Below, piece after piece: positions 1 to 64,000 of a stretch of 64,000 nt of DNA. Under the pieces are notes generated by a model. It was given only the letters and a program-made list of their open reading frames with translations, searched no databases and was not told the origin of the DNA. Numbering within the stretch: the first letter of the stretch is position 1; each line of letters begins with the position of its first letter. This DNA is from Kineosporia succinea (GTDB taxonomy: Bacteria; Actinomycetota; Actinomycetes; Actinomycetales; Kineosporiaceae). The stretch covers positions 7,375,241-7,439,240 of the forward strand of contig NZ_JAUSQZ010000001.1 of assembly GCF_030811555.1 (NCBI RefSeq), given 5' to 3'. The position numbers and the translations under genes are program-made.

Positions 1-860
1 TGCGTCCCCTCCTCGCCCCGTAAACCGCCCTGCAGGTACAGATCCACCCAGCCACCGATCTTGGTCAGCGGCGTACGCAGCTCGTGCGACGCGTCCGCCA
101 CGAACGACCGCAGCCGGTCCTCCGCCCGGTCACGCGCCCGAAAGGCCTCGCGCACGGCCGTCGCGACCTGGTCCGTCTCCGTGCTTCCGCCCAGGGGCAC
201 GGTTTCCGGCCCACCCTCACCCCGCCCGACCCGCTGGACGGCGGACGCCAGGTCGGTCAGCGGCCGCAGCCCCGCCCGCACCACCGCGGCGATCAGCACG
301 CACAGCACCCCCAGTGCCAGCAGCGCGACCAGCAGCCCGGTGCGCACGAGCCGGTTCACCGTCTCCCGGTCGTCCGCCCGCGAGACGGCCAGCACCACGG
401 CGTCGATCCGGGTCGGCCCGCCGAGATCGGCCCTCAGCCCGGGAGTATCGACCGCGATGCCGGCCGTGGGCTCACCGTCGTCGAGGAAGACCACCGTTCC
501 CGGGTCCGGCAGGGTCGCGTCCATGAGCTCCCGCTCGGAAACCCCCGGCAGCCCGGTGGAGAAGCCCGGCTCCCCGCCGACCACCAGGATCAGGCCGGTC
601 CGGTCACCCAGCAGCGACTCCAGCTGGGGCGTGCCGACCTTCAGGCTGCCCTGGTTGGCCACGTTCAGCGCGACCACCCGCTCGATCTGGTCGTGCACGG
701 TGTGCAGGCGCCCGGCGACGCGGTCGTCCAGGTAGGCACTCACCGACCAGGCGGTGGCCACCGCGCCGCAGACCAGCACGAGCGCCACTGTCACGAGCAC
801 CGCGAGCACGATCCGGGCGCGCACACCCCGCCACCACGTCCGCCGTGGCGAAACCCTCAC
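1..860 (-). CDS. Sensor histidine kinase (OmpR-type partner), C-terminus cut by window edge
   Basis: Membrane sensor kinase that should autophosphorylate and pass phosphate to the response regulator just upstream. Visible in order: an N-terminal membrane helix (about residues 17-38), an extracellular sensor region, a second helix, a HAMP-like linker, and the dimerisation/phosphoacceptor H-box FVADASHELRTPLTK with the His near residue 259. The HATPase domain lies beyond the window start. I chose GTG at 860 because it is in frame with the first membrane helix; it lies inside a 35-bp tandem repeat, so the true start is uncertain. Same strand as the regulator, about 70 bp downstream of its stop. 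Confidence 0.85.
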   Translation of the reverse strand, partial: MRVSPRRTWWRGVRARIVLAVLVTVALVLVCGAVATAWSVSAYLDDRVAGRLHTVHDQIERVVALNVANQGSLKVGTPQLESLLGDRTGLILVVGGEPGFSTGLPGVSERELMDATLPDPGTVVFLDDGEPTAGIAVDTPGLRADLGGPTRIDAVVLAVSRADDRETVNRLVRTGLLVALLALGVLCVLIAAVVRAGLRPLTDLASAVQRVGRGEGGPETVPLGGSTETDQVATAVREAFRARDRAEDRLRSFVADASHELRTPLTKIGGWVDLYLQGGLRGEEGT

Positions 861-938
861 CGAAACCACCACGTCCGCCGTCGCGAAACCCTCACCGGGA
901 CCACCACGTCCACCATCGCGAAACCCTCACCGCGAGGG
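834..938. repeat. Three tandem copies of a 35-bp repeat at a regulator/kinase junction
   Basis: Copies start at 834, 869 and 904, each beginning CCACGTCC and containing GCGAAACCCTCACCG, with a few mismatches. The regulator stop codon (927-929) lies in copy 3 and the chosen kinase start (858-860) in copy 1. Because 35 is not a multiple of three, a gain or loss of one copy changes the reading-frame relation between the two genes. Confidence 0.9.
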
Positions 939-1628
939 CTCCCGCAGCGAGTACCCGAAACCGCGCACGGTGTGGATGAGGGGCTCGCGCCCGTCGTCGA
1001 GCTTGCGCCGCAGGTTGCTGACGAACCGCTCCACCACCCCCGCGTCCCCACCGAAGTCGTACTGCCAGACGTGCTGCAGGATCTGCGACTTGGAGACGAC
1101 CCGGCCACTGTTCAGCAGCAGGTACCGCAGCAGCCGGAACTCGGTCGGCGAGAGCTGCACCAGATCACCGCCCCGGGTGACGCGGTGGGCGTCCTCGTCG
1201 AGCTCCAGGTCGGCCACCCGCAGCCCCGCAGCCGCACCGGCGACGACGACGGACGCCAGGGAGCGCCGCCGCAGCGCCTCCACCCGCGCCACCACCTCGG
1301 CCACGCTGAACGGCTTGGTCACGTAGTCGTCGGCCCCCAGCCGCAGGCCCCGCACCCGGTCCTCGACCGCGTCCCGCGCCGTCAGCAGCAGCACCGGCAG
1401 CTGGGTGCCCCGCGAGCGCAGCAGCTGCACCAGGTCGAACCCGTCGGCGCCGGGCAGCATCACGTCGAGCACGAGCACGTCGACCTCGCCGGCCGTGATG
1501 ATCCGCAGCGCCCCGGTGACGTCCGCGGCCGCGGTGACCGCGAAGCCCGCGAACTCCAGCGCGGAGGTGAGGAGGTCACGGATGCCGGCGTCGTCGTCCA
1601 CCACGAGGATCCGGTCCGGGCTGCTCAC
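927..1628 (-). CDS. OmpR/PhoB-family response regulator
   Basis: DNA-binding response regulator of 233 residues, the normal length. The receiver domain occupies about residues 1-120: acidic pair in VVDDDAG, phosphoacceptor Asp in VLVLDVMLPGADG, the Thr of LLLTARD, and Lys of YVTKPF. The C-terminal winged helix ends with SNLRRKLDDG and IHTVRGFGYSL, typical of OmpR/PhoB. It is followed by the histidine kinase and is divergent from the MmpL operon. A CCGTCAG direct repeat with 11-bp period between the two transcripts is a plausible binding site for it. Confidence 0.95.
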   Translation of the reverse strand: MSSPDRILVVDDDAGIRDLLTSALEFAGFAVTAAADVTGALRIITAGEVDVLVLDVMLPGADGFDLVQLLRSRGTQLPVLLLTARDAVEDRVRGLRLGADDYVTKPFSVAEVVARVEALRRRSLASVVVAGAAAGLRVADLELDEDAHRVTRGGDLVQLSPTEFRLLRYLLLNSGRVVSKSQILQHVWQYDFGGDAGVVERFVSNLRRKLDDGREPLIHTVRGFGYSLREPSR

Positions 1629-1688
1629 CGCGTCATCCTGCCATCCGGGCGGGCCGCCGGGCCCGGCCGGCGGGCAATGCCGGGCGAA

Positions 1689-1706
1689 CCGTCAGCAGAC
1701 CGTCAG
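1689..1706. promoter_or_regulatory. Direct repeat CCGTCAG-N4-CCGTCAG, candidate response-regulator box
   Basis: Two identical 7-mers at 1689-1695 and 1700-1706, one helical turn apart, in the 175-bp divergent region between the response regulator and the MmpL gene. PhoB/PhoP/OmpR-family dimers bind such 11-bp-phased direct repeats. Assignment to this regulator is inference. Confidence 0.5.
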
Positions 1707-1803
1707 GTTCCGCGGGGGCCGGGTGCGGGGCAGCCGTCGGGCCGGGGCGATCGGATCGGGTCGGCCGGGCGAGAGCCGCCCGGGCCCTGACCCGAAGGTT
1801 GAC

Positions 1804-4023
1804 ATGGCATCCGCTCTCCATCGTCTCGGCCGGTTCGCCCATCGGCGCCGGCTTCTCGTCCTGACCGTCTGGCTGTTCCTGCTCCTGGTCGTGGCGGGCA
1901 CGGCCGGCAGGCTCGGGCCGAACCTCGACAACGAGTTCACGCTTCCCGGTTCCACCTCCCAGGAGGCCATGGACGACCTCGGTGAGGCCCTGCCCGCCGC
2001 GGCGGGCACCAGCGCGCAGATCGTGTTCCGGACGCCGGACGGCACCGGCATCACGTCGGAGGCCTACCGCGAGCCGATCCGGCAGGCGCTGGCCGCCGCC
2101 GCCCGGGCGCCCCAGGTGGCCGGGGTCTCCGACCCCTTCGAGACCGGCACGGTGTCGAAGGACGGCACCACCGCCCTGGCCACCGTGGCGTACCCGGTCA
2201 CGAACGCGGACCTCGGGGCGGACACGGTGGACGCCCTCGAGGACAGCGTGCGGGTCGCCGCCGGGTCGGGTCTGGTGGTCGAGACCGGGGGTCAGGTCTA
2301 CGGGGACAGCCCGGGAGGGGTGCACGCGACCGAGCTCATCGGGGTCGGTGTCGCCGTCGTGGTGCTGCTGGTCACCTTCGGTTCCGTGCTGGCCGCCGGG
2401 GTGCCCCTGCTCACGGCCCTGATCGGTGTCGGTGTGGGGATGTCCGGCCTGCTCGCCGCCTCGCACGCCTTCACCGTCTCCTCCACGGCCCCCACCCTGG
2501 CCCTGATGCTGGGCCTGGCCGTGGGTCTGGACTACGCCCTGTTCCTGGTCTCCCGGCACCGGCAGCAGCTCACCGAGGGGATGCCGGTGCCCGAGTCGGT
2601 CGCCCGGGCCACCGGAACCGCCGGCAGTGCCGTGCTCTTCGCCGGCGTGACCGTGGTGATCGCCCTGCTCGGCCTGACCGTCGCCGGTGTGCCCATGCTG
2701 ACCGTGATGGGCCTGAGCGCCGCCGCGACCGTGACGGTCGCCGTCCTGGTCGCCCTCACGCTGGTGCCCGCCCTGCTGTCCCTCGCCGGTGAGCGTCTGC
2801 GTCCCCGGCCCGGCACACGGGCCCACCGGCGGCAGACGTCCGGAACCACGAACGTGAGCGAGCGCTGGGTGCGGTTCGTGTCGCGGCGCCCCTGGGTCAC
2901 GGTGGTCGTCGGTGTGCTGGGGCTCCTCGTGATCGCCGTCCCCGCGACGGATCTCGAGCTCGCGCTGCCCGACCGGTCGACGGCTCCCGCCGGCAGCACC
3001 GAGCGCGCGGCCTACGACATCGTCGCGCAGGAGTTCGGCCCGGGCGCCAACGGTGTGCTCCTCGTGGTCGCGGACACCGCCGGCCACGACGACCCGCAGC
3101 GCTCGGCCCAGGCCGTCGCCGGGCAGGTCGGGAACCTGCCCGGGGTGGCGACGGCGGTGCCCACCTCGGTGGCGCCCGACGGTTCGCTGGCGGTCGTCCA
3201 GGTGGTGCCCACGACCGGTCCGCGGGACACGGCGACGACCGAGCTGGTCGAGACGATCCGCGACGCCGAACCGCGGATCCGCGCCGAGACCGGCACCTCG
3301 GTGCGGGTGACCGGGCAGACGGCGATCCAGATCGACCTGTCCGAACGGCTCTCGGCCTCGCTGGTGCCCTACGCCGTGGTGGTCGTCGGCCTGTCGCTGC
3401 TGCTGCTCATGCTGGTGTTCCGCTCGATCGCGGTGCCGGTGAAGGCGACGCTGGGCTACCTGCTGTCCATCGGTGCGGCGCTCGGCCTGACCGTCGCGGT
3501 GTTCCAGTGGGGCTGGGGCCTGGGCCTTCTCGGTGACGTGGAGACCGGGCCGCTCATCAGCTTCATGCCGATCGTGCTGATGTCGGTGTTGTTCGGCCTG
3601 GCGATGGACTACGAGGTGTTCCTGGTGTCCGGCATGCGGGAGACCTACGTGCACACCGGTGACGCCGAGCAGGCCGTGTTCGTCGGGGCGCGCCTGGCCG
3701 GGCGCGTGGTGGTGGCCGCGGCGCTCATCATGGTCGGGGTCTTCGCCAGCTTCACGCTCAGCGACAACCCCACCATCATGAGCATCGCCCTGGCCCTGGC
3801 CGCCGGGGTGCTCGTGGACGCGTTCGTCGTGCGTCTCACCCTGGTGCCCGCGGTGCTGGCGCTGCTCGGCCGCCGGGCCTGGTGGCTCCCCCGGGCACTC
3901 GACCGGGTCCTGCCCGACCTCGATGTCGAGGGGGCCCGGCTGCCGGGGGTGCCGACCATCGAGCTTGAGGACGACGTGGTCGGTGCGGGCGGGCCCGCCG
4001 GGTCGCGGACGGACCCGGTATGA
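1804..4023 (+). CDS. MmpL/RND-family membrane transporter
   Basis: Large envelope transporter of 739 residues, probably exporting a lipid or hydrophobic compound by proton exchange. It has two RND-like halves, each with one helix, a large extracytoplasmic loop and a group of about five helices. The Asp-Tyr pairs typical of MmpL proteins are present in GLDYALFL and AMDYEVFL. Translation is placed at ATG 1804 with a short AAGG upstream; longer in-frame starts would remove the normal N-terminal MASALHRLGRF. The stop overlaps the next start (ATGA), so the LmeA-like protein is co-translated with it. The substrate cannot be read from sequence. Confidence 0.92.
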   Translation: MASALHRLGRFAHRRRLLVLTVWLFLLLVVAGTAGRLGPNLDNEFTLPGSTSQEAMDDLGEALPAAAGTSAQIVFRTPDGTGITSEAYREPIRQALAAAARAPQVAGVSDPFETGTVSKDGTTALATVAYPVTNADLGADTVDALEDSVRVAAGSGLVVETGGQVYGDSPGGVHATELIGVGVAVVVLLVTFGSVLAAGVPLLTALIGVGVGMSGLLAASHAFTVSSTAPTLALMLGLAVGLDYALFLVSRHRQQLTEGMPVPESVARATGTAGSAVLFAGVTVVIALLGLTVAGVPMLTVMGLSAAATVTVAVLVALTLVPALLSLAGERLRPRPGTRAHRRQTSGTTNVSERWVRFVSRRPWVTVVVGVLGLLVIAVPATDLELALPDRSTAPAGSTERAAYDIVAQEFGPGANGVLLVVADTAGHDDPQRSAQAVAGQVGNLPGVATAVPTSVAPDGSLAVVQVVPTTGPRDTATTELVETIRDAEPRIRAETGTSVRVTGQTAIQIDLSERLSASLVPYAVVVVGLSLLLLMLVFRSIAVPVKATLGYLLSIGAALGLTVAVFQWGWGLGLLGDVETGPLISFMPIVLMSVLFGLAMDYEVFLVSGMRETYVHTGDAEQAVFVGARLAGRVVVAAALIMVGVFASFTLSDNPTIMSIALALAAGVLVDAFVVRLTLVPAVLALLGRRAWWLPRALDRVLPDLDVEGARLPGVPTIELEDDVVGAGGPAGSRTDPV

Positions 4024-4835
4024 GCAGAACCGGTACGGGAGCGCCCGCCGCCGGTTCCGGGCGAGCGGCGACGCGGCCCCGGTGGCACCGGCCGGCCGTC
4101 GTCGCCGCCGGGGTGGTCGTGGTGCTGCTCGGGCTGGTCGTGGCCGCCGACGTCGTCGTGGCCCGGCAGGTACGCGGCCGCATCGTGGCCTCGCTGCGCT
4201 GTGCCACCGGCACGGCGGACCTGACACCCGACGTGTCCCTGGGCGGCACACCGGTTCTGCTGCAGCTGCTCTCGGGACACCTCGGCCGGGTCTCGGTCTC
4301 GGGGGTCCCCTCCTCCGCCCTCGGCGACGGGGCCACCGGTCAGGAACTGCCCGTCACCGGGGACGTCGATCTGATCCTCAGCGACGTCACCCCGGGCCGG
4401 CCACCGTCGATCGGAGCGGCGACGGCCACCGTGACCGTCGACTGGGACGCCCTCACCGACCGGCTCACCGAGGCCGCACCGGCGCTGGACGGGGCCACGC
4501 TGGGTGAGCAGGCGGGGATGCTGGCCGTCCGGCCCACCCGGCAGGTCATGGGCCGGTCCGTGCAGCTGCTGATGTCCCTGTCGACCGAGAAGAGTTCTCT
4601 GGTGCTCACTCCCACGACCGTGGTCATCGGCGACCGCCGGATCCAGGCCTCCCTGCTGACGGGTCTGCTCGGTGAATCCGGGGCGGACGACCAGCTGGCC
4701 CCGCGCACCGTCGACCTGGACCTGCCGGAGGGGGCCGCCCTGGTCTCGGCCGGGGTCTCGGCCGACGGGCTGGTCGTCGGGACGTCCGTGGACGTGGCCG
4801 CTTTCCGGGGCACGGGCTCGGGGCCCGCCTGCTAG
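4020..4835 (+). CDS. LmeA-like (DUF2993) phospholipid-binding envelope protein
   Basis: A 271-residue protein with a cytoplasmic Arg/Pro-rich start, one signal-anchor helix (about residues 25-50) and an extracytoplasmic domain. The conserved string LSGHLGRVSVSGVPSSALG and the repeated beta-strand pattern match DUF2993; in mycobacteria the member LmeA is a periplasmic phospholipid-binding protein needed for lipomannan maturation. The ATGA overlap with the MmpL gene suggests the two act together on envelope lipids. The stop is interlocked with that of the convergent DUF1801 gene at a CTAG (4832-4835). Confidence 0.8.
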   Translation: MSRTGTGAPAAGSGRAATRPRWHRPAVVAAGVVVVLLGLVVAADVVVARQVRGRIVASLRCATGTADLTPDVSLGGTPVLLQLLSGHLGRVSVSGVPSSALGDGATGQELPVTGDVDLILSDVTPGRPPSIGAATATVTVDWDALTDRLTEAAPALDGATLGEQAGMLAVRPTRQVMGRSVQLLMSLSTEKSSLVLTPTTVVIGDRRIQASLLTGLLGESGADDQLAPRTVDLDLPEGAALVSAGVSADGLVVGTSVDVAAFRGTGSGPAC

Positions 4836-5236
4836 GACAGGTTCAGAGCGATCGCCTCACGCACCAGGTCGGCGAGCGCCTGCTCGTCGACCTGGTCGGG
4901 CTCGGCGTAGTCGATGGCGCGGCGCACCTTACCCTCGAGGCCGGCGTTGAACAGGCCGGAGGGGTCGGCGAGCGAGGCCCCCTTGAAGAACGTCAGTTTC
5001 ACGACGCTCTTGTAGATTTCGCCCGTGCAGATCCCGCCGCCGTGGGCCCAGACCGCCGTGCCCGGGCTGGTCTTCTTGACCCACTTCCACTCCTCGGTGA
5101 TCTGCGGGTCGACGCCGGTGATGACGGCCCGCAGCGCCGCGAGTCTCGCGCCCCGCCAGTCGGCCAGCTGGGCGATGCGCTCGTCGATGAGCTGCGAGGG
5201 GCTCAGCGGGGACGCGTTCTCACCGGTGTCGGTCAT
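4832..5236 (-). CDS. DUF1801 family protein
   Basis: Small 134-residue cytoplasmic protein. The core ITEEWKWVKKTSPGTAVWA...ICTGEIYKSVVKLTFFKGASL matches the DUF1801 (YdhG/YdeI-like) fold, whose biochemical role is unknown. Start set at ATG 5236 (MTDTGENASP); upstream in-frame codons add only low-complexity Arg/Pro residues. Single gene, convergent with the LmeA-like gene. Confidence 0.85.
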   Translation of the reverse strand: MTDTGENASPLSPSQLIDERIAQLADWRGARLAALRAVITGVDPQITEEWKWVKKTSPGTAVWAHGGGICTGEIYKSVVKLTFFKGASLADPSGLFNAGLEGKVRRAIDYAEPDQVDEQALADLVREAIALNLS

Positions 5237-5321
5237 CTGTGCGCCGCCTGTCTCGAGAGGGCCTGGACCAGGCCGGCACGGCGTGGCACGGGCGGTGCCC
5301 GGCCGGTCACCGGTCGTCACC

Positions 5322-6236
5322 CTACCGGCCCGGCCCTCGATGCCGTAGCTGGTCGCGCAGCTCGCGCGCCACGGCCGCCATCAGGGCCTCGGCCGCCGGC
5401 TGCACGCTCGCGGCCACCCGCGACTGCGTGAGGGCGCTGACCGCGAAGGTCTGGCCGTCGGCGTGCTCGACCACGCCGACCTCGTGCCGCAGGTTGAGCA
5501 GGGTGCCGGTCTTGGACGACCAGCGCGAGGCGTCGGAGGCGAAGTCGGGCGTGAGGCGCTGGCGCATCAGGTTGTTCGCCATCAGGTCGCGGGTGCGGGC
5601 GGCCGCCCCGGCCGCGATCGTCACCGGCCGCCAGATCGCCTGCAGCAGGTCGGTGAAGGCCCGGGCCGAGCCCGCGTTCGCCCGGCTGATGTCCAGCTGG
5701 GGAACGGGATGGCCGCGCCCGGCGGTGCCCGCGCCGATGGCCAGGGAGTGGGCCAGGTGCAGGTCGTCGGCGTCGAACCGCTCGGCCGGGGTGTCGGACA
5801 GGTCGTGCAGGGCGTGCCGCACCGTGATACCGGTCAGGCCGTGCCGGTGCAGGTGGGCGGTGACGGCCTGCGGCGGCACCAGGTCGAGCAGGACGTCGGC
5901 GGCGACGGTGTCGCTCAGGCAGACGCTGAGGTAGAGCAGGTCGTCGAGGGCGAGCGTGGCCGGGTGCCGGAAGCGGCTCAGGCCGGTCGGGCCCGGGATG
6001 TCGAGACGCCCGGGCGGCACGGTGATCTGTTGCGCGCCGTCGAGCTCACCGGTGCCGATGCGCTCGAGAACGGCCAGCGCGAGCGGCACCTTGACCAGCG
6101 AGGCGGCGGGCAGCTCGAGGTCGGGCTCGATGCCGATCTCGGCGCCGGTGTCGAGGTCGCGCACCAGGAACGAGCCGTGCAGACCGCCGTCGTCGAGGGC
6201 CTGCCGCAGCCGGGACACCAGCCGGGCGTCACTCAT
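5322..6236 (-). CDS. BlaB-like serine penicillin-recognising protein
   Basis: A 304-residue protein of the serine beta-lactamase/PBP fold without a signal peptide. The three family elements are present: SxxK as SLVK in LPAASLVKVPLA, SDT in place of SDN in CLSDTVAADVLL, and KTG in WSSKTGTLLN. There is no clear Glu166-type EPxxN element, so efficient deacylation is doubtful. Its ATG overlaps the stop of the LysR gene (ATGA). In Streptomyces cacaoi the equivalent gene blaB lies behind the LysR gene blaA and is required for beta-lactamase induction, so a sensing role is likelier than a catalytic one. An esterase role is possible. Confidence 0.75.
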   Translation of the reverse strand: MSDARLVSRLRQALDDGGLHGSFLVRDLDTGAEIGIEPDLELPAASLVKVPLALAVLERIGTGELDGAQQITVPPGRLDIPGPTGLSRFRHPATLALDDLLYLSVCLSDTVAADVLLDLVPPQAVTAHLHRHGLTGITVRHALHDLSDTPAERFDADDLHLAHSLAIGAGTAGRGHPVPQLDISRANAGSARAFTDLLQAIWRPVTIAAGAAARTRDLMANNLMRQRLTPDFASDASRWSSKTGTLLNLRHEVGVVEHADGQTFAVSALTQSRVAASVQPAAEALMAAVARELRDQLRHRGPGR

Positions 6237-7108
6237 CGCGCGGCCCCCAGGCAGCGGGCGACCAGCGGCCACAACGTGGTGCGCAGCCGTTCGGCGTCGG
6301 TGCCGGCGTTCGCCGCGATCCCGTAGCCGCGGGCCGGGCTGAACTCGCCCAGAGGCCGCCAGGCCAGGCCCAGTTCGGCGGCCTGGGCCGGTGAGCACAG
6401 CAGCAGGTCGCTCGAGCCGAGCACCTCGGCGACGGCCGTGGTCAGGGTGGCGGCCACGGCGACCTGGGCCGGCCGCAGCCCGACGGCGTCACGCAGGCGG
6501 GTCATCCGGTCACGTACGTGGGGCACGTCGTCCTCCGGCTGGAGCCAGACCACGCGGCTGCGGCTGGTGATCTGAGAGCGCCCGGGCCGCAACGACTCCA
6601 GATGAAGGACGCCGGTGGCGGGCCCGGCGGTGCCGGCCAGTCCCAGCGGCACGGCCCAGACCCCCTCGGCGGGCGGGACGGCGACGAGGGCGGCCCGCAC
6701 CGCGAGCGCGCGGGCCAGTTCGGCGCGCTCGGCCGGGCCGGCGGGCACCAGGTCGAGGTGGACGTCGGCGCGGCGGGCCTCGGCCTCCAGGCGGGCGAGG
6801 TCGGCGGTGCCGCAGACGGCGGGGACGGCGAGGCGGAACGGGCGGCGGCGGGCGCGGTCGGCGTCGTGGCGCAGGTCGTCGGCCAGGCGCACCAGGCGCT
6901 GGGCGGAGGGCAGCAGGTCGGCGCCGAACGGGGTGAGGGTGACGCGGCGGGAGGAGCGCTCGAACAGGCTGTCGCCCAGGTGTTTCTCGAGGGCGGCGAC
7001 GCGGCGGCTGACGACGGGCTGGGGCACGCGCAGCGCGGCGGCGGCCTGGGTGAAGCCGCCGTGCTCGCTGACGCCGACGAAGGCGCGGCATCCCTCGAGC
7101 ACGTCCAC
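6233..7108 (-). CDS. LysR-family regulator, BlaA/AmpR-like
   Basis: A 291-residue LysR regulator. The N-terminal HTH reads FTQAAAALRVPQPVVSRRVAALE with the usual linker helix LFERSSRRVTLTPFG; the C-terminal two-thirds is the effector-binding domain. It is divergent from the class A beta-lactamase at 7222 and translationally coupled to the BlaB-like gene, which is the layout of AmpR/BlaA activators of inducible beta-lactamases. Candidate operators lie in the 113-bp gap. The effector (beta-lactam or cell-wall fragment) is inference. Confidence 0.85.
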   Translation of the reverse strand: MDVLEGCRAFVGVSEHGGFTQAAAALRVPQPVVSRRVAALEKHLGDSLFERSSRRVTLTPFGADLLPSAQRLVRLADDLRHDADRARRRPFRLAVPAVCGTADLARLEAEARRADVHLDLVPAGPAERAELARALAVRAALVAVPPAEGVWAVPLGLAGTAGPATGVLHLESLRPGRSQITSRSRVVWLQPEDDVPHVRDRMTRLRDAVGLRPAQVAVAATLTTAVAEVLGSSDLLLCSPAQAAELGLAWRPLGEFSPARGYGIAANAGTDAERLRTTLWPLVARCLGAAR

Positions 7109-7125
7109 GGCCTCACCCTATGCCC

Positions 7126-7172
7126 CGATCGCATGGATCGGCGCATTCGAGTATTGGACGGCATGGATCGGT
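7126..7172. promoter_or_regulatory. Candidate LysR operators between lysR and beta-lactamase genes
   Basis: GCATGGATCGG occurs twice, at 7132-7142 and 7162-7172, 30 bp apart (about three helical turns, same face). The first copy is also part of an inverted repeat CCGATC-N5-GATCGG (7126-7142). Position in the divergent gap fits LysR recognition and activation sites, though the classical T-N11-A is not obvious. Confidence 0.45.
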
Positions 7173-7221
7173 CCGGCGAGGCTCGGGGGTGACAGATCGG
7201 CCGACGGGAAGGATCGACACG

Positions 7222-8133
7222 ATGCAGATGAGCGCACGACGTCTCGGGGGCGCGCTGGCCGTGGTCACGGTGCTGTTCGGGTGCGCGGCGGGCCCGAGCG
7301 CGGCCGCCACCACCCCGGTGGTGCCGGTTTCCGCGACCGACGCGACCGACGCGTCCTCAAGCAGTGAATTCAGGGACCTCGAAAAGGAATTCGGCGCGAC
7401 GCTGGGAGTGTACGCACTCGACACCGGCAGCGGTGAGACGGTCGGCTTCCGGGCCGACCGGCGTTTCGCGTACGCCTCGACGTTCAAGGCGCTGCAGGCC
7501 GGGGTGCTGCTGAAGCAGCGCACCGACCGCGAGATGGACCGCGTGATCCGTTACGACGAGAGCGATCTGCTGGAGTACGCGCCGATCACCTCGCAGCACG
7601 TGGAGACCGGGATGACGCTGGGCGAACTGGCCGACGCCTCCGTGCGTTACAGCGACAACACGGCGGCCAACCTGATCTTCGAGGAGCTCGGCGGGCCCCG
7701 GGCGCTCGACCGGGCGCTGGAGAGGCTGGGCGACCGCACGACCCACGTCGACCGGATCGAGCCGAACCTCAACGAGGCGGCACCGGGCGACATCCGCGAC
7801 ACCAGCACGCCCCGGGCACTGGCCACCGACCTGCGCACGCTGGTGCTGGGCCGGGCCCTGAACCCGGCTGACCGTTCCGTGCTCGCGGACCTGCTCCGGC
7901 GGAACACCACGGGCGATAATCTGATTCGCTCGGCGGTGCCGTCGGACTGGACGGTGGGCGACAAGACCGGCGGGGGCCGTTACGGCACGCGCAACGACAT
8001 CGCGGTGCTGTGGCCGCCGCACGGTGACCCGATCGTGATGGCGGTGCTGTCGACCAGGCCGGCAGAGGACGCGACCTACGACGACGCGCTGATCGCGCGG
8101 GCGGCCGCGGTGGTCGTGGACGAGCTCGGCTGA
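7222..8133 (+). CDS. bla: Class A beta-lactamase (exported, possibly lipoprotein)
   Basis: Hydrolyses beta-lactams outside the membrane. Of 303 residues, the first 25 or so form an export signal; LFGC (Cys21) resembles a lipobox but Phe at -2 is unusual, so secretion or lipid anchoring are both possible. Catalytic elements are complete: STFK with Ser86, YSDN, the omega-loop Glu in EPNLNEA, and DKTGGGRYGTRND. ATG 7222 is preceded by GGAAGGA (7208-7214). Divergent from the LysR/BlaB-like pair, which probably controls it. The stop lies next to that of the convergent PH-domain gene. Confidence 0.95.
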   Translation: MQMSARRLGGALAVVTVLFGCAAGPSAAATTPVVPVSATDATDASSSSEFRDLEKEFGATLGVYALDTGSGETVGFRADRRFAYASTFKALQAGVLLKQRTDREMDRVIRYDESDLLEYAPITSQHVETGMTLGELADASVRYSDNTAANLIFEELGGPRALDRALERLGDRTTHVDRIEPNLNEAAPGDIRDTSTPRALATDLRTLVLGRALNPADRSVLADLLRRNTTGDNLIRSAVPSDWTVGDKTGGGRYGTRNDIAVLWPPHGDPIVMAVLSTRPAEDATYDDALIARAAAVVVDELG

Positions 8134-8134
8134 G

Positions 8135-8533
8135 TCAGGTGGCCTTGGCGCGCTGGACGACCTCGTTGACCGCCTCGGCCTGATCGGCGGGAACGGCCGG
8201 GAGCCCGTGCTCCCGGCCGTGCGTCTGCCGCACCCGCACGCCGCCCAGGATGCCCTTGGCGCGGTGCACGTCCTCGATCGTGCCGATCGGGTAGAAGGCG
8301 TTGCTGAAGAGCATCTGCACCCGGATGCCCTCGGACGAGACGGTGACGTGGCGCCAGCGCAGCGACAGCAGCGCGTCGATCAGCGCCCAGACGGCCACCC
8401 CGGTGAGCCAGTAGGCGGCGTTGACCATCGGGCCCGGGTACAGCAGCGCGATCACGGCCCCCAGGAGCACACCGGAACCGATGGACTCCCAGGGGCTGGG
8501 CCGGAAGTCCAGCGTCCCGTCGCTCCCGGCCAT
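8135..8533 (-). CDS. Small membrane protein with bacterial PH-like domain
   Basis: A 132-residue protein with two hydrophobic helices (about residues 16-34 and 38-57) followed by a beta-rich domain containing WRHVTVSSEGIRVQMLFSNAFYPIGTIEDV, the pattern of small actinobacterial PH-like (bPH) proteins. The family has no assigned biochemical role. The stop is one base from that of the beta-lactamase gene; nothing ties it functionally to resistance. Confidence 0.7.
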   Translation of the reverse strand: MAGSDGTLDFRPSPWESIGSGVLLGAVIALLYPGPMVNAAYWLTGVAVWALIDALLSLRWRHVTVSSEGIRVQMLFSNAFYPIGTIEDVHRAKGILGGVRVRQTHGREHGLPAVPADQAEAVNEVVQRAKAT

Positions 8534-8605
8534 GCGCGCCCCCTGCGTTCGATGTCGGCCTCACCCGTCGGATCAGGAAGATATCGGACATCGGGGGCGC
8601 GAGGA

Positions 8606-9427
8606 TCAGTTCGCCGTGTCCGTCAGCCCGTCCAGGAAGGCCACGTCGTCGGCCTCGAGGGTGAAGTCGACGTCGGCGTTCTCCGCGATCCGCGACGGGG
8701 TCGTGGACTTGGGCAGCGGCAGCACGCCCTTCTCGAGCAGGTAGCGGATGCTGACCTGCGCCACGGTCCTGCCGTACTTGTCGGCGATCTGCTTGACCTG
8801 CGGGTTGCCGAGGATCGCGCCGGTGGCCAGCGGCGAGTAGCCCTCGACGAGGATGTCGTTGGCCCGGCACCAGGCGGTGGTCTCGTCCTGGGTGTTGCCG
8901 ATGAACCAGCGGATCTGGTTGACGTGCGGGCGGATCCGGGTGGCCGAGGTCAGCGCCTCCAGGTCGGCGACCTCGAAGTTCGAGACGCCGATCGAGCGGA
9001 TCCGCCCCGCCTCGTGCAGCTCCTCCATGGCCTTCCAGACCGCCACGTTGCCCACCCGGTGGTCGGAGCCCGGCTCGGACCAGGGCCAGGGGGCGTGGAT
9101 CAGGTACAGGTCGACCGGGCCGAGGTCGAGCAGCGAGCTGGACTCCTCGAACGTGGCGTGGGCCTGGTCGTAGTCCTTGACCTCGGCCGGGAGCTTGGTG
9201 GTGATGAAGATCTGGTCGCGAGGGATGCCGCTGTCGCGCACCGCCCGGCCCACGCTCGCCTCGTTGCCGTAGGCGCGCGCGGTGTCGATGTGGCGGTAAC
9301 CGACCTTGAGCGCGGTGGTGACCGAGTCGTACGTGTCGGCGCCGTCCGGGATCTGCCAGGTCCCGAAACCCAGCTGGTGGATCTGCACGCCGTTGCTGAG
9401 GGTGAAGAACTCCGTGAGCGATGACAT
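8606..9427 (-). CDS. Aldo/keto reductase
   Basis: NADPH-dependent carbonyl reductase of 273 residues with the (beta/alpha)8 fold. Family signatures GYRHIDTARAYGNE (Asp and Tyr of the tetrad), TTKLP (Lys) and LYLIHAPWP (His) are intact, as are SIGVSNFE and the C-terminal PKSTTPSRIAEN that binds the cofactor phosphate. Closest in type to 2,5-diketogluconate reductases. ATG 9427 is placed with AGGG upstream; a GTG nine bases earlier is possible. Monocistronic by appearance. Confidence 0.92.
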   Translation of the reverse strand: MSSLTEFFTLSNGVQIHQLGFGTWQIPDGADTYDSVTTALKVGYRHIDTARAYGNEASVGRAVRDSGIPRDQIFITTKLPAEVKDYDQAHATFEESSSLLDLGPVDLYLIHAPWPWSEPGSDHRVGNVAVWKAMEELHEAGRIRSIGVSNFEVADLEALTSATRIRPHVNQIRWFIGNTQDETTAWCRANDILVEGYSPLATGAILGNPQVKQIADKYGRTVAQVSIRYLLEKGVLPLPKSTTPSRIAENADVDFTLEADDVAFLDGLTDTAN

Positions 9428-9436
9428 GTACGGCAC

Positions 9437-9673
9437 CCTAGGTCGGCCTGTCGAGGACGCACCTCGGAGACGACGGCGACGGCCGCGGCGAGCCCGGGGT
9501 GGTCACCCGCGTCGACACCACGGCCCCGGGCACGAGCTGCGTGGGGTGCTGGGGACGGGCGCCGGTGTGGTCGAGACCAGCGATTCGCCGACGTTCCACG
9601 AGCTCACCGCCCGCGACCCGCGCGCCGGTGAGGAGGTCTACGCGATCGACCTGGGGGGTCCGGGAGCCGAGGT
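9437..9673. other. Intergenic stretch with a possible coding remnant
   Basis: On the plus strand, 9543-9670 reads as protein-like sequence (GVVETSDSPTFHELTARD, then EEVYAIDLGG) but has no start in frame nearby and runs into the antisense of the next gene. Upstream the frame becomes Arg-rich nonsense. It could be the tail of a decayed gene; I cannot name the family. Confidence 0.25.
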
Positions 9674-10708
9674 TCAGCGGTCGCGGTCGGCCAGCGCCCG
9701 GGCCCGGCCGTTGCCGACCAGCCCGAGCAGGGCCAGGTCGACGGCCAGGCCCGCGACCGCGGCGAACTGGGAGGCGGCGAACAGGAACACCTGGGTCAGG
9801 AGCAGGCTGGTCAGGGCCGAGCGCTGGAACCACCCCAGGGCGCTGTGCCGGTCGTGCGTGCGCCACCGCCGCAGGCCCAGCGCGACGAAGACGAGCGAGG
9901 CGGCGGTGCCGGTGAGCACTCCGGACAGGGTGATCGCGTACGAGCTCCCCGACCGCCACAGGCCGATCGTGACCAGCGCGGCGCCGACCGCCTGGACGAC
10001 GAACAGGACCCCGAGAACCGGTGCCGCGAAACGGGATCCGGCCAGGCGGTCGAAGAGTCCCCAGACCCGGTGCCAGAGCCGTTCGAGGCGCTGCGGCACG
10101 GTCGGCGTGCGCGGCTCGACCTGGCTCAGCAGCTCGTGCAGCGGGCGGGCACCGCGCACGTCGCCGAGCGCGTCGAGGGTGCGCAGCACCTCCTGGCGCC
10201 GGGTGTCGGTGAGCCGCCCGGCCAGCCCGTCGACCAGAACGTGAGCGGCGTTGGCGACCTTCTCCTCGTCGGTCAGCGGCCGGTAGCGGCGCCAGGCGTG
10301 GGCGCCGACGACGAGCCCGGCGAACACCACGTACATGATCGCGGCGGCGGGCTCGAAGAAGTAGTCGTTGTCGGCGGTCACGAACTTGCCGACCTCGTCG
10401 ATGAACAGGCCGAAGCCGATGCCGCCGAGCAGGGCGGCGATCGGGCGCGGCCCCGGGCCGATGTACGAGAACCCCAGCGTCAGGCCGACCAGCATGAGCA
10501 GGCCGCCCGGGAGCACGTGGGCGACGTGCAGTCCGCTGTCGCCGCCGATCTGCGGGTAGCCGGTGAGCGCCAGGTAGGCACGGGTCACCAGGATCGTCGA
10601 GACCGCGGCGACGACGAAGGTCGTCAGGTGCACGGACGCCTTCTCGGAGCGCACGAGATCGAGGCGCAGGGCGTGCTGGAGGGATCGGGCGGGACCTTGA
10701 CTGGGCAC
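9674..10708 (-). CDS. Polytopic membrane protein of unknown function
   Basis: A 344-residue protein with about eight predicted helices in two groups (roughly residues 28-145 and 225-330), separated by a soluble segment of about 75 residues containing the charged run RRYRPLTDEEKVANAAHVL. Strong features are the polar motif GFGLFIDEVGKFV inside a helix and DNDYFFEPAAAIMY. I do not recognise an enzymatic domain. The start is GTG 10708 with no good Shine-Dalgarno; divergent from the GGDEF-EAL gene by 232 bp. Confidence 0.75.
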   Translation of the reverse strand: MPSQGPARSLQHALRLDLVRSEKASVHLTTFVVAAVSTILVTRAYLALTGYPQIGGDSGLHVAHVLPGGLLMLVGLTLGFSYIGPGPRPIAALLGGIGFGLFIDEVGKFVTADNDYFFEPAAAIMYVVFAGLVVGAHAWRRYRPLTDEEKVANAAHVLVDGLAGRLTDTRRQEVLRTLDALGDVRGARPLHELLSQVEPRTPTVPQRLERLWHRVWGLFDRLAGSRFAAPVLGVLFVVQAVGAALVTIGLWRSGSSYAITLSGVLTGTAASLVFVALGLRRWRTHDRHSALGWFQRSALTSLLLTQVFLFAASQFAAVAGLAVDLALLGLVGNGRARALADRDR

Positions 10709-10893
10709 GGTTCACCGTAGGCGAGGGCGTTCACGGGCGCCCGCCCGGACCACGACGGCAGGTGGGTGACCGTCCGACGCCGGCCCGACGCGTCCTGGAT
10801 CGCCCCTGCGGGTGACGCACACCGGTCGATCTTGCTCGGGTCCCGTCACGGCCGACAACTGACGGGGGTGCAGTAGGACGCCCGTGTCTTGCA

Positions 10894-10927
10894 CCAGGGT
10901 CGAAGGTCGGGGCCCCAGGGTCGAAGG
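10894..10927. promoter_or_regulatory. Direct repeat upstream of the GGDEF-EAL gene
   Basis: CCAGGGTCGAAGG occurs at 10894-10906 and 10915-10927, a 21-bp period (two turns), ending 13 bp before the start codon. It could be an activator or repressor site, or a simple local duplication. Confidence 0.35.
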
Positions 10928-10940
10928 ACGGGATCGGTCG

Positions 10941-13055
10941 ATGGAAATCGGGTGCGGCGTGCTCGCCGCGGTGCTGCTGGCGGTGGCCGTCCGGCTGCTG
11001 GTGGTACGAACCGGGACGGGAGAGAACTTCCGGCGCTGGATCCTGGGCGCGGTGTCCGTGATCGCGGCCGCCGGCCTGGTCGCGTCGGGACTGGACGTCC
11101 TGGGCCTCCCGGGGGCCGCGCTGGTCTTCCCGCTCGGCGCCGGTCTCGGCTGCCTGGGCCTCTACCACGCGCTGATCCTGTGGATGCAGGCCTTCACCGG
11201 CACCCGGGCCACCAGCGAGAACGCCAACACCGCCGGGGCCCTGCTGGTCGTGATGGCGATGGGCAACCTGGCGGGCTCCGGATCGGGGCTCTGGCAGCTG
11301 CAGGCCGGCCTGTTCGCGGCCGGGGCGGCGGTCGTCGCGCTCGGCGCCTCGCTGTGGATCGCGGTGCAGGCCGGGCTGACCGGTGACCGGCCGATGCGGG
11401 TCACCGTGCTCGCGGCCATCACCTTCGCGGTCACCGGGTCGCTGGCCCTGGTGTTCCCGGAGGCCGCCCGCACCGCGATCGTGCCCGCCTGGCTGCTGGG
11501 CGCCCTGGTCCTCGCGGCGCCCGCGGCCCGGCCGGGAAACGTCCCGCGCTCGGGCGCCGCGGTGGCCCTGAACCGTCCCTCGATCTACGGGTCGCTGCTG
11601 GTGCTCGCGGCCGGGCTGGTCACGCTGGCCGTGCAGGCGGTGGTGCGGGGTGAGTCCGGTGGAGTCGTGGTCGTGCTGGTCACCGGTGGGGTGCTGCTGG
11701 CCGGGCACCGGATGGTCGCGATGGTCGGCGATCTCACCGACCTGACCCGCACCCGGCAGGAGGCCCTGACCGACGAGCTCACCGGCGTCGCCAACCGGCG
11801 CTCGTTCCTGGCCGCCGTGGACACCGCGGTCGAGCTCGGCGGGCCGGTGTCGCTGCTGATCATCGACCTCGACCGGTTCAAGGAGGTCAACGACCGCTAC
11901 GGCCACGCTACCGGCGACGAGCTGCTGCGGCACGTGACCCGCGCCTTCACCCGGCGGCTGCCGCCGCACGCCCGGCTGGCCCGGCTGGGCGGCGACGAGT
12001 TCGCCGTGCTGGTCGAGGACACCTCACTGATCCCGGCCGTCGGCGTCGCCGAGCAGCTGCTGGAGGCGCTGACACCGCTGCGGCAGGACGGGCCCGGCGG
12101 GCGGGCGCTCGAGGTCGGGGCCAGCATCGGCGTGGCCCGGCTGGAGCCCGGGCTGATGGACGCCGGTGAGCTGCTGCGCCGGGCCGACGTGGCGATGTAC
12201 CAGGCCAAGGTCGCCGGGCTCGGGGTGCGGGCGTACGACCGGGGTCTGGACACCGCGGTGCGCGAACGGCGGCAGTTGCTGGAAGAACTCCGGGTGGCTC
12301 TGCACCCGGACGCGCCGGAGCAGATCGTCGTGCACTTCCAGCCGCAGGTGGACGCGTGGAGCGGCGAGGTCGTGGGGGCGGAGGCCCTGGTGCGCTGGCA
12401 GCACCCGCGGCTGGGCCTGCTCTACCCCGACCGCTTCCTCGACCTGGCCGAGGAGCACGGGCTGATGCCCGCGCTGACGCACCGGGTGCTGCACAGTGCC
12501 GTCGCGAGCAGCCGCGACTGGCGGGAGGAGGGCCGGGAGCTGCGTGTCTCGGTGAACCTCTCCCCCTCGTGCCTGACCGACCCCCGGCTCCTGCCGACGA
12601 TCGACGCGCTCCTGCTCGACGGCGAGATCCGGCCCGACGAGCTGATGCTCGAGGTCACCGAGACCTCGCTGATGACGAACCAGGACGAGGCGCTGGCCGC
12701 CCTGCGCGCGATCAGCCGCCGCGGGGTCGGCCTGAGCATCGACGACTACGGCACCGGGTTCTCGTCGCTCAGTTACATGAACATCCTGCCCGCCACCGAG
12801 CTCAAGATCGACCGCTCGTTCACGGTGCGCGTGGTCGAGGACGAGCGCACGGCCGCCATCGTGGCCGGCACCGCCGAGCTGGCGCACCGCCTGGGCATGC
12901 GCCTGGTGGCGGAGGGCACCGAGGACGTCGCCGCCCTGCACCGGGTGCGCGAGCTCGGCTGCGACATCAGCCAGGGGTACCTGCACAGCCGGCCGCTGGC
13001 CCCACCGGCCTTCCGGGAGTGGCTGGGCCGGCAGCGGGCCGAGGCCGCCGTCTGA
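10941..13055 (+). CDS. Membrane GGDEF-EAL protein (c-di-GMP synthesis/degradation)
   Basis: A 704-residue protein: N-terminal set of about eight helices (residues 1-255), GGDEF domain (about 275-435) and EAL domain (about 445-700). The cyclase site is intact (ARLGGDEFAVLVED), but the RxxD inhibitory site five residues upstream is absent. The EAL domain keeps GAEALVRW, the Glu of LEVTET, the SIDDYGTG pair, the Lys of ELKIDRSF and the Glu of VAEGTE, so phosphodiesterase activity is expected. ATG 10941 follows AAGGACGGGA. Its stop is 22 bp from that of the convergent chemoreceptor. Confidence 0.93.
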   Translation: MEIGCGVLAAVLLAVAVRLLVVRTGTGENFRRWILGAVSVIAAAGLVASGLDVLGLPGAALVFPLGAGLGCLGLYHALILWMQAFTGTRATSENANTAGALLVVMAMGNLAGSGSGLWQLQAGLFAAGAAVVALGASLWIAVQAGLTGDRPMRVTVLAAITFAVTGSLALVFPEAARTAIVPAWLLGALVLAAPAARPGNVPRSGAAVALNRPSIYGSLLVLAAGLVTLAVQAVVRGESGGVVVVLVTGGVLLAGHRMVAMVGDLTDLTRTRQEALTDELTGVANRRSFLAAVDTAVELGGPVSLLIIDLDRFKEVNDRYGHATGDELLRHVTRAFTRRLPPHARLARLGGDEFAVLVEDTSLIPAVGVAEQLLEALTPLRQDGPGGRALEVGASIGVARLEPGLMDAGELLRRADVAMYQAKVAGLGVRAYDRGLDTAVRERRQLLEELRVALHPDAPEQIVVHFQPQVDAWSGEVVGAEALVRWQHPRLGLLYPDRFLDLAEEHGLMPALTHRVLHSAVASSRDWREEGRELRVSVNLSPSCLTDPRLLPTIDALLLDGEIRPDELMLEVTETSLMTNQDEALAALRAISRRGVGLSIDDYGTGFSSLSYMNILPATELKIDRSFTVRVVEDERTAAIVAGTAELAHRLGMRLVAEGTEDVAALHRVRELGCDISQGYLHSRPLAPPAFREWLGRQRAEAAV

Positions 13056-13077
13056 GGACGGCGTGTCCGGGAACGGC

Positions 13078-14685
13078 TCAGATCCGGAACCGCCGCACCA
13101 CGTTCTGCAGTTCGCGCGCCGAGGCGTCGAGCTCCCCGGCCGCCGCCCCGACCTGGGCCAGCTCGGCCGACGTGCGCTCGGTGGCCCGGGCCACCAGCCC
13201 CACGTTGGCCGCGATCTCGCCGGAGCCGTCGGCGGCGCCCGCGACGTTGCGGGTCATCTCCGCCGTCACTGCGGTCTGCTCCTCCACCGCCGCCGCGATG
13301 GTGTTCTGGTAGGTGCTGATGTGGTCGATCACCTCGGTGATCTCGCTGATCGCGGCCACCGCGGCGCCGGTGTCGGCCTGGATGGTCTGCACCTTGTGGA
13401 CGATGTCGTCGGTCGCCTTGGCGGTCTCGTGCGCCAGTTCCTTGACCTCGTTGGCGACCACGGCGAACCCCTTGCCCGACTCCCCGGCCCGGGCGGCCTC
13501 GATCGTGGCGTTCAGCGCGAGCAGGTTGGTCTGCTCGGCGATCGCGGTGATGGCCTGCACCACGGTGGCGATCTCGGCCGACGCCTCGCCCAGGCGTCCC
13601 ACCACCTGGCTGGTGCTCTCGGCGCTGCCGACGGCCTGCGCGGCGACCCGGGCGGCCTCGGTGGCGTTGGTCGCGATCTCCTGGATGGCCGCGCCCATCT
13701 CCTGGCTGCCCGCCGCGACCGTCTGCACGTTGGCGGACACGTCGTCGGCCGCGGACGCGACCCGGCCCGCCTGCTGGGCACTCTCGTCGTTGCTGGCCGC
13801 CAGGCTCGCCGCGGTACCGGTCAGGCCGGACGACAACGACGTCAGCGTGGTCGACGCCTGGGTCAGGGCGTGCACGGCGGCCCGGGTGCTGGCGACCGCC
13901 TCGTTGAGCGCGGCGTCGGCGGTGGCCACCTCGTCACGGCCCTGCGGCGTCGGGGTGTGGGTGAGGTCGCCGTCCGCGACCCGGCGCAGCGATCCGACCG
14001 TGCGGCTGAGGGGCCCGGTGATGCTGCGGGTGACGACGTAGGCGAGCAGGGCGGCCAGCCCGATCGCGATCACCAGCACCGTGACCACCAGGGCCCGCAC
14101 GGTGCGGGCACTACTCGCGGCGTCGGCGCGCTCCCGCGCCGTGCGCTCGTTCACCGACGTCACCAGGGAGCCGGTCTGTTCCAGGATCTTGCTGTAGCTG
14201 CTGTAGCCGACGTCGAGGATCTCGGCGTCCCCGGCGGCCAGGTCGCCCCGCCGGAACAGGCCCGCGGCCTTGTCGTCGGAGGCGAAGTAGGCGGTCCAGT
14301 TCTGCGAGAGCGCCTCGAACGTGGCCCGTTCCGAGGCCGTGGCCGATCCCAGTGGGAAGGCCTCGAGGAATGCCAGCAGCTTGGCCTTGTCGGCGAGGAA
14401 CCCGGCCCGGTTGGGCGAGTCGTCGGCCAGCGGGTTCCTCACGCCGGGGCGGCGGGTGTCCCAGGCGTAGGCCACCTGCCAGCCGGAGATGTCGGCGTTG
14501 TAGAACGAGATCGTGTCGATGGCCTGCACCAGGTCGCTGAGGTGCTCGACCCGGGTCGCGGACGCCCGCTGTCTCGACTGGCCGACCAGGGCCGCACCGG
14601 TCGCCGTGGTCAGCAGGAGCACGACCACCGCGAAGGCTGTCCCCAGCCGGGTCCCGATGCGGACATTGCGCAACTGCATCAGCAC
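13078..14685 (-). CDS. Methyl-accepting chemotaxis protein
   Basis: A 535-residue transmembrane chemoreceptor. An N-terminal helix (about 12-35), an extracellular four-helix-bundle sensor (about 36-185) and a second helix (about 187-210) lead to a HAMP domain ([23 protein letters not shown]). The signalling tip is [19 protein letters not shown] followed by [14 protein letters not shown]. It should couple a small-molecule signal to CheA/CheW; no other che gene is in the window. GTG 14685 sits five bases after GGAGG; ATG 14679 is the alternative. A chemoreceptor suggests a motile cell or motile spore. Confidence 0.95.
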
Positions 14686-14876
14686 GTGTTCCTCCCCCGA
14701 GGCGCCGGCCCGGCGGGCACGGCACCCGTTGTTGTTCGGGACCGGGGCGCCGGAGTTGAGCGCGCGACGTCAAGGACCCTCCGGCGATTGAGGGACGCTT
14801 CGACGCACTTGCGTCTCTTTCGTCACAGTTCTCGAGTCAAGCTGGGTTCGATCCACCTGTCCCCGCGGAGGTGCGC

Positions 14877-15611
14877 GTGACCAGTTTTCGTCTCCGGGAC
14901 CACCGGCACCGGCCCCAGGAGGTCCTGACGATCAGGGTCGCCTCGGGCCCGGACGACGAGATCGCCGTGCGGGCCCTCGACGACGCCGCCTTCCCGGCCG
15001 GTCAGGACGACGTGGTCCGGGCCGACCCGGGTGAGCTGGAGGAGGGGGTGGCCCGGGGTGACATCCACGTCCTGCAGCGCGGCGACGCGATCGCCGCGTA
15101 CGCCCATCTCGACAGCTCCGATCCCGGGCACGTCTACATCGCGGGATTCGCCGTGCACCCGGACGTGCAGTCGGCCGGGCTCGGCAGTTACATGATCGGG
15201 CGCCTGATGCACGACCGGCGCGACGAGCTGAACCGCATTCCGGTGACCGCGGTGTCGTCACCACACAATCACGCGATGGCGAGTCTTCTGCTGCATCACG
15301 GATTCGCGGTGCGCTGGGCCCTGCGGGACTTCTTCGGACCCGGTGTCGACCGCTACGGATTTCAGCTCCGCCGAACGCCCCATCGGCCACCGGAAAACGG
15401 GTTTCCGGGAAGAACCGAAGTGGTCTCCGCCGACCGCCCGGACACGCTATTCTCACTCGTCGCGGGCGAGGGAATGGTGGCCCGTGAACTGATCCGGACC
15501 GACTCGGGGCCGACGTTCGTGCTGTCCGCGCCGTATCCCGACGAGTTCCTGCCCTGTGCGCCACCGGGAAGCGGAAAGGACGCCGCGCAGATGGGGACAC
15601 CCGGCACCTAG
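14877..15611 (+). CDS. GNAT-family N-acetyltransferase
   Basis: A 244-residue protein with one GNAT domain in the first two-thirds: YIAGFAVHPDVQSAGLGSYM carries the acetyl-CoA pyrophosphate loop (Q/R-x-x-G-x-G/A variant), followed by NHAMASLLLHHGFAVRW. The last 70 residues are extra and of unknown role. GTG 14877 was chosen because GGAGG lies five bases upstream; the GTG at 14871 would overlap that ribosome site. The substrate is unknown. It lies between the chemoreceptor (divergent) and the methyltransferase cluster (same strand, 98-bp gap). Confidence 0.85.
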   Translation: MTSFRLRDHRHRPQEVLTIRVASGPDDEIAVRALDDAAFPAGQDDVVRADPGELEEGVARGDIHVLQRGDAIAAYAHLDSSDPGHVYIAGFAVHPDVQSAGLGSYMIGRLMHDRRDELNRIPVTAVSSPHNHAMASLLLHHGFAVRWALRDFFGPGVDRYGFQLRRTPHRPPENGFPGRTEVVSADRPDTLFSLVAGEGMVARELIRTDSGPTFVLSAPYPDEFLPCAPPGSGKDAAQMGTPGT

Positions 15612-15709
15612 GAGCTGACTCCTTCAGGTGCTTATTCTGGTAGGCGGACCACAGAACGTATTCTGCCAATTGCTCGTGTCAATCACGTGCTCAACGGACG
15701 GAAACTCCG

Positions 15710-16552
15710 ATGGTTCCCATCGATGCGCAGGCCACTGAGACAACTGACGATTCCGTTGTCACCGGAGAATGGCTTCGCCACAACGAAGACGTGGCCTGGA
15801 AAGACTTCGAGCCGTCGGCCTACTGGCACCACAACTACGCGTCCCTGCGTGAAGACGACCGGGCCATTCTCGAGCACGTCGGTGGATTCTTCTCCGAGTA
15901 CCACCGCGAGCACCCACGCGTCGCCGGGGGGCCGCGCGTGACCGGCATCGACGTCGGCTCCGGCTCGAACCTGTACCCGGCGCTGGCCATGCTGCCCTGG
16001 GCCGACGAGATCCTGCTCACCGACCACTCCCCCTCGAACGTCGCCTGGCTACGCGGCGCACTGGCCGGGCAGCAGCCCGACACCGACGCCGACGGCGCCT
16101 GGGTGTGGCTGCCGTTCTGGGAGACCCTGCGTGCCTACGACGGTTACGACGCGGCCACCGACCCGCGCCGGGAACTCACCCGGCGGTGCTCGGTCGAGCA
16201 GCGCGACGTCTTCCAGCTCCAGGCCGACGGCCGGTTCGGCATCGGCACCATGTTCTTCGTCGCCGAGTCGCTCACCTCCTACGAGAACGAGTTCGAGGAG
16301 GCCACCGAGCACTTCCTGCGGTCGCTGGCTCCCGGTGCCCCGTTCGCCGCCGCCTTCATGGACAAGTCGCTCGGCTACGTCGTGGGCGACAAGTCGTTCC
16401 CCGCCGTGCGTGAGGTCGACTCCCTCCGCGTCGACGTGACGCTCCGGCAATTCGGGGCGAAGGCGCGGGTCACCAAGATCCCGGTGCCCGGCAACGACCC
16501 GCTGCGCGACGGGTACGACGGCATGATCATCGCCGTGGGAACCACGGCATAG
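15710..16552 (+). CDS. SCO2525-type SAM-dependent methyltransferase
   Basis: A 280-residue class I methyltransferase. The SAM-binding motif I is VTGIDVGSGSNLYPAL, motif II acidic strand ILLTDHSPSN, and FFVAESLTSY is the post-I region; the layout resembles the NNMT/PNMT/TEMT group. It is first in the run methyltransferase, SCO2524-type, SCO2523-type, SCO2522-type, the order I recall for the SCO2525-SCO2521 families of Streptomyces. The substrate (protein, lipid or small molecule) is unknown. The next gene starts 33 bp downstream. Confidence 0.85.
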   Translation: MVPIDAQATETTDDSVVTGEWLRHNEDVAWKDFEPSAYWHHNYASLREDDRAILEHVGGFFSEYHREHPRVAGGPRVTGIDVGSGSNLYPALAMLPWADEILLTDHSPSNVAWLRGALAGQQPDTDADGAWVWLPFWETLRAYDGYDAATDPRRELTRRCSVEQRDVFQLQADGRFGIGTMFFVAESLTSYENEFEEATEHFLRSLAPGAPFAAAFMDKSLGYVVGDKSFPAVREVDSLRVDVTLRQFGAKARVTKIPVPGNDPLRDGYDGMIIAVGTTA

Positions 16553-16585
16553 TCCGAAACCACTGCTGGGGATGGTGCTTCGCCG

Positions 16586-18454
16586 ATGCTGCTCGAACCC
16601 CGTGACCAGATCCTCGACATCTGGCGCGCGTCGCTGCGCTACTCCTACCGCACCGGCGAGTGGAACTGGGCCGGCAACTCGATCAGCGACGCCGAGCAGC
16701 TGCTGTGCATCCTCTACCCGGCCACCGCCGTGCCCACCCTGGGGTTCGACCAGCCCGACCTGATGGGCGAGGACGTCGCCGCCGTCCTGCACCCGCTGGG
16801 CAACCAGCTCGAGGCGCCCCGCACGATGATCACGCTGCTCATCCAGTACATGCGGACGTACACCGACGAGGTGGGCAACCCGACGTTCCGGGCCGGCAGC
16901 TACATCGACCCGGAAGAGGTCACCGGGGCCGGGGCCGTCACCACCGGCGAGCAGCGCGACCTGGAGATCGTCGACTCGTACTCGATGTCGGTCTCCCTGT
17001 GCCTGGCCGTGCTGGGATTTCTGCAGGCGTTCCGCGAGGGGGTGCGCAGCCGGGCCCTCCTGGCCCAGATCGAGGAGCTGCGCGGGCTCACGTCGCACCG
17101 GCTGACCGGGGCCCTCACCGGCCTGCTGCGCAGCTTCTCGGTGCACGTCTTCGAGATCGACTCGCTCGCCGGGCAGAGCCTGCTGCGCAACGTGAACCAG
17201 GCGCGGGAACCCGACCGGATCGTCGCCGACCGGCTGTCCCGCGAACTCGACGACATCCGCGGCCGCCTGCGGGGCGACGTCACCATCGGATCCGGCGTGG
17301 TGGCCGACGAGCTCGACAACCGGGCGCGGCTGTTCGAGTGCGGCTGGTCGTGGGGCGTCATCAAGGGCGCGGCCGGGGTCTCCTACACCGACGAGGTCAC
17401 CACCCAGCCCCCGGGGGTCGCCGAGGACCGGCCCTACCTGTACTTCACCGGCGTCGCGCTCGACGGCATCGAAGACCTCTTCAGCCGGCGCACCCAGATC
17501 CTCGGCCTCCTCGACGACGTGCAGCTGCGGGCGGCCCAGGCTCTGCGTCTGCGCTACGACCTGACCCTCGCCTTCTGGACGCGGGTCGCCACCACCGGCT
17601 CCACCGGCCCCGCCCGGATCGCCGTGGAAGACGTCCCCTGGCGTACCTCCGACGGCGTCGAGTCCGAGTACTACACGCTGTTCGTCACCTCGATGGTCGT
17701 CCAGCAGCTGGCCGACGACCCGGCGAGCGCACCGTTGCTGTCGCGGATGGCCCGGATCATGGAGCACCTGGCCGACCGCGGGCGCATCACCAGCCGCCCC
17801 GTCACCCGCAGCCCGGTCAGGTCCGAGGACCAGGCGCTGCGCCTGCACGAGCCCGGTGAACGACTCACCCTCCGCGGCACGGAAGAGCTTGGCTCCCGGC
17901 AGGTCTGGCGGATCGCGAACTACTCCTCGCTGCTGTTCAAGCGCGCGGTGCGGATCTCCGGGCTGCTGGCCGACGTCGAGCAGCGCGACGCCATGCTGCG
18001 GCTCAGCGACACCCTCATGCAGCACCTGCAGGCCCGGCGGCTGACCGAGGGCGACGGCACCGGCCTGTGGGACCAGCTCTCCCCCGCCCTGCCCATCACC
18101 CTGTCCGAGAAGCAGCCGCCGTCCTGGTACCACACCGAGCGCGTCATCGAGGGCCTGGTCACCGCGGCCGGCATGCTCACCGAGGACCTGCCGCCCAGCC
18201 CGGCGCTGCTGCCGCTGGCCACCGACCTGCTCGCCGAGGCCGAGAACATCTTCGCGCAGGAGAAACTCGCGGGCACCCGCACCCAGGGCCACGCCGTGCG
18301 GGTCTCGTTCGACTCCATCGAGAAGCACCTCGAGCGGGCCCGGCTGCTGCTGCGCCGCCGCCCGGGCACGTCTCTCACCCTGGTGCAGGGTGTGCTGCGC
18401 GAGCTCGACGGCCTGGCGATGGCCCGGCAGGGTCCCGGGCGCGGTACGGCATGA
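16586..18454 (+). CDS. SCO2524-type protein, large helical, unknown function
   Basis: A 622-residue protein without signal peptide or membrane helix and rich in predicted alpha-helix. It begins with an aromatic-rich conserved-looking segment (ILDIWRASLRYSYRTGEWNW, then CILYPATAVPTLGFDQPD). No enzymatic motif is recognisable. Placement between the methyltransferase and the P-loop protein gives the family call. Its TGA overlaps the ATG of the P-loop gene (ATGA), suggesting a complex or fixed stoichiometry with it. Confidence 0.75.
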   Translation: MLLEPRDQILDIWRASLRYSYRTGEWNWAGNSISDAEQLLCILYPATAVPTLGFDQPDLMGEDVAAVLHPLGNQLEAPRTMITLLIQYMRTYTDEVGNPTFRAGSYIDPEEVTGAGAVTTGEQRDLEIVDSYSMSVSLCLAVLGFLQAFREGVRSRALLAQIEELRGLTSHRLTGALTGLLRSFSVHVFEIDSLAGQSLLRNVNQAREPDRIVADRLSRELDDIRGRLRGDVTIGSGVVADELDNRARLFECGWSWGVIKGAAGVSYTDEVTTQPPGVAEDRPYLYFTGVALDGIEDLFSRRTQILGLLDDVQLRAAQALRLRYDLTLAFWTRVATTGSTGPARIAVEDVPWRTSDGVESEYYTLFVTSMVVQQLADDPASAPLLSRMARIMEHLADRGRITSRPVTRSPVRSEDQALRLHEPGERLTLRGTEELGSRQVWRIANYSSLLFKRAVRISGLLADVEQRDAMLRLSDTLMQHLQARRLTEGDGTGLWDQLSPALPITLSEKQPPSWYHTERVIEGLVTAAGMLTEDLPPSPALLPLATDLLAEAENIFAQEKLAGTRTQGHAVRVSFDSIEKHLERARLLLRRRPGTSLTLVQGVLRELDGLAMARQGPGRGTA

Positions 18455-19371
18455 TCGTCTTCGCCACGTCCGACAAGGGCGGCACCGGCCGGTCGGTCAC
18501 CAGCTGCAACCTGGTGTACCAGGCCGCGCTGCGTGGGCTGAACGTCGGCTACCTCGACTGGGACTTCGGATCTCCCACCGCCGGAGCCATTTTCGGTGTC
18601 GACTCGCTGAACCGGGGCACCCGCTCCGGGCGCGGCCAGCACGCGTACTTCCTGGGGCAGGTGCTCGAGCCGGAGACCGTCGATATCTGGGCCGCCTCCG
18701 ACCGCAACAGCCTGCGGCACCGCCCGCCCGGCAGCGGGCGCATGGAGCTGCTGCCCGGTGACGAGGGCCAGGGCGAGTTCCGGGTCGGCGAGGGCCCGAT
18801 CGTGCAGCGCGCCCTCGACATCCTGCGCTGGGCCCAGAACGAGTACGACCTCACCGTGGTCGATCTCAGCGCCGGCCGCTCCTACGCCCTGCGCATGGCC
18901 CTGACCGCCACCCGGCCGGACGAGAACGTGGGCCGCTCCCGCTGGCTCGTGTTCCACCGCTGGACCATGCAGCACCTGACCGCCGCCCACGGCCTCGTGC
19001 ACGGCGCCCAGGGCCTGCTCGACACCGGCACCAAGGTCGGCCACGACCGCGAGGACCTGCTCGACCGGATCCGGTTCGTGCGCACCGCCATCATCGACCC
19101 GAACGCCCCCGACCTGCGCGGCCTGCGCACGTCCCAGCTGTCGTGGCTGAGCGAGCGCAACGCCGAACTGCACCTGCGCGCGCGGGAACTCGAGCTCGGA
19201 GCCCGGTGGGTGCTGGGCAGCATCCCGGTCGACCCGGTGTTCCAGTGGCACGAGCAGCTGCTCACCAGCAGCGACCTGTACGGCCGGGAGACCGCCAACA
19301 AGGTCACCGTCGACGCCCTGCACGACCTCTCGCTGGCCGTGCTCGACGACGACGCCTGGGAACCCCGGTGA
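18451..19371 (+). CDS. SCO2523-type MinD/ParA-like protein with variant P-loop
   Basis: A 306-residue protein of the SIMIBI (MinD/ParA) class. The deviant Walker A motif appears as SDKGGTGRSVTS: the signature Lys is kept but the P-loop Lys is replaced by Arg. The switch I-like acidic motif is YLDWDFGSPTAG and the Walker B-like strand YDLTVVDLSAG. Such proteins usually dimerise around ATP and bind membranes or partner proteins; the Lys-to-Arg change may allow binding with weak hydrolysis. It overlaps its neighbours at ATGA (start) and GTGA (stop), so it sits at the centre of a co-translated trio. Confidence 0.85.
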   Translation: MIVFATSDKGGTGRSVTSCNLVYQAALRGLNVGYLDWDFGSPTAGAIFGVDSLNRGTRSGRGQHAYFLGQVLEPETVDIWAASDRNSLRHRPPGSGRMELLPGDEGQGEFRVGEGPIVQRALDILRWAQNEYDLTVVDLSAGRSYALRMALTATRPDENVGRSRWLVFHRWTMQHLTAAHGLVHGAQGLLDTGTKVGHDREDLLDRIRFVRTAIIDPNAPDLRGLRTSQLSWLSERNAELHLRARELELGARWVLGSIPVDPVFQWHEQLLTSSDLYGRETANKVTVDALHDLSLAVLDDDAWEPR

Positions 19372-20327
19372 GCGCCACCGGCGAGTTCCACCAGACCGAG
19401 GCCGAGCCCCGCACCCGGGCCCTGGCCATGTCCCACCTGTCGGTCGAGGTCGGTCACCTCTACCTCGAAGACCTCCTGGCCGGGCCCGAGCGCCTGCGCG
19501 AGCAGTTCACCGAGGTCGGGCGCTGGCTGCAGACCGCCCGGGCCTCGGTCCCGGCCCCGAAACCCCGCATCAGCACCTGCTTCCTGATCGACGACTACTT
19601 CTCCCCCGACCTCGGCGATCCGGGCGAGGTGATCACGATGATCACCTCGGCCGCCACCGAGGCCGGCGTCCCGATCGACTACCTGGCCCGCGAATCCGCC
19701 TGCGCCCTGGTGCGAGGCCCGACCGGGCCGGTCAGCCCGGCCCAGCAGCTCGTCGACGCGCTGGTCGTCGAACCGCCGCCACACACCACCGGCGGGCGCC
19801 CACCGGTCACCCAGTCGGGGTGGCTGAGTAACGGACGCCGCTCGCCCGGCGCCGACGACGGCTCGGCGATGAGTGTGGTCACCTGGGAACCACCGGAACA
19901 GACCACCGCGCGCGGGCATTCGGTGTTCGTCGACGTCGAGCTGTGGAAGGACGAGCCCGGCGGGCGGCGCTGGTCGTGCGCGCTGCTGGCCGCGGCCTGG
20001 CAGTGGCTGCGGCTGGGGCTGCCGCGCTACCAGGGCCAGCCGCTGGCCGAGCCCGAGCCGGTTCCCGACCACTGGCCCGCCCGCTGGGGCGACCTGCCCG
20101 GCGTCCTGCGCCTGGACGACCGCGCCGCCCCGTTCACCGCGCAGCGCACCCTGTCGATCATGTCGTCGCGATTCCTGCTGGTGGAGGCCGCGGTTCGTAC
20201 CGTGCTCGACCAGGTCTGGCAGGACCCCGAGGCCGCCCGCCTGATCGCCGACGGCGCCGCCCGCGAGGGCCTGACGCTACCGGCCGACGCTCTGGCCCGC
20301 GTCGGGTATGTCCTCGTCGGGCCCTGA
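19368..20327 (+). CDS. SCO2522-type protein, unknown function
   Basis: A 319-residue protein without membrane helices. Distinct segments are ISTCFLIDDYFSPDLGDPGE near residue 65, a Trp-rich middle, and MSSRFLLVEAAVRTVLDQVW near the C-terminus. I recognise no catalytic domain. GTG 19368 overlaps the stop of the P-loop gene. The last 51 bp (20277-20327) overlap, on opposite strands, the 3' end of the convergent two-TM gene. Confidence 0.75.
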   Translation: MSATGEFHQTEAEPRTRALAMSHLSVEVGHLYLEDLLAGPERLREQFTEVGRWLQTARASVPAPKPRISTCFLIDDYFSPDLGDPGEVITMITSAATEAGVPIDYLARESACALVRGPTGPVSPAQQLVDALVVEPPPHTTGGRPPVTQSGWLSNGRRSPGADDGSAMSVVTWEPPEQTTARGHSVFVDVELWKDEPGGRRWSCALLAAAWQWLRLGLPRYQGQPLAEPEPVPDHWPARWGDLPGVLRLDDRAAPFTAQRTLSIMSSRFLLVEAAVRTVLDQVWQDPEAARLIADGAAREGLTLPADALARVGYVLVGP

Positions 20328-21362
20328 CAGGTCGATCTCGGCCACGAAACCGTCTTTCGCGCTGCCGAGCAGGTGCCCGCGGTGGTTGCGGCCGCCGGCG
20401 ATCTGCAGCGAGGTGTCGGGGTCGGGCAGCGAACCGGCCACGCGCCACAGCTCTTCGAAGCGCTCGCGGTGGCTGTCGAGACGGTGCTTCTCCTGCACCA
20501 GGCGGGTGGTGATGATGACCGGCTGCACCGCGTTGGTGATGCGGCTGGCCCGGGTGGTCTCGTAGGCCAGCACGTCGTCGAACACGATGAAGTCGCTGAC
20601 GTGGTCTTTCAGGCGCTCGGGGGTGTTGGACTCGTCGATGCCGCGGATGTCGACCCCGGCCTCGCGCTGAAGACGCTGCACCCGCAGGAAGTTCGGGTCG
20701 CTGGCGAACTCCGGGGCGTCGAACACGAAGATGCGCCGGATGGCCACGCCACGGCGGGCCGCGGCGCGCTGGATCTCGAGGTAACGGGCCCCGAGGTCGG
20801 TCAGCCAGAGGCCGCCCTCGAAGCCCTTGCCGCCCGCGTCGACCGTGACCAGGCTGGTGGCGACGATCGACCGGCGGGCGCTCTTGGCCAGGGCCAGCAG
20901 GTACTCCCGGTCTTCGCCGTCGTAGTAAACCTCCTCGCCGGCACCGAGCGTGCGCAACAGCCGGGAGACCCGCTCGACCTCCTCGGCGGCCAGGCGGTTG
21001 ATCAGGTCGGGACTGCGGGTGCTGAGACGCCCCGCGTGGAGCAGGAACTCGTTGAGCACCTCGGACTGCAGCGCCGACTGCTCGATCATGCGGGAGGCGG
21101 AGCTGCGCTCGATGCGCTTGAGGCCGTCGCCGAACTCGGTCTGGGCCTGGCTGAACTCGCCCAGCAGCTGCGAGATCAGGGTGACCCCGCCGACCAGGAA
21201 GGCCATGATCAGCTGGTCGCCGACGTTGTTGTTGAGCACCTCCTGCAGCATGTTCGAGGCGACGAAGGTGGCCCCGCCGACCACCGCGGCGACCGTGATG
21301 CGGCGCAGGGTGCGCAGTTCGGCGCTCGGCGGGCGGGACGGCGGGCTGGTCGGCGAGGACAT
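20277..21362 (-). CDS. Two-TM protein with a possible PLD-like cytoplasmic domain
   Basis: A 361-residue protein. A short Ser/Pro-rich N-terminus is followed by two membrane helices (about residues 24-43 and 50-68), a coiled region, then a soluble domain of about 200 residues. Strings such as EEVYYDGEDREYLLALAKSA and RYLEIQRAAARRGVAIRRIF resemble HKD-less phospholipase D-like domains; that fold call is a weak inference. The ATG overlaps the stop of the upstream SCO2521-type gene (TGATG), so it belongs to the cluster by coupling. It could anchor the soluble cluster proteins at the membrane. Confidence 0.65.
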   Translation of the reverse strand: MSSPTSPPSRPPSAELRTLRRITVAAVVGGATFVASNMLQEVLNNNVGDQLIMAFLVGGVTLISQLLGEFSQAQTEFGDGLKRIERSSASRMIEQSALQSEVLNEFLLHAGRLSTRSPDLINRLAAEEVERVSRLLRTLGAGEEVYYDGEDREYLLALAKSARRSIVATSLVTVDAGGKGFEGGLWLTDLGARYLEIQRAAARRGVAIRRIFVFDAPEFASDPNFLRVQRLQREAGVDIRGIDESNTPERLKDHVSDFIVFDDVLAYETTRASRITNAVQPVIITTRLVQEKHRLDSHRERFEELWRVAGSLPDPDTSLQIAGGRNHRGHLLGSAKDGFVAEIDLSGPDEDIPDAGQSVGR

Positions 21363-22387
21363 CAGGGCTCTCCCACTCGCGACGGACGGGGACGCTGGCG
21401 GACCGCCTGTTCCACGGCGGCGAGGGCGATCTGGTCGCGGACCCGGCTGACGGCCGAGGCCCACTGCGCGCTGAGACCGGAGACCCGGTCGGCCTCGGCC
21501 CGCAGCTCGGCCAGGACCGGACCGAGCCGGGCGCCCGGGAGCCAGGCATGGATCAGGTGGTCGACCGCGGGGGCCAGGGTGGCCACCACCGCCGACCGGT
21601 CGGCCCGGCCGATGCCCGCCCGCTCGATCAGCCCGAGCAGTGACGACAGCAGCCAGTCGTGCAGGGCGATGTCGAGACACAGCTCGTCGGCCTGCGGCAT
21701 CACCTCGGGCGGGACGCGGACCAGCAGGGTGTGCACCGCCCGGCTGCGGAGCGTGAAAACCACCGAGGGAGTGCCGGTCTCGGGAACCGCGACCCAGCGC
21801 AGCCGGGTCTGCTCGGGGCGGTAGGTCTGGAGCCGGTCGAGCCGGGCCGAGCCGCGGATCTGGTTGAGCCGGTGCACGCTCGGGCCGCCCAGGTCGAGCA
21901 CACCCCCGGAGGCGGCCGGCTCGGCGAAGAACGCCTCAGCCAGCTCGGCCGCCCGCACCGGGCCCCAGGTCTCGACCGTGCCCGGCTGCGCGAGGTAGTG
22001 CGACCAGGGCAGGCGGCGCTTCTGACCGGCCACCCGCAGACCGGTGCGGGTGTGAGCCTGCACGACCTGGCCGCCGGTGACCCGCACCTCGGTGCTGACG
22101 GTGCCGACCCCGCGCAGCCGGCGGCCGACCGCCGAGGGCATCCAGCAGTCGACGCCGGTGAAGCTGTGCGGGGCCGCGACGTGGGCGACCGGACGTTCCC
22201 AGCGGCGGGGCGGACGGCCCGGGCCGGGGGTGAGCAGATCGGCGGTGGCGTCCGAGGGCAGCGGCCCGGAGTGCGGCAGCAGCCCGGTGCGGATCTCGCC
22301 GAGCGCCAGGACCGGGCCCGCCACGTCGACGGACACGGACAGCGCGGGGGTGCCGAGGGCCGGCTTCGGCTGACTCGTGACTGACAT
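21362..22387 (-). CDS. SCO2521-type protein, unknown function
   Basis: A 341-residue soluble-looking protein; the first two-thirds is beta-rich (ALSVSVDVAGPVLALGEIRT; VVFTLRSRAVHTLLVRVPPE) and the C-terminal third helical (HDWLLSSLLGLIERAGIG). ATG 22387 has GGGGGG about six bases upstream. It is transcribed away from the PL9-like gene and is coupled to the two-TM gene. The family name rests on its position beside the SCO2522-2525 set and on memory, so treat it as provisional. Confidence 0.6.
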   Translation of the reverse strand: MSVTSQPKPALGTPALSVSVDVAGPVLALGEIRTGLLPHSGPLPSDATADLLTPGPGRPPRRWERPVAHVAAPHSFTGVDCWMPSAVGRRLRGVGTVSTEVRVTGGQVVQAHTRTGLRVAGQKRRLPWSHYLAQPGTVETWGPVRAAELAEAFFAEPAASGGVLDLGGPSVHRLNQIRGSARLDRLQTYRPEQTRLRWVAVPETGTPSVVFTLRSRAVHTLLVRVPPEVMPQADELCLDIALHDWLLSSLLGLIERAGIGRADRSAVVATLAPAVDHLIHAWLPGARLGPVLAELRAEADRVSGLSAQWASAVSRVRDQIALAAVEQAVRQRPRPSRVGEP

Positions 22388-22724
22388 GCGGCCCCCCAAC
22401 CCATGTTCGCCTGCCCGACGATGGTAACTCGCGGTGCCACCACCGAGCAGGAGTCTGGAAAGGGGATCGGCCGATCCCCGCAGGTTTCGGGATCGCGTCG
22501 ACACCAATTGATGCAAATGGATCGCGGAATTTTCAGGAACTCGAAAGTTGCGGGCAACCTTTTCGGCACAACGAAAACTTGATGTCCGGAACTCGTTCGC
22601 CTAACCGAAGAATCAGCGGCCCGGCCTACGCTCTCGAACTCGTCATCCCGCCGGAATCATGAACCGCACCGACCCTCGGCTTCTGAATTCTGCGCCTGAA
22701 CAGCAGAAAGGGCACCCGCCCCTC
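22388..22724. other. AT-richer divergent promoter region
   Basis: This 337-bp gap separates the SCO2521-type gene (minus) from the beta-helix gene (plus). Base composition drops clearly around 22495-22590, as in a promoter. It holds the dyad at 22542-22565 and a TACGCT at 22627-22632 that could be the -10 of the plus-strand gene. No gene is evident. Confidence 0.5.
22542..22565. promoter_or_regulatory. Imperfect dyad, candidate operator
   Basis: Arms CGAAAGTTGC and GCAACCTTTTCG surround a GG centre; the inner GTTGC-GG-GCAAC is perfect and the outer parts pair with one extra base. It lies in the AT-rich divergent region and could serve either flanking gene. Confidence 0.4.
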
Positions 22725-24092
22725 ATGAGTAGGCAACGCAAACGGCTCGTCCCGATCCTCTCGGTCACCGCCGTGCTGGCGGCGGGGGCCGCCACCGCGC
22801 ACGCCGTGAACCCGGGCGCGACCACGACGTCCACCGCCGCCTCCACGACCGTGGCGACCACCGCGTCCACCATCGCCGCCGCGGCCACCGGCACCACCTA
22901 CTACGTGGCCCCATCGGGCAGCGACAGCGCCGCCGGCACCGCGGCCGCGCCGTTCCGGACGATCGCGTTCGCCCAGTCGAAGGCCGTCGCCGGCGACACG
23001 GTCTACTTCCGCAAGGGCACCTACGCCTACACCGCGGCGAACAAGGCCTGCTCGAGCCAGACCGCGCTGGTCGACGCGATCACCCTGAACAAGAGCGGCA
23101 GCGCGGGCAAGACGATCACCTACGCCGCCTATCCGGGCGAGACGCCGGTGTTCGACTTCTCGGCGATGAAGGACGACTGCCGCATCAAGGGTTTCAACGT
23201 CACCGGCAGCTACGTGAACGTCAAGGGCCTGGAGATCAAGGGCGTCCCGCAGAACAACACGAAGAATCACGAGTCGTGGGGCGTGTACGTCACCGGCAGC
23301 AACAACACGTTCGAGCAGCTGAACATTCACCACATCATGGGCGCCGGCCTGTTCATCAAGGACGGCGGCGGGAACCTGGTGCTCAACAGCGACTCCCACG
23401 ACAACTACGACCTCTACACCTCCAACGGTGCCGGTGAGAGCGCCGACGGGTTCGGTGCGCACATCCCGGCCGGCAAGCCCGGCAACGTGTTCCGCGGCAG
23501 CCGCGCCTGGAACAACGCCGACGACGGCTTCGACCTGATCAACGCGTTCTCGCCGGTCACCATCGAGAAGTCGTGGGCCTGGTCGAACGGCTACGTGCCG
23601 GGCACCACGACCGCGGCGGGCAACGGCAGCGGCATCAAGGCCGGCGGCTACGGCGGCGTGTACTCGGCGGCCGCGGTCAAGCACGTCGTGCGCTACTCGG
23701 TCGCGTTCAACAACCGGGCGGCGGGCTTCTACGCCAACCACCACCCGCTCGCGCTCGACTTCTCGCACAACACGGCCTACAACAACAAGCCGAACTACAA
23801 CATGCTCGGCATCACCTCCTCGGGCGCCGCGACCGGCCTGGGCACCCTGACCGACAACATCGCCCTCGGCGGCACCCTGACCAGCAACATGACCGGCACC
23901 ACGCAGAAGAACAACTCGTGGAACCTGAGCCCGGCGGTCTCGAGCAGCGACTTCCAGAGCCTGAGCACCACCGGGTGGGACGCGGCCCGGCAGGCCGACG
24001 GCAGCCTGCCGGTGCTGACCAGCCTGCGGCTGAAGTCGACCAGCCCGCTCTACGGCAAGGGCAGCGACTCGGGCAACATCGGGGCCTTCTGA
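22725..24092 (+). CDS. Secreted beta-helix polysaccharide lyase-like protein (PL9-type)
   Basis: A 455-residue secreted protein with a Sec signal (RKRLVPILSVTAVLAAGAA..AHA) and a Thr/Ala-rich linker, then a right-handed parallel beta-helix. TYYVAPSGSDSAAGTAAAPF is the usual entry to such lyases, and SADGFGAHI...NADDGFDLINAF matches the region of PL9 pectate lyases that carries the calcium-binding acidic residues. Likely cleaves pectin-type polysaccharide. ATG 22725 gives a clean signal peptide; an in-frame ATG at 22659 also exists. It ends at a strong hairpin terminator. Confidence 0.8.
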   Translation: MSRQRKRLVPILSVTAVLAAGAATAHAVNPGATTTSTAASTTVATTASTIAAAATGTTYYVAPSGSDSAAGTAAAPFRTIAFAQSKAVAGDTVYFRKGTYAYTAANKACSSQTALVDAITLNKSGSAGKTITYAAYPGETPVFDFSAMKDDCRIKGFNVTGSYVNVKGLEIKGVPQNNTKNHESWGVYVTGSNNTFEQLNIHHIMGAGLFIKDGGGNLVLNSDSHDNYDLYTSNGAGESADGFGAHIPAGKPGNVFRGSRAWNNADDGFDLINAFSPVTIEKSWAWSNGYVPGTTTAAGNGSGIKAGGYGGVYSAAAVKHVVRYSVAFNNRAAGFYANHHPLALDFSHNTAYNNKPNYNMLGITSSGAATGLGTLTDNIALGGTLTSNMTGTTQKNNSWNLSPAVSSSDFQSLSTTGWDAARQADGSLPVLTSLRLKSTSPLYGKGSDSGNIGAF

Positions 24093-24137
24093 GGCCTTTC
24101 CAAGCCTTCCGGGGTCTCAGGCGCCCTTCTGACGTGC

Positions 24138-24167
24138 GGGGCGGCCTCTTCGCGCAGAGGCCGCCCC
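24138..24167. terminator. Bidirectional hairpin terminator
   Basis: A perfect 12-bp stem, GGGGCGGCCTCT and AGAGGCCGCCCC, with a six-base loop, followed by a T-containing stretch. It lies between the convergent beta-helix and ferritin-like genes and can serve both. Confidence 0.85.
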
Positions 24168-24178
24168 GGTCAGATTTC

Positions 24179-25129
<951 letters not shown>

Positions 25130-25391
25130 CCACTGCCCCCTGCAGGTTGGTCGAGCCGGACCGGTTTGCCGGAGATGATCCGGAAAACGCGCGTCCAACG
25201 GACGCTTTCGATATCGGCGTCGGACTGGAGCGTACGGCAGCGCACGGCACCCGGGGAGCGGCCTGGTACTCGGTCTTTCGAATGATCCGCCGCGTGGCCC
25301 GGCCGGGGGTCGGGAGAGGGCCGGCCGCTGACCGAGGCGGCGGTGCGGGCGCTGAACCCGGATGCCCGCCTCGATCAGCTCACCGCACCGA

Positions 25392-26429
25392 TCAGTGCGG
25401 TGCGAAGGTGATGTGCCCCGCCTCCCGCCGCCCCTGAGCGAGACCGGCCCGCGCCGAGGGGATCCGGTTCGCGGGGTCCATCTGATCCGGGCCCATCGCG
25501 GCCCAGGACTCGGCGTCGGGCGTGATCACGTCGACGTGAGCGCCCTGGCCGCGCAGCAGCTCGACCTGGCTGGGCAGGTCGGTGCCCCAGGCCGCCTCCC
25601 GCCGGATGCCCTCGAACTGGCCGTCCTGCGGTGCGGGCGCCGGGCCGCCGAACGGCGCGAGCACCAGCACCTTCGCGTAACCGGCCGCCAGATCGGCGTT
25701 CTCGGCCGAGCGCACCCCACCATTCACATAATGGACGCCGTGGACGGCATGGGTGGGCCCCGCCCCTGGGAGGGCGGTGCTGGCGGTCACGGCATCGGCC
25801 AGGTCGACGCCGGAACGGCGGTCCAGCGGCGCCAGTTCACCGGTGTGCGCGTTGACGGCCACCGCGATCATCGGCCGCTCGGCCCACTCCTGACGGGGAA
25901 GCCGGGACGCGACCAGGGCCCGCCGCCGCTCGGAGACCTCCGGGCCGAACCGGGCGTCGCTCTCCAGGGCGAAAGCGCCCAGATTCCGCTGCAGTTCGGC
26001 CGCCGAGGTCGCGGCGGCGCCGATCTCGCGCAGCCGTTCGAAGACCGCGAGCATCGGCGAGGGACCGGCCTGCCCCGGGGAACCCGCCTGACCCTGGCGA
26101 CCGGGCTGGCCCTGCAGGCCGGGCTGACCTTGGAGACCCGCCTGCCCCTGGCGACCGGGCTGACCCTGGCGACCGGGCTGACCTTGGCGACCGGGCTGTC
26201 CCGGCCGGCCCGTGGCAACCGGCTGGGTCAGGATCGACGCCAGCAGTTCGGCGACCGGGACGCCGCTGCGGATCCACGCGGCCGAGGTGGAGCCGGAGGA
26301 CGTGCCGATGACCAGGTCGGCACCGGCGATGTCGTGACCGGCCTCGGTCAGGCCGGCGATGACGCCGATCTGCCAGGCCTGCCCGGAGGCTCCGCCGCCA
26401 CCGAGCACGAGCGCATGGGAATGGTTCAT
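25392..26429 (-). CDS. Patatin-like protein with collagen-like insert and altered dyad
   Basis: A 345-residue patatin-family protein. The oxyanion loop GGGGASG and nucleophile elbow GTSSGS (Ser) are intact. The family's catalytic Asp, normally in DGG, is Asn here: [21 protein letters not shown] collagen-like insert of 16 G-x-y triplets lies between the nucleophile helix and the next helix. Patatins hydrolyse phospholipids with a Ser-Asp dyad, so this copy may be inactive or a binding protein. ATG 26429 is preceded by AAAGG at eight bases. A 20-codon ORF with a strong ribosome site lies just upstream. Confidence 0.8.
26067..26210 (-). repeat. Collagen-like G-x-y minisatellite in the patatin gene
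   Basis: 144 bp encoding 16 uninterrupted G-x-y triplets, mainly GQP, GRQ, GLQ and GQA, built from a degenerate 18-bp unit. The unit length preserves frame. The segment would be a flexible or triple-helix-prone loop projecting from the patatin core. Confidence 0.85.
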
Positions 26430-26474
26430 GGTAGTCACCTTTCGGAGTGCCTGAGGTTTCGGCGCTCCCGGCGA

Positions 26475-26537
26475 CTACTGCATCGACCGCCCGACCGTGA
26501 CGGCACGGGGGAGCACCCACATCGCTACCGCGTTCAT
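26475..26537 (-). CDS. Putative 20-residue leader peptide upstream of the patatin gene
   Basis: ATG 26537 follows a near-perfect ribosome site (GAGGAGGTGAG with four bases to the start) and encodes 20 residues beginning [10 protein letters not shown], with the TAG at 26475-26477. It ends 45 bp before the patatin start on the same strand. The ribosome site is among the strongest in this window, which is the main reason to call it. It could be a translated leader controlling the downstream gene; no attenuator hairpin was found by eye. Confidence 0.4.
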
Positions 26538-26589
26538 GGGTCTCACCTCCTCGAGCTGGGTCACGGTCGAGCCGAAGGTACCACGACGA

Positions 26590-27852
26590 CTACTTGCGGA
26601 GGCCGGCGATCAGCGACTTGTACTTCGCCCCGGCCTTGCGGTTGCTGGTCGCGGAGATCTCGCAACCGCAGTAGTCGGCCCCCTCGTTGAACACCGACAC
26701 GAACCGGATCGAGCCCGGGTCGGCCTTCTGCTTCTGTGCCAGCCAGGTGTAGGTGACGTCGAAGAACTTGGGGTTGTCACCACCGGAGTGCGCGGACTGG
26801 CCCGAGCCCGAGGAGACGCTGAACTCGGCCAGGGCGAAGGGCAGGCCGCGGTCGCGGGCGAACTCGTACCAGTAGTTCCAGCCGTACTTCTTGGTGAAGT
26901 GGCTGTTGATGTTGGCCTGTGTGGTGAACGGCGCCCACCAGTCGTAGGAGTCGAGTGCGATGATGTCGACCTTGCCCTTGACGTACAGGCTTTCGATGCT
27001 CTTGACGGTGCCGTTCTGCGCCGGGCCCTCGTTCGGGTTGAACACGATCTGCAGGTCCGGGGCGGTCTGGCGCATCAGCGTCACCGCGCGGGAGAACTGC
27101 TTGCGCCACTGCGCGGCGTTCTCGGCGTGGGAGAAGCAGCAGTTCATCTCCCAGCCCAGGCGCACCAGGGCGTCGGGGTCGACCGCGGCGATCCTGCGGC
27201 CCAGCTCGCGCCAGCGCGGGTCGTTGCCGGCCTTGCCGTCGTCGGTCCACAGCGGCACCGAGATGATGAAGTCGTCCCGCGAGGCCTTGAACGTGGACGG
27301 GACGGTCGACGCCCACCAGTCGTTCAGCTGCTCGTCCCAGTTGGCGCGCGACGTGTACGCCACCACGTTGTCGACCGGGGCTCCGCGCCACGTGGCGAAT
27401 TTCGTGGCCCGGGTCGAGGAGTGCATGAAGAAGCCGCCGTCACTCCACGGCATCCCGGAGGCGTAGGTCTTGGCGGCCTTCTTCGCCGCCGCCTTCTGCG
27501 CCGCCGCCTTCTGAGCTGCCGCCTTGGCCGCTGCCTTCTTGGCGGCTGCCTTCTTGGCCGCCGCCTTCTTGGCCGCCGCCTTCTTGGCCGCCGCCTTCTT
27601 CGCCGCCGCCTTCTTCGCCGCCGCCTTCTTCGCCGCCGCCGCCTTCTTGGCCGCCGCCTTCTTCGCCGCCGCCTTCTTGGTGGTCTTGGCCTGCACGTAA
27701 CCAGCCACCGGCTCACTGGCGGCGAGAACCTGCTGCGGCACCCCGCGGGCAGGCACCCCGGCGTCATCCGTGTGAGGGCCCCCGACGACCACACCGGCGA
27801 CGAGCGCCAGCGTGGCAACGAAGGCGGCACTGAACGGACGGGCGCGTTTCAT
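26590..27852 (-). CDS. Secreted GH26-like glycosidase with Lys/Ala-repeat linker
   Basis: A 420-residue exported protein: signal peptide ([19 protein letters not shown]), a polycationic linker of AAAKK units (about residues 55-130), then a glycosidase domain starting [14 protein letters not shown]. The candidate acid/base Glu is in [13 protein letters not shown] and the nucleophile Glu in LAEFSVSSG, spaced as in GH26 mannanases. The domain is closely similar to the protein at 53292, which has a Thr/Pro linker. ATG 27852 follows GGAGAAG. The cationic linker could bind cell-wall anionic polymers or acidic polysaccharide. Confidence 0.8.
27468..27690 (-). repeat. 15-bp minisatellite encoding AAAKK repeats
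   Basis: About 14 degenerate copies of a 15-bp unit (GCCGCCGCCAAGAAG on the coding strand), with occasional Gln for Lys and one shorter spacing. Composition resembles H1/HU-tail repeats, but here it follows a signal peptide. Confidence 0.9.
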
Positions 27853-27971
27853 GAGCTTCTCCAGCGTCGGTACGACCGGCGGCACGCCAGGCGCACCGCT
27901 TCGGCGGCGAGGGCACCGCGCTGTCCAATTCGGAGAAAGCCGGGGCGAACTAGCGGGCAGGAACGTCGGCA

Positions 27972-27989
27972 CCACCCGGAAGGGGGACA
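27972..27989 (-). promoter_or_regulatory. 18-bp element shared by both GH26-like genes (copy 1)
   Basis: Minus-strand sequence TGTCCCCCTTCCGGGTGG, 119 bp before the start codon. The plus-strand copy at 53158 differs by one base and lies 116 bp before the paralogue's start. Probably a regulator site or the start of a shared 5' leader. Confidence 0.6.
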
Positions 27990-28098
27990 TTCCTGTGAGC
28001 GAGATGCCCGCTATCGCGCGCTTTCGGCGGATCGGCCGTCGCCCGCTCAAGGCCGCGTCCCCGATGGTGGACGCGGTGGTCGCCCGGGCGGGCGTCCC

Positions 28099-28713
28099 TC
28101 AGATCCAGCCCATGCGGCGGGCGATGGCGCAGGCGTCGTGGCGGTTGGCGGCGTTCAGTTTGGTCATCGCGTTGGACAGGTAGTTGCGCACCGTCCCCGG
28201 CGACAGCGACGCCCGGGCGGCGATCTCGTCGATGGGGGCGCCGGTCGCGGCGAGCTCCAGCACGTCCGACTCGCGAGGGGTCAGGGGACTGTCGCCGGCT
28301 GCGATGGCCTCGGCGGCGAGTTCCGGGTCGACGTGACGTCCGCCGGCGTGCACGGTGCGCACCACCGCCGCGAGGGTCGCGGCCGACGTGGTCTTCGGGA
28401 GGAAACCCCGCACCCCGGCCGCGAGCGCGCGCTTGAGGTGACCGGGACGTCCGTAGCTGGTGACGATCACACAGGCGCACCCGGGCACCTGGGCCGCGAC
28501 CTGCTCGGCGGCCGCGATGCCGTCGAGCCCGGGCATCTGCAGGTCGAGCACGGCGACGTCGACCTGGTGCCGCACCGCCATCGCGACAGCCTCGGTGCCT
28601 GTCGCGGCCTCGGCGACCACGTCGAGATCCTCCTGCAGGCTGAGCATCTGGGCCAGCGCGGTGCGGATGAGGTTCTCGTCGTCGGCGAGCAGGATGCGGA
28701 TGGGGGTGCTCAC
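28099..28713 (-). CDS. NarL/LuxR-family response regulator (DesR-like)
   Basis: A 204-residue regulator. Receiver domain: [10 protein letters not shown] acidic pair, phosphoacceptor in [13 protein letters not shown], Thr in VIVTSYGR, Lys in GFLPKTTSA. The C-terminal LuxR HTH reads [32 protein letters not shown]. Start codon overlaps the stop of the kinase gene (ATGA). Fourth gene of the operon ATPase, permease, kinase, regulator; it probably controls the operon through the palindrome at 31875. Confidence 0.93.
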
Positions 28714-30065
28714 GGGGTCTCCCGGTCGGCGCTGGTCGGCGTGGTCGGCGCGGTCGGCGCGGTCGGCGCGGTCGGTGTGGTCATGGTGGACGGTGTGGTC
28801 GCGGCGGGCGGCCCGGTCACCGGAGGCGTCGGGGCGGGCACCGCGGACGGGACGGCGGACGCGCTGAGCGGACCGCTGGCGGGCAGGCGCGCGGTGACGA
28901 TCCAGCGGTCGTCGCGGCGACCGGCGTCGAGACGGGCGCCCAGGGGGTCCAGGCGTCCCCGCAGGCCGCTCAGCCCCGAACCAGCCACACCCGAACCAGT
29001 CACAGCCGAACCAGCCAGACCCGCATCGGTCAGGCCTGGGTTCCCGAGTCCCGGGGCGTCCCCGGCCGGAGCGGGCGTCAGGCCGTCGTTCTCGATCCGG
29101 AGCACCTCGTCCGCGAACGAGATCACCACCGACTGCGCCGACGAGTGCCTCAGCACGTTGGTCACGCCCTCGCGCACCACCCAGCCGGCGGCCTCGTGCC
29201 AGCCGCGCGGCACCGCGCCGGTCTCGAGCCGCACCGCGATCCCGGCCGAGCGCAGCAGCGACCGGGCGCCCTCGAGCTCCTGGGGCAGGCTCGTCGGGCG
29301 GTAGCCGCGGGCCAGTTCGCGGGCCTCGGTGAGCGCGTCGTGGGCGACCTGGCGCACCTGCATCATCTGCGGAGCGGCCCGTTCGTCACCCCGTTCGGCC
29401 AGTGTGGCGGCGAGTTCCGCCTGCACGGCGATGGTCGAGAGATGGCGTCCCAGCACGTCGTGCACGTCGCGGGAGAACCGCAGGCGTTCCTCGGCCACGG
29501 CCAGCTGGGCCTGGGTGTGCCGGGCGGCGTCGAGTTCGGCGACGATGCCGTAGAGCCACAGCGACGCCCGCACGGTGCCCACGACGAACACGGCCACGAC
29601 CACGGCCGCGGCCACCGCGAACCAGTCCTCACCCCCGATCCCGCCCACCACCGCGCTGACCACGACGAGCCCGGCCGCCACGCGACGGTCGGGCAGGCCG
29701 CCCAGCCCGGTGGTGAGTGAGGCGACGACCAGCGCCGAGATCCCGCCGCGGGCCGGCTGCCCGACGAGCACGATCACGATCAGCAGGTAGACGGCACAGC
29801 CGGCGACCAGGGCGGCGGCGCGGGACCAGGGGAACGGCCGGGTGCGGGGGTAGATCTCCATCACGGCGTTGAACGTGGACGACCCGAGCGCGGTGACCAC
29901 CGCCCCGGCGACCACGACCGCCACGGCGACCGGCGCGTCCATCATCGGTACGGCCCCGACGACGAAGGCGAGACACAGGCCCCACAGGGCCACGTGCAGC
30001 GACAGCCGGGTGTAGAGGGAGACCCTCTCCACCCGGCTCAGCTCGGACCACCGGCGCACTCTCAC
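28710..30065 (-). CDS. DesK-type sensor histidine kinase with inserts
   Basis: A 451-residue kinase with five or six N-terminal membrane helices (to about residue 170), the HisKA_3 phosphoacceptor in [17 protein letters not shown] and a HATPase domain with N-box [11 protein letters not shown]. The glycine-box region is interrupted by about 30 Gly/Ser/Leu-rich residues between IENDG and [11 protein letters not shown]. The C-terminal 70 residues are Pro/Thr/Ala-rich, including TAP repeats from a 9-bp minisatellite at about 28734-28780. Both low-complexity parts look like recent expansions. It lies 16 bp downstream of the permease gene. Confidence 0.9.
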
Positions 30066-30081
30066 GCCGTCAGCCTAGGAC

Positions 30082-30867
30082 TCACGTGCGCGGCTCCCAC
30101 CGCATCGAGCGGCGGGCCAGGTCGAGGGCCAGCGCCGTCCAGAAGAGCATGACCACGACCGGCTGCCCGGCTGCGCTCCAGGTGTCCACGAAAGCGAGGG
30201 TGGACGTGGTGGCGTCGGCGTTCTCGAGCCCGAACCAGCCGACCCGGATCAGTTCGGTCATGGCCGCGCCGGGCGTGAGCGAGATGGCCTCGCGGACGGT
30301 GTCGGACAGGCCCGGGAATCCCCCGACGAACGGGCCCAGGCTGGCCAGCACGATCACCGGGATGCTGGTGAGCTGGGCGGCCTCGGCGCTGCGGGTCCAG
30401 GCGGCGGTCCAGTAGGCGAAGGCCGCGAACATCACCACGGCGAGCACCGCGGCCAGGGCGAACAGCAGGGCGTTGACCGGGACCATCTGACCGGCGGCGA
30501 TCGCGATGGGCACCGCGATCGCGCTGACCAGGAGCGCGATGCCGATGCCGGGCAGGGCGATGCCGGCGAGCAGTTCGCCGTCGCGGGCCTCGCCGGTGCG
30601 CATGCGCTTGAGCACGAGCTCGTCGCGCCGGCTCACGAACTGGCTCAGGATGTTGTAGAAGACGGGGAACAGCACGGCCAGCAGCAGCACCGAGCCGATG
30701 GCGCTCGCGCCGGTGGTCTCGGCGCCGCGCTCGCCCATGAGCAGGAGCAGCAGTGGGGCCAGGGGCATCACCAGGGCGTAGGTGACGGCGAGCTTGTTGC
30801 GGGTCAGGAGCACGGTGTTCCAGCGGGCCAGGTGCAGGGTGCGGGGCACCGAGAAGGTGGCGCTCAT
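30082..30867 (-). CDS. ABC-2 type permease
   Basis: A 261-residue membrane protein with six helices and no signal peptide, of the ABC-2 exporter type (LHLARWNTVLLTRNKLAVTYALVMP at the N-terminus; paired helices later). Start codon overlaps the ATPase stop (ATGA). With the ATPase it should form a drug, lipid or peptide exporter, and the coupled DesK/DesR-type pair suggests induction by membrane stress. Confidence 0.9.
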   Translation of the reverse strand: MSATFSVPRTLHLARWNTVLLTRNKLAVTYALVMPLAPLLLLLMGERGAETTGASAIGSVLLLAVLFPVFYNILSQFVSRRDELVLKRMRTGEARDGELLAGIALPGIGIALLVSAIAVPIAIAAGQMVPVNALLFALAAVLAVVMFAAFAYWTAAWTRSAEAAQLTSIPVIVLASLGPFVGGFPGLSDTVREAISLTPGAAMTELIRVGWFGLENADATTSTLAFVDTWSAAGQPVVVMLFWTALALDLARRSMRWEPRT

Positions 30868-31817
30868 CGGGTGCTTCCTTCCAGGACTGGGGTTTTCGGG
30901 GACGCGTCGCGGCCGTCGGCGATGGCCAGGAAGACCGACTCCAGGCTCGGGCTGCGGGCGTCCAGGCCCTCGAGGCGCAGGTTCTGCGCGCCGGCCCAGG
31001 CCAGCAGCCCGGCCAGCGCGGTCTGCAGGTCGGCGGTCTGCAGCACGGTGCGGCCGTGCTCGTGGGCGCTGTGGGTGATGCCCGCGAGCCCGTCCGGCAC
31101 CCGCAGCGATCCGGCGAAACTGATGGTGGACGGGTGGCCCTCGGCGATCTGCGCGGGCGTGCCGGAGCGCACGATGAGCCCGGCGTGCATGATCTCGAGC
31201 CGGTCGGCCAGGGTCTCGGCCTCGTCCAGGTAGTGCGTGGTGACGAGCACGGTGGACCCGGCGTCGCGCAGGCCGGAGATCAGGTTCCAGACCTCGCGGC
31301 GGCTCTCCGGGTCGAGGCCGGTGGTGGGCTCGTCGAGCACGACCAGTTCCGGGTCGCCCATCAGCGTGCAGGCCAGGTCGAGGCGGCGGGCCTCACCGCC
31401 GGACAGCGACAGCACCCTGGTGTTCGCGCGGTGGGCCAGGTCGAGCAGGTCGATCATGTCGTCGGCCGGGCGCGGCGCGGTGAGCGTGCCGCCCCACAGC
31501 CGCAGGGTCTCGCGCACGGTGAGGTCGCCGGAGAAACCGCTGCGCTGCAGCAGGACCCCGGTGCGGCGGCGCACCTGTGCGCGGTCGGTCAGCGGGTTCA
31601 GGCCGAGCACCTCGACGCTGCCGCCGCTGGGGGCGGCCAGGCCCTCGATCACCTCGAGGGTGGACGTCTTGCCGGCGCCGTTGGTGCCGAGCAGGGCGGT
31701 GACGGATCCGGCCGGCACGTCGAGGTCGACGCCGCGCACGGCCTCGTAGGCCTGGGCCCCGGTTCCGTAGGTCCGGCGCAGGCCCCGGACCCGGATCGCG
31801 AGTTCGTCTGTTCTCAT
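30864..31817 (-). CDS. ABC exporter ATPase
   Basis: A 317-residue DrrA/CcmA-type ATPase. Walker A GTNGAGKTS, Q-loop in GVLLQRSG, signature LSGGEARRLDLA, Walker B LVVLDEPTTGLDPE and switch His in VTTHYLDEAE are intact. About 80 extra C-terminal residues follow the nucleotide-binding domain, as in DrrA-type proteins. ATG 31817 (MRTDELAIRVRG) is preceded by GGAACC; longer in-frame starts add an unconserved tail. First gene of the exporter/two-component operon. Confidence 0.92.
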   Translation of the reverse strand: MRTDELAIRVRGLRRTYGTGAQAYEAVRGVDLDVPAGSVTALLGTNGAGKTSTLEVIEGLAAPSGGSVEVLGLNPLTDRAQVRRRTGVLLQRSGFSGDLTVRETLRLWGGTLTAPRPADDMIDLLDLAHRANTRVLSLSGGEARRLDLACTLMGDPELVVLDEPTTGLDPESRREVWNLISGLRDAGSTVLVTTHYLDEAETLADRLEIMHAGLIVRSGTPAQIAEGHPSTISFAGSLRVPDGLAGITHSAHEHGRTVLQTADLQTALAGLLAWAGAQNLRLEGLDARSPSLESVFLAIADGRDASPKTPVLEGSTR

Positions 31818-31874
31818 GGGTTCCAGCCTGGTGCCGCCTCCGGTCCGGCGCTGCTGGCGGTTCTCACCGGCCTC

Positions 31875-31892
31875 CGATGACATTTGTCATCG
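31875..31892. promoter_or_regulatory. Perfect 18-bp palindrome CGATGACATTTGTCATCG
   Basis: Arms of eight bases around a central TT, in the 128-bp divergent region between the ABC/two-component operon and the cyclase operon. It is AT-richer than its surroundings. LuxR-type response regulators and TetR/GntR repressors bind this kind of site; the co-encoded DesR-like protein is the first candidate. Confidence 0.6.
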
Positions 31893-31945
31893 TTCGCGGC
31901 GCGCCGCCACCACCGGGTGCATTCTTGCCGGGATGCTCTGCGGGC

Positions 31946-32719
31946 ATGACCGCCATCTCCGGCCTGCTCGCCGCCCTGTCCTCGGGTGAGATCGAGATCA
32001 TCGATGTCACCGCGCCGCTGTCGCCGCAGACGCCGATCCTGCAGCTGCCGCCGCCGTTCGCGAACACCATCCCGCTGTCGCTGGAGAAGGTCAGCGACTT
32101 CGACGACGACGGGCCGTACTGGGGCTGGAACAACATCCACACCGGGGAGCACACCGGGACGCACCTCGACGCGCCGATCCACTGGGCCTCGGGGCGCGAG
32201 GGTCACTCGGTCGACACCATCCCACCGGCCCGGCTGATCGGCCCGGCCGTGGTGCTCGACCTCCGTGCGGAGGTGGCGGCCGACCCGGACTTCCTGCTCG
32301 AGCCCGCCCACCTGGACGCCTACGTCGCCGATCACGGGCCGCTGCCCGAGGGCGCGTGGCTGCTGTTCCGCACCGGCTGGGCGGCGCGCGGTGACGACCC
32401 GGTGGCGTTCGCGAACGCCGACGAGAACGGCCCGCACTCCCCCGGTGTCTCGGTGGCCGGGGCGCAGTGGCTGGCGGCGTCGAGCATCTCGGGTTTCGGG
32501 GTGGAGACCGTGGGAATCGATGCGGGACAGGCCGGTTCGCTGGATCCGGCCTTCCCGGTGCACTACCACCTGCTGGGTGCGGACAAGTACGGCCTGACGC
32601 AGCTGCAGAACCTCGACCGGCTGCCCCGCACGGGGGCGATGCTGGTGGTGGCGCCGTTGCCGATCGTGGGCGGGACCGGTTCGCCGGCACGGGCTTTCGC
32701 GCTCGTCCCGCGCTCCTGA
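31946..32719 (+). CDS. Cyclase-family metal-dependent hydrolase
   Basis: A 257-residue member of the cyclase family (PF04199; includes kynurenine formamidases). The metal-binding signature appears as HTGEHTGTHLDAPIHW, with the additional GIDAGQAGS region. ATG 31946 is used; an in-frame ATG at 31877 would place the palindrome inside the gene and is unlikely. Its stop overlaps the start of the ThDP-enzyme gene (TGATG), so the two probably act in one pathway. The substrate is not deducible. Confidence 0.85.
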   Translation: MTAISGLLAALSSGEIEIIDVTAPLSPQTPILQLPPPFANTIPLSLEKVSDFDDDGPYWGWNNIHTGEHTGTHLDAPIHWASGREGHSVDTIPPARLIGPAVVLDLRAEVAADPDFLLEPAHLDAYVADHGPLPEGAWLLFRTGWAARGDDPVAFANADENGPHSPGVSVAGAQWLAASSISGFGVETVGIDAGQAGSLDPAFPVHYHLLGADKYGLTQLQNLDRLPRTGAMLVVAPLPIVGGTGSPARAFALVPRS

Positions 32720-34632
32720 TGGGCACGGTCGCCGAGCAGGTCGGGGCGCTGCTGGCCACGCTGGGCGTGGGGCACGCGTTCGGGGTGGTGGGCAGCGGGA
32801 ACTTCCATGTCACCAATGCTCTGCGGACGCACGGGGTCCCGTTCACGGCGGCCCGTCACGAGGGCGGGGCGGCGTCGATGGCGGACGGGTACGCGCGCCT
32901 GTCGGGGCGGGTGGCCGTGGTCTCGGTGCACCAGGGCTGTGGACTGACCAACGCGATGACCGGGATCGGGGAGGCGGCCAAGAGCCGGACCTCGGTGCTG
33001 GTGCTGGCGGCGGACACGGCCTCCTCGGCGATCCGCTCGAACTTCCGGATCGACCAGGACGCGCTGGTCACGAGCGTGGGGGCGGTGGCCGAGCGGGTGC
33101 ACTCGGCGGCGTCCGCGGCGGCGGACGTCCAGCGGGCCTACCGGACGGCGGTCGAGGGCCGGCGCACGGTCGTGCTCAACCTGCCGCTGGACGTGCAGGC
33201 CGCAACCGCGATCGGGCCCGGCACCGAACCCGGCGCTGCCGACCCCGGCGCTCCTGAACCCGGCGCTGCCGAACCCCACGCCGCCGAACCCGGTGCTCCT
33301 GAACCCGGCGCTCCTGAACCCGGCGCTGCCGAACCCGTCCCGGCACCGGAGGCCGGGACCCGTTCCCGCCCCGACCGTTTCCGGCCGGCGCCGGTCCGGC
33401 CCGCCCAGGCCTCCGTGTCCGCCCTGACCGAGCTGCTGGGGCGGGCGGAGCGGCCGGTGTTCGTCGCCGGGCGGGGTGCGCTCGACGCCGGTCACGAGAT
33501 CGCCCGGCTGGCGGTGCGTTCCGGCGCTCTGGTCGCGACCTCGGCCGTGGCCAACGGTCTCTTCCGCGGTGACGCGTTCGACCTCGGCATCTCCGGCGGG
33601 TTCTCCTCACCCCTGGTCGCCGAGCTGATCAGCGGGGCCGACCTGGTGATCGGCTGGGGCTGCGCCCTGAACATGTGGACGATGCGCCACGGTTCGCTCA
33701 TCGGCCCGTCCGCCCGGGTGGTCCAGGTGGACGACGACGTCGCCGCCCTGGGCGCCCACCGGCCGGTCGACCTGGGGGTGCTCGGCGACTGCGGGGCAAC
33801 GGCGTCCGACGTGCTCGCCCGGCTGGACGGGGCCGCCGCGGGAGCAGCGCCCACCGAGGGCGTCACGCCCACCGAGGGCGTCACGCCCACCGACGGCGTC
33901 ACGCCCACCGACGGCGTTGCGCACGCCGGCGAGGTCACGGACGGGCACGCGGGCGCCGCCGGGACTCCGGCCCGCCCCACGGGGTATCGCACCGAGGAGG
34001 TCGCCGCCCGGCTGCGGGAGTCGCGGTGGTGGAACCAGACGCCCACCCCGGACCTGTCGACGGGTGAGCGGATCGATCCCCGCGTCCTCACGTCGGCGCT
34101 GGACTCGCTGCTGCCGGCCGAGCGCGTGGTGTCGGTGGACTCGGGCAACTTCATGGGCTATCCCTCGGCGTACCTGCGGGTGCCGGACGAGAAGGGGTTC
34201 TGCTTCACGCAGGCGTTCCAGTCGATCGGGCTGGGGCTGGCCAGCGGGATCGGCGCGGCGCTGGCCCGGCCCGGACGGCTCGGTGTGGTCGCGGCGGGTG
34301 ACGGCGGGTTCCTGATGTCCCTGCCCGAACTCGAGACGGCGGTGCGGATCGGGCGGCCGCTGGTGGTGATCGTCTACAACGACGCGGCCTACGGGGCCGA
34401 GGTGCACCATTTCGGCGAGGACGCCGACCTGCGCGCGGTCAGCTTCCCGGACACCGACATCGCCGCGCTCGCGGCCGGTTTCGGGGCCACCGGCGTCACG
34501 GTCCGGGGCACGGACGACCTGGTGGGCGTCGAGCGCTGGCTCACCGATCCGCGGGGCGTGCTGGTGATCGACGCCAAGATCGCGAGTGACGGCGGGGCCT
34601 GGTGGCTGGCGGAGGCGTTCCGGGGACATTGA
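32719..34632 (+). CDS. Thiamine-diphosphate-dependent enzyme with repeat linkers
   Basis: A 637-residue enzyme of the acetolactate synthase/benzoylformate decarboxylase type. PYR domain: catalytic Glu in ARHEGGAASMADGYARLSG. Central domain: about residues 235-365. PP domain: GDGGFLMSLPELE...YNDAAYG holds the ThDP/Mg site. Two low-complexity expansions sit exactly in the interdomain linkers: Glu-Pro-Gly-Ala repeats (about 33220-33350) and four TPTEGV-type units (33850-33921). The reaction is probably a 2-oxo acid or acyloin C-C conversion. Coupled to the cyclase gene. Confidence 0.88.
   Translation: MGTVAEQVGALLATLGVGHAFGVVGSGNFHVTNALRTHGVPFTAARHEGGAASMADGYARLSGRVAVVSVHQGCGLTNAMTGIGEAAKSRTSVLVLAADTASSAIRSNFRIDQDALVTSVGAVAERVHSAASAAADVQRAYRTAVEGRRTVVLNLPLDVQAATAIGPGTEPGAADPGAPEPGAAEPHAAEPGAPEPGAPEPGAAEPVPAPEAGTRSRPDRFRPAPVRPAQASVSALTELLGRAERPVFVAGRGALDAGHEIARLAVRSGALVATSAVANGLFRGDAFDLGISGGFSSPLVAELISGADLVIGWGCALNMWTMRHGSLIGPSARVVQVDDDVAALGAHRPVDLGVLGDCGATASDVLARLDGAAAGAAPTEGVTPTEGVTPTDGVTPTDGVAHAGEVTDGHAGAAGTPARPTGYRTEEVAARLRESRWWNQTPTPDLSTGERIDPRVLTSALDSLLPAERVVSVDSGNFMGYPSAYLRVPDEKGFCFTQAFQSIGLGLASGIGAALARPGRLGVVAAGDGGFLMSLPELETAVRIGRPLVVIVYNDAAYGAEVHHFGEDADLRAVSFPDTDIAALAAGFGATGVTVRGTDDLVGVERWLTDPRGVLVIDAKIASDGGAWWLAEAFRGH
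33850..33921 (+). repeat. Four 18-bp tandem repeats inside the ThDP-enzyme gene
   Basis: Units CCCACCGAGGGCGTCACG at 33850, 33868, 33886 and 33904, encoding PTEGVT or PTDGVT/A. The two later copies carry G-to-C changes. The array falls in the linker between the central and PP domains, so growth of the array should be tolerated. Confidence 0.95.
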
Positions 34633-34683
34633 CGGAACACCCGGCCGGGATCTTCCGCACCTGCGACCCGGACCTCCCGGGCC

Positions 34684-34689
34684 TATCGT
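34684..34689 (+). promoter_or_regulatory. -10 element TATCGT of a probably leaderless transcript
   Basis: TATCGT lies six bases before the GTG start of the AAA ATPase gene, the spacing that makes transcription begin at the start codon. The gene has no Shine-Dalgarno, which fits leaderless translation common in actinobacteria. Confidence 0.55.
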
Positions 34690-34695
34690 GACCAG

Positions 34696-36060
34696 GTGGA
34701 CAGCTTCCAGGCCGGCGGCGCCCGTTTCACCCTGGACGCCGCCGACGAGACGATCGCCCGGGTCCTGCGCGGGCCCGGGCCGCACGCCCTGCTGCACGAC
34801 GACGGCCCGGGACTGTCCCGGCTCGGGCTGATCGCCCGGGCCGAGGGCGACCAGGTGCTGCTGGAGGGGCGGATCACGTCACAGGAGCCGGGTTTCGACG
34901 GCCCGCTGCACCAGTTCATGATCGGCGCCGACTACGTGGCCCCGGTCTTCGAGAAGCTCGGCCGGCTCCTCGCCGGGCCCGGTGAGGAGCCCGCCGAGAC
35001 GCTGGCCCAGGACGGGATCAGTGCCGCCCTCTTCCCCGGCCGCGCCCTGCTCGACGGGCGGGTGACCGACCGCCTCGTGGTGAGGGTCGCGCGCACCGCG
35101 TTCGGCGCGTCCACCATCGGCGCGATCGTGCACCTCATGGTCACGGTGGCGGCCCGACGCCCGGGCGGCGCCGACTTCCTGCGGGGACGGCATGTCCGGA
35201 TCAGCGCCGAGGCGCCCGCCGGCCCCCGGGCGGCGGACCCGACCCCGATGACGGACGACGTGCGCCTGGCCGATCTCGGCGGTCTCGACGAGGTGGTCAC
35301 CCAGCTGCGGGACGTCGCCGACTCGTTCCGGCACCCGGAGGTGATGGCGCGCTGGGGTGCCCGCCGTCCGCAGGGCATCCTGATGTGGGGCCCGCCCGGC
35401 ACCGGCAAGACCACCCTGGCCCGGGCCCTGGCCAACGAGATCGGCGGCACGCTCGAAGAGGTGCGCAGCAACGACATTCTCGATCGCTGGATGGGCGCGT
35501 CCGAGCGCAACATCGCCAAGGTCTTCGCGCAGGCCCGCCGTTACACCTCCCCCACCGTGCTGCTGTTCGACGAGTTCGACAGCATCGTCAGCTACGCCGG
35601 GCGCCCGCAGGGCTCGGCCGACCAGGCCATCAACTCGGTGGCGGGCATCTTCAAGCAGGAGATGAACGGCCTGATCGAGGCCAACCCGAACGTCATCGTG
35701 GTCGCGACCACCAATTTCCCCGACCGGGTGGACGATTCGCTGATCCGCTCGGGCCGCTTCGACGTGAAACTGGCCGTGCCCCTGCCGGGGGCGCAGGCCC
35801 GCGCGGACATCCTGGCCAAGCAGATCCGGGCGCTGGAACGGCGGCACACCACGGACGCGTTCCGGTTGTTCGCGCCGGACGTGTCGGTGCCCGAGCTGGC
35901 CGGGCACGCCACCGGCCTGTCCGGAGCCGACCTGGCCGAGGTGCTGCGGCGGGCCCAGCTCGAGAAGGCGATGGCCGAGGCCCGGGGCACGGCCGCCGGG
36001 CCGATCACGCAGAGCGACCTGCTGCGCGGCATCCGGCACCTGAACGGGGCACACACCTGA
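34696..36060 (+). CDS. AAA+ ATPase of FtsH/Cdc48 type with unknown N-terminal domain
   Basis: A 454-residue protein. Residues 1-185 form a beta-rich domain I do not recognise (DSFQAGGARFTLDAADETIA...). Residues about 190-454 are one AAA module: LADLGGLDEVV entry, Walker A GPPGTGKTT, pore-region DRWMGASERN, Walker B LLFDEFDS, sensor 1 in VVATTNFPD and arginine finger SGRFD. There is no membrane helix and no protease motif, so it is an unfoldase or remodelling ATPase. The start GTG 34696 looks leaderless. Confidence 0.85.
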   Translation: MDSFQAGGARFTLDAADETIARVLRGPGPHALLHDDGPGLSRLGLIARAEGDQVLLEGRITSQEPGFDGPLHQFMIGADYVAPVFEKLGRLLAGPGEEPAETLAQDGISAALFPGRALLDGRVTDRLVVRVARTAFGASTIGAIVHLMVTVAARRPGGADFLRGRHVRISAEAPAGPRAADPTPMTDDVRLADLGGLDEVVTQLRDVADSFRHPEVMARWGARRPQGILMWGPPGTGKTTLARALANEIGGTLEEVRSNDILDRWMGASERNIAKVFAQARRYTSPTVLLFDEFDSIVSYAGRPQGSADQAINSVAGIFKQEMNGLIEANPNVIVVATTNFPDRVDDSLIRSGRFDVKLAVPLPGAQARADILAKQIRALERRHTTDAFRLFAPDVSVPELAGHATGLSGADLAEVLRRAQLEKAMAEARGTAAGPITQSDLLRGIRHLNGAHT

Positions 36061-36127
36061 GGATCGGTCCCGATCGGGCCGCGTCCGATCCAGTCCGACC
36101 CGCGGGACGCCGATGAGGCGATGACTC

Positions 36128-37639
36128 GTGGACCGTGGGGGCGGTGTGGGCAGCGGTGGGGGCGGCACGGTGAGCAGCTCGGTGAGCAGCTCGATGAGCG
36201 GTGCGGGGCGCGCCCGGGCGTCGGCGTTCTACCTGGCCGTCTGCTCGCTGGTGGCCGTGGTCTATCTGCTCTTCGGCTCCGCCACCACCCATGCCTTCGT
36301 GGCCTCGGCCGTGCACACCTCGGCGGTCGTCGCGATCGTTCTGGGGGTGCGACGGCACCGGCCTGAGCACGCCCTTCCCTGGTACACGCTGGCCGGCAGC
36401 ACCCTGCTGTTCACCCTGGGCGACGCGGCGTTCTGGTGGCGGTCCGTGTGGCTGCACCAGGACGCGTTCCCGTCGGTGTCCGATGCTCTCTACATCCCGT
36501 CGAGCCTGTTGCTGATCGCGGCGCTGCTGGGCTTCACCCGGGCGCGCCGCACCGGCTGGGACCGCTCCGGGCTGCTCGACGCGGCCGTGCTCTCGACCGG
36601 CGCGGGCCTGCTGTCGTGGCTCTACCTGATCTCACCCACCGCCGGCGCGGGTGACCTGTCGCAGCCGGCCCGTCTGGTCTCGCTGGCCTACCCGGTGGTC
36701 GACCTGCTGGCCCTGGCCGTGCTGGTGCGCCTGACCATCGGCACCGGCCGAAGACCGTTCGCCTACCGGCTGCTGGTCGGCGGCGTCACCACCCTGCTCG
36801 TCACCGACGGCGCCTACACGCTGATGCAGCTGGCCGGCACCTACGAGACCGGCGGCTGGACCGATGTCGGCTGGATGGCGTCCCACGTCCTGATGGGCGC
36901 GTCGGCCCTGCACCCCTCGATGCCCGCGGTGTCCGAGGCCACGCCACCCGTCCCGGAGGGCGTCATCGGCCGCGGCCGGCTGGTGGCGCTGGCCGCCGCC
37001 AGCCTGATGGCCCCGCTGGTGCTGATCCTCGAGTGGCTGCACCGTGACCCGATCGACGCGCCGGTCATCGCCGCCGGCTCGATCGTGCTCTACCTGCTCG
37101 TGCTGGCCCGTCTCCAGGGGGTGATGAAGCAGCTGGCCGGTCTGCTCGACACCGCCAAGTCGCAGGCCAACACCGATCTGCTGACCGGGCTGGCCAACCG
37201 GCGCCGGTTCTACGCGCTCTGGGAGACCGAACTCGCCGGGGCCACGCCCACCACGGCCCTGCTCTACGTGGACCTGGACGGCTTCAAACCGGTCAACGAC
37301 ACCCTCGGGCACCAGGGCGGCGACGCGGTGCTGCAGGCGGTGGCGGCCCGTATCAGCTCCGTGGTGCGCGCGGGTGACGTGGTGGCCCGGCTGGGCGGTG
37401 ACGAGTTCGCGGTGATCCTGCCCGGAGCCGACGACGTGCAGGCCGAGGCGATCGCGGCGCGGATCCTGGCGGCGGTCTCGGTGCCGGTCGTGGCCCTCGG
37501 GAGCCCGGTGCGGGTGGGGGCGAGCATCGGGGTGATCGTGGCGCCGCACGGCGCCGACCCGGAGAACGAGATCCAGCGCGCCGACGGGGCCATGTACGCG
37601 GCCAAGAGTGCCGGGCGGGGACGCGTCGGGCGGGCCTGA
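36128..37639 (+). CDS. Membrane diguanylate cyclase (GGDEF)
   Basis: A 503-residue protein with a Gly/Ser-rich N-terminus, about ten membrane helices (to residue about 340) and one GGDEF domain. The active site ARLGGDEFAVILP is intact, and RAGD lies exactly five residues before it, a complete RxxD inhibitory site, so product inhibition is expected. Start set at GTG 36128, with GAGG about nine bases upstream; ATG 36194 is possible. It ends before a strong bidirectional hairpin. Confidence 0.9.
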   Translation: MDRGGGVGSGGGGTVSSSVSSSMSGAGRARASAFYLAVCSLVAVVYLLFGSATTHAFVASAVHTSAVVAIVLGVRRHRPEHALPWYTLAGSTLLFTLGDAAFWWRSVWLHQDAFPSVSDALYIPSSLLLIAALLGFTRARRTGWDRSGLLDAAVLSTGAGLLSWLYLISPTAGAGDLSQPARLVSLAYPVVDLLALAVLVRLTIGTGRRPFAYRLLVGGVTTLLVTDGAYTLMQLAGTYETGGWTDVGWMASHVLMGASALHPSMPAVSEATPPVPEGVIGRGRLVALAAASLMAPLVLILEWLHRDPIDAPVIAAGSIVLYLLVLARLQGVMKQLAGLLDTAKSQANTDLLTGLANRRRFYALWETELAGATPTTALLYVDLDGFKPVNDTLGHQGGDAVLQAVAARISSVVRAGDVVARLGGDEFAVILPGADDVQAEAIAARILAAVSVPVVALGSPVRVGASIGVIVAPHGADPENEIQRADGAMYAAKSAGRGRVGRA

Positions 37640-37659
37640 CCGGCCCCTCCCCTCCAGGG

Positions 37660-37708
37660 GGTTCCCCGTCCGGAACCGACGGCGGACAGCGACGCCGGAC
37701 GGGGAACC
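37660..37708. terminator. Bidirectional hairpin terminator
   Basis: Perfect 14-bp arms GGTTCCCCGTCCGG (37660-37673) and CCGGACGGGGAACC (37695-37708) with a 21-base loop; outer G/C bases extend the stem past one unpaired A. It lies between the convergent diguanylate cyclase and GH1 genes. Confidence 0.85.
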
Positions 37709-37713
37709 ACCCC

Positions 37714-39114
37714 CTACGCGAGCGGCGGGAGCTCCCCCGACGAGGCGACCTGGCTGTACCAGCGGCCGGAGTCCTTCACCGTGCGCACCTGGGTGTCGTA
37801 GTCGACGTGCACGATGCCGAACCGCTTGCCGTACCCGTACGACCACTCGAAGTTGTCGAACAGCGACCAGGCGAAGTAGCCCTTCACGTTCGCCCCGGCG
37901 TCCAGGGCCCGGCCCACCGCGTCGAGGTGGGCGTGCAGGTACGCGGTGCGCCGGTCGTCGTGCACCCGGCCGTCGGCGGCCACCGTGTCGTCGAACGCGG
38001 CGCCGTTCTCGGTGATGTAGAGCGGCAGGCCGGGCCGGCGACGGTGGATGTCGAGCAGCAGGTCGGTCAGGCCCCGCGGTTCGACCAGCCAGCCCATCTC
38101 GGTGTACTCGCCCTCCGGGCGCACCCGGGCGACCCCCTCGACCAGGGTGGGCTGGAACGGGTCGCGGTCCGGGTCCTCCCCCGCGCGCACGGTGGCCGTC
38201 GAGTAGTAGTTGAGCCCCATCGCGTCGAGCGGGGCGTTGATGATCTCCAGGTCGCCGGTGCGCACGAACGACCAGTCGGTGAACCGGGCCGTGGCCTCGA
38301 ACAGGCCCTCGGGGTAGACGCCGTTCAGCTGGGGCTGCAGCAGGATCTCGTTGTTGACCAGGTCGAGACGGGTCTTGGCGGCCCGGTCGTCCGGCGCGTC
38401 GGTGTGCGCCCGGTTCACCTGGAGGTTGTGCGAGATCGCGATCCTCGCTGCGGCGCCGGCCTTCTCACGCACGGCGGCCGCACCCAGCCCGTGGGCCAGG
38501 TTGAGCGTGTGCACCGAGGCGAGGGCCTGGGCCGGGTCCTTGACGCCCGGCGCGTGCTCACCCGACAGGTGTCCCAGATAGGCCGCGCACCACGACTCGT
38601 TGAGGGTGATCCACAGGTCAACCCGGTCACCCAGCGCCTCCGCCACGATGCCCGCGTACTCGGCGAAACGGTGGGCGGTGTCCCGGTTCGGCCAGCCCCC
38701 GGCGTCCTGCAACGGCTGCGGCAGGTCCCAGTGGTACAGGGTCAGGGCCGGGGCGATCCCCGCGTCCCGCAGCTGGTCGGTCAGGCGCTTGTAGAAGTCC
38801 AGACCGGCCTGGTTCACGGCGCCGGAACCGGTCGGCTGGATCCGGGGCCAGGCCACCGAGAACCGGTAGGCGTTCAGGCCCAGGCCGGCCATGAGCTTCA
38901 CGTCGTCGGCGCTGCGGTGGTAATGATCGATGGCCACGTCACCGTTCTCGCCGTTCACGACGGCCCCCGGCCTGCGCGCGAACGTGTCCCAGATCGACGG
39001 GCCGCGGCCGTCCTCACCGACCGCTCCCTCGATCTGGTAGGAGGACGTGGCCGCCCCCCAGAGGAAGTCGCTCGGGAAACGGCGCGGTGCGGCGCCGGGG
39101 GTGGGCTGGGTCAT
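37714..39114 (-). CDS. GH1 beta-glucosidase
   Basis: A 466-residue retaining glycosidase of the usual GH1 length. N-terminal signature FLWGAATSSYQIEGA, acid/base Glu in ITLNESWC, nucleophile Glu in YITENGAAF and the aglycone-site string WSLFDNFEWSYGYGKRFG are all present. No signal peptide, so it acts on imported oligosaccharides. In this locus it would release glucose or mannose from short glucomannan fragments. About 75 bp separate it from the GH2 gene upstream. Confidence 0.95.
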   Translation of the reverse strand: MTQPTPGAAPRRFPSDFLWGAATSSYQIEGAVGEDGRGPSIWDTFARRPGAVVNGENGDVAIDHYHRSADDVKLMAGLGLNAYRFSVAWPRIQPTGSGAVNQAGLDFYKRLTDQLRDAGIAPALTLYHWDLPQPLQDAGGWPNRDTAHRFAEYAGIVAEALGDRVDLWITLNESWCAAYLGHLSGEHAPGVKDPAQALASVHTLNLAHGLGAAAVREKAGAAARIAISHNLQVNRAHTDAPDDRAAKTRLDLVNNEILLQPQLNGVYPEGLFEATARFTDWSFVRTGDLEIINAPLDAMGLNYYSTATVRAGEDPDRDPFQPTLVEGVARVRPEGEYTEMGWLVEPRGLTDLLLDIHRRRPGLPLYITENGAAFDDTVAADGRVHDDRRTAYLHAHLDAVGRALDAGANVKGYFAWSLFDNFEWSYGYGKRFGIVHVDYDTQVRTVKDSGRWYSQVASSGELPPLA

Positions 39115-39189
39115 CAGGGCTCCTGATCGGTGGAGGATGAGAGGGAACGGTGCGGTGGTCGAGTACGGCGAAAAGGGTGGACGCGGTGG

Positions 39190-41712
39190 TCAGCCCGCGC
39201 TGACCATGTGGCCTCCCGGTCCGGTGGCCGGGGAGGCCGCCCGCACCGCGACCGCGCGCAGGTCGTTGGCCGTGCGCAGCACCGGGGCGCGGGTGAGGTC
39301 GGCCGGGTCGAGGTCGGCCGTGGTGGTGACGAGGAAGCTCGTGCGGGCTCCGGCCGGCAGGCTCACGACGCCGTCGTCGACCCGGGCGTCCGGGGCCAGG
39401 CGGTCGGGGTGCACGGTCACGTCGGAGGCGAAACTGCCGGCCAGCACGTCGATCCGGTAGCCACCCCCGACCCTGACCGCGGTCGCCTCGAGCGGGGCCG
39501 GGTCGAGCTTCAGGTCCACGTCCTCGGCGAACGTGTGCACCGCCCGCTCGTCACCCAGCTCGGCCACGAGAATCTCCTCCGCCGCGTCGTGCGGCGTGGT
39601 CAGCTCGGGAGGCAGGGCGATCACCTGCACCGACCGGGCCGGCACGTCGATCCGGGTTTCCCGGCGGGCCAGCTCGGCCCCGGCGAAGCTCGAGCGCCGC
39701 ACCTCGGCGGTGCCCGTCCAGGGCTCGTCGGTGTCGTTCACCGCGACCAGGCCGAGCGCCCCGTCGCGCTCGGTGAGGAACAGCGCGCGGGGCGCCGAGG
39801 CCCGCCGCAACGCGAACCACACCGGCTTCGGCCGCTCCTGCGAGTCGACGAGGGCCCACGACACCACCGGCCAGCAGTCGTTGAGCTGCCACACGATCCA
39901 GCCGGCCGTGCGCGGCCACCACGACCGGTAGTGCTCCACGGCGTGCCGGATCGCGCGCGCCTGGTTCAGCTGCGCGGCCCAGTGCCAGTCCTCGAGGCGC
40001 TCCGGAACCCCGGTGTGCGGGGCCATTCCGCGCTCGAGCTTGCCGGTGCCGTCGTCGGCCTTCTGGTGGACGAGGAACGTCGGGTCGCCGTACGGGTCGT
40101 CGACCTCGGTCAGCGCCCGGCCGTCCGCGGCGTGCACGTGCTCGGTGAGAGCCCGCCAGGACGGCGGTGCCTGGTAGCCGAACTCCGAGCAGAAGCGCGG
40201 GATCTCGCTGCGGTAGGCACTCCAGTCGAGGCGGTTCCAGACGTCCCACTGGTGGTGCGTGCCCCGGTCGGCGTCGTTCGGGTGTGACTGCCCCGGTGTG
40301 CGGCGCGGGGTGAACGGGCTGTTCGCGCTGTACGGACGCGACGGGTCGAGCTCGGCCACGATCTCCCCGAACAGCCGCTCCGCGTAGTCCTTTCCCCAGG
40401 TCCGCTCACCCAGCAGGTCTTTCCACCCCCAGTCCTCGTGGCCCCAGAGGTTCTCGTTGCCACCGTTCCACAGCACCAGCGACGGGTGCGGCATCAACCG
40501 CACCACGTTCTCGCGGGCCTCGGCCTCGATCTCCGAGCGGAACGGTTCTTCCTCCGGGTACGCCGCACAGGCCAGCAGGAAGTCCTGCCAGACGAGAAGT
40601 CCTCTCTCGTCGCACAGTTCGTAGAAGTCGTCGGACTCGTACATCCCGCCGCCCCACACCCGCAGCAGGTTGAGGTTCGCGCCCAGCGCCTGGTCGAGAC
40701 GCCGGGCCAGGCGGTCGCGGGTGATCCGGGTGACGAAGTGGTCGTCCGGGATCCAGTTGGCACCCCGCACCGCGACCGGCCTGCCGTTGACGAGGATCAC
40801 GAACCGGGTGCCGTGCTCGTCGTCACCGGTGTCGATCTCGACCGTGCGGAACCCGATCCGGCGGCTCCAGGTGTCGAGAACCGTCTCGCCGGAGCTCAGT
40901 TCGACCGTCAGCTCGGACAGGGGCTGTTCACCGTGCCCGGCCGGCCACCAGAGCGGGGCGTCGGGCACCCGCAGCCTCAGCACCGCCTCGTCGACGTCGG
41001 CGGGCACGACGGTGGACGCGCCGGCCCCCCGGACCTCGACCCGCACCTTCACGGCGGAGCGGGTCTCCAGCCCCGAACGCTCCAGGTCGACGTGCACCTC
41101 CACGGTGTCGGACCCGACGACCGGACGCACGCGCGCGAGGCGGGCGGTCGTCCATCGTTCGACCCGCACCGGCTTCCAGAGCCCGGCCGTGCGGAAGTCC
41201 GGCCCCCAGTCCCAGCCGAACGAGCAGGCCATCTTGCGCACGAAGTTGAACGGCCGGGGCACGTTGACGGCCGGGCGGTCGCCCAGTCTCGACCGCAGCG
41301 CCTCGGCGTGGGTGGTGGCCGAGGTGATGTCGACCGTGAGTGACGTCCGTGCCGTCAGGTCGGTGACGTCGAAGCGGTAGCTGCGGTGCATGTTCTCGGT
41401 GCGACCCAGAACGGTGTCGCCCAGCCGGACCGTGGCAACGGTGTCAATACCGTCGAACACCAGGTCGATCCGTTCACCGGGCTCCGGCGGTGCCAGGTCG
41501 GGCGAGGCCGTGTAGCGCCAGTCGGTGCGGTGGAACCACGCCAGGTCGGCCTCGTGCGCGTCGTCGTAGGGCTCGGGGATCGCCCCGGCCGCGAGCAGAT
41601 CGGTGAGGACGCAGCCGGGCACCGCGGCCGCGAAGGTTCCCCTCGCCGCGTCGGGCACCTCCCCGGCGGTCGTCGTGACGGTCCATCCGCTGGTCAGTTC
41701 GTGGTGCTGCAC
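39190..41712 (-). CDS. GH2 beta-mannosidase
   Basis: An 840-residue cytoplasmic GH2 enzyme. Sugar-binding domain (FDGIDTVATVRLGDTVLGRTENMHRSYRFDV region), Ig-like domain, then the TIM barrel with acid/base Glu in LWNGGNENLWG and nucleophile Glu in RFCSEFGYQ. The NGGNEN and SEFG contexts are those of beta-mannosidases rather than beta-galactosidases. GTG 41712 is used because GGGAGGG lies five bases upstream; it overlaps the GH42 stop by one base (TAGTG). It should remove terminal beta-mannose from imported manno-oligosaccharides. Confidence 0.93.
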   Translation of the reverse strand: MQHHELTSGWTVTTTAGEVPDAARGTFAAAVPGCVLTDLLAAGAIPEPYDDAHEADLAWFHRTDWRYTASPDLAPPEPGERIDLVFDGIDTVATVRLGDTVLGRTENMHRSYRFDVTDLTARTSLTVDITSATTHAEALRSRLGDRPAVNVPRPFNFVRKMACSFGWDWGPDFRTAGLWKPVRVERWTTARLARVRPVVGSDTVEVHVDLERSGLETRSAVKVRVEVRGAGASTVVPADVDEAVLRLRVPDAPLWWPAGHGEQPLSELTVELSSGETVLDTWSRRIGFRTVEIDTGDDEHGTRFVILVNGRPVAVRGANWIPDDHFVTRITRDRLARRLDQALGANLNLLRVWGGGMYESDDFYELCDERGLLVWQDFLLACAAYPEEEPFRSEIEAEARENVVRLMPHPSLVLWNGGNENLWGHEDWGWKDLLGERTWGKDYAERLFGEIVAELDPSRPYSANSPFTPRRTPGQSHPNDADRGTHHQWDVWNRLDWSAYRSEIPRFCSEFGYQAPPSWRALTEHVHAADGRALTEVDDPYGDPTFLVHQKADDGTGKLERGMAPHTGVPERLEDWHWAAQLNQARAIRHAVEHYRSWWPRTAGWIVWQLNDCWPVVSWALVDSQERPKPVWFALRRASAPRALFLTERDGALGLVAVNDTDEPWTGTAEVRRSSFAGAELARRETRIDVPARSVQVIALPPELTTPHDAAEEILVAELGDERAVHTFAEDVDLKLDPAPLEATAVRVGGGYRIDVLAGSFASDVTVHPDRLAPDARVDDGVVSLPAGARTSFLVTTTADLDPADLTRAPVLRTANDLRAVAVRAASPATGPGGHMVSAG

Positions 41713-43714
41713 TAGGCCCTCCCGGACGTGCTGGCTTCGGTCTCGCGCGGGGTCCGGACAACGCGGACGCCCCCGGCGGGAATCTGGGTGGCCGGGCCGA
41801 CCTTCTCGTCGGTCAGCAGGTCGAGGCCGGCCGCCTCGACCTCCACCGGTTCGTCGCGGTGGTTGATGAGGAACAGGTAGGCCGCGTCGTCGCCGATGCG
41901 CCGGACCGCCTCCAGCCCCGCTGGCGCGACCACGGTTCGGGCCAGCTCGGTCTCGGCGATCAGGCGATCGGCGACCGCTTCGATCGATGACCCGGGCAGC
42001 TGCGCCGAGACGTACCACGCCGCCCCCGCGCCCACCGCCCGCCGCGTGACCGCCGGGCCTCCGGCCAGGGAGCTGCTCGTGTACGAGAGCACCACGTCAG
42101 CGTCGTCCACGACCACGCGCTCGGTCCAGTCCCGCACCACGCCACCGTCGCTGAGGCTCACCGACTCCTCGGTCTGCAGCGGGTAGAACTCGTCCGCCCA
42201 CACGCCCAGCACGTCGCGGAACGCTCCCGGGTAGCCACCCGTGCGCACCCGCCCGGTGGGATCGCAGATCCCCGAGAGGTACGTCACGACCAGCGTGCCA
42301 CCCCGCTGCGGCACCGCCGCGAGGCGGGAGGCGACCGCGTCGTCCACCATGATGAGGGTGGGCACGAGAACCAGGTCGTAGCCGGACAGATCGGCGTCGG
42401 GACGCACCAGGTCGAGCAGTACCTGCCGCTGCCAGAGCGCCTTGTGCCAGGCCCGCAGCTCCCGCCCGTAGCGCAGGCCCCGGTGGGGTTTCAGGCCGTG
42501 CTGCAGGTACCAGCCGGCCTCGTCGTCGACCACCATCGCGGCCCGCGCCGGCTCGACCCGCGAACCGGCCACCTCGTCCAGGGCTTTCAGGTGCCCGCCG
42601 AGCTCGACGACCTCCCGCCAGACCCGCGAACGGGTGCCCGCGTGCGGCAGCATGGCCGAGTGGAACTGCTCGGCCCCCGCCGTGGAGGCCCGCCACTGGA
42701 AGAACATCGCGCCGTCGGACCCCCGCGCCACGTGCGCCAGGGCGTTACGGGCGATCTCGCCGGGATCCTTGGCCCGGTTGCGCTGCTGCCAGCTCGGCCC
42801 GCCGGTGGAGTGCTCCATCAGCAGCCACGGCCGGCGCCCGGCGCTCATCCCCCGCATCCGGTCACCCGCGCAGGCCAGCTCGATCGCGCGGTCCGGGTCG
42901 TCGACGAGCGTGTAGTGGTCGTTCGCGACGAGGTCGGTGTGCGGCGCCCAGCGCGAGTAGTCGACCACCTGCGCCCCCGGGCCGACCATGAAGTTCGTGG
43001 TGACCGGAACGTCCGAGAACCGCTGGATCACCTCACGTTCCGCGAGGTACGCCCGCATCAGCGCGTCGGAGGAGTAGCGCTCGTAGTCGATGAACAACCC
43101 CGGGTTCGGCGCTCCGTGCTTGCCCCGGGGCGGCAGGATCTCGCTCCAGTCGTTGAACCGGTGCCCCCAGAAGGCCGTGCCCCAGGCCTGGTTCACCGCC
43201 TCGACGGTGCCGTGCCGTTCGGCCAGCCACCGGCGGAACGCGTCGGCCGAGACGTCGCAGTAACAGCGCGCGTTGCCGCCGCCGAGCTCGTTGCCGACGT
43301 GCCACAGCTTCACGGCCGGGTGCTGCCCGTACCGCATCGCCAGCCGCCCGGCGACGCGCACCGCGTAGGAGCGGAACACGGGTGAGCTGGGGCACCAGGC
43401 GTTACGGCCACCGGGCGGCTGCTGATAGAGATCGGCGTCGAACGGCAGGATCTCCGGGTGCGCGGTGTGCAGCCAGCTGGGTGGGGCCGCCGTCGGCGTC
43501 GCCAGGTTGATGCCGACGCCGTTCTCGTGCAGCAGCTCGACGATGTCGTCGAGCCACCCGAAATCGAACACCCCGTCGGAGGTCTCGACCAGACCCCAGG
43601 AGAACACGCCGAGGGTGACCAGGTTGACCCCGGCCTCCCGCATGAGGCGCACGTCGTCGAGCCAGGTGTCACGCGTCCATTGCTCGGGGTTGTAGTCGCC
43701 CCCGAAGACGAGAC

Positions 43715-43718
<4 letters not shown>
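41712..43718 (-). CDS. GH42 beta-galactosidase
   Basis: A 668-residue GH42 enzyme. Start MSLVFGGDYNPEQW is typical; the acid/base Glu is in KLWHVGNELGGG and the nucleophile Glu in LLMEHSTGGPSWQQRN. A Cys pair near NARCYCDVS suggests the zinc site seen in part of the family. The ATG overlaps the stop of the OppF-type ATPase gene (ATGA), so it belongs to the importer operon. Cytoplasmic; it would remove beta-galactose side groups from imported oligosaccharides. Confidence 0.93.
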
Positions 43719-44592
<874 letters not shown>

Positions 44593-44596
<4 letters not shown>

Positions 44597-45444
44597 GCTG
44601 ACCTCTCTTCCCCGTGTCCGTGGCGCACGAAGTCGCCCCGGTCCCCGGTCAGGCTCGGGAACGACTCCAGGAGCTTGCGGGTGTAGGGGTGTTTCGCGGC
44701 CCGGTGCACCTGCTCGGCGGTGTCGAGCTCGACGATCTCCCCGCGGTACATCACCGCGATCCGGTCGGCGATCTCGAGCAGCAGCGGCAGGTCGTGGGTG
44801 ATGAAGACGACCGCGAAGTCGAGTTCGTCACGCAGCCGCACGATCTCGCGCAGGATCTCGCGCTGCACCACCACGTCGAGGGCGGTGGTCGGCTCGTCCA
44901 TGATCATGATCTGCGGCTGCAGCAGCATGGCCATGGCGATCATCGTGCGCTGGCGCATGCCGCCCGACAGCTCGTGCGGGTACGAGCGCAGACGCACCGC
45001 GTCGACCCCGACCCGTTCGAGCACCTCCCGGGACCGCGCGCGGCGCTCGGCCCTCGACATCTCCGGGGCGTGGGCCTTCAGCGTGTCGTCGAGCTGGTAG
45101 CCGATCGTGCGCACCGGGTTCAGCGAGTTCATCGCGCCCTGGAACACCATCGACAGCTGCGACCACCGGAACCGGCGCAGCGCCTCGTCCTTCAGGGCGA
45201 GCAGGTCGATGTCACCGCCGTCCCGGTCGTGGAACACCACCGATCCCCCGGTGATGCGGGCGGGCGGCTGGTGCAGGCGGTTGACGGCGTAGGCCAGCGT
45301 GGTCTTGCCGCAGCCGGACTCCCCCGCCAGACCGAGGATCTCGCCGCGGCCCAGCTGCAGGGAGGCCGAGCGCACGGCGGTGACCGGCTGTTCGGTCTCG
45401 TAGACGACGGTCAGGTTCTCGACCGTGAGTACCGGGCTCCTCAT
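44593..45444 (-). CDS. ABC importer ATPase (OppD-type)
   Basis: A 283-residue ATPase with Walker A GESGCGKTT, signature LSGGMRQRTMIA, Walker B IMIMDEPTTALDV and ITHDLPLL. The start MRSPVLTVENLTVVYE (ATG 45444) overlaps the permease stop (ATGA); longer starts would be antisense-like Pro/Arg sequence. It pairs with the OppF-type subunit to drive import through the two permeases. Confidence 0.95.
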
Positions 45445-46637
45445 CGGGCCACCTTCCTCAGCCGGGCCGTGCGCCTGCGGGCGAGCCGGGCGTTCCTCAG
45501 CCGCGGGTCGATGATCTCGTCGATCGAGAAGTTGATGAGCGACAGGCCCATGCCGAACAGGGCGATCATCAGGCCGGGCGGCACGAACCACCACCAGGCC
45601 CCCAGCGGCAGGGCGAACCCGTTCTGGGCGTAGAACAGCATCGTGCCCAGGGTGGACGAGTTCGAGGCCCCGAGACCGAGGAACGACAGGCCGGCCTCAC
45701 CGAGGATGGCCGCGATCACGGCGTAGACGAACTGGGAGGCCAGCACCGGCAGCAGGTTCGGCAGGATCTCGACCGCGATGACCCGCCACGGCCGTTCGCC
45801 GGACAGCTGCGCCGCGGCCACGTAGTCGCGGTTGCGCACCGAGAGGGTCTGCGCCCTGAGCACTCTCGCGGACGCGGCCCAGCTGGTCAGGGCGAGCACC
45901 AGGGCGATCGTCCACAGGCCCCGGCTCTCCGGCGGCACGAACCCGGAGATCACGATGACCAGCGGCAGACCCGGGATGACGAGGAAGACGTTGGACAGCA
46001 ACGAGAACGTCTCGTCGGCGAATCCACCGAGGTAGGCGCCGTAGATGCCGAAGAACGCCGAGAGGACCGTCGCCATCACGCCGACCAGCAGGCCGATCTG
46101 GAGCGAGCCGCGGGTGGCGAAGGCCAGTTGCGAGAGCACGTCCTGGCCGGTCTGGGTGGTGCCGAGCAGGTTCGTGCCGGTGGGTCCGGCCAGGCCGATG
46201 TCGTTGATCGCGTCGGGGTCACCGGCGAAGAACGGGCCGATCGCGCCGAACAGGGCGATGAGGCCGACCAGGGTGAGACCCAGTGCGAGCCAGCCGGTCA
46301 TGGTGGGCAGGAGCGAACGCCAGCCCCGTCTGCGGGGTGTGGCCGGGGGCACCGCGGCGGGAGTGGGCGGCGGTGAGGCGAGGGGCCCACCCGGGCCGGT
46401 GGGGCTGGTCGGGGCGGCGGGGGTCTCCCGCACGATCAGGTGCGCGTCGACGGTGGACGCGCCGGTCGGGCGGGCGGTTTCGTTCGCCACCGGGGCGGTT
46501 CCGTTCGCCACCGGAGTGGTTCCGGTCGGCGTCGGGGTGGTTCCGGTTGCCCTCGGGGCGTTTTCCATGGGCGTCGGGGTGTTTTCGGACTCCGCCGGGG
46601 TGGTTTCGGTGGAGTCGGACTTGTCGGAGATGCTCAT
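45441..46637 (-). CDS. ABC importer permease (OppC/DppC-type) with long N-terminal tail
   Basis: A 398-residue permease. The membrane core (about residues 115-385) has six helices and the EAA loop AQTLSVRNRDYVAAAQLSGE. Ahead of it lies about 105 residues of Thr/Pro/Ala-rich sequence with degenerate repeats (TGTTPTPTGTTPVANGTAPV), absent from ordinary DppC proteins. The tail is in frame behind AGGAGAACCGGG and ATG 46637, so I keep it. It ends at the ATPase start by ATGA. Confidence 0.92.
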   Translation of the reverse strand: MSISDKSDSTETTPAESENTPTPMENAPRATGTTPTPTGTTPVANGTAPVANETARPTGASTVDAHLIVRETPAAPTSPTGPGGPLASPPPTPAAVPPATPRRRGWRSLLPTMTGWLALGLTLVGLIALFGAIGPFFAGDPDAINDIGLAGPTGTNLLGTTQTGQDVLSQLAFATRGSLQIGLLVGVMATVLSAFFGIYGAYLGGFADETFSLLSNVFLVIPGLPLVIVISGFVPPESRGLWTIALVLALTSWAASARVLRAQTLSVRNRDYVAAAQLSGERPWRVIAVEILPNLLPVLASQFVYAVIAAILGEAGLSFLGLGASNSSTLGTMLFYAQNGFALPLGAWWWFVPPGLMIALFGMGLSLINFSIDEIIDPRLRNARLARRRTARLRKVAR

Positions 46638-46650
46638 CCCGGTTCTCCTC

Positions 46651-47640
46651 TCAGGCCCGGGCGCGGGTGCGCGGGTCGATCAGGCCGTACAGCAGGTCGA
46701 CGACCAGGTTGGCGCCGAGCACGGCCAGCGTGATGTAGAGGAAGATGCCCTGCATCAGGGCGTAGTCGTTGTTCTGCACGGCCGACAGCAGTTTCGAGCC
46801 GATGCCCGGGTAGGAGAACACCTGCTCGGTGACCACGGAGCCGGAGACCACGAAGCCGAGCGAGATCGCGAACCCGGCGATCGACGGCAGCACCGCGTTG
46901 CGGGCCGCGTAGTTGCGCATGATCGTGCGCTCCGGCAGGCCCTTGGCCCGGGCGGTGAGCACGTAGTCCTCGGACAGGGTGGAGACCATCATGTTGCGCA
47001 TGCCCAGCATCCAGCCGCCGAGCGAGGCCAGCACGATGGTGAGGGCCGGCACGAACCCGTAGCGGATGGTCGAGGAGATGAACGGCCCGTTGAGGCCCGG
47101 GCTGAGCACCACGTCGTAGCCGCCCTGCGAGGGGAACCAGCCGAGCACCCGGGCGAGCAGGTAGACCAGCACCAGCGCGAGCCAGAAGTACGGCACCGCG
47201 GCGAGAATCGTGGTGGCCGGCACGGCCGAGTCCAGCCAGGTGCCCGGCCGCCAGCCGACGATCGCCCCGAGCCCGATGCCCAGCACCGCGGCGATGATCG
47301 TGGCGATGCCGACCAGGGCGATGGTCCAGGGCATCGAGGTGGAGATGACGTCGGTGACCTTGCCCGGGAAGTACGTCACCGAGACCCCGAGGTCACCGTG
47401 CACCAGGTTGACGAGGTAGGTCCAGTACTGCTGCGGCAACGACTCGTCGGAGTCACCGCCGAGCAGGGCCGAGTAGGCCGCCCGGGACTCCGGGGTGACC
47501 GTGGCGCCCCGGGCCTGGAGCTTGGCCAGCAGGATGTCCACCGGATTGCCGGGCAGCAGGCGGGGAATCGCGAAGTTCAGGGTGACGGCCGCCCAGACGG
47601 CGACCGCGTAGAACAGGAGCTTGCGCAGGAGGTAGTTCAC
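46651..47640 (-). CDS. ABC importer permease (OppB/DppB-type)
   Basis: A 329-residue permease with six helices. The N-terminal MNYLLRKLLFYAVAVWAAV is typical of DppB; the EAA loop is DYVLTARAKGLPERTIMRNY. GTG 47640 was chosen because AAGGA lies about eight bases upstream. Thirteen base pairs separate it from the partner permease. It forms the channel with the OppC-type subunit. Confidence 0.95.
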   Translation of the reverse strand: MNYLLRKLLFYAVAVWAAVTLNFAIPRLLPGNPVDILLAKLQARGATVTPESRAAYSALLGGDSDESLPQQYWTYLVNLVHGDLGVSVTYFPGKVTDVISTSMPWTIALVGIATIIAAVLGIGLGAIVGWRPGTWLDSAVPATTILAAVPYFWLALVLVYLLARVLGWFPSQGGYDVVLSPGLNGPFISSTIRYGFVPALTIVLASLGGWMLGMRNMMVSTLSEDYVLTARAKGLPERTIMRNYAARNAVLPSIAGFAISLGFVVSGSVVTEQVFSYPGIGSKLLSAVQNNDYALMQGIFLYITLAVLGANLVVDLLYGLIDPRTRARA

Positions 47641-47723
47641 GGCACGGTCCTTCCGGACGGGGCACGGAGGGTCTGGGGAGGCGGGCCCGGGGAGTCCCGG
47701 GCCCGCCACGGTTCAGCGTCGGG

Positions 47724-49433
47724 TCAGGAGACCGGCTTGAGGCGCTTGATGATCGCGCCGAAGTCGTTCTTCGACCAGACCGCGGGCACGGCGTACAGGT
47801 CGTCCGCGCTCGGCCATCCGGTGAACTTCTTGACGTTCCACTCGCTGGTCGTGCCGCCGGTGAGGATCGGGATGTAGGGCATGTCCTCGACGATCGAGGT
47901 CTCGATCGTGTCCAGGTACGGCTGCCGGGCCGCGGTGTCGTCGAGGGCGTAGGTGCGCAGGGCCTTGATCGCCTCGTCGACGTCCGGGTCGGAGTAGCGG
48001 GACACGTTGTTGCCCGACGTCTTCCCGACCTTGGCGGTGCTCGTGCTGGAGAAGAAGTTGTTGTAGACGTAGTACGGGTCGGGCGCCGACCCCTGGTAGA
48101 GCGAGTCGATCGCCAGCTGGAACTTGCCGCCGGTCTTCTTCTCGGTCCACTCGTTCCACGACGACTGGGCCACCTTCAGATCGATCCCGGCCTCCTTGAG
48201 CTGCTGGGCCATCGTCTGCACGGCGGTGATGTAGTCGGTCCAGCCGGTCACGACCTCCACGGTCACCGACAGCTTCTCGCCGCCCTTGGCGTAGATGCCG
48301 TCACTGCCCTTGGCCCAGCCGGCTCCTTCCAGCTCCGAGGTGGCCGCCGCGACGTCCGGGGTCTCCGGCGCCACCGGCTGCTCGATCGAGGAGGAGATGA
48401 GCTGCTTCTGGTTCGACGTCAGCACGAAGGTCGGCGAGATCTCGCTCGAGGTGTTCTGGAAGGCCAGCGCGTTCAGCTGCTTCCGGTTCACCGCGTGGTA
48501 GATCGCGCGCCGCACGGCCGGGTCGGTCTGCGGCCCGGTGCAGCCCAGGTCCTTGTTCGCGCAGGTGAGCAGCGCGGTCTGGCTCTGGTTGACGGTCAGC
48601 GCGTCGTAGCCCGGGTAGGTCTCCTTGACCTTCTGGATGTTCGGCACCGGGCCGGTCTGCCAGTCGATGGTGCCGGCCGCCACGCCGTCCGCGCCCGCCG
48701 TGTTGCCCGACAGCGACAGGAACCGCACGGTCTTGATCGCCGGGACGTCACCCCAGTAGTCCTCGTTGGCGACGTAGGTGAAGGCCTGCGCCTTGAACTC
48801 GCCGAGCTTGAGAGGGCCGGTGCCGACCGGCTTCTCCATCACGTCGGTCTCGGGATCGACGTCCTTCCAGAGGTGCTCGGGCACCATGTAGGTGTTGCCC
48901 AGCACGTCCGGGGCCTGGGTGTAGGCCGGCTGCTTGAACGTGAACACGACGTGGGTGTCGTCGGCGGCCTCGGCCGTGCCGTCGTAACCGATCGAGTTCA
49001 GCGACGCGTGCTCGGTGAGGATGTCGAAGCTGAAGACCACGTCGTCGGCCGTGAAGGCCTCCCCGTCGGTCCATTTCACGCCCTCGCGCAGGGTCACCGT
49101 GAGCTCGGTGCCGTCGTCGTTCCAGGCGTAGTCGGTGCCCAGCAGCGGTTCCGGATCACCGGACCCGGCCTTGTTGATGAAGAAGAGCTGCTCGTAGATC
49201 GCCCCGCCACCACCGATCTGCGTCGGTGAGAACGGGTTGAAGTTGATCTGGTAGTCGCCGGACTGGCCGGTGTAGGCGACGAGCGTCGTGACGCCCCCAC
49301 CCCCACCGCTGCCCTCGCCACTGCTGCCCGAACAGCCGGCCACGAGGGTGCCGACCGCCACCAGACCTGCTGCCACTTTCAGGGCGTGACCCCGGTTCGT
49401 CCGGGAGCGAGCCCTCATCGCCGTAAGGAACAT
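47724..49433 (-). CDS. Solute-binding lipoprotein of the ABC importer (SBP family 5)
   Basis: A 569-residue extracellular binding protein. The signal ends in the lipobox LVAGC (Cys34), followed by a Gly/Ser-rich tether. Family-5 strings include VTLREGVKWTDGEAFTADDVVFSFD and RRAIYHAVNRKQLNALAF. ATG 49433 follows AAGGACCAAGG. First gene of the importer operon, driven by the promoter at 49504-49532 and probably repressed by the divergent ROK protein. Family-5 proteins mostly bind peptides, but several carry oligosaccharides, which suits the glycosidase neighbours. Confidence 0.95.
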   Translation of the reverse strand: MFLTAMRARSRTNRGHALKVAAGLVAVGTLVAGCSGSSGEGSGGGGGVTTLVAYTGQSGDYQINFNPFSPTQIGGGGAIYEQLFFINKAGSGDPEPLLGTDYAWNDDGTELTVTLREGVKWTDGEAFTADDVVFSFDILTEHASLNSIGYDGTAEAADDTHVVFTFKQPAYTQAPDVLGNTYMVPEHLWKDVDPETDVMEKPVGTGPLKLGEFKAQAFTYVANEDYWGDVPAIKTVRFLSLSGNTAGADGVAAGTIDWQTGPVPNIQKVKETYPGYDALTVNQSQTALLTCANKDLGCTGPQTDPAVRRAIYHAVNRKQLNALAFQNTSSEISPTFVLTSNQKQLISSSIEQPVAPETPDVAAATSELEGAGWAKGSDGIYAKGGEKLSVTVEVVTGWTDYITAVQTMAQQLKEAGIDLKVAQSSWNEWTEKKTGGKFQLAIDSLYQGSAPDPYYVYNNFFSSTSTAKVGKTSGNNVSRYSDPDVDEAIKALRTYALDDTAARQPYLDTIETSIVEDMPYIPILTGGTTSEWNVKKFTGWPSADDLYAVPAVWSKNDFGAIIKRLKPVS

Positions 49434-49503
49434 CCTTGGTCCTTCCCGTTCACCGCACGGTCGTGACCGGCGGCTCGTCTCCCGCGGCTCTGCGGTGGCG
49501 CAA

Positions 49504-49532
49504 TTCTTACTTTACTAAATTTAGTGTGTCAA
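49504..49532 (-). promoter_or_regulatory. Importer promoter with embedded ROK operator
   Basis: On the minus strand, TTGACA (49532-49527) is a perfect -35; TAAGAAT (49509-49503) follows after 17 bases and is a reasonable -10. The spacer contains the palindrome ACTAAATTTAGT (49514-49525), the most AT-rich spot in the locus. A repressor bound there would block polymerase. The ROK gene begins 87 bp away on the other strand. Confidence 0.75.
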
Positions 49533-49618
49533 TATAGGTCCGGGACGTAGCGACGACGCCGGTCACCGGCGTCGGTCGCGCCCCTGACCTGTCTCAATCC
49601 CCCTCCCGAGGGAGCACT

Positions 49619-50839
49619 TTGGCGACTCCGACCCTCGCCCTCGTCCTCGACCTGATCCGGACCTCCGGCCCCGTCAGCCGGGTCGAACTGGCCGAACGGG
49701 CCGGCGTGACCCCGGCGACGATCACCAACACGGTGCGCGACCTGCTGGCCGCCGGGCTGGTGCGCGAGACCGGCCGGCGTCCCGGAGCCGTCGGCTCGCC
49801 CCGGCGTCTGCTCGGCCTGGCCCCGGACGCCTGGTACGCCGTCGGCGTGCAGCTCTCCCGCAGCACCACGACCACCGTGGTCACCGACTTCGCGGGTGGG
49901 CAGCTGGCCGCGTCCCGCTCGCCCGGGGCCGGTGACGACCCGCCCCAGGTGACGCTGACGGCGCTGGCCGCCCACGTCGAGGAGCTGCTGACGACGGCCG
50001 GCGTGCCCCGCGACCGGGTGCTCGGGCTGGGCCTGGTCACCCACGGGCCGCAGGACCGCGAGCGCGGCATGATCCTCACCGCCCAGCCCACGATCGCCTG
50101 GCAGCGTTTCCCGTTGACCTCGACCCTGGCCGAACTGCTCGACCTGCCGGTGCTTCTCGAGAACGACGCGACGGCGGCGGCGGTGAGCGAACGGTGGACG
50201 GGGTCGGTCGGCGCGGAGTCGTTCGGTGTCGTCTGGGTGGGTGGGGGCATCGGCGGCGGGGTGGTGCTGGGCGGGGAGTCGTTCGGGGGTGCGACCGCGA
50301 ACCCGGTGGAGATCGGGCACGTGCCGCTGGATCCGGCGGCGAAGGTGTGCGCGTGCGGCAACCGGGGGTGCGCGGAGGTGACGGCCGGTCCGGCGGCGGT
50401 GGTCGGGCAGGCGGCGGCCGATCCGCGGGAGCGGGTGCGGCTGGGCCTGTCCGGGCGTCCGGAGGACACGCTGGTGGACTTCGAGCGGCTGGCGGTGGCC
50501 GCGGCGGACGGGGACGGGCGGGCGACGGCGCTGCTGCGAAAGTCCGCGGACCGTCTGGGAGATGCCGTGGTCACGCTGATGAACCTGTTCGACCTGGACA
50601 CCGTGGTGCTGTCCGGCCCGGCGCTGGTGACGGCCGGCCCGCTGTACGTGGAGGCGGCGACCCGGGCGGCCGGACGCGGGGCGCTGGCGCGGTTGCTGCG
50701 GCCGGTGCGGGTGATGGTGTCGCCCGACGCCGAGGTCGCCGCCGCCGTGGGCGGGGCCCTGGTGGTGCTGCGCTCGCCCCTGGTCCTCGCCGACCCGCTG
50801 GCCGACGTCGGGCGGAGGGCCTGGCCCCTGACCCACTGA
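49619..50839 (+). CDS. ROK-family transcriptional repressor
   Basis: A 406-residue ROK regulator. N-terminal winged helix: SRVELAERAGVTPATITNTV. The kinase-like domain keeps the zinc/structural motif CACGNRGCAE and the sugar-site context VEIGHVPLD. It should release DNA on binding a sugar or sugar phosphate. It starts with TTG (49619) after GAGGGAGC; ATG is not available nearby. Divergent from the importer operon and upstream of the alpha-galactosidase gene, it is the natural regulator of both. Confidence 0.9.
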   Translation: MATPTLALVLDLIRTSGPVSRVELAERAGVTPATITNTVRDLLAAGLVRETGRRPGAVGSPRRLLGLAPDAWYAVGVQLSRSTTTTVVTDFAGGQLAASRSPGAGDDPPQVTLTALAAHVEELLTTAGVPRDRVLGLGLVTHGPQDRERGMILTAQPTIAWQRFPLTSTLAELLDLPVLLENDATAAAVSERWTGSVGAESFGVVWVGGGIGGGVVLGGESFGGATANPVEIGHVPLDPAAKVCACGNRGCAEVTAGPAAVVGQAAADPRERVRLGLSGRPEDTLVDFERLAVAAADGDGRATALLRKSADRLGDAVVTLMNLFDLDTVVLSGPALVTAGPLYVEAATRAAGRGALARLLRPVRVMVSPDAEVAAAVGGALVVLRSPLVLADPLADVGRRAWPLTH

Positions 50840-50893
50840 GCACCCTGGCCGTCCCCTCCGGCGCCCGCCGGACCGAACCACACAAGGAGTTCC

Positions 50894-53104
50894 GTGACCA
50901 CCGAACCCGCCCCCACCGCCACCTGGACGACCGAGGCCGGGACGACCACCGGTGCAGGCGAGATCCCCACCGCCGAGGCGACCACGACGTCCTCCATCAG
51001 CCGGGACGGGGTCGCCGTGATCGTGCGGCACCCTGCCGACGGTGCCCCGGTCGTGCAGTACTGGGGTGCCGGGCTGGGGCCGCTCGACGCGGGCGACCTC
51101 GCTGCCCTCGTCGACGCCGACCACCGCCAGACGCCACCGGGGACGCTCGACGCGGCCTGGCGCCCGAGCCTGGTGCCGGCCGAACCGGACGGCTGGCCCG
51201 GGCGACCCGGGGTGCAGCTCGTACGTGACGGCGTGCCGCTGATCCCCCGCTGGCGCCGGGACAGTGTCACGGCCGGTGAGCACGAAATCGTCAGCCGCAT
51301 CGTCGATTCCGCCGCCGGCCTCCGTCTCACCACGCGCCTGCACCTGGAACCCGGCGGTTTGCTCGGGGTGCGGCACACCGTCACCAGTGACCACTCGGAT
51401 CTCGAGGTCCAGTGGGTCGAGCCGACGCTGCCGGTGCCGACGCGGGCGGACGACGTGCTCACCTTCTCCGGTCGCTGGACCCGCGAGAAGGCCCCGCGGA
51501 GAACGCCCTTGGGCCGTGGGTCGACGGCCCGTCAGACCCGGCGCGGGCGGCCGGGTCACGATCAGCCCTGGCTCCTGGCGCTCTCCGACGGGCCGGCCCG
51601 CAACCGCGACGGCGAGATCTGGGCCGTGCACCTGGCCTGGAGCGCCGACGTCACCTACCGCACCGACCGGCTGCCCGACCAGCCCACGCTGCTGGGGGCC
51701 GGTGAGCTGCTGCGGGCGGGCGAGATCCGGCTCGCCCCCGGTGACGAGTACTCCTCCCCCACGGCCTGGTTCGCCTGGTCGGACGCGGGGCTCGACGGGA
51801 TCGGCGCCCGCTTCCACACCTACCTGAGGTCACGGGAGAGGCATCCGCGGGCACCGCGTCCTCTCGTCCTGAACACCTGGGAGGCCGTGTACTTCGACCA
51901 CGACCCGGCGACCGTGGCCCGGCTGGCCGAGCGGGCCGCGGAGATCGGCGTGGAGCGGTTCGTGCTCGACGACGGCTGGTTCCCGGCCCGGCGCGACGAC
52001 ACCCGGGGCCTGGGCGACTGGTCGGTGGACCGCAGCGTGTGGCCGGACGGGCTGGAGCCGCTGGCGGGGCGGGTGCGGGAGCTCGGGATGCAGTTCGGTC
52101 TGTGGTTCGAGCCCGAGATGGTCAGCCTGGACTCCGATCTCGCGCGTGAGCACCCGGACTGGTTGCTGCACGACCCGGTTCAGGTTCCCTCCCCCGGAGG
52201 CCTGTCGTGGCGGACGCAGTACGTGCTGGACCTGGCGCGTCCCGAGGCGTACGCGTACCTGCTGGAGCGGATGGGCGCCCTGGTCGGCGGCCTCGGGCTG
52301 GCGTTCGTCAAGTGGGACCACAACCGTGACCTGGTCGACGCCCGGCACGACGGCCGGCCCGGGGTGCACGTGCAGACCGTGGCGGCTCTGCGGTTGATGG
52401 CCGAGCTGAAGGCCCGTTTCCCGGGTCTGGAGATCGAGTCGTGCTCGAGCGGTGGCGCGCGCTGTGACCTGGGTGTGCTCGAGGTCGCCGACCGGGTGTG
52501 GGCCAGCGACTCGAACGACGCGGTGGAACGTCAGGACATCCAGCGCTGGACCGAGCTGCTGCTGCCGCCCGAGCTGATCGGCGCGCACGCCGGGCCGCCG
52601 ACCGCGCACAGCTCGGGGCGCACCGTGGATCTGTCGTTCCGGCTGGCCACGAGTCTCACCGGCTCGGCGGGCTTCGAGTGGAACGTGCTCGAGTGCGACG
52701 AGGCCGAGGTCGCGCGGCTGCGGCGGTTCGCCGGGCTGTACCGCGAGCTGCGCCCGTTGCTGCACACGGGCACGGTGGTGCACTCCGACGTCCGGGATCC
52801 GGCGCTGCGGGTGCGGGGTGTGGTGGCCGAGGACCGGAGCGCCGGTGTGTGGACGGTGGCCACGGTCGCGTCGATGGAGGACGCGCGCCCGGAGCCGGTT
52901 CGCCTGCCCGGGCTGGACCCGCGGCGGCGTTACCGGGTGCGGGTGCGCGACGAGGTGGGCACGGCGAAGTGGGGCTGGGTCACGCCGCCGTGGCTGACGG
53001 CGGGTGAGGTGGTGCTGACCGGCCGGGTGCTCGAGCGGGTCGGGCTGCAGATCCCGGCGCTGTGGCCGCAGCAGGCGCTCGTGCTGCACGTGACGGCGGT
53101 GTAG
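50894..53104 (+). CDS. GH36 alpha-galactosidase
   Basis: A 736-residue GH36 enzyme. N-terminal beta-supersandwich domain, then the barrel with RFVLDDGWFPARRDD, nucleophile Asp in FVKWDHNRDL and acid/base Asp in VWASDSNDAVERQDIQRW. No signal peptide, so it removes alpha-galactose side groups from imported oligosaccharides. GTG 50894 follows AAGGAG by four bases. Upstream gap of 54 bp from the ROK gene suggests co-transcription. Confidence 0.95.
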   Translation: MTTEPAPTATWTTEAGTTTGAGEIPTAEATTTSSISRDGVAVIVRHPADGAPVVQYWGAGLGPLDAGDLAALVDADHRQTPPGTLDAAWRPSLVPAEPDGWPGRPGVQLVRDGVPLIPRWRRDSVTAGEHEIVSRIVDSAAGLRLTTRLHLEPGGLLGVRHTVTSDHSDLEVQWVEPTLPVPTRADDVLTFSGRWTREKAPRRTPLGRGSTARQTRRGRPGHDQPWLLALSDGPARNRDGEIWAVHLAWSADVTYRTDRLPDQPTLLGAGELLRAGEIRLAPGDEYSSPTAWFAWSDAGLDGIGARFHTYLRSRERHPRAPRPLVLNTWEAVYFDHDPATVARLAERAAEIGVERFVLDDGWFPARRDDTRGLGDWSVDRSVWPDGLEPLAGRVRELGMQFGLWFEPEMVSLDSDLAREHPDWLLHDPVQVPSPGGLSWRTQYVLDLARPEAYAYLLERMGALVGGLGLAFVKWDHNRDLVDARHDGRPGVHVQTVAALRLMAELKARFPGLEIESCSSGGARCDLGVLEVADRVWASDSNDAVERQDIQRWTELLLPPELIGAHAGPPTAHSSGRTVDLSFRLATSLTGSAGFEWNVLECDEAEVARLRRFAGLYRELRPLLHTGTVVHSDVRDPALRVRGVVAEDRSAGVWTVATVASMEDARPEPVRLPGLDPRRRYRVRVRDEVGTAKWGWVTPPWLTAGEVVLTGRVLERVGLQIPALWPQQALVLHVTAV

Positions 53105-53157
53105 CGGCGGTGTAGCGGCTGGGAGCGGCTGTAGCACGTGCCCAGAACGGAGCTTCT

Positions 53158-53175
53158 TGTCCCCCTTACGGGTGG
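53158..53175 (+). promoter_or_regulatory. 18-bp element shared by both GH26-like genes (copy 2)
   Basis: TGTCCCCCTTACGGGTGG, 116 bp before the start codon. It matches the element at 27972-27989 (minus strand) at 17 of 18 positions and at nearly the same distance, although the rest of the two leaders differs. Confidence 0.6.
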
Positions 53176-53226
53176 ATCACCGTCGTCGGGACGCCAGGTG
53201 ATCGCCGGGAGGGCCGAAGGGAGATG

Positions 53227-53259
53227 CGGAGGCGAGGACGCCGGTTCGTCCCGCCTCCG
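53227..53259 (+). terminator. Hairpin in the leader of the second GH26-like gene
   Basis: Stem CGGAGGCG-A-GGACG pairs with CGTCC-CGCCTCCG (13 bp, one bulged A, six-base loop), ending about 20 bp before the ribosome site. No T-run follows. It may terminate the alpha-galactosidase transcript or act as a leader structure for the GH26-like gene; I cannot separate these by eye. Confidence 0.45.
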
Positions 53260-53291
53260 TGGTCCCCCCGCGCCTGAGAAGGAGTTCTCCC

Positions 53292-54431
53292 ATGAGACGC
53301 GTCCACCCGGCCAGTGCTGTCGTCGCCGCCCTCGCGATATCGGGGGTGCTGCTCGCGGGCAACGCCTTCGCCAAGACCACCACGACGTCGGGCGGCGCCG
53401 TCAAGAACCCGACCCAGCAGCAGGCCCTGGACGCGAACACCACCGTCCGCAACTACATCCTCCAGCACCCGGACGCGCCGCTGCCCACACCGTCCACCAC
53501 CGCGTCCGCAAGCCCGACGAAGACCCCCACGGTGGCACCCACCACCCCCACCCCGGCCAGCACCTACGCCTCGGGGATGCCCTGGAGCGACGGCGGTTTC
53601 TTCGAGCACTCCTCGTCGAAGGCCACGAGCTTCGCCGCCTGGCGCGGCGCCCCGGTGGACAACGTCGGCGCCTACACCGACCGCGCGTCCTGGCCGGCCC
53701 AGCTGAACAACTGGTGGGCGGGCACCGTGCCCTCGACGTTCAGGGCCGAGCGCGACGACTTCGTGCTGTCGGTGCCGCTGTGGACGAACGACGGGGACAA
53801 GGGCACCGACCAGAACTGGAAGGACCTCGGTACCAGGATCGCCGCGGTGGACTCCAACGCCCTGGTGCGCCTGGGCTGGGAGATGAACTGCTGCTTCTCG
53901 CACGCCACCGATGCCAAGACCTGGACGGCCCAGTTCTCCCGTGCGGTCACGCTGATGCGCACCACCGCCCCGAAGCTGCAGATCGTGTTCAACCCGAACG
54001 AGGGCGGCGCCCAGAACGGGACCGTCGCCGCGATCGAAAGCCTCTACGTCAAGGGCAAGGTCGACGTCATCGCGCTCGACGCCTACGACTGGTACGAGCC
54101 GTTCACCACCGAGGCCGGCATCCAGTCGCACTTCACCAGGCCCTACGGCTGGAACTACTGGTACGACTTCGCCCGTGAGCGCGGCCTGACGTTCGGGCTG
54201 GGCGAGTTCAGCGTGTACTCGGGCTCGAGCGCGTCCGGCGGGGACAACCCGAAGTTCTTCGAGGCCGTGTACTCCTGGCTGGCCGCGAAGCAGAAGGCCG
54301 ATCCGGGCTCGATCCGTTTCGTGTCACTGTTCAACGCCAGTGCGGCGTACTGCGGGTGCTCGCTGTCGGACTCCGAGAACCCGAAGGCGGCGGCTGCTTA
54401 CAAGAGCCAGCTGGCGAAACTGCGCAAGTAG
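53292..54431 (+). CDS. Secreted GH26-like glycosidase with Thr/Pro linker
   Basis: A 379-residue exported protein: signal peptide (ASAVVAALAISGVLLAGNAFA), a linker rich in Thr, Pro and Ser, and the glycosidase domain beginning [14 protein letters not shown]. Candidate catalytic Glu residues lie in [13 protein letters not shown] and LGEFSVYSG. Conserved C-terminal Cys (AAYCGCSLS) may form a disulfide. Adjacent to the GH36 gene, it is the likely extracellular endo-acting enzyme of the mannan locus; GH26 enzymes are mainly beta-mannanases. ATG 53292 follows AAGGAG. Confidence 0.82.
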   Translation: MRRVHPASAVVAALAISGVLLAGNAFAKTTTTSGGAVKNPTQQQALDANTTVRNYILQHPDAPLPTPSTTASASPTKTPTVAPTTPTPASTYASGMPWSDGGFFEHSSSKATSFAAWRGAPVDNVGAYTDRASWPAQLNNWWAGTVPSTFRAERDDFVLSVPLWTNDGDKGTDQNWKDLGTRIAAVDSNALVRLGWEMNCCFSHATDAKTWTAQFSRAVTLMRTTAPKLQIVFNPNEGGAQNGTVAAIESLYVKGKVDVIALDAYDWYEPFTTEAGIQSHFTRPYGWNYWYDFARERGLTFGLGEFSVYSGSSASGGDNPKFFEAVYSWLAAKQKADPGSIRFVSLFNASAAYCGCSLSDSENPKAAAAYKSQLAKLRK

Positions 54432-54463
54432 CGGTGCTCCTGCGGACGCGTGGGGGAACGGCC

Positions 54464-54469
54464 TAGAAT
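54464..54469 (+). promoter_or_regulatory. -10 element TAGAAT before the P-loop kinase-like gene
   Basis: TAGAAT, four of six matches to TATAAT with the key T, A and T kept, lies about 58 bp before the start codon in the short gap after the GH26-like gene. No convincing -35 was seen. Confidence 0.4.
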
Positions 54470-54527
54470 CGGGCTTTTCCCCCACGTCGGCAGGCCGGCC
54501 GACGGCACCGTCACAGCGAGGTGACCC

Positions 54528-55085
54528 GTGCGGCTGTTCCTCCTCGGCGCCCCGTGCGCCGGCAAGACCACGCTCATGGCGCCCCTGCGCCGCGAGCTGA
54601 CCTGCCCCGTGCTCGACATGGACGAGGAGATCCTCCGGGTCAACCACGGCGTCTGGCCGCACCTCGACCGCAAGCGCGGCCAGACCCGGCACCTCATCGC
54701 CGAGCTCTCCGAACAGCGGGACGTGGTGCTCGCCTACAGCATCATCGACGACGAGGACGTCACCCGGCTGCGCGAGAAGGGCTGGTGCATCGTCCTGCTC
54801 GACCTGCCCGAGGCGGTGATGCGCGAACGCGCCGCCGAGCGCGAGCGGCGTGAGGGATGGAGCAACATCCAGTGGCTCCCCACGCACATCCAGCACATCG
54901 AACGGCTGCGCGGGCGTGACGCGTTCGACGCCGTGCTCGACGCCACCCGGCCCGTCGAGGAACTCGTCGCCGGGGTTGTCAGGCTGGCGGAGCCGTCGAG
55001 GCCCGGGCCACCACCTGGGCCACCGGCGGGATCTCGGGCACCGGGGCCTCACCCCGCACCGCCCGCAGCAGCATCCCCGCCGTGA
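54528..55085 (+). CDS. P-loop kinase-like ATPase
   Basis: A 185-residue AAA_33/adenylate-kinase-like protein. Walker A is LLGAPCAGKTT; an acidic DMDEEIL strand, AYSIIDDED, and the lid-like Arg run RERAAERERREG follow. The natural end of the fold is about residue 155; the last 30 residues are Pro/Gly-rich because the frame runs antisense through the 3' end of the convergent LacI-type gene (54979-55085). GTG 54528 follows GAGGTGACCC. Its substrate is unknown. Confidence 0.75.
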   Translation: MRLFLLGAPCAGKTTLMAPLRRELTCPVLDMDEEILRVNHGVWPHLDRKRGQTRHLIAELSEQRDVVLAYSIIDDEDVTRLREKGWCIVLLDLPEAVMRERAAERERREGWSNIQWLPTHIQHIERLRGRDAFDAVLDATRPVEELVAGVVRLAEPSRPGPPPGPPAGSRAPGPHPAPPAAASPP

Positions 55086-55821
55086 CCACGCCCAGCTCGT
55101 GCACGTCGCGGCTGACCACCGACAGCGGCGGATGGCAGATGCGGCTGTTCGCCGAGTCGTCCCAGGCCAGGATCGACAGGTCGCCGGGCACCCGCAGGCC
55201 GCGCCGGTGGGCCTCGCGCAGACCCGCGACCGCCATCAGGTCGTTGTCGTAGACCACGGCCGTGGGCGGCGGGTCGGCGTCGAGCAGGTCGGCGGTGAGC
55301 GCGGTTCCGGCGGCCGCACCGTAGTCGCCCTCCCGGCGCAGGCCCTGCCCGCCGGCGGCGGCGAGGGCCTCGACGAAGGACGACGCGCGCGCCTGGGTGT
55401 GCCGGTAGCGTCCCGGCCCGGAGACCCAGGCGATGCGGACGTGCCCCAGCCCGGTCAGGTGGTTCACCGCCTCGCGCATGGCACTGGCGTTGTCGTAGTC
55501 GACCACCCAGTCGCCCGAGGCCGGATCGCCCCCGATGTGCACCGCGGGCAGGCCCAGCTCGGCGCACACCGCCTGCCGCGGATCGTTGTCGACGAGATCG
55601 GAGACGACCACCGCGTCCACCAGATCCTCGCTGCGCCACCGCCGGTAGGCCAGGATCTCGGCCTCGAGATCGGGCACCACGTGCAGGAATACCGACCCGT
55701 CGTGCCGGTCGAGCTCCTCTTCCAGCCCGGCCAGCAGATCGGCGTAGAACGGCTCGAGCCCGCCGCCCTCGTTCATCGCCAGCAGCGCCATCCCGACCCG
55801 CGGCCCGCGTCCCGACCTCAC
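54979..55821 (-). CDS. LacI-type effector-binding domain protein lacking the HTH
   Basis: A 280-residue protein that begins directly with the periplasmic-binding-like fold of LacI regulators (PRVGMALLAMN...LEPFYADLLAGLEEEL; VVYDNDLMAVAGLREAHRRG; LSILAWDDS). The 60-residue N-terminal HTH and hinge are missing: upstream codons give only Arg/Ala-rich sequence and a tandem repeat. The GTG at 55821 is a guess; no ribosome site is clear. Either a 5'-truncated pseudogene or a solo ligand-binding protein. It overlaps the convergent kinase-like gene by 107 bp. Confidence 0.7.
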   Translation of the reverse strand: MRSGRGPRVGMALLAMNEGGGLEPFYADLLAGLEEELDRHDGSVFLHVVPDLEAEILAYRRWRSEDLVDAVVVSDLVDNDPRQAVCAELGLPAVHIGGDPASGDWVVDYDNASAMREAVNHLTGLGHVRIAWVSGPGRYRHTQARASSFVEALAAAGGQGLRREGDYGAAAGTALTADLLDADPPPTAVVYDNDLMAVAGLREAHRRGLRVPGDLSILAWDDSANSRICHPPLSVVSRDVHELGVVTAGMLLRAVRGEAPVPEIPPVAQVVARASTAPPA

Positions 55822-55897
55822 CCCGCCAGCATGCCAGTAAGGGACGGGCCGAGGGACCGCCACCTCCGGCCGGGCACCCGTGCGCCCCTGGCCCCTC

Positions 55898-55945
55898 CTC
55901 GCTGCCGCGCTGCCTCGCTGCCGCGCCGCCTCGCTGCCGCGCTGC
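55898..55945. repeat. Three tandem 16-bp repeats between the LacI-type and ROK genes
   Basis: CTCGCTGCCGCGCTGC at 55898 and 55930, with one mismatch in the middle copy at 55914. The array lies where the missing HTH of the LacI-type gene would be encoded. The unit is not a multiple of three. Confidence 0.9.
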
Positions 55946-55982
55946 CCATCCCGTCTGCACGCGGCAGGCCCTTCGACGTGCG

Positions 55983-57275
55983 ATGCTTCGGCTCGTGTAC
56001 GGAGCGGATGTCGGCCCTGGTGTCGCGGCGGAGACACTCGGACGACCCCGGCGGGCACCGCGCACCACGACCCGCCGTCAGGTCCTCGACCTCATCCGCA
56101 CCCGCTCCCCCATCAGCCGCGTCGAGCTGGCCGAGATCACCGGCCTGACCCCCGCGTCCATCACCCACGCCGTGCGCTCGCTGCTCGACGACGGCCTGGT
56201 CGAGGAGAGCGGGCTGCGCGAGCGCACCGGCGGCAAACCCCGGGTGATGCTGACCGTCTCGCCCCGCGCCCGGTGCGCGGTCGGGGTGCAGCTCGGGGCC
56301 GACTGGATCGTGGTGGTGATCACGGACGCGCGGGGCGCCGTCGTCGGTCGCATGCGCACCCGGGGTGCCCGGCAGGACGACCCGGCCGACGTCGTCACCG
56401 CGATCGCGAGTCACGTGGACACCCTGCTGCGCGCGACCGCGATCGGACCCGAGCAGCTGGTCGGCGCGGGGCTCGCGGTCCCCGGCACGATCGACCCGGC
56501 GGCGGGCTCGATCCGGACCTCGCGGTCGCTGCCCCGCTGGGACGGCCATCCGGTGCGCGACACCCTGGCCCAGGCCCTCGGCGTGCCCGTGGTGATGGAC
56601 ACCGACGCGACCGCGGCCGCCGTCGGGGAGCTCTGGAACGGGCGCACCGGCGCGGCTTCCGCCCACTGCACCCTCTACATGGGCGCGGGGATCGGGGCCG
56701 GCTTCGTCCTGGGCGGCAGCGTGCACCGCGGGGCCACCGGGAACCCGGGGCAGCTGGGGCGGTTGCACTTCCACCGTTCCTGGGGCGAGGCCGGGGCCGG
56801 GCCTCGGGGCGGTCACGGAACCGCCGCTCGGACCGGTGCCGGGGCTGGAACAGGAGCTGGGGCCGGGGCCGGCCCGACGCTCGAGGATCTGGCGGCGCCG
56901 CACGCCGTCGCCGCGCGCGCCCGGGCGGCCGGGTTCACCGACGACACCGATCCCTTCCGGGCTTTCGGGGCCGTCGCGTCGGCCGCGGTGCACGGCGATG
57001 CGGTGGCGCTGTCGCTGGTCGAGGAGTCGGCGAACCGGCTTGCGGACGCGGTGGTCACCCTCGCGGGTCTCCTCGACCTCGACTCGCTCGCGCTGGCGGG
57101 GCCGTCGTTCAGCACCGCCGGCTCGATCTACGTGGCCGTGCTGGAGAAACGGCTGCACGAGCTGGGCGGGCGCGCGGTCGACGTCACCCTGGCCGCGCAC
57201 ATCGCCGACGCCGCCGCGGTCGGGGCCGCCGCGCTCGCCTTCCACGAGGACCCGGCCGCCGCACCGGCCCCCTGA
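55983..57275 (+). CDS. ROK-family regulator without the zinc-cysteine motif
   Basis: A 430-residue ROK protein with a winged helix (SRVELAEITGLTPASITHAV) like that of the ROK protein at 49619. The kinase-like half keeps VMDTDATAAAVGELW and MGAGIGAGFVLGG, but the zinc motif CxCGxxGC is absent; in its place is a Gly/Ala/Thr-rich stretch (GTGAGAGAGPTL) and GQLGRLHFH. Effector binding is therefore doubtful or altered. ATG 55983 has no clear ribosome site. Divergent from the HTH-less LacI-type gene. Confidence 0.82.
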   Translation: MLRLVYGADVGPGVAAETLGRPRRAPRTTTRRQVLDLIRTRSPISRVELAEITGLTPASITHAVRSLLDDGLVEESGLRERTGGKPRVMLTVSPRARCAVGVQLGADWIVVVITDARGAVVGRMRTRGARQDDPADVVTAIASHVDTLLRATAIGPEQLVGAGLAVPGTIDPAAGSIRTSRSLPRWDGHPVRDTLAQALGVPVVMDTDATAAAVGELWNGRTGAASAHCTLYMGAGIGAGFVLGGSVHRGATGNPGQLGRLHFHRSWGEAGAGPRGGHGTAARTGAGAGTGAGAGAGPTLEDLAAPHAVAARARAAGFTDDTDPFRAFGAVASAAVHGDAVALSLVEESANRLADAVVTLAGLLDLDSLALAGPSFSTAGSIYVAVLEKRLHELGGRAVDVTLAAHIADAAAVGAAALAFHEDPAAAPAP

Positions 57276-57415
57276 CCCGGCCCACCTGACCCGGTCCACC
57301 TGGCCCGGTTCGCCCGACCCGGACCACGCAGCCCCGCCCACGCGCACCCGGCCTCCTCCGGACCGACTCGGGCAGAATGGACGGGTTCGTGCCGCCTACG
57401 TTGAGGAGAGTCCGC

Positions 57416-58192
57416 ATGACCCGGCGCATCTGTGTCTCAGGCGCCAGCAGCGGTATCGGCGCCCGCATCGCCGTGGACCTGGCCCGGGACGACACCGACC
57501 TGACCCTGCTGGCCCGGCGCGCCGACCGTCTCGACGAGGTCGCCACCCGGGCCCGTGAGGCCGGCGCCGCGTCCGTCAGCCCTGTCGCCGTCGATCTTTC
57601 GGAGCCCGGCGAAGCACTCACGACAGCACTGAAAACAGCCACGGCCAACGGCGGTTTCGACGTGATCGTGGCCGCCGCCGGTGCCAACGCGGCTCTGTCG
57701 GGCGACGCCCCGGCCGGACTGGCCGAGGCGGGCGGCGCGGCCTGGGCCGCCTGGCACTGGGAGGCCAACTTCCGGGCCAACGTGCTCACCGCCGTCACCC
57801 TGATCGAAGGGCTGCGCGAGCTGGGCGGGGTGGCCGACGGCGCGAGCATCCTGCTGTTCAGCTCGATCGCGGCCTACCGGGGCTCGGGCAGCGGCTCGTA
57901 CGCGGGCACCAAGGCCGCCCTGCACCCGTACGCCTACGATCTCGCGAGTGCCCTGGGCCCCGACGGGGTACGGGTGAACGTGGTCGCGCCCGGCTACATC
58001 GCCGAGACCGGGTTCTTCCAGGGCCAGATGTCGGCGCAGCGGCACGAGACCCTGGCCGGGCAGACGCTTCTCGGGCGCGCCGGCGTTCCGGAGGACGTGT
58101 CCGGGACGGTGCGCTGGCTGGCCTCCCCGGCCTCGCGCCACGTGACCGGCCAGATCATCCAGATCAACGGCGGCGCGCAGCTCGGCCACTGA
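57416..58192 (+). CDS. Short-chain dehydrogenase/reductase
   Basis: A 258-residue SDR. The cofactor motif is SGASSGIGARIA; the catalytic Ser is in LLFSSIAAY and the Tyr-Lys pair in SYAGTKAALH. NAG is replaced by AAAGANA. The C-terminal RWLASPASRHVTGQIIQINGG is typical of classical SDRs. ATG 57416 follows GAGGAGAG. Substrate unknown; the neighbouring sugar-acid dehydratase hints at sugar or uronate metabolism. Confidence 0.92.
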   Translation: MTRRICVSGASSGIGARIAVDLARDDTDLTLLARRADRLDEVATRAREAGAASVSPVAVDLSEPGEALTTALKTATANGGFDVIVAAAGANAALSGDAPAGLAEAGGAAWAAWHWEANFRANVLTAVTLIEGLRELGGVADGASILLFSSIAAYRGSGSGSYAGTKAALHPYAYDLASALGPDGVRVNVVAPGYIAETGFFQGQMSAQRHETLAGQTLLGRAGVPEDVSGTVRWLASPASRHVTGQIIQINGGAQLGH

Positions 58193-58235
58193 GGTCCCGG
58201 GCGGGCCGCCCCGGCACAGCGGCCCGCCCGAGCCT

Positions 58236-59435
58236 CTAGTTCACGGAAAGCGTTCCGGCCGTGGTGGTCTCGACCGTCCAGGCCCGCGCCTGGTCGCTCA
58301 GCGACAGCCCCAGGCCGGGCCGGGCCGGCACCACCATCCGCCCGTCCCGCAGTTCCAGGCGCTCGTTCCACAGCGGCTCGAGCCACTCGAAGTGCTCCAC
58401 CCACGCCGTGTGCGGGTAGGCCGCCGACAGGTGCACGTGGATCTCCATCGCGAAGTGCGGCGCCAGGCTCACCCCGGCGTGCTCGGCCAGCGCCAGCAGC
58501 TTCAGGAACGGCGTGATGCCCCCGACCCGCGGCGCGTCCGGCTGCAGGTAGTCCACCGACCGAAGCCGCAGCAGCTCGGCGTGCTCGGCCACACTCGTCA
58601 GCATCTCCCCCGTCGCGATCGGGGTGTCGAGCGCGGCGGCGAGCTGCGCGTGCCCCTGCGCGTCGTAGGCGTCGAGCGGCTCCTCGATCCACTCCAGACC
58701 GAACGGCTCCAGGGCCCGCCCCATGCGCAACCCGTCCTGACGGTTCCACTGCTGGTTCGCGTCCACCATCAGCGTGAACTCGTCGCCCACGGCCTCGCGC
58801 ACCGCGGCCACCCGGGCCAGGTCGGCCTTCCGGTCGGGCTGGCCGACCTTGAGCTTGATCCCGCCGATGCCGTTCGCCACCGAGCGCTGCGCGTTCTCGA
58901 CCACCGCCTCGATCGGCATCGACAGGAACCCGCCGGAGGTGTTGTACGCGGCCACCGTGTCGCGGTGCACCCCGATCAGCTTGGCCAGCGGCAGGCCGGC
59001 CCGTCTGCCCTTCAGGTCCCACAGCGCGACGTCGAACGCGGCGATCGCCTGCGTCGCCAGGCCGCTGCGCCCGACCGAGGCCCCCGCCCAGACGAGTTTC
59101 GTCCACAGGCGGGAGATGTCGCTGGGATCCTCCCCGAGCAGCCCGGGAGCCACCTCGCGGGCGTGCGCGTACATCCCCGGGCCCCCGGCCCGCTTGGAGT
59201 AGGCCCAGCCCAGCCCGCTCAGCCCGGACTCGGTGGTGATCTCGGCGAAGACGAAAGCGATCTCGGTGAGCGGCTTCTGGCGACCGGTGAAGACCTTCGC
59301 GTCACTGATCGGGTTGCCCAGCGGCAGGAACGCCAGCGACGTGCGCACCCCGGTGATCCGGTCACCGGCCGCCTCCCCCGCCCCCAGGTGCAGCCCGGAC
59401 AGGTCGGGGACGACGGTGCTGGTCTCGAGCGTCAT
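58236..59435 (-). CDS. Galactarate/L-talarate dehydratase-like enolase-superfamily enzyme
   Basis: A 399-residue member of the mandelate racemase subgroup. It has the KxK base (GGIKLKVG), metal ligands Asp in MVDANQQW, Glu in WIEEPLD and Glu in ATGEMLTS, and the His base in LAPHFAMEIHVHL. The strings NPISDAKVFTGRQKP and WVEHFEWLEPLWNERLELRDGRM are those I associate with talarate/galactarate dehydratase. It would convert galactarate or talarate to a keto-deoxy-sugar acid. ATG 59435 follows AAGGAG. Divergent from an AraC regulator that probably controls it. Confidence 0.85.
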   Translation of the reverse strand: MTLETSTVVPDLSGLHLGAGEAAGDRITGVRTSLAFLPLGNPISDAKVFTGRQKPLTEIAFVFAEITTESGLSGLGWAYSKRAGGPGMYAHAREVAPGLLGEDPSDISRLWTKLVWAGASVGRSGLATQAIAAFDVALWDLKGRRAGLPLAKLIGVHRDTVAAYNTSGGFLSMPIEAVVENAQRSVANGIGGIKLKVGQPDRKADLARVAAVREAVGDEFTLMVDANQQWNRQDGLRMGRALEPFGLEWIEEPLDAYDAQGHAQLAAALDTPIATGEMLTSVAEHAELLRLRSVDYLQPDAPRVGGITPFLKLLALAEHAGVSLAPHFAMEIHVHLSAAYPHTAWVEHFEWLEPLWNERLELRDGRMVVPARPGLGLSLSDQARAWTVETTTAGTLSVN

Positions 59436-59460
59436 CACGGATCTCCTTCGATCGGGGGTC

Positions 59461-59490
59461 CCCTCCGACGCTAGGTGCCCCCTCCGACGC
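59461..59490. promoter_or_regulatory. Direct repeat CCCTCCGACGC, candidate AraC site
   Basis: CCCTCCGACGC is found at 59480-59490, and the same run apart from its last two bases' context at 59461-59471, in the 132-bp divergent gap between the dehydratase and AraC genes. AraC proteins commonly bind two direct half-sites about two turns apart, as here (19 bp). A 12-bp palindrome GGCATGCATGCC lies at 59529-59540. Confidence 0.4.
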
Positions 59491-59567
59491 CGGTCCAACA
59501 TCAATCCGACATCGCCTGATGCCCGCTCGGCATGCATGCCCACCACCCGCGTAAGGTGCTGGGCGCC

Positions 59568-60509
59568 ATGCTGATCACCAGTCCTGACACCTGGGCCGCC
59601 ACCCTGGCCACGACCGGTCTGCCCCCGCTGCGCAGCCGGGCCCCGCTCGAGGGCGCCTTCCGCGGGCGCATGGTGACCGGGCGGCTCGGCCCCGTGCACA
59701 TCGCCGGCTTCGACACCCCACCCGGTGACTGCGTGCGCGACGAGGACGGGGTCCGCGACCGCGACCGCCCGTTCTGCCAGGTCGACATGATCGTCGCCGG
59801 TCAGGCGCGGGTCGAGCAGCCGGGCGGCACCGCCGAGCTGAGCGCCGGAGACCTGGTGGTGGTCGATCCGGCCCGGCCCGTGCGGGTGCGCAGCGGCTGG
59901 TCGCGGCACCTGAGCCTGCTCGTGCCCCGCCGTCTGCTCGAGGCCGACACCCGGGCGCTCGCCGGGCGCCGGCTCTCCGGCGCCCACGGGTCCGGGGCCC
60001 TGATGATGCCGCTGGTGAAGGCCGCTCTCGGGTCGATCGAGACGTTCGCCCCGCAGGAGGCGACCCGCACCGGAACGATGATCGCGGGCGTCCTCGATTC
60101 CGCTCTGGCCGGGCAGTTCGGCGACCCCGGCCACACCGAGGACGAGACGCTGCGCACCCGGGTGCGGGCCCACATCACCGCTCGCCTGCACGACCCCGGG
60201 CTCTCCCCCGGGTCGGTGGCCGCCGCCCACCACATCTCACTGAGCCGTCTGCACAAGCTCTTCCGCGACCAGCCGCTCACGGTGGCCGCCCTGATCCGCG
60301 CCGGCCGGCTCGAGCGCTGCCGCGACGACCTGGTCGCGGGCCGCCTGCCGGTCGCGGTCGTCGGCACCCGCTGGGGGTTCACCGACCCGGCCCACTTCAG
60401 CCGCGCGTTCAAGGCCGCCTACGGCACGTCACCGTCCGGGTACCGGCGCCGGTACCCCGGTGGGATGTCGCCGCGTTCGCGCACGGATCGTCATGGCGGG
60501 GCGCACTAG
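59568..60509 (+). CDS. AraC-family transcriptional regulator
   Basis: A 313-residue regulator with an N-terminal cupin-like sensing domain (AraC-binding type; ELSAGDLVVVDPARPVRVRS) and a C-terminal double HTH: SPGSVAAAHHISLSRLHKLF and WGFTDPAHFSRAFKAAYGTSPSGYRR. ATG 59568 is used, with AAGGTG upstream; the earlier ATG at 59532 lies within the CATGCATG palindrome. Divergent from the galactarate/talarate dehydratase gene, so it is probably its substrate-responsive activator. Confidence 0.9.
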   Translation: MLITSPDTWAATLATTGLPPLRSRAPLEGAFRGRMVTGRLGPVHIAGFDTPPGDCVRDEDGVRDRDRPFCQVDMIVAGQARVEQPGGTAELSAGDLVVVDPARPVRVRSGWSRHLSLLVPRRLLEADTRALAGRRLSGAHGSGALMMPLVKAALGSIETFAPQEATRTGTMIAGVLDSALAGQFGDPGHTEDETLRTRVRAHITARLHDPGLSPGSVAAAHHISLSRLHKLFRDQPLTVAALIRAGRLERCRDDLVAGRLPVAVVGTRWGFTDPAHFSRAFKAAYGTSPSGYRRRYPGGMSPRSRTDRHGGAH

Positions 60510-60560
60510 GGCGCATCACGATGTCCACGGGGGCACCATCCGTGCGCCCGTGGACATCGA

Positions 60561-61016
60561 GTGAAAGTGACAGCCGCCATGGAACAGTCCGTTCAGTCCC
60601 TCTCCGAGATCCCGGCCCGGATGTGCGAGGCCTGGGGCCGGGGTGACGCGGAGGGCTTCACCGCGGACTTCGCCGACGACGCCGAGTTCATCGCCTTCGA
60701 CGGCACCCGGCTCAGCGGCCGCCCCGCGATCGTGGCGTTCCACCAGCCCCTGTTCGACACCGTGCTGAAGGGCACGCGCCTGGTCGACAACGACGTGGTG
60801 CTGGCCCGGATCGTCGAGCCCGGGCTGGCCTACGTGCACAACCGGCTGCGGGTGATCATGGACGGCGAGACCGAGCCGCTGCCCACCCGCGACTCCATGC
60901 AGCTGTTCGTGGTGCAGTGGCGGGACGGGCGCTGGCAGGTCGTGGTCTCGCAGAACTCCCGCATCGTGGGCCTGGAGCGCCAGATGCAGCTCGACGCCCT
61001 CGAGACGAGCGCCTAA
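60561..61016 (+). CDS. NTF2-like (SnoaL/DUF4440-type) protein
   Basis: A 151-residue small protein with the cone-shaped NTF2-like fold: ARMCEAWGRGDAEGFTADFA, DAEFIAFDGTRLSGRPAIVAFH and a C-terminal LFVVQWRDGRWQVVVSQNSR. It resembles the SgcJ/EcaC group, whose members bind or act on small hydrophobic molecules. Start uncertain: GTG 60561 or ATG 60579; neither has a good ribosome site. Followed by a hairpin terminator. Confidence 0.82.
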   Translation: MKVTAAMEQSVQSLSEIPARMCEAWGRGDAEGFTADFADDAEFIAFDGTRLSGRPAIVAFHQPLFDTVLKGTRLVDNDVVLARIVEPGLAYVHNRLRVIMDGETEPLPTRDSMQLFVVQWRDGRWQVVVSQNSRIVGLERQMQLDALETSA

Positions 61017-61084
61017 GGCGAAAGACCCTGCCGCGCACCAGCACCTGGTGCAGATCGGCGAGGTCGGCGTCGAACGTGTGCAGT

Positions 61085-61112
61085 GGCGCCGACCGTGCTC
61101 CCGGTCGGCGCC
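61085..61112. terminator. Hairpin terminator after the NTF2-like gene
   Basis: Perfect 11-bp stem GGCGCCGACCG and CGGTCGGCGCC with a six-base loop, 69 bp past the stop codon. No T-run follows, as is common in actinobacteria. Confidence 0.7.
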
Positions 61113-61337
61113 GAACCGAAAGCTTCTGCCTCACAGACCATGACGGACGTCCCGGTCGCCTCCGCCGCCCACGGCACCAAAGAGGGCGTCTCCTCGACGA
61201 ACTGATCGACCTCCGGCCGGAATCCGTTGCCCGTCAGACGACCGCAGCGGCCTCGGCGACTACCCGGCGAGACTGCGGGTGACGCGCCGGGCGTCCGGCA
61301 CGGATCCGGTGTCGTCGGCGGTTCCCGGCCACGCCCG

Positions 61338-61343
61338 TAGACT
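61338..61343 (+). promoter_or_regulatory. -10 element TAGACT of a leaderless transcript
   Basis: TAGACT lies six bases before the GTG start of the YigZ gene, which lacks a ribosome site. The spacing puts the transcript start at the start codon. Confidence 0.6.
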
Positions 61344-61349
61344 GGTGGG

Positions 61350-62009
61350 GTGGACGATCCCCTCGCCGGTGCGGCGCACTACCCGTCCACCATCGCCGAA
61401 CCGCTCGAGCACGAGCTCGTGGTCAAGAAGTCCCGCTTCATCGCGCACGTGGCCCCGGCCCGCACCACCGACGAGGCCGATGCGGTGATCGCGGCGGTGC
61501 GCAAGCAGTACTGGGACGCCCGCCACCACTGCGTCGCGCTCATCGTCGGCACGCACGCCGGCCAGCAGCGCTCGTCCGACGGCGGGGAGCCCTCGGGCAC
61601 CGCAGGCGTTCCGATGCTCGAGGTGCTGCGCCGCCGCGACCTCACCGATCTGGTGGCCGTGGTGGCGCGGTACTTCGGCGGGGTCAAGCTCGGGGCCGGA
61701 GGGCTGGTGCGGGCCTACTCCGGCGCCGTCTCCGAGGCGCTCGACCTCGCCACCGTGGTGCGGCGAACCCCCGCCGTACGAGTGGCGATCGAGGTGCCGC
61801 ACCAAGACGCGGGGCGCCTGCAGGGCGTGCTGCGCGAGTGGGCCGACAGCCGCGACGCCCAGCTCGACGACGTGACCTACGCCGCGAGCGCCACCATCTC
61901 GCTGCTGGTGGCGCCCGGGCGGCTCGGTGACCTGGACGCCTCGCTGGCCGCCGCGAGCGCGGGGCGACTCACGGCGGTGCGGGGTGAGACCGTGGTGATG
62001 GAGTCCTAG
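61350..62009 (+). CDS. yigZ: YigZ/IMPACT family protein
   Basis: A 219-residue protein with the UPF0029 (IMPACT) N-terminal domain: VVKKSRFIAHVA, SSDGGEPSGTAGVPMLEVL and VVARYFGGVKLGAGGLVRAY are its diagnostic strings; a small ferredoxin-like DUF1949 domain follows. In other organisms the family is linked to translation control and ribosome or RNA binding. GTG 61350 is probably leaderless. Confidence 0.95.
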   Translation: MDDPLAGAAHYPSTIAEPLEHELVVKKSRFIAHVAPARTTDEADAVIAAVRKQYWDARHHCVALIVGTHAGQQRSSDGGEPSGTAGVPMLEVLRRRDLTDLVAVVARYFGGVKLGAGGLVRAYSGAVSEALDLATVVRRTPAVRVAIEVPHQDAGRLQGVLREWADSRDAQLDDVTYAASATISLLVAPGRLGDLDASLAAASAGRLTAVRGETVVMES

Positions 62010-62028
62010 AAGGAGTTGTCACGGGTTT

Positions 62029-62652
62029 TCAGGCGTTCGGGTCGACGAGCCAGAAGCGGCCCGGCTCGTCGTGGGTCAGGATCATGCCCATCTGACCGGC
62101 TGCGAGGTAGCCGTCGTCGCCGTGGCTGAAGGTGTGGTCGCGGCCGGACTTCTCGACGGTGAAGTGCTGCCGGGCGTCGTCCGGGTCGCAGGTTCCGGCC
62201 CCGATGGCCGACGGGGTGATCTGGCCGCGCTCGGGCATCTGCCAGCACAGCGGGTCGTCCTGGCCCGAGCTGTCGATGCCCTTGATCTGGTAGAGGCCGG
62301 GGCCGACGGACGTGAAGACGAACAGCTGGCGGCCGCTGCCGTCGTCGGTCATCTCCAGGCCCTCGTCGTAGAGGGCGAGGACGCCTGCCGTGACCTCGCC
62401 GGGCATGATGCTGAGGCCCGGGCCGCCTTCCGGGACCGACGGGGCGCCGCTCGCCGGGGTGCTCTCGGTGCCGGTCTCGGCGCCGGTCCGGGTGCCGGTC
62501 TCGGCGTCGGTGGGAGTCACGGTCGTGCTGGTCTTGGTGGACGTGGTGGTCCTCGTGGTCGAGGCCTGCGCGTCGGACCCGCCGCAGGCGGTGGTCACCA
62601 GCGCACCGAGCACCAGGAACGATGCGGCGGCAGTGCTCTTGAGCGTTGGCAT
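62029..62652 (-). CDS. Secreted lipoprotein-like protein of unknown function
   Basis: A 207-residue exported protein. The signal ends in VTTACGG, a weak lipobox, followed by a Thr/Ser/Glu-rich tether of about 50 residues. The C-terminal 130 residues are beta-rich with Trp, Asp and Gly repeats (GLYQIKGIDSSGQDDPLCWQ; GYLAAGQMGMILTHDEPGRF), which suggests a beta-trefoil-like binding fold, unproven. ATG 62652 follows AGGGAG. Its upstream gap holds a CRP-like palindrome. Confidence 0.7.
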   Translation of the reverse strand: MPTLKSTAAASFLVLGALVTTACGGSDAQASTTRTTTSTKTSTTVTPTDAETGTRTGAETGTESTPASGAPSVPEGGPGLSIMPGEVTAGVLALYDEGLEMTDDGSGRQLFVFTSVGPGLYQIKGIDSSGQDDPLCWQMPERGQITPSAIGAGTCDPDDARQHFTVEKSGRDHTFSHGDDGYLAAGQMGMILTHDEPGRFWLVDPNA

Positions 62653-62736
62653 GACTGCTCCCTGTGGAGGTTCGATCGTCACGATCCGGACAGGAAGTGA
62701 GATGCGGTATGGGCCCATTTGGATCGGGAAAGCCGG

Positions 62737-62752
62737 AGTGACCTGGGTCACA
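62737..62752. promoter_or_regulatory. CRP/GlxR-like site AGTGACCTGGGTCACA
   Basis: GTGA-N6-TCAC, a perfect inverted repeat (core GTGACCTGGGTCAC at 62738-62751), matches the consensus of actinobacterial cAMP-receptor proteins. It lies in the 110-bp gap between phoU and the lipoprotein gene (both minus strand), upstream of the lipoprotein start. Confidence 0.65.
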
Positions 62753-62762
62753 TCCGCCCGAA

Positions 62763-63437
62763 TCAGGAGCCGTCGCCGTGCAGCGCCTCGGACGCCCCGG
62801 TGACCAGGAACTCGACGCGGTGCGCGACCGAGACGGCCTGGTCGCCGAACCGCTCGTAGAAGCGCCCGGCGAGGGTCATGTCGACCACGGCCTGCACGCC
62901 GCCCGACGGGGGCTGCCGCAGGATCACGGTGAACAGGTCGCGGTGCAGGCGGTCCATCTCGTCGTCGTCGGCCTCCATGCGCCGGGCGGCGTCGAGATCC
63001 CGGTCGGCGATGATGCCGGCGACCCGGGCGGCCAGGCGCCGGGCGCTGTCGCCCATCCGCTGGATGTCGGCACGCAGGTCGGGTGGCACGGCGCAGTCGG
63101 GGTGACGCAGGCAGACGAGTTTGGCCACGTGCCGGGCCAGGTCGCCCATCCGCTCCAGCGAACCGCTCATCCGCAGGGCGGCCAGCAGCGAGCGCAGGTC
63201 GGTGGCGACCGGGGCCTGGCGGGCGATCAGCACCAGAACCTGTTCCTCGACCTCGTCGTGCAGCCGGCTCATCCGCTCGCGGTCGCCGATGACGCTCTCG
63301 GCGAGGGCCCGGTCGGCCTCGAGCAGGGCGGTGGTGGCCCGGCCGATCGCCTCGCCGGCCAGCTCGGCCATCTCCACGAGCCGCGCGTCGACGGCCTGCA
63401 GCGCGGCCTCGAACTCCCTGCGCACACTTCCGCTCAC
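62763..63437 (-). CDS. phoU: PhoU phosphate-signalling regulator
   Basis: A 224-residue protein of two three-helix bundles with the repeated PhoU metal-site pattern: RMGDLARHVAKL in the first half and RFYERFGDQAVSVAHRVEF in the second (E/D-x-x-G-D). PhoU restrains the phosphate sensor kinase when phosphate is plentiful. No pst or phoR genes are in the window. ATG 63437 begins MSGSVRREFEAALQA. Confidence 0.95.
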   Translation of the reverse strand: MSGSVRREFEAALQAVDARLVEMAELAGEAIGRATTALLEADRALAESVIGDRERMSRLHDEVEEQVLVLIARQAPVATDLRSLLAALRMSGSLERMGDLARHVAKLVCLRHPDCAVPPDLRADIQRMGDSARRLAARVAGIIADRDLDAARRMEADDDEMDRLHRDLFTVILRQPPSGGVQAVVDMTLAGRFYERFGDQAVSVAHRVEFLVTGASEALHGDGS

Positions 63438-63568
63438 GCGGTTTCACCTCTCCCCGCCCGGCTTCCGGTGAGACGCGATGCCACGCTGCCGGACACCGTC
63501 GATCATCACCCTAGCGGCGTGAGGGACCGCGCCTCCAGGCTCGGGCGGCGGCAGGGCACCCTTCCTGC

Positions 63569-64000
63569 GTGGTCCTCCTGGTCAACATCACGCGTGAGGC
63601 GTTTCTCGACCACGCCCGCGAGCGCCGGATCGCCGCCGTGGCCGCCCCGTCCACCCCCGGCGGGTGGACGGCCGTGCAGTCGGACACCGTTCTGGCGCAC
63701 GAACTCCCGGCCGGTTCCCGCTTCGTCGACGCGGACACCGACGACGACGGGACGCTCCACCTCGTCGTCGTCGGTGTCCACCGGCATCGCCTGACCTGGT
63801 TGCCGGGCGGGGCGCCGAGCGGTCCGGTCGCCGAGGCCGCCGCCGCTCCGGGCGGCCGGTTCGCCCCGGCGCCCGCGGCCCGCACGACCCCCGAGGTCGC
63901 ACTCCGGTTCCCGCCGGGTTCCGGGGACGGCCCGATGGACAACCCGAGCAGGGTCCTGGACGAGCTGATCCACGCGGCCCACCCGGCGGCCCGGCCCTGC
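63569..64000 (+). CDS. Unknown protein, C-terminus beyond window
   Basis: An open frame from GTG 63569 to the window end (144 codons) with codon use like its neighbours: begins VVLLVNITREAFLDHARERR and contains GTLHLVVVGVHRHRLTWLPGG. The start has no clear ribosome site. I do not recognise a family; the last visible residues (NPSRVLDELIHAAHP) look like the start of a helical domain. Divergent from phoU. Confidence 0.5.
   Translation, partial: MVLLVNITREAFLDHARERRIAAVAAPSTPGGWTAVQSDTVLAHELPAGSRFVDADTDDDGTLHLVVVGVHRHRLTWLPGGAPSGPVAEAAAAPGGRFAPAPAARTTPEVALRFPPGSGDGPMDNPSRVLDELIHAAHPAARPC

What the first reader, a model, noticed from the sequence alone, without database searches (positions are those of the whole stretch)
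15710..22387. SCO2521-2525-type cluster with an added membrane protein: an uncharacterised conserved system
Six genes: methyltransferase, 622-aa helical protein, variant MinD/ParA-like protein, two unknown soluble proteins and a two-TM protein. Three adjacent starts overlap stops (ATGA, GTGA, TGATG), so they are probably made together. The set is known to me only by family numbers from Streptomyces, with no function. A P-loop switch plus methyltransferase plus membrane anchor suggests a membrane-localised assembly or signalling machine. The opposite orientation of the SCO2521-type/two-TM pair means two transcripts meet in the middle.
Basis: partly seen in the sequence, partly recalled or inferred. 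Interest (0 to 1): 0.8.

Follow-up and report, generated by a model that had tools for sequence, protein, structure and literature searches.

The report
Actinobacterial operon with exchangeable effector gene
Four linked genes of unknown role in soil actinobacteria come with a membrane protein that some relatives replace by a channel-like protein or by a NACHT-type NTPase, which suggests, without proof yet, a self-protection or cell-death switch.

Summary
In detail: all six genes and the ATGA, GTGA and TGATG overlaps are there. Five proteins pass NCBIfam cut-offs for SCO2521-SCO2525; the two-TM protein passes none. A GNAT gene upstream (14871-15611) probably belongs too.

The two-TM gene is no oddity of this window: it is in 32 of 37 carriers and 0 of 357 non-carriers among 394 class genomes. 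It is two membrane helices plus a phospholipase-D-fold domain (DUF6879) with the catalytic Lys replaced in 57 of 57 and the His in 56 (one gap).

SCO2521-2524 are the core (80 of 80 named loci). Of 26 distinct loci without the two-TM gene, 24 hold a substitute, 23 of them beside SCO2521: a channel-like two-TM protein (12), DUF4062-NACHT-HEAT (10), NACHT-FGE (1); one has a GNAT-TM fusion elsewhere in the cluster. SCO2523 has Arg for the Walker Lys in 109 of 109. The cluster is patchy (20 of 121 genomes of a Streptomyces-like genus).

Best reading: a regulated conflict or cell-suicide type system whose core restrains an exchangeable effector. Core and exchange are shown; function is inferred.

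The parts
14871..15611 (+). GNAT N-acetyltransferase, probable accessory seventh gene (start codon not settled)
   Evidence: Pfam Acetyltransf_1 32.3 bits, cut-off 20.7. A GNAT ORF lies near the cluster in 28 of 39 stretches by ORF clustering (38 loci and the window); the window's and L077's were not in that ORF cluster and were linked by pairwise similarity (32-33% over 100 aa, best E 2e-8; L077 37%, E 9e-39). 36% identity over 191 aa (E 6.5e-28) to the GNAT half of a GNAT + multi-TM protein inside the Nocardia cluster L148. GNATs are common, so part of this may be general family likeness.
15710..16552 (+). SCO2525-family SAM methyltransferase (NNMT/PNMT/TEMT-like), accessory
   Evidence: NF040568 276.7 bits, cut-off 240; PF01234 33.3 bits, cut-off 25; D81, G83, G85 in 63 of 63
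16586..18454 (+). SCO2524-family protein, core, no recognised domain
   Evidence: NF040567 734.3 bits, cut-off 300; no Pfam match in the window protein
18451..19371 (+). SCO2523 variant MinD/ParA-like P-loop protein, core; SDKGGTGRSVT with Arg in place of the Walker A Lys
   Evidence: NF040564 400.6 bits, cut-off 200; CbiA 25.4 bits at cut-off 25.4; K9 and R14 in 109 of 109
19368..20327 (+). SCO2522-family protein, core; confident model, no PDB fold match
   Evidence: NF040566 381.4 bits, cut-off 200; model pLDDT 87.6; Foldseek PDB 0 matches at E<=0.001
20277..21362 (-). two-TM protein with C-terminal DUF6879 / pseudo-phospholipase D domain: proposed effector in the exchangeable place
   Evidence: helices 14-38 and 47-95, alpha/beta domain 145-308, pLDDT 84.4; Foldseek PDB 95 matches at E<=0.001, the listed ones mostly phospholipase D proteins; DUF6879 in 56 of 57 members; HKD Lys position Asp in 57 of 57
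21362..22387 (-). SCO2521-family protein, core, usually beside the exchangeable gene
   Evidence: NF040565 286.7 bits, cut-off 150; in 80 of 80 named loci

Best explanation
SCO2521-2524 form the invariant core of a regulated effector system of actinobacteria, of the biological-conflict (invader defence / controlled cell death) type. The core, which includes a MinD/ParA-like P-loop protein without the Walker lysine, is proposed to sense a signal and hold an effector in check. The effector gene is exchangeable and mostly lies beside SCO2521. In the window it is a two-TM protein with a phospholipase-D-fold (DUF6879) domain that lacks the catalytic residues; that domain would work as a ligand- or partner-binding trigger for the membrane part. 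In relatives its place is taken by a two-TM channel-like protein, a DUF4062-NACHT-HEAT STAND NTPase, or a NACHT-FGE protein; one Nocardia has a GNAT + multi-TM fusion elsewhere in the cluster instead. When triggered, the effector would perturb the membrane or otherwise stop the cell. The methyltransferase and GNAT are optional and probably tune the trigger by modifying a small molecule or a component. Shown: the core, the exchange, the PLD fold without HKD (in a predicted model), the Lys-to-Arg change. Inferred: sensing, restraint, membrane effect, defence.
For: Core in 80 of 80 named loci. Two-TM protein in 32 of 37 carriers and 0 of 357 non-carriers. The channel-like protein, full length, in exactly 4 of 394 genomes, which are 4 of the 5 carriers without the two-TM gene. 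Of 109 distinct loci: two-TM 83, channel-like 12, DUF4062-NACHT 10, NACHT-FGE 1, GNAT-TM 1, none seen 2 (labels, count). Pfam on representatives: DUF4062 and HEAT_2 above cut-off in both NACHT-type proteins scanned, NACHT above cut-off in one (44.3/26.7) and just below in the other (24.6/26.7); NACHT 44.1 and FGE-sulfatase 144.1 in L133. Exchange within Planotetraspora and within Nocardia. On the SCO2524 tree the channel-type loci (with the GNAT-TM locus) and the NACHT-type loci are supported sets (SH-aLRT 100 and 99), 6 changes in all. Patchy: 20 of 121 genomes of genus g6, 2 of 13 of the window's family, 37 of 394 of the class. PLD fold without HKD. Kaur et al. 2020 (PMC7159879, passages) report MinD/ParA-like domains predicted to be inactive, and FGE (FGS) domains, among effectors of conflict systems.
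Against: PADLOC: for the six window proteins only one chance-level hit (SCO2523, E 0.033); for seven proteins from relatives only one weak hit (E 3e-4, RT_UG22). The core proteins have no known sensor domain. The channel-like match is below Pfam's cut-off (Ion_trans_2 best E 0.022, 4 of 11 members at E<=1), its GxGD motif is not invariant, and no PDB chain matched its profile there. Few independent exchanges: about four, two of them single loci. The differing stretch in Planotetraspora holds more than the one gene. Two carriers (L074, L163) show no substitute. Place varies: in L066, L069, L075 the two-TM gene lies between SCO2523 and SCO2522 and in L067 before SCO2524; in L156 and L170 the NACHT gene lies on the outer side of SCO2521. 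No match to SCO2524 in 72,556 plasmid or 50,697 phage records, and the tree, as I read it, mostly groups by family, so it is not obviously mobile. Reports of a growth and morphogenetic role of SCO2525 and of HupS control of the operon (passages) also suit a developmental role.
Confidence: 0.5

Rival explanations
1. A developmental / cell-envelope signalling module: the P-loop protein positions or switches a membrane complex during hyphal growth, the two-TM protein is its anchor or receptor, and the methyltransferase tunes it.
For: SCO2525 is described as needed for normal growth and as morphogenetic, and sco2521-sco2526 as one operon of the HupS regulon (PMC11472566, PMC6344877, passages). MinD/ParA-like protein and membrane protein together.
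Against: Only 20 of 121 genomes of genus g6 carry SCO2524 above cut-off. A STAND NTPase with DUF4062 or an FGE domain in place of the two-TM protein is hard to read as an anchor. SCO2525 itself was not seen in 38 of 80 stretches (some are cut by contig ends) and not in 12 of 15 whole genomes tested.
Confidence: 0.25
2. A small-molecule or peptide tailoring cluster: methyltransferase and GNAT modify a metabolite, and the core makes or exports it.
For: PNMT-like methyltransferase with intact SAM motif and a GNAT neighbour.
Against: Neither enzyme is core (42 and 21 of 80). No synthetase or transporter family recognised among the six proteins; small peptide genes were not looked for. Does not explain the exchange.
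Confidence: 0.1
3. Lipid-active membrane machine: the two-TM protein is a phospholipase D acting on lipids.
For: Phospholipase D fold by structure comparison and membrane helices.
Against: The HKD Lys position is Asp in 57 of 57 sequences and the His position is Leu, Val, Met, Ile or Thr (one gap) (register assigned by me).
Confidence: 0.04
4. The place beside SCO2521 is only an insertion hot spot and its occupants have nothing to do with the core.
For: Occupants are unrelated in sequence; two loci have none seen.
Against: Two-TM and full-length channel-like proteins were found only in carriers of the core, and never together. In Nocardia the gain of one membrane gene goes with decay of the other.
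Confidence: 0.08

Closest known systems
NCBIfam SCO2521, SCO2522, SCO2523, SCO2524, SCO2525 families (NF040565, NF040566, NF040564, NF040567, NF040568)
   Same: Five of the window's proteins are above the curated cut-offs.
   Different: The family names give no biological role and leave out the two-TM protein, the GNAT and the exchange.
NTP-dependent conflict systems of multicellular prokaryotes, vWA-MoxR-VMAP and others (Kaur et al. 2020, PMC7159879)
   Same: Theme: multi-gene regulated systems with varied effectors, among them MinD/ParA-like domains predicted inactive and FGE (FGS) domains (passages).
   Different: No vWA or MoxR domain among the six window proteins. SCO2521-2525 are not named in that paper as held, but it was read in passages only.
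Phospholipase D superfamily pseudo-enzymes (FAM83/DUF1669, TrmBL2 domain) and DUF6879 (PF21806)
   Same: Fold (TM-score by target length 0.70 for Nuc, 0.55-0.61 for FAM83 and Zucchini, about 0.40 for TrmBL2) and DUF6879 match in 56 of 57.
   Different: HKD residues lost; joined to two N-terminal membrane helices; found only in carriers of this cluster among 394 genomes.
MinD/ParA/Mrp SIMIBI P-loop NTPases
   Same: N-terminal P-loop and signature Lys.
   Different: Walker A Lys is Arg in 109 of 109.
Two-TM ion channels (Ion_trans_2) and bacterial NACHT proteins, as substitutes in relatives
   Same: Sub-threshold Ion_trans_2 match over residues 205-281; NACHT with DUF4062 or FGE.
   Different: Not in the window itself; the channel likeness is unproven.

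Membership tests
SCO2521-2525 NCBIfam families | score above curated cut-off for each protein | tested here: met
   five of five
DUF6879 (two-TM protein) | score above Pfam gathering score | tested here: met
   24.6 against 23.9 for the window protein; 56 of 57 members match at E<=0.01
Phospholipase D superfamily | PLD fold | tested here: met
   Foldseek on a predicted model: best E 3.3e-8, 95 matches at E<=0.001, 50 listed, most of them PLD proteins; whole-model TM-scores are low (about 0.3) because the domain is under half of the model
Phospholipase D superfamily | catalytic HxKxxxxD motif (recalled) | tested here: not met
   Lys position D in 57 of 57, His position L/V/M/I/T and one gap; register assigned by me from the conserved Asp
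MinD/ParA SIMIBI NTPases | Walker A KGGxGK[ST] (recalled) | tested here: not met
   SDKGGTGRSVT; Arg in 109 of 109
MinD/ParA SIMIBI NTPases | signature Lys of the deviant Walker A (recalled) | tested here: met
   109 of 109
vWA-MoxR / VMAP ternary conflict systems | vWA and MoxR core genes | tested here: not met
   no such Pfam match in the six proteins
Known anti-phage systems in PADLOC-DB 2.0.0 | convincing match to a model | tested here: not met
   six window proteins: one hit at E 0.033; seven proteins of relatives: one hit at E 3e-4
Anti-phage or cell-death system | protection or killing in a living cell | not testable with these tools
   needs experiment
Two-TM K+ channel (substitute in relatives) | Ion_trans_2 above cut-off and selectivity filter | tested here: inconclusive
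   14.7 bits against 22.5 for L136; 4 of 11 members at E<=1, best 0.022; GxGD not invariant
SAM methyltransferase NNMT/PNMT/TEMT | Pfam gathering score and SAM motif | tested here: met
   33.3 against 25; motif residues 63 of 63

The most novel reading that the evidence does not exclude
An undescribed immunity or programmed-death system of filamentous actinobacteria: a four-protein core built round a MinD-like pseudo-switch guards interchangeable effectors (pseudo-PLD two-TM protein, channel-like protein, STAND NTPase), so one sensor architecture drives membrane collapse in some species and NLR-type signalling in others.
Probability: 0.35. Interest if true: 0.85.

Novelty: new variant of a known kind. 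Interest (0 to 1): 0.7.

Why it matters
If right, five numbered families that NCBI names without a biological role, one of which (SCO2525) has a reported growth phenotype in the model Streptomyces, become parts of a defence or cell-death system with a testable effector. The exchange of a membrane protein for a NACHT NTPase behind the same core gives a direct way to ask what the core senses and how one regulator can drive different effectors. The searches found three papers that name these genes, in passing in the passages seen, and none that describes them as a system; a description under other names, or in a journal outside the library, is not excluded.

Tried and rejected
PDB profile searches: nothing useful for the two-TM, SCO2522 and SCO2521 profiles; a weak hit (E 0.0045) of SCO2524 to YacP over 80 residues was not followed; nothing for the channel-like profile. 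SCO2522 was modelled well, but no PDB fold matched; its function stays open. Short 'NACHT' hits of about 90 residues in many loci come from an overlong ORF of L101 that runs antisense to SCO2521; I rejected them. Plasmid and phage records: no match to SCO2524. Phospholipase activity was set aside because of the lost HKD residues. Gene order is by stop-to-stop ORF starts, so some printed orders (SCO2522 before SCO2523 and the like) are not real.

Limits. The 80 named loci are the best 80 of 422 relatives, so they lean towards the query, and some stretches are cut by contig ends. Searches scored at most five or six candidates a genome, so weak or second copies can be missed; I take the 394 genomes to be the same draw, as their handles agree. 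For the folds I gave 56 of 58 two-TM loci and 66 of 80 SCO2522 loci, each with the window. The channel-like alignment holds 11 of the 12 loci. The tree is the quick kind without bootstraps and warns of long branches, the window among them. In the methyltransferase search I gave 15 of 38 genomes. The GNAT profile was built with the window's own GNAT in it, so its hit in the window says nothing.
Full report
What is there. The six genes stand at the coordinates given, with the overlaps described, and the two transcripts converge with a 51-bp overlap. Five proteins score above the curated cut-offs of the SCO2525, SCO2524, SCO2523, SCO2522 and SCO2521 families; the sixth, the two-TM protein, is above no NCBIfam cut-off and above one Pfam cut-off, DUF6879. 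PADLOC gave one chance-level hit (E 0.033). The window lies in a single 8.07-Mb contig.

The cluster elsewhere. SCO2524 was found in 4 of 149 genomes of the phylum, 37 of 394 of the class, and above the cut-off in 20 of 121 genomes of genus g6 (a 21st match is weak). Genus g6 groups with named Streptomyces in the tree. SCO2523 above cut-off was found in 2 of 13 genomes of the window's family. So it is patchy even within a genus. A scan of named genomes gave 422 relatives and kept the best 80, in Micromonosporaceae, Streptosporangiaceae, Pseudonocardiaceae, Frankia, Nocardia, Streptomycetaceae and others. In those 80 loci SCO2524, SCO2523, SCO2522 and SCO2521 are present in 80 each, the two-TM protein in 58, the methyltransferase in 42 and the GNAT in 21. 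The commonest printed pattern, in 23 of 80, is the window's (methyltransferase, SCO2524, SCO2523, SCO2522 forward; two-TM and SCO2521 reversed). Over all patterns the two-TM gene is reversed, with SCO2521, in 28 of 58 and forward in 30 of 58 (recounted).

The two-TM protein is part of the system. In the 394-genome sample it was found (E<=1e-10) in 32 genomes, all of them among the 37 with SCO2524, and in none of the 357 others. In 38 carrier genomes searched with its profile, 34 had a match, one of these (G524) weak and outside the cluster. Its place in the cluster varies: mostly beside SCO2521, but between SCO2523 and SCO2522 in L066, L069 and L075, and before SCO2524 in L067.

What the two-TM protein is. 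A model from 57 sequences (pLDDT 84.4) shows two long N-terminal helices and an alpha/beta domain. Foldseek matches it to phospholipase D proteins: Nuc, Zucchini, PLD3, FAM83, F13, and to the TrmBL2 domain (50 of 752 matches listed). DUF6879 matches 56 of 57 members. The catalytic Lys position is Asp in 57 of 57, and the His position is Leu, Val, Met, Ile or Thr, with one gap (register assigned by me). So it is a phospholipase D fold without the catalytic motif. That such folds can serve in protein or ligand binding (FAM83, TrmB type) is general knowledge, not a result here.

The seventh gene. A GNAT ORF lies near the cluster in 28 of 39 stretches by ORF clustering, on either strand. The window's GNAT was linked to these only by weak similarity (32-33% over 100 residues), but more strongly to its neighbour in L077 (37%, E 9e-39) and to the GNAT half of a membrane fusion inside the Nocardia cluster L148 (36% over 191 residues). 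The Streptomyces-type GNAT is RimI-like while the window's matches no NCBIfam model, so two GNAT types may be involved.

The exchange. Among 109 distinct loci 26 lack the two-TM gene. Ten of these were read gene by gene, the rest by similarity to those. Ten loci hold a gene with DUF4062, NACHT and HEAT repeats (L101 and L153 scanned in Pfam; NACHT in L101 is just below the cut-off); in eight of them the start was found and the length is 1,387-1,453 residues. In those eight it lies between SCO2522 and SCO2521; in L156 and L170 it lies on the outer side of SCO2521. Twelve loci hold a protein of 273-297 residues with two C-terminal membrane helices and a pore-like stretch; its best Pfam match is Ion_trans_2, below the cut-off. 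One (Planotetraspora thailandica, L133) holds NACHT plus an FGE-sulfatase domain. One Nocardia (L148) has a remnant of the channel-like gene and a GNAT fused to a multi-TM part between SCO2523 and SCO2522. Two show nothing of the kind there: L163, and L074, where a pentapeptide-repeat-like gene lies 2.5 kb on. The tally is 83, 12, 10, 1, 1 and 2. The full-length channel-like protein occurs in 4 of 394 genomes, exactly four of the five carriers without the two-TM gene; 28 further genomes have weak matches that cover only about residues 146-240 of the profile.

Exchange in related species. Planotetraspora thailandica (L133) and P. mira (L168) share the core at 83% DNA identity and the upstream side at 82-87%. 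They part just after SCO2521, where one has NACHT-FGE and the other the two-TM gene, and similarity resumes further on for 394 bp at 76%. The differing stretch is 4.8 kb against 2.5 kb, so more than the one gene differs. Two Nocardia (L141, L148) share their loci at 85-96% identity, except that L148 has the GNAT-TM gene as an extra and lacks most of the channel-like gene. On a tree of SCO2524 the channel-type loci form one supported set (with the GNAT-TM locus inside) and the NACHT-type loci another; six changes in all are needed. The number of independent replacements is therefore small, about four, two of them single loci.

The P-loop protein. SCO2523 has SDKGGTGRSVT: the MinD-type signature Lys is kept and the Walker Lys is Arg in 109 of 109 sequences, whichever effector type the locus has. 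Kaur et al. 2020 (PMC7159879; passages only) describe MinD/ParA-like domains predicted to be inactive, and FGE (FGS) domains, among effector parts of conflict systems. The passages seen do not describe this core.

Literature. Three papers in the library name SCO2521-2525. PMC11472566 (passage) calls sco2521-sco2526 an operon of the HupS regulon and SCO2525 necessary for normal growth; PMC6344877 (passage) calls SCO2525 morphogenetic; PMC3017869 (passages) cites Gehring et al. 2004 for it. That paper is not held, and I have not seen it. Searches for further family names and numbers found no other paper.

How it probably works. A core that always travels together, an exchangeable partner that is a membrane protein or a STAND NTPase, patchy presence within genera, and optional modifying enzymes: this is the anatomy of a regulated effector system, best known from conflict and cell-death systems. 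I propose that the core senses a cue and restrains the exchangeable protein. The reported growth phenotype of SCO2525 would then follow from a mis-set trigger. None of these steps was tested in cells. A developmental signalling role remains the main rival.

Noticed in passing
window 25392-26438 (-): Patatin-like ORF (by eye) with a Gly-rich, collagen-like GQxGxQG repeat inserted in the middle.
   Followed up: no
window 22659-24092 (+): Secreted-looking, beta-helix-like protein (by eye) directly beside SCO2521; no match in 38 loci, so it seems unrelated to the cluster.
   Followed up: partly
L148 10889-12139 (+): GNAT domain fused to a multi-TM part inside a Nocardia cluster; the GNAT half is 36% identical to the window's GNAT.
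   Followed up: partly
L074 13865-15169 and 16149-17141 (+): A regulator-like gene and a pentapeptide-repeat-like gene with N-terminal hydrophobic stretches, downstream of a cluster without the usual partner gene (NCBIfam matches below cut-offs).
   Followed up: partly
L119: One cluster lies on a record titled as a plasmid (Sphaerisporangium), although the plasmid collection gave no match.
   Followed up: no
L118 / L059 (Frankia sp. QA3): ORFs like the GNAT and methyltransferase lie about 8 kb from the core, yet the methyltransferase family search of that genome found none; possibly a remnant.
   Followed up: no
L175-L182 and other places: Open frames of mostly about 500 residues in other genomes share only the middle part (residues about 146-240) of the channel-like protein.
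   Followed up: no
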